Source: an uncultured bacterium (GTDB lineage: Bacteria > Bacillota_I > Bacilli_A > RFN20 > CAG-826). Taken from it: a DNA stretch of 32,199 bases. Below the pieces are notes generated by a model that was not told where the DNA came from, did no database searches, and saw only the letters and a program-made list of their open reading frames with translations. The stretch lies in assembly GCA_949296775.1 (NCBI GenBank), contig CASFQA010000009.1, positions 1-32,199 of the forward strand, given 5' to 3'. Positions 1-32,199 of this stretch are shown here, in pieces (position 1 is the first letter of the stretch; every line of letters starts with the position of its first letter). Both the position numbers and the translations under genes were made by a program.

Positions 1-765
1 GCCTAGCGAGAGCCCGGCGATGCAATAGAAGCAGTTGCCGTGGAATTTTGCCAATAGGCCAGAAAGCAGTTTCGACACCGCGACGAGCCCAATCAATAAA
101 CCGATGGCTAAACAAGCGTAGACTAGGAGGACCATTTTGTTTTCTTTCCAGTAGGAAAAGGAGACCGAATCGAGCAATTTGGCGAAGCAGCCGACCATCA
201 TCAAGACGGCGGTGGCGCTTAAGCCAGGGACTAATTGGGTGATGGCGACCACGAAGCCGAGCAAAACGAACACTAGGTAATGGTACCAACTCAGCTCATC
301 GAGCTCGGGGAAGCCCCCGGAGACGAAAATCGAGATGCAGGCGAAGGCAATCGGCAGGCCGAGGCCTAAAACGAATAAGACAATGCGGATGGCGTTCGGT
401 TTTTCGCCTTTAAGCTGATCGGTGACGGCCGGATAGGCCCCGACCATTAAGCCGGCGAAGCAACTCACGATGGCAAAAGGGATGAGGTCCAGCAGCTGCT
501 GAACGCCTAAGAAGCCCAAGACCAACCCGATCACCGCCCCGATGGCGATGGGCAAGAGGAAGAGGGCGCAGACTTTGAACTTCCTTAAGATGTGGCCCAA
601 AGCGAAGAGCAATTTCTCGTAAAGGCGGAAGATGATGGCCACCGCCGAGCCGGAGATGCCGGGGACGATGATGGCGAGGCCGATGAAGAAGCCCAGTAGT
701 CCCCCTTTGGCCATTTCCTTCTTGCTTTGGTATCGCAATGATTCGTTTTTGAAGTTGTTATCCAT
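1..765 (-). CDS. DUF368 membrane protein, putative undecaprenyl-phosphate translocase, partial
   Basis: This gene runs off the left edge; 255 N-terminal residues are visible. It is a polytopic membrane protein with two related half-repeats, each carrying a Pro-Gly motif: IVPGISGSAVA near residue 34 and LVPGLSATAV near residue 182. That duplication is typical of DUF368 (PopT) proteins, which are reported to return undecaprenyl phosphate to the inner leaflet of the membrane for cell-wall synthesis. The start at 765 gives MDNNFKNESL. No Shine-Dalgarno site precedes it; instead a TTGCCA box, a 17-base spacer and TATCAT end 8 bases before the ATG, so the mRNA may be almost leaderless. The family assignment is firm; the transport role is inferred from the family. 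Confidence 0.82.
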   Translation of the reverse strand, partial: MDNNFKNESLRYQSKKEMAKGGLLGFFIGLAIIVPGISGSAVAIIFRLYEKLLFALGHILRKFKVCALFLLPIAIGAVIGLVLGFLGVQQLLDLIPFAIVSCFAGLMVGAYPAVTDQLKGEKPNAIRIVLFVLGLGLPIAFACISIFVSGGFPELDELSWYHYLVFVLLGFVVAITQLVPGLSATAVLMMVGCFAKLLDSVSFSYWKENKMVLLVYACLAIGLLIGLVAVSKLLSGLLAKFHGNCFYCIAGLSLG

Positions 766-773
766 ACCGGGCA

Positions 774-802
774 ATGATACTCGGCTTCCTTGCCGATGGC
801 AA
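774..802 (-). promoter_or_regulatory. Promoter of the DUF368 gene
   Basis: On the minus strand TTGCCA (797-802) and TATCAT (774-779) are separated by 17 bases. The -10 box lies 8 bases before the ATG, which leaves no room for a ribosome-binding site. Confidence 0.55.
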
Positions 803-848
803 AAACAGCCGTCTTTTGTTAATATAAAAGGGAAAAGGAGGTGGTCTG

Positions 849-944
849 ATGAATATAATGAAAAATCTGTATGCCGAATACCCGTTCTTCGAAGGCCACC
901 CTTTGGTCTTCGGATACCTATTCGAAGCCACGGCCCCGTTCTAA
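849..944 (+). CDS. 31-residue leader ORF upstream of the MATE gene
   Basis: This short ORF begins MNIMKNLYAE and ends FEATAPF before a TAA stop. It has a stronger ribosome-binding site (AAAAGGAGGTGG) than most genes here, 7 bases from ATG, and a -10-like TATAAA at 823-828. No known domain is visible and there is no hydrophobic segment. Its stop codon falls inside the left arm of an inverted repeat whose right arm covers the MATE ribosome-binding site. That layout suggests a regulatory leader peptide rather than a functional small protein, although the latter is not excluded. An internal stem (891-897 with 905-911, one GU pair) lies in its second half. Confidence 0.6.
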   Translation: MNIMKNLYAEYPFFEGHPLVFGYLFEATAPF

Positions 945-988
945 CCTCTTCCGCCGGGTCCGCCTGGCTTATTGATTTCGGAGGTTAG
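941..988 (+). promoter_or_regulatory. Inverted repeat sequestering the MATE ribosome-binding site
   Basis: CTAACCTC (941-948) is the exact reverse complement of GAGGTTAG (981-988), with a 32-base loop. The right arm contains the GGAGG core of the MATE ribosome-binding site; the left arm contains the leader ORF stop codon. GAGGT in the leader's own ribosome-binding site (838-842) could pair instead with ACCTC (944-948), giving an alternative fold. Confidence 0.6.
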
Positions 989-990
989 TC

Positions 991-2355
991 ATGGAAAGAA
1001 ACGCTTTATTCGAGTCCCCGAATATCGGGCGGCTCTTCTTCAAAATCGCCATCCCCGGCTCAATCGGGATGTTGGCCTCAGCCATTTACCAGTTGATCGA
1101 CGGCATGTTCATCAACATGTTTTTGGGTGATTTGGCCTTCACCGCCGTCAACCTCGCCTTCCCTTTCGTCATCATCGCTTACGCGGTTGCGGACTTGATC
1201 GGGGTCGGCTCCTCGGTCGTCATCTCGATTCGGCTGGGGCAGAAACGGAACGAGGACGCCAATAAAATATTCTCCTCGGCCGTTTTGATCATTTTGATCG
1301 CCGATATTTTGATGATGGCCTTCCTTTTCTTGATTTGCCGGTTCGTCTTCGTTTGGCTCGGGGCCGAGGAGGCGGTGGCGGAATTATCCTTCCAATATTG
1401 CGTCCCCTATTTCGCTTTCTTGCCGTTGTCGGGCTTCCTTTTCTCTTTCGATAACTTCCTCCGGATATCCGGCAAGGTCAAATACTCGATGGTGGTCAAT
1501 ATCCTCTCCTCTTTCCTCGTTATTGGGCTGGAGGCGCTTTTCCTAGGGGTCTTCGATCTGCCGATCTGGGGGGCTTCGCTAGCCACCAGCCTCTCTTTCG
1601 GCCTCTTCACCTTCGTCTCGATCTATCCGTTTTTGCGTAATCGGTGCCTGCTTAAATTCGCCAAACCCTCTTTAAGCAAGGAGGAGTTCGCCTTCATCGT
1701 CAAATCCGGAGCCCCGACCTTCTTATCGAACCTCGCCGGGCGGTTGACCGCCATAATCCTAAACAAAATGCTTTTGGCCCAAGGCGGGAACGCGGCGGTG
1801 TCGGTGTATGGGGCGCTTATGTACATCGACGCGTTTGTCTATCCCATTCTATATGGGATGACCGATAGTTTGCAGCCGGCTCTAGGCTATAACCATGGGG
1901 CGGGGCGCCATGACCGGGTCAAAAAACTTCAGAATTACGTTTTCGCCTCTTCCTTCATCCTTTGTTTTATCGTTTTCCTCTGCTTCATAACCTTGCCCGG
2001 ATACATCACCTATCCTTTCCTTTCCAATGCCGATCAGGCGACTTTATCGTTGGCTAAGCAAGCGGCTTTCATCTTCGGCTTCCTCTATTTGGTTCGGAGT
2101 TTTCCCTATGCTATCTCCAACCTATTCCAAGCCATTGGCCGCCCCTTGCCCTCGATCATCATGACCTTCTGTTTGTCGCTTGTCTTTCCCCTGGCCTTGG
2201 TGGGCATATTCTTTAACTTGGGGCTAAACGGCATTTGGCTGAACTCCCCGGTAACCTATTTGCTCGGGACCATAATGGCCTTCCTTTTCTTCTATTTCTT
2301 CTTGATTAAGAAGAAAGAGGTTAAAATTGGGGAAAAGGAGAACGACGAGGAATGA
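991..2355 (+). CDS. MATE family multidrug/toxin efflux protein
   Basis: This 454-residue integral membrane protein has about 12 hydrophobic segments in two halves, the usual MATE length and layout. It exports cationic drugs or metabolites in exchange for Na+ or H+. Family signatures include the N-terminal IAIPGSIGMLA segment, GNAAVSVYGALMYI in the second half and LQPALGYNHGAG near residue 297, which resemble the MepA/NorM-like branch found in Firmicutes. The start follows GGAGGTTAGTC, and that Shine-Dalgarno site is covered by an inverted repeat (941-988) coupled to the leader ORF. The stop overlaps the gpsA start (ATGA), so the two genes are translationally coupled. The substrate cannot be read from sequence. 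Confidence 0.9.
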   Translation: MERNALFESPNIGRLFFKIAIPGSIGMLASAIYQLIDGMFINMFLGDLAFTAVNLAFPFVIIAYAVADLIGVGSSVVISIRLGQKRNEDANKIFSSAVLIILIADILMMAFLFLICRFVFVWLGAEEAVAELSFQYCVPYFAFLPLSGFLFSFDNFLRISGKVKYSMVVNILSSFLVIGLEALFLGVFDLPIWGASLATSLSFGLFTFVSIYPFLRNRCLLKFAKPSLSKEEFAFIVKSGAPTFLSNLAGRLTAIILNKMLLAQGGNAAVSVYGALMYIDAFVYPILYGMTDSLQPALGYNHGAGRHDRVKKLQNYVFASSFILCFIVFLCFITLPGYITYPFLSNADQATLSLAKQAAFIFGFLYLVRSFPYAISNLFQAIGRPLPSIIMTFCLSLVFPLALVGIFFNLGLNGIWLNSPVTYLLGTIMAFLFFYFFLIKKKEVKIGEKENDEE

Positions 2356-3314
2356 AAGTGCTGTTCATCGGGGCCGGCCGTTGGGGGTTGGCCTTAGCTT
2401 CGGTTTTGGGGAATAATGGCCATGAAGTGAGGCTGCTAAGCCGGGACAAGGCGGAAGGGGAGGCGCTTAACGCGAGTGGAATCCATCCTTTTTTCCCGGA
2501 TTTTCGTTTCCCTGCCTCCGTCAAGATGACCAGTGATGAGGCGGAAGCGGCGGCCTTTTCCGAGGTAGCGGTTTTATCCCTGCCCGTCCAAGTCAGTTTC
2601 GATTACCTTTCCTCCCGTCAAAGCTTAATCAAAGGCAAAAAAGTCTTGCTGACCGGCAAGGGGATGGTCGGGCAGCGGATATTGACCGAGGTCTTATCCC
2701 CGATCATCGAAGAAAAAGAGGTGGCGGTCTTAAGCGGCCCCTCGTTTGCCAGCGAGGTCATTAAGCGCAAGCCGACCTGCGTTTCCATCGGCTCGAAGGA
2801 GGAAGGCTTAGCCCTTTTCTTCCAATCCCTTTTCTCCTCCCCTTATTTCCGGACCTACGTTTCCGCCGATATCGTCGGACTTGAGCTTTGCGGGGCGCTG
2901 AAAAACGTCTATGCCTTAGGGGCGGGGATGATCGATCGGGCGATCGATTCCGCCAACACCCGAGCCGCCTATTTGACTAGGGCCCTCCACGAGATGTCGC
3001 GGCTTGTCCTTTCCCGAGGTGGGGAAAGATCAACCGTCTATGGCCTATCGGGGGTCGGGGACCTGTTTATGACCTGCACCTCATCTTTGTCGCGAAACTA
3101 CCAGTTCGGCTACCATTTCAATGAGCCGGGCTATCAAACCAATGGGGTCGCGGAAGGGGTTTATACCTTAGCATCATTGCTTTCCTCAATCCCCAATCTC
3201 AAAGACCTCCTCCCGATTGCCTTCACCATTGGGGAAGTGGTGGAAAGGCGGCTTAATTTCCAAGAGGCGATAGAGGCTTTGATGGGGCGGAAGCTGAAGA
3301 AGGAAATCGACTAG
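2352..3314 (+). CDS. gpsA: NAD(P)-dependent glycerol-3-phosphate dehydrogenase
   Basis: This 320-residue cytosolic enzyme reduces dihydroxyacetone phosphate to sn-glycerol 3-phosphate, the backbone of phospholipids. A Rossmann dinucleotide motif (GAGRWG) starts at residue 7. LSGPSFASEV near 128, LKNVYALGAG with the likely catalytic Lys184, and the C-terminal GLSGVGDLFMTCTS signature followed by SRN are all present. Length is normal for the family. It starts inside the MATE stop codon, so expression is probably tied to the exporter, which is an unusual partner. The 3' end overlaps the convergent DUF1893 gene by 4 bases. Confidence 0.95.
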   Translation: MKVLFIGAGRWGLALASVLGNNGHEVRLLSRDKAEGEALNASGIHPFFPDFRFPASVKMTSDEAEAAAFSEVAVLSLPVQVSFDYLSSRQSLIKGKKVLLTGKGMVGQRILTEVLSPIIEEKEVAVLSGPSFASEVIKRKPTCVSIGSKEEGLALFFQSLFSSPYFRTYVSADIVGLELCGALKNVYALGAGMIDRAIDSANTRAAYLTRALHEMSRLVLSRGGERSTVYGLSGVGDLFMTCTSSLSRNYQFGYHFNEPGYQTNGVAEGVYTLASLLSSIPNLKDLLPIAFTIGEVVERRLNFQEAIEALMGRKLKKEID

Positions 3315-3703
3315 ATTATCCCCATCGCCTTCGCTTGCCGTTCGATCGCTAAGACGATATTCTCCGGCTCATCTTCGTTTAGGCAGGCTTTTTCCATCGG
3401 GCAAAGGTCGGTTTGCGAGCGGTTTAAGATCTTATCGGCCAGTATCTCGCATTCAACCTTAATGCCATATCGGGTTAGCAGCGTTTGGGCGGATACGCTC
3501 ATTAGGTGGGCGTTGACTTCTTCGACGCCGGAAAGGACGCAGATGGCGGCCGCCGCTTTGCCGATGACTTTATCGAAGAGGCGAGCGCCTTTCAACCGAT
3601 CGGGGCAATCCAAGTATAAATGCAGCAAGGGCCCTATCCCCCGGCCGGTCCGTTCGATTGTTTCGCCTTGAACGGTCAGCAGTGTGAGATGATCGAGTTC
3701 CAT
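3311..3703 (-). CDS. DUF1893 domain protein
   Basis: This small cytosolic protein of 130 residues belongs to DUF1893, a family of unknown function with a cytidine-deaminase-like fold. Matching features are GRGIGPLLHLYLD, the GARLFDKVIGKAAAA stretch, GVEEVNAHLMS, and the Asn-Arg then CPMEKA motif near the C terminus. I chose the ATG at 3703 (MELDHLTLL). The longer TTG start at 3739 is unlikely because that TTGCAC is better read as the -35 box of this gene's own promoter, with CATATT at 3711-3716. The mRNA would then start at or next to the ATG. It is convergent with gpsA. Confidence 0.75.
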   Translation of the reverse strand: MELDHLTLLTVQGETIERTGRGIGPLLHLYLDCPDRLKGARLFDKVIGKAAAAICVLSGVEEVNAHLMSVSAQTLLTRYGIKVECEILADKILNRSQTDLCPMEKACLNEDEPENIVLAIERQAKAMGII

Positions 3704-3710
3704 ACGCTTA

Positions 3711-3739
3711 AATATGAGCCGAAAATATTTGTTGTGCAA
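3711..3739 (-). promoter_or_regulatory. Promoter of the DUF1893 gene
   Basis: On the minus strand TTGCAC (3734-3739) and CATATT (3711-3716) are 17 bases apart. The -10 box ends 7 bases before the ATG and there is no Shine-Dalgarno site, which fits a leaderless mRNA. Confidence 0.5.
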
Positions 3740-3781
3740 GGGAAGAAAGAAAGCATATAATAGCCGAGCCGCGATAGCGGC
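3732..3781 (+). promoter_or_regulatory. tRNA operon promoter with 5' hairpin leader (Ala-Met unit)
   Basis: A consensus TATAAT lies at 3756-3761, with a weak TTGTGC at 3732-3737. Six bases after the -10 box a perfect GCCGC-GATA-GCGGC hairpin (3768-3781) would form the very 5' end of the transcript. The Ile-Ser unit at 4254-4278 has the same layout. Confidence 0.65.
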
Positions 3782-3796
3782 GAACCTGTTGGGTAC

Positions 3797-3872
3797 GGGA
3801 CTTTAGCTCAGTTGGGAGAGCGCGTGCTTTGCAAGCATGAGGTCGTCGGTTCGAGCCCGATAAGTTCCACCA
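3797..3872 (+). tRNA. tRNA-Ala (anticodon TGC)
   Basis: The 76-base gene folds as a complete cloverleaf: acceptor GGGACTT pairs with AAGTTCC (one GU), anticodon loop CTTTGCAAG centred on TGC, T loop TTCGAGC, discriminator A and encoded CCA. It is the first tRNA of a unit that continues with tRNA-Met 6 bases later. Confidence 0.95.
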
Positions 3873-3878
3873 GAAAAT

Positions 3879-3955
3879 GGCTGTGTAGCCCAGTTGGTTA
3901 GAGCAACCGGCTCATACCCGGTATGTCGAGGGTTCGAGTCCCCCCACAGCCACCA
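3879..3955 (+). tRNA. tRNA-Met (anticodon CAT), elongator type
   Basis: Acceptor GGCTGTG pairs perfectly with CACAGCC, and the anticodon stem ACCGG/CCGGT encloses loop CTCATAC. The G1-C72 pair argues against an initiator tRNA. C38 and the absence of Ile acceptor determinants argue against the lysidine-modified Ile2 tRNA. CCA is encoded. Confidence 0.9.
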
Positions 3956-3965
3956 GAGGATAATG

Positions 3966-3990
3966 ATGCCCTTCGGGGCATTTTATTTTT
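3966..3990 (+). terminator. Rho-independent terminator after tRNA-Ala/tRNA-Met
   Basis: ATGCCC (3966-3971), a TTCG tetraloop and GGGCAT (3976-3981) are followed by TTTATTTTT. It closes the first tRNA unit. Confidence 0.85.
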
Positions 3991-4231
3991 GCCCCAAGAA
4001 GATGACCGTTGAACTGAGAGCAACAGAATAAGGCTGTGACTTCTTGGCCAATAATTTAGTTGTTTCTAAAATCGGTGATGGGGCAAAAACCACGCAGGAA
4101 AACGAATATGCTTGCAAAAAGCGGATAAAAACAACGGATTTCTGATATAGGTTAAAAGGCAATATCATCGGTATCTAGATCGCATTGCTTATTTTGGACC
4201 TATCTATTAAGAATCGGTTGGACGCCTTTTC

Positions 4232-4278
4232 TTTAACTTCCCTTCCGGATATGTATAATAGTCAAGCCGCTTTGCGGC
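4232..4278 (+). promoter_or_regulatory. tRNA operon promoter with 5' hairpin leader (Ile-Ser unit)
   Basis: TATAAT at 4254-4259 is preceded by a weak TTTAAC (4232-4237). Six bases downstream of the -10 box a GCCGC-TTT-GCGGC hairpin (4266-4278) opens the transcript, just before the tRNA-Ile acceptor stem. The module matches the one before tRNA-Ala. The 250 bases upstream (3991-4231) are AT-rich and hold no gene I can support. Confidence 0.65.
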
Positions 4279-4280
4279 CT

Positions 4281-4357
4281 GGTCCATTAGCTCAGCCGGT
4301 TAGAGCGAGCGCCTTATAAGCGCTAGGTCCGGTGTTCAAGCCACCGATGGACCACCA
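4281..4357 (+). tRNA. tRNA-Ile (anticodon TAT), reads AUA
   Basis: Acceptor GGTCCAT pairs with ATGGACC, and the anticodon stem AGCGC/GCGCT encloses loop CTTATAA. U33 and A37 fix the anticodon as TAT at 4315-4317. The known isoleucine determinants are present: C4-G69, U12-A23, C29-G41, A37, A38 and A73. Most bacteria read AUA with a CAU tRNA modified to lysidine by TilS; a UAU tRNA is rare. The T stem CGGTG/CACCG is perfect and CCA is encoded. Confidence 0.93.
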
Positions 4358-4361
4358 AGAC

Positions 4362-4440
4362 GGAGGCGTACCCAAGCGGTCTTGAAAACCGATAGTGGGG
4401 TTCCGCCCCAGCCAGAGTTCGAATCTCTGCGCCTCCGCCA
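4362..4440 (+). tRNA. tRNA-Ser (anticodon TGA) lacking its D arm
   Basis: The acceptor GGAGGCG/CGCCTCC, anticodon loop CTTGAAA (TGA), long variable arm TGGGG-TTCCG-CCCCA, T arm CAGAG-TTCGAAT-CTCTG, discriminator G and encoded CCA are all intact. Only 7 bases (TACCCAA) separate acceptor and anticodon stems, where bacterial tRNA-Ser has a full D arm. About 20 bases are missing. A slip between repeats like GCGGTCT would explain it. It may be a pseudo-tRNA, an assembly error or a real D-armless tRNA. UCA codons are used in neighbouring genes, so a working copy must exist somewhere. Confidence 0.8.
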
Positions 4441-4454
4441 TAAAAGAACAACAT

Positions 4455-4501
4455 GTCTGATACATTCTTAGTCGCTGACTAGGGGTGTGCAGACTTTTTT
4501 G
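4455..4501 (+). terminator. Terminator of the Ile-Ser tRNA unit
   Basis: An interrupted stem forms from GTCTG (4455-4459), TACA and TAGTC on the left with GACTA, TGTG and CAGAC (4490-4494) on the right, followed directly by a run of Ts. The right half also contains the first copy of the GGGTGTGCA repeat. Confidence 0.65.
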
Positions 4502-4685
4502 ATTTTAGGCTTAAATAGCCACTTTTTAAAATTAAGCCGTTGTAATAGTGGGAGCCAAATCTCTAAAATTCATCGAAAAACCATCATTTTTAAGGCTCAC
4601 TTTGAAACATCAGGTGTGCACTATTAAACGGCAACCCTTATTTTGCACACCCTTGCACACCCCTAAACACGGCAATTGCACACCC
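4483..4685. repeat. Five iteron-like copies of (T)TGCACACCC
   Basis: TTGCACACCC occurs at 4643-4652, 4653-4662 (in tandem) and 4676-4685. The inverse form occurs as GGGTGTGCA at 4483-4491 and GGTGTGCA at 4613-4620. Short repeats in both orientations next to a tRNA gene resemble integrase arm-type sites or replication iterons. The surrounding stretch 4502-4818 is AT-rich and holds no gene I can support. Confidence 0.5.
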
Positions 4686-4818
4686 TTATACTCTTACACG
4701 ACGCCCCTAGAAAGTGCGCATTTTATCGAAGTTTTTAATGTTTGCAATTGCTCTTTTGCTCTTTGGGATGTAAAAAGCCACCTAAGTATTATAAGCTAGA
4801 TGGAATTTAATCTTTTAT

Positions 4819-5067
4819 TTAATCTTCTTTACCTTCTTCTACAATTTTCCAATGACCATTTTTATCTGAGCCGACACGCACCAAGATGCCTTTAGATTTT
4901 AAAGAATTAATAATTGTTTGGACTGTTCGGCGTGATAAGTTTACTTTAGTAGTCATTTCATTTATCGTTACTTTACTATTTTCGTTTATTAGATTTAGGA
5001 TCTTCGCTTCGTTTACAGTGCAATTTACAGTGCAATTTACAGTGCAATCGTCCTTCGCATTAAATCC
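4819..5067 (-). pseudogene. C-terminal fragment of an AlbA_2-type (Schlafen-like) transcriptional regulator
   Basis: About 82 residues of a winged-helix tail can be read on the minus strand. They begin with three CTVN repeats, then KILNLINEN, NLSRRTVQTIINSLKSKG and VGSDKNGHWKIVEE before a TAA stop. This is the typical end of putative DNA-binding (AlbA_2 plus ATPase-C) proteins, whose full length is about 400-500 residues. Going upstream the frame hits a TGA just before a run of seven As, while the neighbouring frame carries KLKYVFTIPFEKK, so a frameshift probably sits at that A-run. The N-terminal domains are gone. Codon use is AT-rich compared with the flanking genes, which suggests transfer. 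Confidence 0.6.
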
Positions 5068-5590
5068 TTTTTTTCAAAAGGTATGGTAAAGACGTACTTG
5101 AGCTTCTCCTCCTTTGCGTACCTTCTGTTCATATACAGCCCTTTCTTTGTGCTCAGACTGTTCAAACTTTGGGTAACACCTCAAAATATCAAGCCGCGCC
5201 CAATCTCGAAAAGGCGATCGGGGTGTCGTGAGCAATTTGCCGTTCAACCATACGCATTTCTCCTAATCGAAGCGCATTTTCCTTTCTGCCCGTTGGTTCT
5301 AATCCGTTTTAGAGCCGAGAAGGCAGTTAGCGGTTTTCATGAATGGCGCATTCAGACGTTCAAGATTGCACCGCATTTCATCAAGACCATCTATTTTTTT
5401 GCCTTTGGCTTAATACCCGCGAATGCAAACTCTTGCCGAAGAAACCTCCTAATGCATTTTCCTTAGCCTCCACTTCCTTATTATCGGTTATGCCCTTGCA
5501 AATGCATTTAACGCCCATACGGATTGAATCGTAATATCCGTTGCTGATAGACGTCTTTATTGATTATCGTTGCTTTCGCCATAGACTCCG
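5068..5590 (-). pseudogene. Multiply frameshifted gene remnants
   Basis: Protein-like segments are scattered over the three minus-strand frames and broken by stops. In transcription order they include MAKATIINKDVYQQ, NGYYDSIRMGVKCICKG, KKIDGLDEMRCNLERLNA, ENALRLGEMRMVERQIAHD and DWARLDILRCYPKFEQSEHK. They look like one or two genes broken by several indels. I do not recognise the family. Plus-strand ORFs here are shadows. Together with the regulator tail and the short repeats it forms a decayed insertion downstream of tRNA-Ser. Confidence 0.4.
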
Positions 5591-5600
5591 GCGATTAAAG

Positions 5601-5645
5601 AAAACCGCCCCCAATCTCCTATTTGAGATCGAGGGCGGCTTTTCG
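5601..5645 (-). terminator. Strong terminator after the antiporter gene
   Basis: A 14-bp stem (5605-5618 with 5625-5638, continuous when GU pairs are allowed on the minus strand) with a 6-base loop is flanked by A and T runs. It lies 11 bases beyond the antiporter stop codon and may work in both directions. Confidence 0.85.
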
Positions 5646-5655
5646 CGAGGGGGTA

Positions 5656-7104
5656 TTATTCCGGATCGGATTTGAGGCTGACTGGTTTGGCCTTGTTTTC
5701 GCCGGCTATGGCGGTTGGGTGGGTTGCCGCTTGCAGGAGGGGCTCGATCTTCGCCTCGGTTATTTCGTTTACGACCGCCGGGAGATTGGCGTCTTCGACC
5801 GGGTCTAGGGATTTTGGCTTCTTCTCCAGCTGCTTCAAGCTGATTTTCCTGGCGGCGATGACATCGATCAGGTTCCGTTTCTTCCCTTCTTCTAGGTTCT
5901 CTTTGGGGATGGACCCGCTTTTGATTAAGGAGAGCTTAGCCAAGGCAGGGCCGGCCATCTCGTATAGTACGGAGGAGCAGAGGATGATCGAGAGGAAGGT
6001 GTCGCCCATTTCACCCGGCAGCATCCGTTGGCCCAAATAGGCTAAGCCGATGGCGACCCCGGCTTGGGGGGCGAGGGCCAGCCCTAAATAATTCCGGATC
6101 GGCTTGCTGGATTTGGTGACCCGAGCACCGAGATAAGCGCCCCCGTATTTGCCGATGAGCCGGACTAAGAAGTAGACGACCCCGATTAAGCCGATGGTGA
6201 GGAAGGAAGAGAAGTCCATGTTGATGCCGCTCATGACGAAGAAGAGGAGCATTATCGGCGGATCGAAATGGTCGACGTATTTGAATAGCTTCTCATCGTG
6301 GGTCAAGTTGACGTAGGTGGCCCCGAAGATCATGCAGGAGAGCAATGGCGAGACATCGAGCAGGATGCAGCAACCGGAGATGATGGCGATGATGGCGAGG
6401 GCGATGATGAGCCGGGAATTGGGTGAGCGGCCTTTGACCAGCCAGGCTAAGGCCAGCCCCCCGATGAAGCCGACGACCATGAATAGGAGGTTATAAAGGA
6501 TCGGAAGGATGATGCTCAGCGCGTTGATCGAGGAGGAGGAAAGCCCTTCGACGACCGCCGAGACGATGGAGAAAGCCAAGAGGCAGACGACGTCATCGAG
6601 GGCGACGACTTGCAGCAGCGTCTCGACGAACTCCCCTTTGGCTTTGTATTGGTTGATGGTCATCAGGGTCGAGGCTGGGGCGGTCGCGGTGGCGATGGCC
6701 CCGAGCAAAAGGGCGAAGCTGATGCCGATGGAGGGGAAGCATATGGCGACCGCGGCCGTCACGAGGATCCCGGCTAGCAAAGCCTCCAAGACGGTGATGA
6801 TCAAAACTTTGGGCCCGCTGGAGGCCAAGACCTCTTTTTTGAAGAACTTCCCGACCCCAAAGGCGATGAAGCCCAAGGCTAGGTCGCTTAGGAAGGACAT
6901 CCCCTCGACCACTTCGCCTGGGATCAGGTTCAAGACGAAAGGCCCAATCAGGATGCCGGCGATGATATAGCCGGTGACGTTGGGGAGGCGGAAGAGCTTG
7001 CTGACCCGCGATAGCAAGAATCCGGCTAAAAACATGATCGATAGGGCGATCAAAACCGTCGCCGCCCCGTGCCCATCGTAAAACTCATAAAATCTAAGCA
7101 GCAT
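5656..7104 (-). CDS. Cation:proton antiporter (CPA2, Na_H_Exchanger family)
   Basis: This 482-residue membrane protein has about 12 hydrophobic segments followed by a soluble tail of about 80 residues. It exchanges Na+ or K+ for protons. Family features are LPNVTGYIIAGILIGP near residue 40, the unwound-helix stretch ATATAPASTLM near 138, and the paired acidic residues Asp170-Asp171 in VALDDVVCLLAF, the expected ion-binding site. The charged tail (KKRNLIDVIAARKISLKQLEKK) has no TrkA-N domain, unlike KefB. The ATG follows GGAGGAGTTTTC, a strong Shine-Dalgarno site. It is transcribed away from a LysR gene, which is its likely regulator. Confidence 0.9.
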   Translation of the reverse strand: MLLRFYEFYDGHGAATVLIALSIMFLAGFLLSRVSKLFRLPNVTGYIIAGILIGPFVLNLIPGEVVEGMSFLSDLALGFIAFGVGKFFKKEVLASSGPKVLIITVLEALLAGILVTAAVAICFPSIGISFALLLGAIATATAPASTLMTINQYKAKGEFVETLLQVVALDDVVCLLAFSIVSAVVEGLSSSSINALSIILPILYNLLFMVVGFIGGLALAWLVKGRSPNSRLIIALAIIAIISGCCILLDVSPLLSCMIFGATYVNLTHDEKLFKYVDHFDPPIMLLFFVMSGINMDFSSFLTIGLIGVVYFLVRLIGKYGGAYLGARVTKSSKPIRNYLGLALAPQAGVAIGLAYLGQRMLPGEMGDTFLSIILCSSVLYEMAGPALAKLSLIKSGSIPKENLEEGKKRNLIDVIAARKISLKQLEKKPKSLDPVEDANLPAVVNEITEAKIEPLLQAATHPTAIAGENKAKPVSLKSDPE

Positions 7105-7157
7105 GAAAACTCCTCCTTACTACCCCTTTTTTGGTCCTTTCCTTTTGAGGGGAACGT

Positions 7158-7170
7158 GCATATCATATGC
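7158..7170. promoter_or_regulatory. Dyad between antiporter and LysR genes, candidate operator
   Basis: GCATATCATATGC is a perfect 13-base palindrome in the 134-base divergent region. It overlaps a TATGAT sequence that could be the -10 box of the antiporter, so a bound regulator would affect that promoter. Confidence 0.4.
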
Positions 7171-7238
7171 TCGGCGGCAATAAGTAAATCTAATAGGTTT
7201 CTATGCAGCCATAAAAATATCTTATGTGAGGTCATCCG

Positions 7239-8132
7239 ATGGTCGATTCCAAGCTCCTTACCTTCCTCAAAGTCGCCGACAAAGGTTCCTATACCTTAGC
7301 CGCCCAAGAATTGTCTTTGACCCAGCCGGCGGTTTCCCAACAGATGAAATTGCTGGAAACCGAACTGGGGGTGAAGCTTTTTAACCGGGTTGACAATAGC
7401 CTAAAACTCACCTATCAAGGGGAGATTGTCAAGAAGTTCGCCCGCCGCATCGTCTCCTTATACGGCGAATTGGATTCGAAGCTCTCCGATGAGCAGGCGG
7501 GGCGGCGGAGCTATGTCATCGGCATCACCCATACTTCCGAAGCCAATTTAATCGCCGAAGTGCTGGCCCATTACGCCGAGGAGCATCCGGGGGTCAAAAT
7601 AAAAATCCTCAGCGACTCCATAAAAAAACTTTATGAGAAGCTTTCGACTTTTGAGATTGACCTTGCGATCGTCGACGGGGCTTCGACGAACAAAAAATAC
7701 TGTTCGATTCCTTTAGACACCGATTCCTTGGTCGTGGTCATGGCCAAATCCCACCCTTTGGCGAAGAAAGCCTCAATCGGCCTCGACGATCTGAAGAAGG
7801 AACGGCTCATCCTCCGGAGCAAAGCCAGCGAAACCAGAAACCTCTTCGCTTCCGCTTTGGCGGCCATCAACTGCAGCCTCGACGATTTCAACATCGTCTT
7901 GGAAATCGACAACATCATGACGATTAAGGAATTGGTGGCCAAAGGCGAGGCCATCAGCGTCCTCCCCCGCAGCGCCTGCCATGGCTATGGGGATAAGCAG
8001 ATGCTCTCCCTTCGCCCGATCGAGAACCTCAACATGGTCAGGGAAGTGAACATCGTCTTCCCCAAGGATTTCGCCGAGCGTTCCTTCGTCGACCATCTGG
8101 TTTCCGATTATCGGAAGATGCTCTCGCGTTGA
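7239..8132 (+). CDS. LysR family transcriptional regulator
   Basis: This 297-residue DNA-binding protein has a winged helix-turn-helix at residues 3-60 (FLKVADKGSYTLAAQELSLTQPAVSQQ is read across the helix-turn-helix) and a periplasmic-binding-like effector domain from about residue 90. Length is normal. The start follows GTGAGGTC with 7 bases spacing. Its divergent orientation to the cation antiporter is the classic LysR arrangement, so control of that gene by a small effector is the natural guess; the effector is unknown. The reading frame continues for 67 sense codons after the stop (see the following entry). Confidence 0.92.
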   Translation: MVDSKLLTFLKVADKGSYTLAAQELSLTQPAVSQQMKLLETELGVKLFNRVDNSLKLTYQGEIVKKFARRIVSLYGELDSKLSDEQAGRRSYVIGITHTSEANLIAEVLAHYAEEHPGVKIKILSDSIKKLYEKLSTFEIDLAIVDGASTNKKYCSIPLDTDSLVVVMAKSHPLAKKASIGLDDLKKERLILRSKASETRNLFASALAAINCSLDDFNIVLEIDNIMTIKELVAKGEAISVLPRSACHGYGDKQMLSLRPIENLNMVREVNIVFPKDFAERSFVDHLVSDYRKMLSR

Positions 8133-8336
8133 TGGGCGAACTATGACAAGAGTTTCAATGGCACATCGGTTCTTTCGAAGTCTCATATCAAGGCGGCTTT
8201 AATTTCGTTTCCGAAAGGGATTCAACTGAGCAAGATAAAGGATATGGATTATCGGAAGAATGTTTTGGCTGTGGATTTGCTTTTGTTTCGCGGCCCCAGA
8301 TTCGGCATTCAAGGCGACATAAATTTGCTTGTCTAA
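8133..8336 (+). pseudogene. Open stretch in frame after the LysR stop, probable gene debris
   Basis: Sixty-seven sense codons follow the LysR TGA in the same frame and read WANYDKSFNG, then SHIKAALISFPKGIQLSKIK, then NVLAVDLLLFRG before TAA. The peptide is protein-like but has no start codon or ribosome-binding site. I do not recognise the family. It is most likely the remnant of an old gene, since the LysR protein is already full length. Confidence 0.3.
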
Positions 8337-8991
8337 ACTTTGTTTTTTAGAACATCTTTATGTTTCCGTCTTCGACAAGAGGCATTCGCTTGAATGTAAA
8401 AAGCCGACCAACCATTAAGCGAGCATAAGGTTAAAACAGCCAAGATCCAATGCAAAGGAATAGGGCATTACCTTGAGGGATCGCCATGCGGGGTTTCGAC
8501 AACGACGGTTGGCCGATGGCTAAGATTACGGGAAGGGCGTTTGAGGCTTCGCGGGAATATTATCAATGCAGCAACGAAATATTCATCGGGCGTTTATGCA
8601 TTCTTCGGTGGCGTAGCTATTTGATCGAGGCGCGGTTATCTCGGAGCCTTTCGATGGGATTGACGTTTTTGATTCGTTGGGTGCGGTAGGCCCGAAGTCG
8701 GCTTATGGATAGACTAGATATGGAGCGGAGGAACTTTATTGGATTGGGTATATTTGGCGCCTATGTCCATCAATACCTTTATCGCTACGTCGAACCCAAA
8801 GAACTCTGCCAAGCCTACCCTGGCTTCCATTCCCTTGACCATTAGGCTGCCGAGAAAGGATCCTGGAGATCGAAGGATGGTCGCTCGATCCGACGGGGAT
8901 GATTAAACGGGGGCGTTAACCCTATGGGTGATCAAAAGCAGTAAATAACCCCGATATTGGAAATAAGCGCAAAAGAAGGATGTTCAAGCGG
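8337..8991. pseudogene. Gene-poor stretch with decayed ORF fragments
   Basis: No intact gene is visible over about 650 bases. From 8644 to 8919 the plus-strand frames carry consecutive protein-like pieces broken by one stop and two frame changes: EPFDGIDVFDSLGAV, TRYGAEELYWIGYIW, GAYVHQYLYRYVEPKELCQ, AYPGFHSLDH and ERILEIEGWSLDPTG. Joined, they would make one small helical protein. I cannot name the family with confidence. A 67-codon ORF at 8486-8689 has no ribosome-binding site and I do not support it as a gene. Confidence 0.35.
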
Positions 8992-9915
8992 TTATTCTTC
9001 TTTCTTCGGACGCCCGTCTTGGCCGTAGTTGTCTTGGTTTTGCGACTTATTCGGGTCGATGAAGATCATTTTGCGGACCCATTCATTGAACCGGCTTGTT
9101 TGCTGCTGTTTCTTCTTCCGGCCTTGCTCATAGGCTTGCTTGATCTTCGCGGGGATCTTGTTGGCCAGTTCGGCTTTGGCGAGCAGCAGCTTCCCTTTGG
9201 ATTGCTCCCGGAAGCGTTCGTAGTTTTTATACCCCTCGGACTCATTCATGAGCTTCTTCAGCTTGCCGAAGAGGTTCAAGGAAGCGACGAGGTCGAGCAG
9301 GAAGAGACCATAGACCACGCCGATTAGGAAAATAAGGATGACGTTGACGGCCTCGGCTCCGCCTCCGGTCCCGAAGATGAAATCGAACATCCCGGTGAAA
9401 GCCTGATAGAGGTAGGGGTTCACCGCGTAATAATAAAGCAAGTCGACGGCAAGCCAAATCAATGAGAACTGAGGGCAGATGATGCCGAGGATGTTCCCTT
9501 TCAAGTTGGTGTAGTCCCACAGCCGGACTTTGAAACCTTTGACGAAGATCAGTCCGGCGAGGAACTCGAGGGCGATTAGGCAGACGAAGATGATGGCGAT
9601 GGGGATGAGGTCATAGACCGATGGGCCGGAAGCCGTCTTGTTGGCGAAGAGGTTGCCGGTTGGGTTGTATAGCGGCCAAGACGGCAAATTGTCGGCGATT
9701 AGGGCCGAGATGAGGAACATGGTCACCAGCCCAAAGCCATACAAAGGGAGCCAAGGGCCTTTTAAGAAACCGGGATTGACCCATTTTTTGGCGGAGAAGA
9801 ATCGGCGGTATAGCAGTTCGAAAACATAGCCGAGGAAACAGCCGGCGATGAACATGAAGAGGAAAACGATCAGGTATTTGCTGAACCCGCCGCGGACGGA
9901 AGCGAGGATATTCAT
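8992..9915 (-). CDS. Putative ABC-transporter type IV / CmpB-like membrane protein
   Basis: This 307-residue membrane protein has about six hydrophobic segments and a charged cytoplasmic tail of about 85 residues. It matches the ABC_trans_CmpB family: GCFLGYVFELLYRRFF near residue 25, NPGFLKGPWLPLYGFG near 48, and the later LEFLAGLIFVKGFKVRLWDY with NLKGNILGIICPQFS. Function is unknown despite the family name; no ABC ATPase is next to it. The start has GGAGG 8 bases upstream. It lies downstream of the nucleoside phosphorylase on the same strand, 119 bases away, so it may have its own promoter. Confidence 0.8.
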   Translation of the reverse strand: MNILASVRGGFSKYLIVFLFMFIAGCFLGYVFELLYRRFFSAKKWVNPGFLKGPWLPLYGFGLVTMFLISALIADNLPSWPLYNPTGNLFANKTASGPSVYDLIPIAIIFVCLIALEFLAGLIFVKGFKVRLWDYTNLKGNILGIICPQFSLIWLAVDLLYYYAVNPYLYQAFTGMFDFIFGTGGGAEAVNVILIFLIGVVYGLFLLDLVASLNLFGKLKKLMNESEGYKNYERFREQSKGKLLLAKAELANKIPAKIKQAYEQGRKKKQQQTSRFNEWVRKMIFIDPNKSQNQDNYGQDGRPKKEE

Positions 9916-10034
9916 AAGTCGAACCTCCGCCTCGATTATAGGCTATACTTGCAATGTCGGCTAGAAGGCTGATGTTCAGACGGCCCATTATCGGCAATCT
10001 AAGTGCTTTTTCTAAAAGGGTCAACCGCGCCGGT

Positions 10035-10796
10035 TCAATGGCTGTTTAAGAGGAATTTCAACCCCAATGCAGTGAGTTTCCTCCTGGCCTCGCTTCGCCG
10101 CCATCCCCTTGCCTCGCGGGTTAAGCCCGAGAGGTCGTCCCCCGAATAGAGGAGGGCTCCGTACGGTATATGGCGGAATTGGCAAAGGGCGATGAGGCCG
10201 GCCTGCTCCATCTCGACCAATTTCGCCCCTTCGGCGATCCGCCTTTTGATTTTGCTAGGGGTCTCGCGGTAAAAAGCGTCGGTCGTCCACACCCGGCCCG
10301 AGTCGAAGATGACCCCTTCCTCAAGCAGGAAGTCCTGGAGTTTGCCGACCATCGCGATATCGGCATCGACGTAACGGGAAGCAGGGAGGTAATGATAGGA
10401 AAACCCTTCGTCGCGGATGGCCGAGGTCACGAGGAAGATCCTGCCTAGTTCGCTTTTGACTAATGACCCCGCCCCGCCGATGAAGAGGACCTCGTTTATC
10501 CCTTTGCCGATCATCTCCTCCAGGAAGCCCCCGATGGCGGGGGAGCCGATGATGCCCTTGACTAAGAAGACCTCGCTTTCTTTCTTCCGGTAGACCGTGA
10601 GCTCGTTTTCCCCAGGTAAAACCAAATAGGGCTCGATCTCGCCGCTTGAAAGCAATTCGGAGATGGCCTCGGCGAAAAAACAGATGAGGAGCTTTCCTTT
10701 CATCTCCGCGCTTTTCTCCGGCTCGAAGAGGGCCGCTTCGGGGGAAAACTCGAAAAGGGGGCAATCAAGTTGAGAATCTCGCCAACGGTTATCCAT
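10035..10796 (-). CDS. Nucleoside phosphorylase (PNP/uridine phosphorylase family)
   Basis: This 253-residue cytosolic enzyme should cleave a nucleoside with phosphate to release the base and (deoxy)ribose 1-phosphate. Family features include KGIIGSPAIGG near residue 80, FIGGAGSL near 104, RDEGFSYHYLP near 128, TTDAFYRE near 168, the ribose-binding AKLVEMEQAG near 190 and the closing SGDDLSG near 218, where Asp is the usual base-contact position. The RDEG...HYLP stretch resembles uridine phosphorylase-like members more than PNP, but base preference cannot be fixed from sequence. Confidence 0.85.
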   Translation of the reverse strand: MDNRWRDSQLDCPLFEFSPEAALFEPEKSAEMKGKLLICFFAEAISELLSSGEIEPYLVLPGENELTVYRKKESEVFLVKGIIGSPAIGGFLEEMIGKGINEVLFIGGAGSLVKSELGRIFLVTSAIRDEGFSYHYLPASRYVDADIAMVGKLQDFLLEEGVIFDSGRVWTTDAFYRETPSKIKRRIAEGAKLVEMEQAGLIALCQFRHIPYGALLYSGDDLSGLTREARGWRRSEARRKLTALGLKFLLNSH

Positions 10797-10840
10797 CGTG
10801 GCTTTATTCTAATGGCCGTTGGCCTCATTGGCTAGGGCGA

Positions 10841-10981
10841 TCAAAGAAAAGAGGGGAAGCCTTCGTCCGCGGTGTCTTTGCCCCAAATCGTCCAATCGAA
10901 TAAGAGGGCATCGAGGATTTCTTCGTTGGACAGGCGATTGGCGCGATCGGTGACTTGGAGAAAATTGTCTTTCCGGTATGA
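10841..10981 (-). pseudogene. Orphan 46-codon open frame, possible gene remnant
   Basis: The minus strand reads SYRKDNFLQVTDRANRLSNE, then EILDALLFDWTIWGKDTAD and EGFPSFL before TGA. It has no ATG, GTG or TTG start, because an in-frame TAA lies just upstream, but the composition is strongly protein-like. It could be the truncated C-terminal end of a gene cut off by the plus-strand gene at 11002. No family is recognised. Confidence 0.3.
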
Positions 10982-11001
10982 TTAAGAAAAGGAGAATCGA
11001 T

Positions 11002-11265
11002 ATGGCACACCAACTAAGCGAACAATCGTTAGCCGTCCTTAGGCGGATCGGGGCGGAAAACGACGGGGTCAAAGCCCCAAGCGACGAAAAAGGGGTCCAA
11101 GAGCTCATCATGGCCCTCGGCTTTATCTTAATGATGTCCTCAGCCAAAAAGGATAAGACCCCCGAGGATGAGGCGTTCCTAAAGCAAGTCGACGACTGCG
11201 CCCATGAGCTTCACGACCATCAAGCCGACTTGGACATCGCCGATCTGCGGTCCCGCCTGAGCTGA
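11002..11265 (+). CDS. Small hypothetical protein, 87 residues
   Basis: The protein MAHQLSEQSLAVLRR... is soluble, charged and predicted helical, with one short hydrophobic patch (LIMALGFILMMSSA). No known family is recognised. I chose ATG 11002 because AAAAGGAGAATCGAT places a Shine-Dalgarno site 8 bases before it; the upstream ATG at 10978 would put the same site inside the gene. It is followed 33 bases later by a second small gene with its own strong ribosome-binding site, so the two probably form an operon. Confidence 0.7.
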   Translation: MAHQLSEQSLAVLRRIGAENDGVKAPSDEKGVQELIMALGFILMMSSAKKDKTPEDEAFLKQVDDCAHELHDHQADLDIADLRSRLS

Positions 11266-11298
11266 ATAAATCCATTTCGTTCGTAAAAGGAGGGGAAC

Positions 11299-11451
11299 AT
11301 GCACACTTACTATTTCCGCTTCAGCGTCAACGGCATCCAAACCGAGGACACCGTCCGGGCCTATAACATCATCGATGCGGAAAAGCTCGTCAAAGCCAAA
11401 TACCAGCCCGGCTCCCGGTTCGCCTTCTATTCGCGGAAGACCTTGGACTGA
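11299..11451 (+). CDS. Small hypothetical protein, 50 residues
   Basis: This 51-codon ORF (MHTYYFRFSV, then NGIQTEDTVRAYNI, ending RKTLD) has a very strong Shine-Dalgarno site, AAAAGGAGGGGAAC. Its alternating pattern suggests a small beta-alpha fold, like short nucleic-acid- or metabolite-binding domains, but I recognise no family. The last 25 bases overlap the 3' end of the convergent ADP-ribosylglycohydrolase gene. Confidence 0.7.
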   Translation: MHTYYFRFSVNGIQTEDTVRAYNIIDAEKLVKAKYQPGSRFAFYSRKTLD

Positions 11452-12332
11452 TAGAGGCGGGGGAACTTGCCCTTCATCAATAAAAGGAATGATTTTTCGA
11501 TTTGCCCCGACAGGCGGTAACCGGGCTTTCCGCTTCCGCCAAAAAGGATGGGCATGACTTCCTTTTCGAAGTCGCCCCAGCCGTAATAGGCTTCGGACAA
11601 AGCCCCGGTGATGGCCCCTAAGGTATCGGCGTCGCCCCCGATCGAAACCGCGTTGGCCAAACTTTCTTCGAAGCTATATGAATCGAGGAAACAGGCGAAG
11701 GCGGCCGGCATGCTGTCTTTGGCTAGTTCGGTGTATCGGTATTGTTTGTTCAACTGGGCATATGTTAGTCCCGCGACTTCCGGATAATAGGCGAGGATAT
11801 GGCTCCTAAGCTCGTCTTTGCTCGCCCCGCGTAAGGCCAAATAGATGGCGGTGCTTAGGCTTTCCGCCGCCCGATAGGAATCGGGGTGGTCGTGGGTGAT
11901 CGAGGTGATGGCCCAGCTTAACCGCTGGCATTCATCGAGGCTCGACGAGAAATAGGCGACTGGGGATATTTTCATGGCCGCGCCATTGCCGGCGCTGGCG
12001 TTAGGGCGGTAATCGATCGCCTGCTTCGGGTCGATATGCTCGATATCGCGGATATGGTTTGCCGATATGAGGTTTTCGATCCAGCTAAGGAAGCGGGTCC
12101 CCCAACCGGCGTCGGGGTAGCGGAAGACCTGGGCGATGGTCAAGGATAAAACCGCCTGCTTCAGTTGCTCAATCGACCGATAACCCGACATCAGGCTTTC
12201 GGCCACCGCCTCGGTTAAGTAGGTGTCGTCGGTGGTGAAGCAATTCGGGGTGAAGAGTTCCTTGGGCTTGACCCGGTTGCCGGTGAATTCGAATCGCGAA
12301 CCGGCGATATCGCCTAATATGGCACCAAACAT
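11427..12332 (-). CDS. ADP-ribosylglycohydrolase family protein
   Basis: This 301-residue enzyme belongs to the DraG/ARH family, which removes ADP-ribose from proteins or small molecules using two Mg2+ ions. GAILGDIAGSRFEF opens the protein, FTTDDT supplies the first metal-binding Asp pair near residue 36, GNGAAMKISPVA and THDHPDS follow, and SIGGDADTLGAITGAL near 233 gives the second metal site. I prefer the start at 12332 (MFGAIL...), preceded by GAGG 8 bases upstream. A longer start at 12422 would add 30 residues unlike the family and overlap the divergent GrpB start. Confidence 0.88.
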   Translation of the reverse strand: MFGAILGDIAGSRFEFTGNRVKPKELFTPNCFTTDDTYLTEAVAESLMSGYRSIEQLKQAVLSLTIAQVFRYPDAGWGTRFLSWIENLISANHIRDIEHIDPKQAIDYRPNASAGNGAAMKISPVAYFSSSLDECQRLSWAITSITHDHPDSYRAAESLSTAIYLALRGASKDELRSHILAYYPEVAGLTYAQLNKQYRYTELAKDSMPAAFACFLDSYSFEESLANAVSIGGDADTLGAITGALSEAYYGWGDFEKEVMPILFGGSGKPGYRLSGQIEKSFLLLMKGKFPRLYQSKVFRE

Positions 12333-12368
12333 CCATCTTGCCTCGTTTGTTGGAACGATGATACTCCT

Positions 12369-12398
12369 TTGGCGACGCTTTTCGATTGCTGGTTTAAT
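12369..12398 (+). promoter_or_regulatory. Promoter of the GrpB gene
   Basis: TTGGCG (12369-12374) and TTTAAT (12393-12398) are 18 bases apart. The -10 box ends 7 bases before the ATG and no ribosome-binding site is present. Confidence 0.5.
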
Positions 12399-12405
12399 AT
12401 TTGGC

Positions 12406-12924
12406 ATGCCGCAGCATATCATCGTTAAGCCTTATAACCCCGATTACCCCCGCCTATTCGATATGGAGAAAGAGCGGCTGGTTCCGCTATTCGGCGACAA
12501 CCTCTTTTCCATTGAGCATATCGGTTCGACCGCGGTCGCGGGATTAAGGTCAAAGCCCATCATCGATATCCTGGTCGCGGTCAAATCGTTGCCATTGGTG
12601 GATGAAAGGCAAGCGGATTTCGAGAAACTTGGTTATGAATACCTTGGGGAGTTTGGCATAAAGGGCCGGCGTTATCTGCGGAAAGGCGGGGACGAGCGGA
12701 CCCACCAGATTCACGTCTTCCGCTTCGACGACGAGCATAATCTAATCCGCCATTTGGCGGTTCGGGATTATCTAAGGGCCCATCCGGCGGTCGCTAGGGA
12801 ATACGGCGAATTGAAGTCCGCATTGGCTTTATCTCATCCTTACGATATCGATGGCTATTGCGAAGGCAAGGAGGCTTTCGTTTCCTATCTAGAGGCCCAA
12901 GCTTTGGCTTGGTACCGTCAATAA
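12406..12924 (+). CDS. GrpB family protein (UPF0157, nucleotidyltransferase-like)
   Basis: This 172-residue cytosolic protein belongs to the GrpB/UPF0157 family, which has a nucleotidyltransferase-like fold but no settled function. IEHIGSTAVAGLRSKPIIDI near residue 37 is the hallmark (GS...KPIID), followed by RRYLRKG, HQIHVF and the C-terminal REYGELKSALA with YCEGKEAFV. I chose the ATG at 12406 (MPQHIIVKPY), the normal family start; the open frame to 12223 runs over the divergent gene. There is no Shine-Dalgarno site and a promoter lies directly upstream. Confidence 0.88.
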   Translation: MPQHIIVKPYNPDYPRLFDMEKERLVPLFGDNLFSIEHIGSTAVAGLRSKPIIDILVAVKSLPLVDERQADFEKLGYEYLGEFGIKGRRYLRKGGDERTHQIHVFRFDDEHNLIRHLAVRDYLRAHPAVAREYGELKSALALSHPYDIDGYCEGKEAFVSYLEAQALAWYRQ

Positions 12925-12987
12925 CTTAACTTTTCCTTGGCTTTTTGCGAGGAAAACAGCCTCCTTAACCAATATTTTCCAACTCGA

Positions 12988-13018
12988 TTGCCTCCTCTAC
13001 TTTTCGGGAATATATAAT
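12988..13018 (+). promoter_or_regulatory. Promoter of the GH43 gene
   Basis: A consensus TATAAT (13013-13018) lies 6 bases before the ATG; TTGCCT (12988-12993) is a plausible -35 box at 19 bases. There is no Shine-Dalgarno site, so the mRNA should start at or next to the ATG. Confidence 0.6.
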
Positions 13019-13024
13019 TTTTGC

Positions 13025-14506
13025 ATGAAAACCGCCTGCAATCCCTTTTTGCCCCTAAACGCCTATATACCCGATGGCGAACCCCATGTCTATGACGACC
13101 GACTCTATCTATTCGGCAGCCACGACCAAGAAGGGGGCGATACCTTCTGCGCCCTCGATTACGAGTTCTTTTCCTGCCCAGTCGACGACTTATCGGATTG
13201 GACCAGCCGGGGGATCAATTATTCCGCCAAGCAAGACCCTTTGTATAGCGAGGAACGGCCTTATATGTACGCCCCGGATGTGGTCCAGGGGAATGATGGG
13301 CGGTTCTATCTTTACTATTGCTTAAGCGGGTATCGGGGGAAAGGCGGTTATTTCGGGCCGATCTCGGTCGCCTCGAGCGCTGAGCCGGACGGACGTTACG
13401 AATTCCTAGGGCATGTCAAAAACAAAGACGGGTCGCTGATGGACCGTTTCGTGGCCTTCGACCCAGCCCTCATTAACGACGACGGGGTCATCCGCCTTTA
13501 TTACGGGACCTATTACCCCTTCGCTAGCCTCGGCCCTCTCTTCGCGCCCATCATGAAGAAGACGCAGAGGCGGATGTTTGGCAAGACGGCTGAGCAGATG
13601 AAGGAAAAAGGCGGGGTGATGGGGCCGATCGTCTTAACCCTTGAAGACGACATGGTGACGGTCAAGGACGAGCCGAAGCGGCTTTTCGACCCCAGGAAAG
13701 TCGGCGGGGGCAAAATGTATGTGTTCCCCCGACATGGCCGTTCGTTTTTGGGGCACGGCTTTTTCGAGGGCTCCTCGATTAGGAAAATCGACGGCCTTTA
13801 TTATTTCATTTACTCTTCCCTCAATAACCACGAGCTTTGCTATGCCACCAGCCTCTACCCCGACCATGACTTCGTTTATCGCGGGGTCATCGTCTCGACC
13901 GGGGACGTGGGGCTAAACGGGCGGAAAGAGGAGGATAGGCTCAACCATACCGGGACGACCCACGGCAGCATCGCCAACGTCAACGGGCAATGGTACGTTT
14001 TCTATCATCGTCAGACTCATGGGAGCGACTATTCCCGCCAGGCGATGGCTGAGCCGATCGCCATCCTCCCCGATGGCTCGATCCCTCAGGTCGAGGTCAC
14101 CAGCTCCGGCTTATCGGGCAAACCCCTCCCTAGCGGGGAATACAGCTCTGCCCGTTATGCCGATTTGACGAATGGCCATATGCCGCACGGGAGCAATCGC
14201 GACCTCTTCGGTTTCCCGATGCTAACCTCCAAGGGCGAGGAGCGTTACCTGACTAACTTAACCCCTGGCACTCAGGTCATTTACAAATACTGCGATTTTT
14301 CCTCCGCTTCCCGCTTGGCTTTAACCGGGCGGGGCCAAGGCAAACTCTCGGTTTATATCGATGATGGCTATATCGGGGATTTGGCCTTCGAGGAGCCGAG
14401 CTGGGCTGATAAATCAGTGGCCTTTCCCCTTGGATCAAGCGGCCAAGGAAAATTGTCTTTGCTCATCGTCGAGGGGAGCCTCGAGCTGCTGAAATTCGCT
14501 TTCTAG
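13025..14506 (+). CDS. Glycoside hydrolase family 43 protein with C-terminal CBM-like domain
   Basis: This 493-residue enzyme has a five-bladed beta-propeller of GH43 type and probably acts on arabinose- or xylose-containing oligosaccharides. Expected catalytic residues are Asp17 (IPDGEPHVYDD), the pKa-modulating Asp in FVAFDPALI near residue 142, and the Glu in GHGFFEGSSI near 248. From about 370 a beta-rich tail with RYLTNLTPGTQVIYKY and LSVYIDDGYIGDLAF looks like a CBM6-type domain. There is no signal peptide, so the enzyme is cytosolic and would work on imported oligosaccharides. The exact substrate is unknown. Confidence 0.88.
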   Translation: MKTACNPFLPLNAYIPDGEPHVYDDRLYLFGSHDQEGGDTFCALDYEFFSCPVDDLSDWTSRGINYSAKQDPLYSEERPYMYAPDVVQGNDGRFYLYYCLSGYRGKGGYFGPISVASSAEPDGRYEFLGHVKNKDGSLMDRFVAFDPALINDDGVIRLYYGTYYPFASLGPLFAPIMKKTQRRMFGKTAEQMKEKGGVMGPIVLTLEDDMVTVKDEPKRLFDPRKVGGGKMYVFPRHGRSFLGHGFFEGSSIRKIDGLYYFIYSSLNNHELCYATSLYPDHDFVYRGVIVSTGDVGLNGRKEEDRLNHTGTTHGSIANVNGQWYVFYHRQTHGSDYSRQAMAEPIAILPDGSIPQVEVTSSGLSGKPLPSGEYSSARYADLTNGHMPHGSNRDLFGFPMLTSKGEERYLTNLTPGTQVIYKYCDFSSASRLALTGRGQGKLSVYIDDGYIGDLAFEEPSWADKSVAFPLGSSGQGKLSLLIVEGSLELLKFAF

Positions 14507-14510
14507 CCTC

Positions 14511-14538
14511 TTAACAAAACCCGTTTTCATGTTACCAT
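14511..14538 (+). promoter_or_regulatory. Promoter of the ABC half-transporter pair
   Basis: TTAACA (14511-14516) and TACCAT (14533-14538) are 16 bases apart. The -10 box ends 6 bases before the ATG and there is no Shine-Dalgarno site. Confidence 0.5.
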
Positions 14539-14544
14539 TCGCTT

Positions 14545-16476
14545 ATGATTGAATTTGAGTCCTTGGGCAAAAGCTACGGCGATAAAGCGGTTTTGTCGGC
14601 GGTCGATCTTTCCTTGCCTTCCCTCGGCTTATTTTTTCTCCTCGGCCCCAATGGGTCGGGGAAGACGACTTTCCTTTCGATCTTGTCGGGCCGGGATAAA
14701 AATTTCACCGGGAAGTTCGCCTATTTGGGCGAACCCATCGATAAAAGCAACTACGAGCGATACGCCGACAATCTGGTTGGCTATTGCCCCCAAGACCCAT
14801 TGATTTTCGAGGATTCCGATTGCCTGGACAATCTGCTTTTGCCTTTTGCTAAGAAAGACAAAAAGAAAGCCACGGCCATCCTTGAGCGAGTGGGCCTTGG
14901 CCCGGTCGCCAAATCCAAGGCCGCCTCCCTTTCCAGCGGGGAGAAGCAGCGGCTCTCCCTCGCCCGGGTCCTTTATTCCGATCGGCCGATTGCTTTGCTC
15001 GATGAGCCGACTTCCTTTTTGGATAAAGACAACGCCGACATCATCCTCGGCTGTTTGCTTGATTATTCCCATAACCATTTGGTGGTGATGACGAGCAACG
15101 AGGAAGTCCCGGAGGAGTATCGCGCTCAAGCGGGATTGCTCCGTTGCGAAAACGGGGCGATAACTATGGAAAAGGCTGCCCCGGGGGGAGGGAAAACTCT
15201 TGAGGCGGATCCGGTAGCGCTTAGGAAAAGCGACGGGATGCTCCGCCTATATAAGGAAAGGCCGTGGTTTTTCTCCTTTTATAGCCTTTTAAGCACCGTC
15301 TTCGTCCTCTTGTCGACCTTATTCGGGACCCTTTTCTCCTCCGCGGTTCGGGATTATTCCTTCGATTCGACCTACCCTTTGCATTATCCGGAGATCGCCA
15401 TCGCCCAAAACGCCGACCTGTTGCCGTTTTCCTATCAGCTGGAGTTTGAGCCCGAGACCGAGGTTTACCTTCTTTACACCGTCCGCCTCCAGCTCGAGGA
15501 TCCCCAATATCATCCTTTCTACCACTTCTCAAGCCTGCTGGACCTTGGCCGGACAGAGAATGGCCCGATCCTGGATTACGTCGATGGCCTCGATTGCCTA
15601 TTTGGGCGGAAGCCTATGTCTCACGGGGAGATCGCGATGCCCTATATGGGCTATCGGGATTTGGCCTCGCTCTATGGCTACGAACCCGATGACCCCGATG
15701 GCTTCGAGGCGATTAGCGACGATTTCCTGATTGAATTCAATAATATTTCTTTACGGGTGGTCGGGGTATTGGATAGCCCGGTCATGGAGACCATCGACCA
15801 ATATTGGGACTATATCCTCGATCCGAAAAGGAACATCCCCTATGCCGATTTCGTCGCCGCGACCTTCTTCTCGACCGGCGGGCTCGTTTATTGCGATCCG
15901 GAATACGCGAATTACCTCAACGCCTTAACCGGGACCTCGGCTTATTATCGAAGTGAGGAGAACGTTCGGCGGATCTTGGAGAAGAAGGATGAGATGACCT
16001 TTTTCGGTTCCGAGAACGGGTTCCCATTGGCCAAAAATGACGGGAGCGAGGCCCGGACTCCGCTTACCCAAAGCCCGGGCTCTTTGTTCTTCTTCCTTTC
16101 GCTATACGCGGCCTATCCTCTGATCATGGGCCTCGTTTACTGCGCCACCTCCTATCGGCGGAACCTCTTGCTCCGCTTCGCCGGGGCTTCCCGGCAGGCG
16201 GGATGGCGGCGGACTAGCTCTTTATTCCTTCTTTTGACGGCGGGGTCGATGGGGCTCGGGATGGGGCTCGGGGTCCTAACATGCTATTTAGTCCAAGCCG
16301 CTTTCCTCTCCTCTTTGCTTGGCTTCCAAGCCCCCTTCCTATATTTTCACCTCAATACCTTCTTGCTGATTCTCCTGACGGCGACTCTCGCCGCTTCCGC
16401 CGTTTTGCTCATCCTTCGGTTCACCTTGTTCAAGGCCGACCTCAGCAAAGATTTATACCGGGTGAAGGAAAAATGA
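14545..16476 (+). CDS. ABC transporter ATPase-permease fusion, MacB-like (first of pair)
   Basis: This 643-residue protein joins an N-terminal ATPase to a MacB/FtsX-like membrane part. Walker A is GPNGSGKT (34-41), Q-loop Gln83, signature LSSGEKQ (129-135), Walker B IALLDEPTS with Glu153. The switch region reads VVMTSNEE where most ABC ATPases have THD, so the H-loop His is missing. One membrane helix follows at about 237-262, then an extracellular domain of about 250 residues and three more helices near the C terminus (about 512-533, 550-577, 588-612). This is the topology of mechanotransmission-type ABC systems that act on lipoproteins, peptides or antibiotics. The stop overlaps the next start (ATGA). 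Confidence 0.87.
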   Translation: MIEFESLGKSYGDKAVLSAVDLSLPSLGLFFLLGPNGSGKTTFLSILSGRDKNFTGKFAYLGEPIDKSNYERYADNLVGYCPQDPLIFEDSDCLDNLLLPFAKKDKKKATAILERVGLGPVAKSKAASLSSGEKQRLSLARVLYSDRPIALLDEPTSFLDKDNADIILGCLLDYSHNHLVVMTSNEEVPEEYRAQAGLLRCENGAITMEKAAPGGGKTLEADPVALRKSDGMLRLYKERPWFFSFYSLLSTVFVLLSTLFGTLFSSAVRDYSFDSTYPLHYPEIAIAQNADLLPFSYQLEFEPETEVYLLYTVRLQLEDPQYHPFYHFSSLLDLGRTENGPILDYVDGLDCLFGRKPMSHGEIAMPYMGYRDLASLYGYEPDDPDGFEAISDDFLIEFNNISLRVVGVLDSPVMETIDQYWDYILDPKRNIPYADFVAATFFSTGGLVYCDPEYANYLNALTGTSAYYRSEENVRRILEKKDEMTFFGSENGFPLAKNDGSEARTPLTQSPGSLFFFLSLYAAYPLIMGLVYCATSYRRNLLLRFAGASRQAGWRRTSSLFLLLTAGSMGLGMGLGVLTCYLVQAAFLSSLLGFQAPFLYFHLNTFLLILLTATLAASAVLLILRFTLFKADLSKDLYRVKEK

Positions 16477-18485
16477 TCGCTTTGCGGGATGTTTCTTTGT
16501 CTTTTGCCGGCCGAACGGTCCTCGATGGCTTTTCCTGCGCCTTTTATAAGGGGCTCAATTGGCTAGAAGGGGAATCGGGGTCGGGAAAGAGCTCCATCAT
16601 TAAGATGATCCTCGCTGACCTAACGCCCGATAAGGGGGAAGTGGAAATCCCCGCCGGGCTCAGCTTTGCCTATGCCGGCCCTGACCCCAGCTTGCTTTAC
16701 GATCGGGATTTCAAGGCCAATCTGAAGAAGTTCGCGGGAGCGAGCGAATTGGACGAGCCTTTGAAGCGTTTAGCTCACGACTTCGATGCCGTCAAGCTAT
16801 TCGATTCCCGGATTTATCGGCTAAGCGGCGGCGAGCGGAAGAAGATGGAGTTGCTTTTGGCCTTAGCCAAGCCGGCTGATCTCTATATTCTCGATGAGCC
16901 CTTCTCCTCCCTCGACCGTTCGTCGAAGGATGCCTTGGCGGCTTATCTAGTTAAGACTAAGGGGCAACGGAACTACCTTATCGTCAACCACGATTCCGAC
17001 ACCCCTTTGCCCTTTGACCACAAGGTCAGCATCGTAAACGGGAAAGCGGAGTCGACCGCGCCGGGAGAAAGCATCGAGCATGAACTCGAGGGGGCAAAGG
17101 CGAAAGCCAGCCTCCTCGATTGCCTCCTTCATCTGCTTTTCGAGGCGCGGGCCTTGACGATACTAGAGGCCATTATGTTCTTCCTGTCGCTACTTTCGTT
17201 TGTCTCCCTTTTGGCCTTGTTGCCCCCAAGCGAAGACGAATCCAGCCGGGTCGCTTTGGAGGCCTCCCCCTATGAGATGGCCTTATACGACGGCAACCAA
17301 GATGAGGTTGATTTTCAATCTTTCTCCTCGTCTTTCTCCTCAGCCGACTTGATCTACCTTCCCTTCACCAACTACGACGCGGAGAACGATTATCTAAGTG
17401 AGGTTAATGCCGGATTGCTTTCTTTCGATGACGCCCCGATGGCGGTGTTTCAGCAAGAAAACTCGCAAAACTTCCATATTCATCCTTCTTTTTCCTATCT
17501 TCGAGACGATGAGGAAGTGAAAGGGCAGTTCGAGTTTTTGACTGAGGATTCCCCGGTTTTGCGCAGACTCAAGGAGTATGAGAGGTTCTCTTTCCTCTTC
17601 GATGGGGGCGACGAGGCCTTGATCATTTGCCCCCGGAGTGAATTGCCTTACGTCGCCACCTCGTTCCTAAACGGCGACTTCCATTACCAGAATTACGAAG
17701 TCGATGGGTCGGCTGTATTTTTTGGGCCGGAACTGAAATTGACCACCTTCGGGGTCCATTATGGACTGACCGCCGGCCCCTCAACCTTCACTTATAATAG
17801 CGATTCCTCCTATTCCTTGGTTTCTCGAAGCGCCATCGGCGATTCGATCAGAACCTGTTCGGTCCGTTTCGTCCCGGCCGAACGCGGGGAAACTGACGTC
17901 ATGAGTTTCGGCGCCTACGCTTATTTGAGCTTCACCGGTTCTTACATGCGTTCTCCCCATTCCGCGCGGGGCTATTTGCTTTTGGGGACCAGCCGCGATG
18001 AATTGCTCCGAAAAGACCTTGAGGCCTTCCGTCCGGTCGGGACCATCGCTTTTGAGCCGGCGAGCCTGCTTAAGCCCCGATTGATCTTCGAGTCTTTGAC
18101 CCCGATCCTCGCCCTTTTCTACCTGCTGGTCTTTTCCTTCTCGATCAAAACCGATGCCCGGAACCTCGCCTCGCTTCGCCTTACCTATCGCCGTAACGGG
18201 GTGAAGCTCCGCCAAGCGAATGGGATGGCGAGGCTGGCTTACCTATTGCCCCTTATCGGGTCGCTATCCTTCGCCTTGGTCATTTATCTCTCCCTTTCCC
18301 TTCCCTTGGTTAACTTCGCCCAGTTCCAAGCCGATTATCCCAATGGCTATATGGCGGCCTTTGGCCCAGCCTATCAGGGGATCGGCTTCCTCTCCTTCTA
18401 TCGGCCTTCTTGGCTCATCCTGCTCTCTTTGGCCTATCTAATGCCCTCTTTCATCGGGGCTATGATCGCCCTGCGGAAGAAATAG
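16473..18485 (+). CDS. ABC transporter ATPase-permease fusion, MacB-like (second of pair)
   Basis: This 670-residue partner has the same layout as the preceding gene: ATPase at about 1-210, a membrane helix near 228-250, an extracellular domain of about 300 residues, and three C-terminal helices. Walker A is GESGSGKS (33-40), signature LSGGERKK (117-124), Walker B LYILDEP with Glu142, H-loop NHD present. The Q-loop position reads YAGPDPSL, so the Gln is replaced. I use the ATG at 16473 that overlaps the previous stop; the longer open frame from 16281 lies inside the previous gene. The two proteins probably form a heterodimer. The substrate is unknown. Confidence 0.87.
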   Translation: MIALRDVSLSFAGRTVLDGFSCAFYKGLNWLEGESGSGKSSIIKMILADLTPDKGEVEIPAGLSFAYAGPDPSLLYDRDFKANLKKFAGASELDEPLKRLAHDFDAVKLFDSRIYRLSGGERKKMELLLALAKPADLYILDEPFSSLDRSSKDALAAYLVKTKGQRNYLIVNHDSDTPLPFDHKVSIVNGKAESTAPGESIEHELEGAKAKASLLDCLLHLLFEARALTILEAIMFFLSLLSFVSLLALLPPSEDESSRVALEASPYEMALYDGNQDEVDFQSFSSSFSSADLIYLPFTNYDAENDYLSEVNAGLLSFDDAPMAVFQQENSQNFHIHPSFSYLRDDEEVKGQFEFLTEDSPVLRRLKEYERFSFLFDGGDEALIICPRSELPYVATSFLNGDFHYQNYEVDGSAVFFGPELKLTTFGVHYGLTAGPSTFTYNSDSSYSLVSRSAIGDSIRTCSVRFVPAERGETDVMSFGAYAYLSFTGSYMRSPHSARGYLLLGTSRDELLRKDLEAFRPVGTIAFEPASLLKPRLIFESLTPILALFYLLVFSFSIKTDARNLASLRLTYRRNGVKLRQANGMARLAYLLPLIGSLSFALVIYLSLSLPLVNFAQFQADYPNGYMAAFGPAYQGIGFLSFYRPSWLILLSLAYLMPSFIGAMIALRKK

Positions 18486-18489
18486 CTTG

Positions 18490-18526
18490 GATCGCTTTGT
18501 CTTTTTAGCCGAGCACGATCTTTTTT
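18490..18526 (+). terminator. Weak terminator after the ABC pair
   Basis: GATCG (18490-18494) pairs with CGATC (18516-18520), followed by six Ts. The stem is short and the loop long. Confidence 0.4.
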
Positions 18527-18599
18527 AGCGTCCCCTTACTTTGGGATTTGAATATGCAAAATGCCTAAGCAAGTTGATAATATCTTCCCGAGGTAATAT

Positions 18600-19211
18600 A
18601 TGAGCGAAAGAGAGAAGATGGTCGCCGGGCAAATCTATAATCCGGCCGATCCCGAGCTATCGGCTTTATCGAGGCAAGCCAAACACCGAGCCTATTTGCT
18701 TAACCAAACCGATCCGAGCGATGAAGGGCTCTACATGCGGCGATTGAAAGAGCTTTTGCCGGGACTTGGCGAAGGCTCCTACTTGGCCCCCGGGGTCCAA
18801 GTCGACTACGGGATCCACGTCAAGACCGGCAAGAACTTTTACATGAATTATGGGGCGGTCCTCCTCGATGTCTGCCCGATTGAGATCGGGGATGACGTCA
18901 TGTGCGGGGTCGGCGTCCATATCGTCACCCCTCTCCATCCTTTGCTGGCCGAGGAGCGGGTCACCCATCATTTCCCCGATGGCGATCACGACCTGGAGTA
19001 CGCCAAGCCGATCAAGATCGGGAGCAACGTCTGGCTCGCGAGCGACGTCACCGTCTGCGGCGGGGTGAGCATCGGGGACAACTCGGTCATCGCCGCCGGG
19101 GCGGTGGTGACCAAAGACATCCCCTCCGGCGTTTTAGCCGGCGGGGTCCCTTGCAAGGTCATCCGTCCTTTGAATGAGGACGATCGGTTGGGGGTATACG
19201 GCAAGAAATAG
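18600..19211 (+). CDS. Maltose O-acetyltransferase family protein (LacA/Maa type)
   Basis: This 203-residue cytosolic enzyme transfers an acetyl group from acetyl-CoA to a sugar hydroxyl. The N-terminal helical Mac domain (EREKMVAGQIYNPADPELSA is its opening) is followed by left-handed beta-helix hexapeptide repeats. The active-site region VHIVTPLHPL provides the usual His, and VTVCGGVSIGDNSVIAAGAV with GVPCKVIRPL closes the protein. Length is normal. GAGGT lies 5 bases before the ATG. It stands alone between the ABC pair and a DUF362 gene. The true sugar acceptor is unknown. Confidence 0.92.
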   Translation: MSEREKMVAGQIYNPADPELSALSRQAKHRAYLLNQTDPSDEGLYMRRLKELLPGLGEGSYLAPGVQVDYGIHVKTGKNFYMNYGAVLLDVCPIEIGDDVMCGVGVHIVTPLHPLLAEERVTHHFPDGDHDLEYAKPIKIGSNVWLASDVTVCGGVSIGDNSVIAAGAVVTKDIPSGVLAGGVPCKVIRPLNEDDRLGVYGKK

Positions 19212-19214
19212 TTT

Positions 19215-19240
19215 CGACTCCGATGTGAGGAGTCGTTCTT
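19215..19240 (+). terminator. Terminator after the acetyltransferase gene
   Basis: CGACTCC (19215-19221) pairs perfectly with GGAGTCG (19229-19235), with a 7-base loop, then TTCTT. It begins 3 bases after the stop codon. Confidence 0.5.
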
Positions 19241-19469
19241 GGCCAAAGCCTGATCTCTCTCTATGATTCCCGTTCGCATTCGAATTTGCCGTTTGGCGAT
19301 CGATCGGCTGAATCTCTGTTGCAGTTCCGTTACCAAGAGCTTCTCGGCGATATCGGATCGTCAGGGCTTGCCTGAAGCTCGTTATTCGTTAGGTCTATGA
19401 GGATCGATAGCCAAATGCTTACGCCGTTCCCCTCTTTTTCCTTTAAAATGGTTTTGCTAGGAGGAAAAA

Positions 19470-20363
19470 ATGAAATCCAAAGTCTATTTCATTCGGGAAA
19501 TCACCCCGGAAAACGTCGTCAAGCTTTATAGGGCCCTCGGCATTTCTTTGCCGGGGAAAGTCGCGGTTAAGGTCCATTCCGGGGAGAAAGGCAACCAGAA
19601 TTTCCTGCCTCCCGAATTTTGGCGGAAGATGGTCGAGGAAGTGAAAGGGACCATCGTCGAGTGCAACACCGCCTATGGCGATGCCAGCGGTGGGGTCCGG
19701 GACAACACCCCGTCCCATTGGAAGCTGATGGAAGAGCATGGCTGGACCAAATACTTCAAGGTCGACATCATGGACGAAGAAGGGCCGGACACGGTCTTGC
19801 CGATCCCTAATGGGAAGATCATAAAAACCAATTCAGTCGGCAAAAACCTGCTCAATTACGATTCGATGCTCTTCCTCGCCCACTTCAAAGGTCACCCGAT
19901 GGGCGGATATGGCGGGGCGCTTAAGCAGCTTTCCATCGGCTGCGCCTCCCGCGCCGGCAAAGCCCTCATCCATTCCGGCGGGGCGAGCGATGACCGTTAT
20001 GAATGCTGGAATAAGCACGCGGATAAGAACGCCTTCCCCGAGGCGATGGCCGATGCCGCTTCCTCGGTGGCCGACCATTTCCAAGGAAAGATCGCCTATA
20101 TCAACGTCATGAAAAACCTTTCGGTCGATTGCGACTGCTGCCAGGTGGCTGAGGACCCCTGCATGAAGGACATCGGCATTCTTTCCTCCCTCGATCCGGT
20201 CGCCATCGACCAAGCCTGCATCGATTTGGTCAAAAAAAGCGACGACCCCGGCAAGGAGCATTTCCTCGAACGGGTCTATTCGCGGAATGGCATCCATACC
20301 ATCGAGGCGGCGGAGCAACTTGGCATCGGTTCCCGCGATTACGAGTTGATCGAGCTGAAATAG
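19470..20363 (+). CDS. DUF362 domain protein
   Basis: This 297-residue cytosolic protein belongs to DUF362, described as an uncharacterised Fe-S centre domain. It shows VAVKVHSGEKGNQNFLPPEF near residue 31, the ECNTAYGDASGGVRDNT stretch near 64, the FKGHPMGGYGGALKQLSIGC motif near 139 and a Cys-rich VDCDCCQVAEDPC segment near 220. The cysteines could hold an iron-sulfur cluster, but no ferredoxin CxxCxxCxxxC pattern is present. The start has an excellent GGAGGAAAAA site, and TAAAAT (19444-19449) is a possible -10 box. The biochemical role is unknown. Confidence 0.85.
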   Translation: MKSKVYFIREITPENVVKLYRALGISLPGKVAVKVHSGEKGNQNFLPPEFWRKMVEEVKGTIVECNTAYGDASGGVRDNTPSHWKLMEEHGWTKYFKVDIMDEEGPDTVLPIPNGKIIKTNSVGKNLLNYDSMLFLAHFKGHPMGGYGGALKQLSIGCASRAGKALIHSGGASDDRYECWNKHADKNAFPEAMADAASSVADHFQGKIAYINVMKNLSVDCDCCQVAEDPCMKDIGILSSLDPVAIDQACIDLVKKSDDPGKEHFLERVYSRNGIHTIEAAEQLGIGSRDYELIELK

Positions 20364-20454
20364 GCGTTTATCGGCGGATAGCACCCCACCCTCCATAATC
20401 CGCTGGACGAAATTCCTAAGCCCGCATCATGTCAGGGCTTTTCATCGTTCTCTT

Positions 20455-20490
20455 TTGCGATAATCGCAAGGTTTAGCGTAACAATCGCAA
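20455..20490. promoter_or_regulatory. Candidate operator upstream of malic enzyme
   Basis: TTGCGATAATCGCAA (20455-20469) is a perfect 15-base palindrome. A half-site AATCGCAA recurs at 20483-20490, in phase at 21 bases, which is two helical turns. It lies about 90 bases upstream of the TACAAT at 20557-20562. Confidence 0.45.
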
Positions 20491-20556
20491 AGAAACCAAA
20501 CGATTCCGACCGAATTGATTAACAAATCCGCTTAGTAATATCCGTTTCCATCGGGG

Positions 20557-20562
20557 TACAAT
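20557..20562 (+). promoter_or_regulatory. Probable -10 box of the malic enzyme gene
   Basis: TACAAT is the best -10 match before the gene, 22 bases before the ATG. No good -35 box is seen at the normal distance, so activation by a bound regulator is possible. Confidence 0.4.
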
Positions 20563-20584
20563 TACTTTCATTTAGGAGAGGCGT

Positions 20585-21736
20585 ATGGACTATCGGAAGG
20601 AATCGCTTAAGAAACATAAGGAATGGCGGGGCAAGATCGAGATCAAACCCCGGGTCGAGGTCGATGGCAAGGACGCTTTGTCGTTAGCCTATACCCCGGG
20701 GGTGGCCGAGCCCTGTTTGGCCATTAAAGACAACCCGGAATTGAGCTTTGAGCTGACTAGGCGATGGAACACCGTCGCCGTCATCACTGATGGGACCGCC
20801 ATCTTAGGGCTTGGCGACATCGGCCCGGAGGCCGGGATGCCGGTTATGGAGGGGAAGGCGGCGCTATTCAAGGCTTTTGGCGGGGTCGATGCCGTTCCCC
20901 TTTGCCTGCATACCAAGGATAGCGAGGAGATCGTCAAGACCATCAAGATAATCTCCGGTTCCTTCGGCGGGATCAACTTAGAGGACATCGCTGCCCCCCG
21001 GTGTTTTGAAATCGAGAAAAGATTGATCGAGGAGTTGGATATCCCCGTCTTCCATGACGATCAGCACGGGACCGCCATCGTGGTCGGGGCGGCTTTGCTC
21101 AATGCTTTGAAACTGGCCGAGAAAGCCATCGAAACCATCAAAGTCGTCGTCAATGGCCCGGGGGCGGCCGGAACGGCCATCGCCAAGTTTTTGATAAGCC
21201 TTGGCGTCAGGCATATGAGGGTCTGCGGGATTGACGGCATCCTCTCCCCCAACGACGAAACTCTTAACCCTTCCCAGCATGAATTGGCGGTTTTAACCAA
21301 TCCCGAGAATGAGCGCGGTAATTTATCGGACGCCCTTAAAGGAGCCGATGTCTTCATCGGGGTGTCGGTCGGGAACATCGTGACCCCGGCGATGATTGCC
21401 TCGATGAACAGCAAACCCATCGTCTTCGCCTTAGCTAACCCGGTGCCGGAGATTACGCCGGAAAAGGCCAAAGAAGGCGGGGCCTATATCGTCGGGACCG
21501 GGTCTAGCGAATACCCGAACCAAATCAATAACGTCTTGGTCTTCCCCGGCTTATTCCGCGGGGCGCTCGACGCTAGAAGCAAAATAAGCGAGGCGATGAT
21601 GGTCGCCTCCTGTAAGGCCATCGCCCAATCGGCGGGGGAGATAAGCGTCGATCATCTGCTCCCCCTCGCTTATGAAAAAGCCGCCCATGAACGGGTGGCT
21701 AAGGCGGTGTTTGAGGCCGCTAGTCGACGGAGATGA
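20585..21736 (+). CDS. NAD(P)-dependent malic enzyme
   Basis: This 383-residue cytosolic enzyme oxidatively decarboxylates malate to pyruvate and reduces NAD(P)+. It is the short bacterial type without a phosphotransacetylase domain. LSLAYTPGVAEPC near residue 32 and MEGKAALFKAFGG near 88 carry the catalytic Tyr and Lys. DIPVFHDDQHGTAIV near 151 holds the metal-binding Asps. The Rossmann motif is NGPGAAGTAIA near 188, and FALANPVPEI and INNVLVFPGLFRGALD follow. AGGAG is placed 6 bases before the ATG. The 3' end overlaps the convergent XRE gene by 17 bases. Coenzyme preference is not determined. Confidence 0.94.
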   Translation: MDYRKESLKKHKEWRGKIEIKPRVEVDGKDALSLAYTPGVAEPCLAIKDNPELSFELTRRWNTVAVITDGTAILGLGDIGPEAGMPVMEGKAALFKAFGGVDAVPLCLHTKDSEEIVKTIKIISGSFGGINLEDIAAPRCFEIEKRLIEELDIPVFHDDQHGTAIVVGAALLNALKLAEKAIETIKVVVNGPGAAGTAIAKFLISLGVRHMRVCGIDGILSPNDETLNPSQHELAVLTNPENERGNLSDALKGADVFIGVSVGNIVTPAMIASMNSKPIVFALANPVPEITPEKAKEGGAYIVGTGSSEYPNQINNVLVFPGLFRGALDARSKISEAMMVASCKAIAQSAGEISVDHLLPLAYEKAAHERVAKAVFEAASRRR

Positions 21737-22175
21737 CGACGCAGTCGCCGCCTTCCTCGGCGATGTTGATGATCTCGCCCCTGACTCCCGATTCGATGGC
21801 CTCGATCAATTGCTCGGTTTGCAGGGCGTCGAATTTCGGCGAGATGAGATGAAGCCCTTTGCCGGCTAAGGCCTTGACGATGGAAAAGGGGACTTTGAGG
21901 TTGACGGAATCCTTTCCCCGTTCGCTGACCAAGATATGGACGACGGGGTTCTTCGATTCCATCGGACGCTTGTTCTCGGCTTTGCCCAATAGGTAATCGA
22001 TGGTGACGTCGAAGTAGGTCGCGATCTCCGGCAATAGGGCGATGTCGGGATAGCTTTGGCCGGTCTCCCACTTGGAGACGCTTTGAGGGGTGACCCCGAG
22101 CGCGGCGGCCACCTCTTCTTGGGTTTGCCCTTTCTCTTTCCGCAGGGCGAGGAATTTCATAGCGAACTGTTCCAT
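21720..22175 (-). CDS. XRE family transcriptional regulator with C-terminal acidic domain
   Basis: This 151-residue protein has a Cro/C1 helix-turn-helix at about residues 6-60 (KEKGQTQEEVAAALGVTPQS and SVSKWETGQSYPD span it), then a C-terminal part VNLKVPFSIVKALAGKG ... EAIESGVRGEIINI seen in SHOCT-like and anti-sigma-like small regulators. AAAGGAGGC is 7-8 bases before the ATG. It is convergent with malic enzyme and overlaps it by 17 bases. Its targets cannot be read from sequence; the nearby operator-like dyad before malic enzyme is one candidate. Confidence 0.88.
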   Translation of the reverse strand: MEQFAMKFLALRKEKGQTQEEVAAALGVTPQSVSKWETGQSYPDIALLPEIATYFDVTIDYLLGKAENKRPMESKNPVVHILVSERGKDSVNLKVPFSIVKALAGKGLHLISPKFDALQTEQLIEAIESGVRGEIINIAEEGGDCVVISVD

Positions 22176-22294
22176 GGCAGTTGCCTCCTTTACGCTTCCA
22201 ATTTAGCCATCGGCAAGAGGGTGGGCAATGACGCGTGAGGCGATTCGCTCACCCAGCCGTTGAATGGCCTCAACCGACAGTTTAAACGGCGGCG

Positions 22295-23038
22295 TTATTT
22301 TCGCAATATCGCCTTGACCGCCAAGAAAGAGGGGATATGCAGCTCTTTTAGCCTCCCCGCCGAATTATAGTCGTCGAAAAGGTCCGCAATTTGGAAAGAA
22401 GCCCGCAGAAGGGCGCTTAATTGCTCCCCGACGGTATGGGAGAATTGGTATCCGTCATCCTCATCGTATTGCTCGGGCTTGGCGATCGGGTCATAGGGCA
22501 ATTCGGTATCGATGTGGACTTGGTCGCGGCTAAGGTAATTGGTGCCGATGTCAAAGCCAATGAGCAAAACCCCGCCGGATTTGAGGACCCGGGCGCATTC
22601 GTTGATGACCGGATCGATGAAGCGGATGTAGCATAATGATACCGGGGCGACGATGAGGTCGAACTCATCGTCGGCAAAAGGCAGCGGCTCGCTGATATCG
22701 CCCTTGACGAGGCGGATGGCGTAGCCTTCGCGTTCAGCCAAGGCTTTATCGGCGTTTAGCTGGGCGGCGGATATATCGATCAGGGTGCATCGGGCTCCAA
22801 GCAAGGAAAGGATGGCCATTTGCTGCCCGCCCCCGGCGGCTAATCCCAGGACCTTCTTCCCGGCTAGCTTTTGGGGCAGCCAGGTTTTCGGGACGGGGAT
22901 GGTCGAGGTGAGGCAAAGCGAATAATCCCCTTGTCTAGCCCGTTGGCATTGCTCGGGATTCAACGGGGTCCCGTATTCCCAGCCCTCCTCGACCCAAGAA
23001 TCGAACATCCGGGCGTTCTGCGATACGTAGTCCTTCAT
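22295..23038 (-). CDS. Class I SAM-dependent methyltransferase
   Basis: This 247-residue protein has the usual motifs: KVLGLAAGGGQQMAILS near residue 60 (motif I), the acidic TLIDISAAQL near 84, GDISEPLPFADDEFDLIVAP near 113 (motif IV) and ARVLKSGGVLLIGF near 149. It resembles the Methyltransf_11 family, close to UbiE-like and small-molecule methyltransferases. The substrate is unknown. Its ATG overlaps the stop of the upstream HAD gene by 4 bases, so the two genes are co-translated from one operon. Confidence 0.9.
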   Translation of the reverse strand: MKDYVSQNARMFDSWVEEGWEYGTPLNPEQCQRARQGDYSLCLTSTIPVPKTWLPQKLAGKKVLGLAAGGGQQMAILSLLGARCTLIDISAAQLNADKALAEREGYAIRLVKGDISEPLPFADDEFDLIVAPVSLCYIRFIDPVINECARVLKSGGVLLIGFDIGTNYLSRDQVHIDTELPYDPIAKPEQYDEDDGYQFSHTVGEQLSALLRASFQIADLFDDYNSAGRLKELHIPSFLAVKAILRK

Positions 23039-23829
23039 TTCTTTACGATCCCGAAGTGGACCAACGCTTTATAAAGCCCGTCGTCTTCGATTGAGTCGGT
23101 GACGTAATAGGCGGCTTGCTTGGCTTCGTCCTTCCCGTTTCCTAAGCAAATGCCGTATTTGACCATCTCGAACATCGGGATGTCATTGAGGTCATCGCCG
23201 AAAGCCATGGCCTCCTCTTTCCTTAGCCTCAAATGGTCGTACATCGTCTTAATGCCTTTGGATTTGACGAATTCATATTGGGTGAGTTCGGTGTTGGTCG
23301 AGAAGAATCGGCGGAATCGGAGGCCATGTTTAAGGGCGAATTGGCTTAATAGGGGATCGCTTTCCTCGCGGCTGAATACTTGGATGGATAGCAATGGCTC
23401 CCCTTTGTACTCCTCGATCGGCCGGGGGAAAGGCTCGTAATAGACTTGGTAGAATTCGTCGACTGAAGACCGCTCGGCTATCTTGATGTAGGTTGAGTAT
23501 TGGCCGAGCAGGTTGTAGCCGAAGCCATGGGCATCCAAGAAAGCGATCAATTCGTTTTTGATCGCCTCGTCGATGAAGTCGGCGTAGATGGTTCGCTCTT
23601 TGGTGAAGCAAGCCCCGCCGTTATGGGTGACGAAGCAATCGAAGGGGATGAGCTCAAAGGTCTTAAGCCTTTCCAGCGCATAGTAGGTCCGGGCGGAATT
23701 GATAACCAGCTTGATCCCTTGCTCGTGGGCTTTGTTAAGACCCTCGACCCCTTTCATGTTGAACGTCCGGGTCTTATGGTCGAAGAGGGTCCAATCGAAA
23801 TCGCAGAAGATGGCATTGATTTTTGGCAT
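23035..23829 (-). CDS. HAD superfamily hydrolase, Cof type
   Basis: This 264-residue phosphatase belongs to the Cof-like IIB subfamily. CDFDWTLFD carries the nucleophile Asp10 and acid/base Asp12, with Trp replacing the usual Gly at the next position. The Ser/Thr motif is VINSARTYYA near residue 40, and motif IV is GDDLNDIPMFE near 218. Targets in this family are sugar phosphates and flavin or cofactor phosphates. I use the ATG at 23829; the longer frame to 23871 lies over the promoter. It leads an operon with the methyltransferase. Confidence 0.9.
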   Translation of the reverse strand: MPKINAIFCDFDWTLFDHKTRTFNMKGVEGLNKAHEQGIKLVINSARTYYALERLKTFELIPFDCFVTHNGGACFTKERTIYADFIDEAIKNELIAFLDAHGFGYNLLGQYSTYIKIAERSSVDEFYQVYYEPFPRPIEEYKGEPLLSIQVFSREESDPLLSQFALKHGLRFRRFFSTNTELTQYEFVKSKGIKTMYDHLRLRKEEAMAFGDDLNDIPMFEMVKYGICLGNGKDEAKQAAYYVTDSIEDDGLYKALVHFGIVKK

Positions 23830-23835
23830 AGGCGA

Positions 23836-23864
23836 AGTATAGCAAGGATGGGGCGACGGATAAA
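23836..23864 (-). promoter_or_regulatory. Promoter of the HAD-methyltransferase operon
   Basis: On the minus strand TTTATC (23859-23864) and TATACT (23836-23841) are 17 bases apart; the -10 box ends 6 bases before the ATG and no Shine-Dalgarno site is present. Confidence 0.55.
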
Positions 23865-23922
23865 CGTCCAACGATCAATTGGATCGGTAACGCGAACGTC
23901 TGGCCTTGCTTCGGCTTTCCCG

Positions 23923-23951
23923 TTGACCTCGTTTTGCTGGACCGATAAACT
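23923..23951 (+). promoter_or_regulatory. Promoter of the 180-residue hypothetical gene
   Basis: TTGACC (23923-23928) and TAAACT (23946-23951) are exactly 17 bases apart. Six bases (TCAGCC) separate the -10 box from ATG, so the mRNA should begin at the start codon. Confidence 0.65.
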
Positions 23952-23957
23952 TCAGCC

Positions 23958-24500
23958 ATGGCATCTCTTTTAATGTTCACTAGAGAAATCCAAAGAAAAG
24001 TGGAAGAGATTTTCGACTGCTTGTCCGGCCTAAAAGGGGCTATGGAAGGTCCCAAATACAAGTACGGGCCTTATGAGAAAATCAAAAAGGTCCGCTTGCG
24101 GGCGGTCAACTTTTTTAAATCCCGACTGAAAGACGATTACGTTTTCGTGAATCATGACCCCAATAAAGCGAGGGTGTCGCAGCTGGCGAATGGGGTTTTC
24201 TGGGTCACTATTCCGGTGATCGCTCAGGCTTTGAAAAGCGTCGACGCCCCGGATTTGCCCTCACATTCCGTCTATATCGGCAGCCTTAGGTCCAATAAGT
24301 ACAAGACCGAAGACTATTATTCGCGGAATGTCGATCTAGCGAAGGCCGGGCCCTATATCCAAGAGGATATCGCCAACGCCGAAAGGTGGATCAAGGACGT
24401 TCTCGATACCAAGCTAACGTTTGGCTCTTATGCCGGAACCCCTTTCGAGGTTCGTCTTGAAGTCGTCACTTATCAGCAAGCCAAGATGAGGGTCGATTAG
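23958..24500 (+). CDS. Hypothetical protein, 180 residues
   Basis: The protein is soluble and has no signal peptide or membrane segment. It starts MASLLMFTREIQRKVEEIFD with an amphipathic helix, has a basic region (KYKYGPYEKIKKVRLRAVNF), then KDDYVFVNHDPNKARVSQLA, VFWVTIPVIAQALK and an ERWIKDVLDTKLTFG stretch near 135. I recognise no family. It is divergent from the HAD gene and stands alone. The start at 23958 fits a leaderless mRNA. Confidence 0.7.
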   Translation: MASLLMFTREIQRKVEEIFDCLSGLKGAMEGPKYKYGPYEKIKKVRLRAVNFFKSRLKDDYVFVNHDPNKARVSQLANGVFWVTIPVIAQALKSVDAPDLPSHSVYIGSLRSNKYKTEDYYSRNVDLAKAGPYIQEDIANAERWIKDVLDTKLTFGSYAGTPFEVRLEVVTYQQAKMRVD

Positions 24501-24633
24501 TCGTCTGCGCCCCTGCGTTTTTCTTTATTGAAAGCGGAATCGCCATCGCCGCGAGTTATCGCTGCTTTCGCCTTCGCCTAGCCGTTTGTCTGTTTTCGCG
24601 TTATAAGCAATCGGGCGGAAGGAACAACAATTA

Positions 24634-24647
24634 TGTAAGCGCTTTCA
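24634..24647 (+). promoter_or_regulatory. cre box (CcpA-binding site)
   Basis: TGTAAGCGCTTTCA matches the Gram-positive catabolite-responsive element consensus TGWAARCGYTWNCW at every position. It lies 8 bases upstream of the -35 box, centred about 50 bases before the predicted start of transcription. In Bacillus, sites at about this distance upstream (ackA, pta) are activated by CcpA. Confidence 0.8.
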
Positions 24648-24655
24648 AGTTTTGC

Positions 24656-24684
24656 TTACCATGGGCGGGGATTGGGCTTAGAAT
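24656..24684 (+). promoter_or_regulatory. Promoter of the Lrp-like / acyl-CoA synthetase operon
   Basis: TTACCA (24656-24661) and TAGAAT (24679-24684) are 17 bases apart, directly downstream of the cre box. A 5' leader of about 20 bases carries GGAGG before the first gene. Confidence 0.6.
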
Positions 24685-24713
24685 GAGGTGAACGAGCGCA
24701 GGAGGAATATATT

Positions 24714-25892
24714 ATGGCTAAGCTTTATAAAGTCGGCACTCCCGAACAGCAGGAGTACCTCCACGACTACAACTTCGCTCCCAAAGGCTATGCCTTTTTC
24801 GAGCCGGGGATCTATGGCAACGACGCCAAGGAATTCGTCGCCTTCAACATCGCCAAGTCGTTCTATCAGGTGTATCCCGAGGTGTTTAACCTGCCTTACA
24901 TCGAGAAGACGACCGGCATCAAAGCCGAGGAGGCCAAGAAACGGCTGAAGCGGCTTTACGACGAGAAGTTCATGATGCTGGTCAAGAACTCCTGCGTCGG
25001 GGTCATGGGGTTCGGGCTTTACTACTGGGTGGTTAAGCTGAAAGAGGGCACGACCGCGGAGCAAAGGAAGGAACTGACCGACTGGTTCCAGGAAAACGAT
25101 CAGATCTGCACCGGCTATATGATGGAGGAAGGTGGGGAGTTCGATTACTATAACGGCAACCACATGCGCAACCTCGACAACCTCATCTACGGGGTGCTCG
25201 ATAAGTTCCGCGGCCGCGACTACATCGAATACGTCCACATCACCCCCGTCCGCCGGCTCATCCGCGAATCGAGCGTCAATCAGTTCGATGCCAAGAAGGA
25301 TTTCCGCCATTACTATTTTACTAAGGAAGCGGTGAAGAAAGCCGTCGGCCTGAAGAGGGGGATGGATGAAAAGGACTTCGCCATCATCGAAGCCATCAAT
25401 AACGCCCCTTCGGTCGGCGATATGTTCGATTATGACGTCTTAGCCCAGCTATCGGGGCTAAACGCCGAGGAGATGAAGCAAGACCTCATCCATATCGTCG
25501 ACGAGACCAAAACCGTCATTCCGATGATTTACCTCGACTACCGGCGTCTAGGCATCAAGCAACGGTTCTTCTTGGTCTCGTTATTCGAGAACACCCAAAG
25601 CTATCGAAGCGAGCAGATCGCCGACGAATTGGCCGAGGACCAGCGCTTCGTCAACTTCTTCGATTTCGGCGATGCCCATCATAACTACATGCTTTCGGTC
25701 TACGACGAATTGACCGACGCCGAGGACATCCGGAGCAAATTGCTGGGCTATGCCGAGGTCAAAGAGGTCAAGGAGGCCTTGTCCCCCCGGCAATTCCGCC
25801 GCTGGACCGCCCGGCTCGACGATGAGAACGGCTTATACGAAGAATGCGTCTTCACCGATGACGTATTGCTCGATCGGAGCGAGGAGAAATAA
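24714..25892 (+). CDS. Tandem Lrp/AsnC-like protein
   Basis: This 392-residue cytosolic protein looks like two Lrp/AsnC units in tandem. The first has a winged helix at about residues 58-95 (LPYIEKTTGIKAEEAKKRLK is its core) followed by a RAM-like ligand domain that ends near YIEYVHITPVRRL. The second begins at DFAIIEAINNAPSVG near 222 with LSGLNAEEMKQDLIHIVDE as its helix pair, then FFLVSLFENTQSYRSEQIAD. It lies 2 bases before the acyl-CoA synthetase gene under a shared promoter and cre box, so it may regulate or sense acyl-CoA metabolism. The assignment rests on pattern and length, not on strong identity. Confidence 0.7.
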   Translation: MAKLYKVGTPEQQEYLHDYNFAPKGYAFFEPGIYGNDAKEFVAFNIAKSFYQVYPEVFNLPYIEKTTGIKAEEAKKRLKRLYDEKFMMLVKNSCVGVMGFGLYYWVVKLKEGTTAEQRKELTDWFQENDQICTGYMMEEGGEFDYYNGNHMRNLDNLIYGVLDKFRGRDYIEYVHITPVRRLIRESSVNQFDAKKDFRHYYFTKEAVKKAVGLKRGMDEKDFAIIEAINNAPSVGDMFDYDVLAQLSGLNAEEMKQDLIHIVDETKTVIPMIYLDYRRLGIKQRFFLVSLFENTQSYRSEQIADELAEDQRFVNFFDFGDAHHNYMLSVYDELTDAEDIRSKLLGYAEVKEVKEALSPRQFRRWTARLDDENGLYEECVFTDDVLLDRSEEK

Positions 25893-25894
25893 CC

Positions 25895-27286
25895 ATGAAA
25901 ATCACTGAAGCCCGTCCTTATGTCGTTAGGAACCTCCCCTACGCGTTAAATCCCCGTTCCATCGCCGTCGTCGGGGCCAGCCGCTATCCCACCAAGGTCG
26001 GCAACAAGGTCGTCTACGAATTGCAGAAGTGGGGGTATAAAGGCAAGATCTACCCGGTCAACCCCCGGGCCGATAAGGTGCTGGGGATCAAAGCCTACCA
26101 CACCCTTTCCGACATCCCCGACGAGATCGACTTGGTATTCGTCGCCGTCCCCGCCCACCTGGTCAACTCCATCGTCCACGAGGCGGTGAAGATCAAAGCC
26201 AAGATGCTCGTCATCGCCACCTCGGCCTTCAAGGAAATCGGCCGGGGCGGGCTGCAAAACGACATCACCGAGTATTGCCGGCAGCACGAACTCCCCCTCA
26301 TCGGGCCGAACCTCGTCGGCATGGGTTCGCCCTATATGCATTTCAACTGCGGCTTCATCCCCTATCTCCCGGTCCCCGGGCCCATCGCCATGATCTCCCA
26401 ATCGGGGGCGAACCTGTTGGCCGCCCTTGGGACCAGCCAAGAGGAGAACCTCGGGATGAGCTTCTTCGTCGGGCTTGGCAACAAAGCCGACGTCGATTTC
26501 TCCGAATTCATCGAATACGCGGAATCCGACCCCCATACCAACGTCCTCTCGATCTACATCGAAGGGCTCGATTCGCCGGAAGCCTTCGTCAACAGCTGCC
26601 GAAAGTGCACCAAGCCAATCGTCGTCATCAAGGTCGGCCGGAGCCAAATCGGGGTCAAGGCCGCCTTCGCCCACACCGCCTCCGAGAACCCGGAGACCGA
26701 TGAATATTACGATAAAATCATCAAAGAGGCCGGGGCCATCCGGGTCACCACCTGGCAGGAGTTCCTCGATGTCTCCTTGGCCTTAGGCTATCAGCCGACC
26801 CTAAAAGGCGACAACGTCGTCATGATCACCAATGGCGGCGGGGCAGGCTTACTTTCCTGCGACCATTTCGAGCGGCTTGGCATGCCTTTGCATGAGCTGA
26901 AGGACATCTCGCCGCTTCTTGAGGCGAGGATAAGGGCCTATATGCCGATGTTCGGCTCGCCGTTAAACCCGGTCGACATCTCCGGCACCGCCTCGGTCAT
27001 CCAATACAAAGGCGCTTTCCAGCAAGCGCTGCGCGACCCCCATGTCCATGGGGTGCTCGGGGCCATCTGCCCGACCGCGGTCACCGATGTCTTAGGCGTC
27101 GCCAAGGCCGCCATCGAGGTTTACGAATCGACTAAAGCCCTCGGCAAGCCCTTCGTCATGATCTGCCAAGGCGGGGCCGAATGCGCCGAGGCCATCAAAC
27201 TGCTTCGCGAGCACGGGATCCCATCCTATAAGACGGCCGAGCAGGCGGTCAACGCCATGGTCGCCCTCCGGAAAGCGGCGAAATAA
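25895..27286 (+). CDS. Acyl-CoA synthetase (ADP-forming) alpha subunit
   Basis: This 463-residue protein has the CoA-binding domain at the N terminus (SIAVVGASRYPTKVGNKVVY is its glycine-rich opening), then two succinyl-CoA ligase-like domains. SQSGANLLAALGTSQEENLG near 168 and FVGLGNKADVDFSEF near 191 are typical. The likely phosphohistidine is His260 in FAHTASENPETDEYY, the place of the SHTG motif, but the usual Gly-Ala-Leu-Ala-Gly is not conserved. Such enzymes convert acetyl-CoA, ADP and phosphate to acetate, CoA and ATP together with an ATP-grasp beta subunit, which is not in this window. GGAGA lies before the ATG. Confidence 0.82.
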   Translation: MKITEARPYVVRNLPYALNPRSIAVVGASRYPTKVGNKVVYELQKWGYKGKIYPVNPRADKVLGIKAYHTLSDIPDEIDLVFVAVPAHLVNSIVHEAVKIKAKMLVIATSAFKEIGRGGLQNDITEYCRQHELPLIGPNLVGMGSPYMHFNCGFIPYLPVPGPIAMISQSGANLLAALGTSQEENLGMSFFVGLGNKADVDFSEFIEYAESDPHTNVLSIYIEGLDSPEAFVNSCRKCTKPIVVIKVGRSQIGVKAAFAHTASENPETDEYYDKIIKEAGAIRVTTWQEFLDVSLALGYQPTLKGDNVVMITNGGGAGLLSCDHFERLGMPLHELKDISPLLEARIRAYMPMFGSPLNPVDISGTASVIQYKGAFQQALRDPHVHGVLGAICPTAVTDVLGVAKAAIEVYESTKALGKPFVMICQGGAECAEAIKLLREHGIPSYKTAEQAVNAMVALRKAAK

Positions 27287-27304
27287 CGTTACTAGCGAAA
27301 AAAA

Positions 27305-27332
27305 GCGGGCTCTTTCGGGCTCGCCTTTAACG
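27305..27332. terminator. Terminator between the convergent synthetase and alpha-glucosidase genes
   Basis: GCGGGCTC (27305-27312), a TTTC loop and GGGCTCGC (27317-27324) form an 8-bp stem with GU pairs on the plus strand. Seven Ts follow on the minus strand, where two pairs become A-C mismatches. Confidence 0.55.
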
Positions 27333-27333
27333 T

Positions 27334-28923
27334 TTATTCATTGAGGAAGACGTAGATTTCATAGGGGCGGAAATCCGGGCTTTCGTCTTGGTAGTTATGC
27401 AGTAGCACCGGCCCATCGATGGTCGGGAGAGGGTAGACGTGGTTGGAGAAGTTGGCGATGACCCGCAGCTTCTTGCCGCCCAATATCCGCGAATAGGCGA
27501 TCCATTCCTCGCGCTCGAGGTAATCGGGAGCGAAGGCCCCGTCGCGGATGAGGTCGCGGAGGCGCCCGTCTTTCCATAAAGCGATGGCCGACCGGTAGAA
27601 ATGCAACACTGAGTCAGGGTCCTTCTCTTCCTCGGCGACCGAATGCCCGGGGTCTTTGCCACCGTCGACCCAAGGCTGGCCGGAGGTGAAGCCATAGCCT
27701 TTTCTTTCGTTCCAACGCATCGGGATCCGGGCGTTGTCGCGGGCGGTTTGGTCTAAGGATAGTTTGGCTTCCGCCTCGCTCATCCCCTTGTCTTGGAGGA
27801 TCTGGTAATGATTGAGGGCCTCGATGTCGCGGAAATCCTTGACCGAGGCAAAGCGCCCGTTGACCATCCCGAGTTCATCCCCTTGGTAGATGAAGGGGGT
27901 TCCCCGGAGGAAGAGGGTCGAGGCGAACATCATCTTGGCCGCTTGGTCCCGATATCGCAAATCGGCGTAGCGGTTGAGGGCGCGGGGCAGGTCGTGGTTA
28001 TTCCAAAATAGGGTGTCCCAGGCTTTGGCTGGGTCGCTATATTGCCGTTGGTAGATAATGTCCCGGTACTCTTTTGGATTGAAGGGGCGGCATTTCCATT
28101 TGCCGAATTCCCGGTCGTGGAAGGCACACCAATCGTTGAAGAGGAAAACCATCGAGAGCTCCTCCCGGGCCGGATCGGTGTATAGGAGGCGGGTGTCGTG
28201 GTCGGCGCACCAGCATTCGCCGATGGCGATGCCGTCGTATTTCCCGAATGTCCGGCGGTTGAGCTCGTGGAGGCGTTCGTGCAGATGCGGACCGTTTTGG
28301 ATGATGTGCCGATCGACTTCCTTCCCGATGTTCTCGATGACGTCGAGCCGGAATCCGTATACCCCTTTCTCCAACCAATAATCGCAGGCTTGGTAAAGGG
28401 CTTCCCGCATTGGCGGATAGTCCCAATTCAAGTCCGGTTGGCCAGGGGCATAAAGATGGAAGTAATAGTCATCGGTCGCTTTATTATATTCCCAAGCCGA
28501 GCCCCCGAAAGTCGCCCCGATGTCGTTGGGGGTCTCGCGCCAAATATAGAAATCGCGGTAGGGGGAGTTTTTGTCTTTGGCCGCTTGCTTGAACCATTCA
28601 TGTTCTTTCGAGGTGTGGTTCAAGACCATGTCCATGATGATCCGGATGCCGTTTTTCTTGGCTTTTTCGATCAATTCGTCCATGTCCTCGTCGCTTCCGA
28701 AAAGCGGGTCGATGTGGTAGTAGTCGGCGATGTCATACCCCATATCCTCCATCGGGGAGGCGAAGACGGGGGAAAGCCAAATGGCGGTGATGCCGAGTTT
28801 CTTTAAGTAAGGGAGTTTGGCGATGATCCCCGGGATATCGCCGATCCCGTCCCCATCGGAGTCCTTAAAGGAACGGGGATAAATCTGATAGATGATGTCG
28901 TCTTGGAAGCGTGGGTGGCTCAT
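27334..28923 (-). CDS. GH13 alpha-glucosidase (oligo-1,6-glucosidase / dextran glucosidase type)
   Basis: This 529-residue cytosolic enzyme belongs to GH13 subfamily 31. The calcium-loop DSDGDGIGD is at residues 21-29, the nucleophile Asp194 lies in GFRLDVIENIG, the acid Glu236 in IAIGECWCA, and His310-Asp311 in WNNHDLPRALNR. QTARDNARIPMRWNE near 400 is a hallmark of oligo-1,6-glucosidase, trehalose-6-phosphate hydrolase and DexB. Val195 after the nucleophile is associated with alpha-1,6 specificity in this group. There is no signal peptide. The start has AGAAGG 8 bases upstream and a TATAAT in the upstream region. Exact substrate is not settled. Confidence 0.92.
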   Translation of the reverse strand: MSHPRFQDDIIYQIYPRSFKDSDGDGIGDIPGIIAKLPYLKKLGITAIWLSPVFASPMEDMGYDIADYYHIDPLFGSDEDMDELIEKAKKNGIRIIMDMVLNHTSKEHEWFKQAAKDKNSPYRDFYIWRETPNDIGATFGGSAWEYNKATDDYYFHLYAPGQPDLNWDYPPMREALYQACDYWLEKGVYGFRLDVIENIGKEVDRHIIQNGPHLHERLHELNRRTFGKYDGIAIGECWCADHDTRLLYTDPAREELSMVFLFNDWCAFHDREFGKWKCRPFNPKEYRDIIYQRQYSDPAKAWDTLFWNNHDLPRALNRYADLRYRDQAAKMMFASTLFLRGTPFIYQGDELGMVNGRFASVKDFRDIEALNHYQILQDKGMSEAEAKLSLDQTARDNARIPMRWNERKGYGFTSGQPWVDGGKDPGHSVAEEEKDPDSVLHFYRSAIALWKDGRLRDLIRDGAFAPDYLEREEWIAYSRILGGKKLRVIANFSNHVYPLPTIDGPVLLHNYQDESPDFRPYEIYVFLNE

Positions 28924-29093
28924 GCATTTTACCTTCTTTCCGGGGGCTATTATATGGAGTGCGGGGCGTGATTGCCATCTCCATCGTGCCCGTTTTCGCT
29001 GTCCTTTATTCGCCGTTTCCCTTAATTGCCCCGCATTTCCCCGCCCATTTGTCGGATATTCGCCTGGCGCTTAATAAACTATGCGCATCTATT

Positions 29094-29122
29094 TTGCCGC
29101 CTCCGAGCTCAGTCAGTACAAT
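29094..29122 (+). promoter_or_regulatory. Promoter of the CoA-disulfide reductase gene
   Basis: TTGCCG (29094-29099) and TACAAT (29117-29122) are 17 bases apart, about 26 bases before the ATG. AAGGAGG follows at the right distance for ribosome binding. Confidence 0.6.
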
Positions 29123-29148
29123 AAAGAGGATCATAAGGAGGCAGCAAT

Positions 29149-30765
29149 ATGCGTTATATCGTCGTTGGGGGCGTGGCCGGCGGGGCCAGTTTCGCTTGTC
29201 GGCTGCGGAGAGAAGATGAAAAGGCCGAGATCGTCATTTACGAGAGAAGCGGTTTCGTTTCCTACGCCAACTGCGGCCTCCCCTATTTCCTTTCCGGGGC
29301 CATCAAGGAGAAAAGCGACCTCATCTTGCAAACCCCGGATTCGCTCGCCCGTCGGTTTAAACTCGAGGTCCACGTCCATTCCGAAGTGACCGCCATCGAT
29401 CCGGGTAAGCACCGAATCGAGGTGAGGAACCTTCTCGATGGGTCAATGAGGGAAGACCATTACGATAAGCTGATCCTTTCCCCGGGAGCCGAGGCCATCT
29501 CGCTTGCGCCGATCTCGGAACGGGTCTATGAGCTTAAGACCGTGGAGGACGCCTATCGGCTCCAGGGATTCCTTAACGCTTATAAACCGAGCAAAGCCAT
29601 CGTCGTGGGCGGGGGCTTCATCGGGGTCGAGACGGCTGAGAACCTCGTTGAGGCCGGATTGAAGGTTACCTTGATCGAAGGGAAGGGCCATTGCTTGGCT
29701 TCTCTTGATGAAGACATGGCCCGTTTCGTCATGAAGGAGATGGAGCGGCGGGGGGTGGAGGTTTTGACCCTCACTAAAGTCCATTCGATTAAACAGACCT
29801 ACGATAAAGTCGAAGTGGCGACCGATAAAGGGGAATATGACGCCGATCTGCTCGTCCAAGCGGTCGGAGTGCGGCCGTCTTCGGCTTTGGCGAAGGAAGC
29901 GGGGCTTGCGCTGGGAATAAGGAATTCCATTAAGGTCGACGCCCATTTCCAAACCAGCGATCCGGATATTTACGCGATCGGGGACGCGACCTCGGTTATT
30001 TCCTCGATCGATGATGAGCCCGCCTATATCGCTTTGGCCGGATTGGCCAATAAGGAGGGAAGGGAGTTGGCCTCGTATTTGGCCCTTGGGCAGGAATTCA
30101 GCGTCAAAGGGATCGCTACCTCGATCCTTAAAGTCTTCGGGCTTTCGGCCGGCTCGACCGGTTTTTCCGAAGAGCAATTGCGCTTAAAAGGCATCGAATA
30201 CGACAAAATATACCTTTCCCCCTATAACCACGCTTCCTATTACCCCGGGGCGACGACGTTGCTATTGAAAGTCCTTTTCAACCATCAAGGCGATATCCTC
30301 GGGGCTCAGGCGGTCGGGGCCAACGGGGTCGATAAACGGATCGACGTTTTGGCGATGGCCATCAAAAACCATCTGGGGTATAAGGCGCTTAAGGAAGCGG
30401 AGCTCGCCTATGCCCCGCCTTTTGGGTCGGCCAAGGATCCGATCAACATGGCGGGGTTCATGATCGAGAATATCCTTACCGGCCGGGTCAAGCAATTTTA
30501 TAAAGAGGATCTGCCCGAAATCGCCGCCGATCCGCATAACCTATTAGTCGACGTGCGGACGGAAAAGGAATTCCTCTCTTTCCATATTCCAGGGGCCATC
30601 AATATCCCAGTCGATGAGCTGCGCGAGCGGATGAACGAGCTCCCCAAAACTCAGCACATCCGCCTTCTTTGCCATAGCGCCATCCGTAGCTACATCGCTT
30701 CCCGGATCCTCACTCAAGCAGGATATACCTGCTCCCACTTAGCCGGCGGCTATGTTTTCTATTGA
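29149..30765 (+). CDS. cdr: CoA-disulfide reductase with C-terminal rhodanese domain
   Basis: This 538-residue flavoprotein should use NAD(P)H to reduce CoA disulfide or polysulfide. FAD binding is at VVGGVAGGASFA (5-16), the redox Cys42 lies in SYANCGLPYFL, the NAD(P) fold is AIVVGGGFIGVETAENLVEA near 154, and the second FAD motif is IYAIGDATS near 277. Active-site Tyr residues typical of CoADR appear in NHASYYPGA near 365. A rhodanese domain begins near 463 (LLVDVRTEKEF) with catalytic Cys508 in CHSAIRS. The fusion matches CoADR-RHD proteins of Firmicutes, which handle sulfane sulfur. The start has GGAGG 7 bases upstream. Confidence 0.9.
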   Translation: MRYIVVGGVAGGASFACRLRREDEKAEIVIYERSGFVSYANCGLPYFLSGAIKEKSDLILQTPDSLARRFKLEVHVHSEVTAIDPGKHRIEVRNLLDGSMREDHYDKLILSPGAEAISLAPISERVYELKTVEDAYRLQGFLNAYKPSKAIVVGGGFIGVETAENLVEAGLKVTLIEGKGHCLASLDEDMARFVMKEMERRGVEVLTLTKVHSIKQTYDKVEVATDKGEYDADLLVQAVGVRPSSALAKEAGLALGIRNSIKVDAHFQTSDPDIYAIGDATSVISSIDDEPAYIALAGLANKEGRELASYLALGQEFSVKGIATSILKVFGLSAGSTGFSEEQLRLKGIEYDKIYLSPYNHASYYPGATTLLLKVLFNHQGDILGAQAVGANGVDKRIDVLAMAIKNHLGYKALKEAELAYAPPFGSAKDPINMAGFMIENILTGRVKQFYKEDLPEIAADPHNLLVDVRTEKEFLSFHIPGAINIPVDELRERMNELPKTQHIRLLCHSAIRSYIASRILTQAGYTCSHLAGGYVFY

Positions 30766-30791
30766 CATTGATTGCGGGAATGGGATGATAG
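30762..30791 (+). promoter_or_regulatory. Possible promoter overlapping the cdr stop
   Basis: A consensus TTGACA (30762-30767) overlaps the cdr stop codon; TGATAG (30786-30791) lies 18 bases downstream as a weak -10 box. It could drive the SHOCT gene separately. Confidence 0.35.
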
Positions 30792-30812
30792 CCCCATAAG
30801 GAGGAGTTTTGG

Positions 30813-31412
30813 ATGAAAAAACTCAATTTGGTCGAGCGCATCCTCGTGGTGGTTTCGACCGTTCTCATTCTTTGTGCCTTCGCTTTCTCCTATCTTTTCG
30901 ACGAAAGCGCGGGCGTTCCCGGCCTTTTGACGTTCGGGACCACCTATTCGATCGTTGGCGTCTTCTTGATCGTCGTCGCCACCTGCCTTGGGCTGGGGCT
31001 TTATCTTAGCCAAAAGGAAGGGACGGCCAAAACCATCGGCATTTGCCTGCTTTTAGCCGCCAATATCATCGTCTTTGCCGCCTGCACCGACCTCTTCGTC
31101 GTCGAGGAGGAGACCGGGGCGAAGGAGGAGGAGGCCCTTATTTCTATGAGCCAAGTCTTGGGCTTAATCGGGGCCATCGTCTTCTTCGTCGCCCTCATCT
31201 TATGGGGCTTAAGGGCCTTCGCTAACCTCGCCCGCCCCGTTGAATCGAACGATCCGGAGGACGATCCGCAGATCAAACTCGTCCTCAAGTGGCGGACCCT
31301 GCTTGAGGAAGGGGTCATTACCGAAGAGGAATACCAAGCCAAACGGGTTTCGATTCTTGGACTTGACTCTAAGAAAGACGTCAAGGGCAAAGATCATCCT
31401 TTGACCAAATAA
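30813..31412 (+). CDS. Four-helix membrane protein with C-terminal SHOCT domain
   Basis: This 199-residue protein has four hydrophobic helices (about 8-28, 44-66, 74-93 and 114-134) joined by short loops, then a cytoplasmic tail. The tail LVLKWRTLLEEGVITEEEY followed by QAKRVSILGL (about 158-187) is a SHOCT (short C-terminal) domain, thought to mediate oligomerisation. The first helix is not a cleavable signal. GGAGGAG precedes the ATG. It lies 47 bases after cdr and may be co-transcribed. Function is unknown. Confidence 0.8.
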   Translation: MKKLNLVERILVVVSTVLILCAFAFSYLFDESAGVPGLLTFGTTYSIVGVFLIVVATCLGLGLYLSQKEGTAKTIGICLLLAANIIVFAACTDLFVVEEETGAKEEEALISMSQVLGLIGAIVFFVALILWGLRAFANLARPVESNDPEDDPQIKLVLKWRTLLEEGVITEEEYQAKRVSILGLDSKKDVKGKDHPLTK

Positions 31413-31432
31413 GAAGTCATTTACTATTATTC

Positions 31433-31465
31433 GCCGCCTTTTTCCGAGGCGGCTTTTTCTTTTTC
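31433..31465 (+). terminator. Terminator after the SHOCT gene
   Basis: GCCGCC (31433-31438) pairs with GGCGGC (31448-31453) around a 9-base loop, followed by TTTTTCTTTTT. Confidence 0.9.
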
Positions 31466-31499
31466 TCTCGACAAAAAGCCTTGTCATTTTATTATCCAA

Positions 31500-31612
31500 A
31501 ATACTGGTCTATTCGCCAGGGGAAAAGGCAAATTTGATTGACAAAATCTAGATTATATCCAGTATTCACCGGCGCACATGCGACACCTAGGAGAATTTGC
31601 GTAGCCGGTGAA
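31500..31612. repeat. Two overlapping inverted repeats in the gap before the transposase
   Basis: AATACTGG (31500-31507) is complementary to CCAGTATT (31559-31566), and TTCACCGGC (31565-31573) is complementary to GCCGGTGAA (31604-31612). The shared bases make the two stems mutually exclusive. The rest of the gap 31466-31660 contains no gene I can support. Confidence 0.5.
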
Positions 31613-31660
31613 TCGGCAGCCGTCCTCCCCGGCTTCTTTGGCAATCATATCATCATTCGC

Positions 31661-32199
31661 CTATCTAGCCATCCTCGCCTTCCCTGGTACCCCGATGGCG
31701 ACCATGGGGCCTTCGCCCTCGTATGAGCCGCCTCTCCCGCCGCCGTATTCGCGGCGGAGGTGCTTCCAGGTCCCGTCGAGGTAGACTATCGGGCATTCCG
31801 GGACCGGACGGGAATTGAATTCGTCGAGCTTCCCGTAGGTGGCCTGGGCTATGGCCTGGACCAGCTTCTCCGAGACGTAGCCGCCGTGCTTCTTGGCGAG
31901 GAAATCGGATATCCGGGGGCAGGTCAGTCCGGAACGGCAGAGGCCGGAGACCTCGGCGTCGATGTCGGGGAGCCTCTTCTTGTAGGGCTCGAGCACCTTG
32001 TCCTTGAACGCGTTGGCGCGGTCCCTCGGGACCTTGACCTCGATCTCCCCCAGGGAGGTGAGGACGGTCCGATAGTAGTACCCGTTCCTCTGGAACGGCT
32101 TGGCCTCGTCGCCGGCCAGCTGGGCGGCGACGCCGACCTGGCAGCCGGCAAGACATGGGCTTACAGCGAACAACAACGCGAAACCATGATTACCTCGTC
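31661..32199 (-). pseudogene. IS256-family (mutator type) transposase, broken and partial
   Basis: About 180 residues of an IS256-type transposase are visible and the open frame continues past the right edge. FQRNGYYYRTVLTSLGEIEV and KVPRDRANAFKDKVLEPYKK are hallmarks, followed by SDFLAKKHGG and PIVYLDGTWKHLRRE with the first catalytic Asp of the DDE triad. After VAIG the frame reads VPGKARMAR and stops; in the neighbouring frame the same bases read TREGEDG, the expected continuation, and then stop too. So the gene carries a frameshift and has lost its C-terminal half, including the other catalytic residues. It cannot transpose on its own. Its GC-rich codon use differs from the neighbours. 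Confidence 0.8.

Follow-up and report, generated by a model that had tools for sequence, protein, structure and literature searches.

A clade of uncultured animal-gut Bacillota, made up of Candidatus Alloenteromonas and sister genera, very probably exchanged lysidine-dependent decoding of AUA in its common ancestor for direct decoding by a tRNA-Ile with a UAU anticodon. Isoleucyl-tRNA synthetase (IleRS) would have adapted to the new tRNA, while the lysidine-forming enzyme TilS has eroded, is kept by most members of the clade, and was deleted in one subclade. The gene that exemplifies this exchange lies in a window of 32,199 nucleotides, by which we mean the whole stretch of DNA that was analyzed; it is contig 9 of a 10-contig, 1.52-Mb assembly that is 95.9% complete. 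The genus was placed by its named relatives, and a literature search of partial coverage found no paper on AUA decoding in Candidatus Alloenteromonas.

The tRNA-Ile(UAU) gene and the tRNA set of the genome

The UAU gene sits in a short tRNA block of the window, which contains the following features.

3797-3872, + strand: tRNA-Ala(UGC), which opens a conserved Ala-Met-Ile-Ser tRNA block (ARAGORN; order common to relatives)
3879-3955, + strand: elongator tRNA-Met(CAU), one of two CAU tRNAs in the genome (ARAGORN)
3965-3982, + strand: intrinsic-terminator-like hairpin between Ala-Met and Ile-Ser (terminator scan)
4254-4259, + strand: -10-like TATAAT preceding the UAU tRNA, a putative promoter box (sequence)
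4281-4357, + strand: tRNA-Ile with anticodon UAU, the only AUA-cognate tRNA of the genome (ARAGORN, Rfam, genome tRNA set)
4362-4440, + strand: tRNA-Ser(UGA) without a D arm, directly 3' of the Ile gene as in relatives (comparison with relatives)

A preliminary description of this DNA had proposed a complete tRNA-Ile with a UAU anticodon and the main isoleucine identity bases, and both proposals were upheld. ARAGORN called a tRNA-Ile(tat) at 4281-4357, and the same positions match Rfam RF00005 with 66.7 bits and an E value of 1.3e-12, which speaks against a match by chance. As read from the letters, all of the listed identity bases are present (C4-G69, U12-A23, C29-G41, A37, A38, and A73), the anticodon loop is C-U-U-A-U-A-A, and the CCA end is encoded. 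The UAU tRNA is kept across species of the genus, and the two closest species have the identical sequence. In other species, too, the UAU genes are preceded by a box that resembles TATAAT or CATAAT; near 4254-4259 there is no -35 consensus, and a promoter-type scan did not list the box.

The tRNA set of the genome was assembled from RF00005 matches, each resolved by ARAGORN. Among its 47 tRNAs are one Ile(GAU), one Ile(UAU), and two with a CAU anticodon, namely the elongator Met in the window and the initiator (locus L040). The gene at 3879-3955 clusters by sequence with elongator Met (loop CTCATACC) and not with Ile2 (loop CTCATAACC), so that an Ile2(CAU) gene is absent from all 47 resolved tRNAs. 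The complete chromosome of a sister genus, OX437086.1 (1,061,998 bp), has 47 tRNAs and a tmRNA, including Ile(GAU), Ile(UAU), one elongator Met, and one initiator Met, and Ile2(CAU) is absent from this whole set as well. When the two sets are compared, Ser(UGA) is the only tRNA species of OX437086.1 that is not found intact in the present assembly, and it is therefore unlikely that an assembly gap hides Ile2. The AUA codon is in use, at 4.9 per 1,000 codons in the ORFs of the window and at 6.1 per 1,000 codons in OX437086.1, where it is found in 540 of 660 ORFs.

The preliminary description had regarded tilS together with an Ile2(CAU) tRNA as the sign of a merely additional UAU gene; the search that it proposed returned no Ile2(CAU) in this genome or in OX437086.1, which favors a replacement. 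The opposite reading, in which UAU is a redundant extra and a CAU/TilS system still works beside it, as it does in Lactobacillus plantarum, draws on the tilS ortholog that this genome still carries and on the redundancy known in lactic acid bacteria (Tomikawa 2018, as relayed in PMC9976931). Lactobacillus does resemble the clade in having a natural UAU tRNA-Ile in a member of the Bacillota, but there UAU is redundant with CAU and a working TilS, whereas in the clade it is the only AUA reader. Redundancy is already refuted for the sister chromosome OX437086.1, Ile2(CAU) is missing from the resolved tRNAs of this genome too, all scorable members of the clade have the altered IleRS, and the TilS motifs are eroded, all of which makes this reading extremely improbable. 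Judged by gene content, the UAU tRNA-Ile is a replacement for Ile2(CAU) and not an extra.

As for the origin of the gene, relatives have the order Ala(UGC)-Met(CAU)-Ile2(CAU)-Ser(UGA), and the order here is Ala-Met, the terminator-like hairpin, and Ile(UAU)-Ser(UGA); the UAU gene therefore occupies the Ile2 position. Moreover, UAU genes of deep sister lineages have the acceptor sequence GGACCAT, which is near that of Ile2 (GGACCCT) and unlike that of Ile1 (GGGCCTT). Pairwise identity suggests instead an origin from Ile1(GAU), because the UAU gene matches its own Ile1(GAU) at 58 of 77 positions and the Ile2 genes of relatives at 50 to 54 of 77, but this candidate is outweighed by synteny and by the acceptor stems of the deep sisters. 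The simplest account is thus likely a C34-to-U change of Ile2, which falls short of proof because the overall identity is nearer to Ile1.

The neighboring tRNA-Ser(UGA) gene (4362-4440, + strand) is unusual in its own right. It has lost 13 nucleotides (CTGAAGGGGTCGG, between CGG repeats) that make up the whole D arm, and the rest folds normally; the gene is intact in close relatives. Both ARAGORN and the RF00005 search missed it, and the latter found no other Ser(UGA) in this assembly, in which UCA is used at 3.1 per 1,000 codons. The loss may be a defect of the assembly or of the strain; otherwise, this would be a D-armless bacterial tRNA-Ser. Downstream, positions 4441 to 5600 have a GC content of 32 to 46%, compared with about 53% around them, and similarity to two relatives (G009 and G028) stops at the 3' end of the tRNA-Ser gene. 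This segment is a probable remnant of an element integrated at tRNA-Ser.

Distribution in the clade and the change in isoleucyl-tRNA synthetase

The UAU tRNA was seen in 23 of 31 genomes of the genus and in 9 of 13 sister genomes that have an eroded TilS; it was detected in none of 30 further genomes from the order. Among 395 genomes sampled across the class, it turned up in two genera, both belonging to this family, and nowhere else. No clade genome searched yielded Ile2(CAU), a tRNA that most of the genomes outside carry beside elongator Met. These surveys were strict pattern searches, and single absences in draft genomes carry little weight; almost every genome of the clade is a draft assembled from metagenomes, and the 8 of 31 genus genomes without a detected UAU tRNA are mostly incomplete. 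A separate observation concerns one family member (G032, 96% complete) that has Ile2(CAU) and an IleRS with Trp but no TilS match and no FtsH match. Because tilS and ftsH adjoin, a contig is probably missing from that assembly.

The tRNA exchange is paralleled by a change in the enzyme that would charge the new tRNA. The zinc motif of the IleRS anticodon-binding domain, C-x-R-C-W, reads C-x-R-C-R in 28/28 genomes of the genus and 10/10 sister genomes, and it retains its Trp in 34/34 scorable outgroup genomes. The changed residue aligns with W890 of the Staphylococcus aureus enzyme, whose structure was solved with tRNA (1FFY), at the anticodon-recognition site. In an IleRS tree of 72 rows, all of the Arg enzymes fall on one side of a single branch with a support of 100, and the phylogeny points to a single origin of the Trp-to-Arg change.

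It had been suggested beforehand that this IleRS might carry the change seen in Mycoplasma mobile, and Trp-to-Arg was indeed found at the expected site in all 38 scorable genomes. In 2013, Taniguchi et al. reportedly found that the same Trp-to-Arg change lets M. mobile IleRS charge a UAU tRNA. We take Arg865 of the M. mobile enzyme to correspond to the zinc-motif Trp that changed in the clade, the E. coli counterpart being W905. Published work also describes IleRS mutations that accompany the UAU tRNA in M. mobile (PMC4014445).

Erosion, retention, and loss of TilS

The genome encodes a 418-aa TilS ortholog that scores 119.7 bits against TIGR02432, for which the cut-off is 93.6. Its locus has a gene order, pth-mfd-tilS-ftsH, that is seen in the closest relative (L236) and in a canonical locus (L275). 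The structural model has a TilS fold (pLDDT 86), and its top Foldseek match is 3a2k (TilS-tRNA). By fold, profile score, and syntenic locus, the protein is TilS by descent. Nevertheless, its PP loop reads TYGPDS against the motif SGGxDS. The first Ser of that motif is retained in 2/25 genus and 3/18 sister sequences compared with 41/41 canonical ones, D-x-[ST]-N in 0/25, 11/18, and 41/41, respectively, and the Asn of RNxIR in 9/25 genus sequences. The erosion of TilS is therefore graded, and it lies mainly outside the ATP site. Because HxxDD, the Arg of AR..RY, and mostly also the PP-loop Asp-Ser are retained, the protein may still have some ATP-dependent activity.

Two other groups of sequences were noted in passing. 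A second PP-loop protein of this genome (L002:1006-2301, - strand) is TtcA-like with an extra C-terminal part. Family f5 (L075-L078 and L133) has low TilS scores of 112 to 147 bits and was considered as a further case, but it does not show the same erosion, since its motifs are largely canonical and its IleRS has Trp. Ile2-like CAU tRNAs whose D arms read AGAGT occurred among the loci examined, and this family has diverged in a different manner.

The tilS-like gene is under strong purifying selection: dN/dS is about 0.03 for the closest species and reaches 0.25 when wider pairs are compared, and full-length frames occur in 25 species of the genus. The C-terminal half is also more conserved in the clade than in canonical TilS: at matched N-terminal identity, its identity is 0.55 in the clade and 0.30 in canonical TilS. 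Of 206 genus pairs, 179 show higher conservation in this half than in the N-terminal one, versus 0 of 212 canonical pairs; the pairs share species and hence are not independent. The result was repeated with pairwise alignments, which excludes an alignment artefact. The preliminary description had held that this lineage has lost tilS or is in transition. Loss does not apply here, where an eroded but maintained ortholog is present, and is borne out in one subclade only; because the ortholog persists, "in transition" is the better wording for this genome, and dN/dS suggests repurposing in preference to plain decay.

In that subclade, mfd adjoins ftsH with no tilS between them in four genomes (G015, G019, G021, and G022), the end of mfd lying about 400 bp from the start of ftsH (loci L347, L350, L351, and L346, respectively). 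A fifth member (G006) has no TilS match either. The subclade keeps the Arg-IleRS, and three of its members (G006, G019, and G022) were seen to carry the UAU tRNA. UAU decoding therefore does not require the TilS-like protein.

What, then, might the retained protein do? Active-site erosion and the clean deletion in one subclade could mark it as a decaying relic that has no present function and is heading for loss, in line with the proposal for Mollicutes TadA and TilS that point mutations weaken an enzyme ahead of gene loss (PMC3711424). We consider a relic unlikely, given a dN/dS of 0.03 to 0.25, 25 species with full-length frames, and a C-terminal half more conserved than in working TilS. Alternatively, the UAU tRNA might be the target of the protein, and a modification at a site such as U34 would then prevent the misreading of AUG; members of its fold family modify position 34, and the protein retains the ATP-site HxxDD and most of the PP loop. 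Since G006, G019, and G022 lack the gene and yet keep the UAU tRNA and Arg-IleRS, we down-weight this role to very unlikely.

A regulatory role is also a candidate, given the tilS-ftsH adjacency that is conserved in both the clade and its canonical relatives. By analogy with Bacillus subtilis, where a TilS-HprT complex activates ftsH (PMC8152036), the TilS-like protein might be kept for moonlighting in ftsH expression, a noncatalytic task that a constrained C-terminal half would suit. The locus contains no hprT, however, and the subclade without tilS still has ftsH, which leaves this specific role conceivable but rather doubtful. On balance, we lean toward neofunctionalization of TilS after the tRNA change, in the broader sense of a conserved, C-terminal-driven, non-lysidine role, whether in RNA binding, ftsH regulation, or another modification.

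A proposed order of events and its counterparts in other bacteria

We propose that C34 of the Ile2(CAU) gene changed to U in the common ancestor, giving a tRNA-Ile(UAU) that would pair with AUA without lysidine. IleRS would have gained Trp-to-Arg in C-x-R-C-W and so would charge this tRNA with isoleucine. Direct UAU decoding combined with an Arg-IleRS would deprive TilS of its only known substrate; lysidine would presumably then be absent, and the lysidine-forming site of TilS would have eroded. Most members have retained TilS, on which purifying selection acts and whose C-terminal half has come under new constraint; a second role, other than lysidine formation, is the most likely reason. The deletion of tilS in one subclade would have come later.

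A UAU anticodon must also avoid AUG. As a first guess, drawn by analogy, the likeliest route may be that U34 is poorly modified or unmodified on a Bacillus-type ribosome. A B. subtilis UAU suppressor tRNA with unmodified U34 is said to bind AUG weakly (work by Kohrer in 2014). MnmE- and MnmG-like proteins were recognized in OX437086.1, by motif only, and these candidates leave room for modification of U34.

Several known systems resemble parts of this proposal. In B. subtilis, a tilS deletion was reportedly rescued by a UAU mutant of tRNA-Ile1 (Fabret in 2011 and Kohrer in 2014), so that a UAU tRNA reads AUA in a Bacillus-type cell. That suppressor arose in the laboratory from tRNA-Ile1(GAU), whereas the UAU gene of the clade is natural and probably derived from Ile2 in place. 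Another such system is M. mobile, which has tRNA-Ile(UAU) in place of Ile2(CAU) and a compensating IleRS change; tilS is absent there, whereas the clade, an independent gut Bacillota lineage of a genus and its sister genera, mostly retains an eroded tilS with intermediate stages visible. Replacement of the same kind is known in M. mobile and three hemoplasmas (PMC4014445), and for TadA and TilS in Mollicutes a stepwise loss has been proposed, in which the enzyme is weakened by point mutations first (PMC3711424). These cases share with the clade a compensated C34-to-U34 change, and weakening of the enzyme before its loss is the proposed path. In contrast to the Mollicutes model, a weakened TilS is directly seen in the clade, in dozens of species and under purifying selection.

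In almost all bacteria, TilS is considered essential. What looks new here is an independent clade of many species, a visible intermediate stage, and a TilS apparently selected for something else. The clade in which the whole AUA system has been rebuilt is broad, and its phylogeny is resolved; with outgroup, intermediate, and final stages all present, one can trace the anticodon, the synthetase identity residue, and what became of the modifying enzyme. The clade also independently repeats a synthetase change reported from M. mobile. It directs attention to the job of the retained TilS and to the avoidance of AUG by U34, and it makes the stepwise loss proposed for tRNA-modifying enzymes testable. 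If TilS has indeed acquired a new role, the clade would offer a naturally occurring example of an "essential" tRNA-modifying enzyme that survives its substrate.
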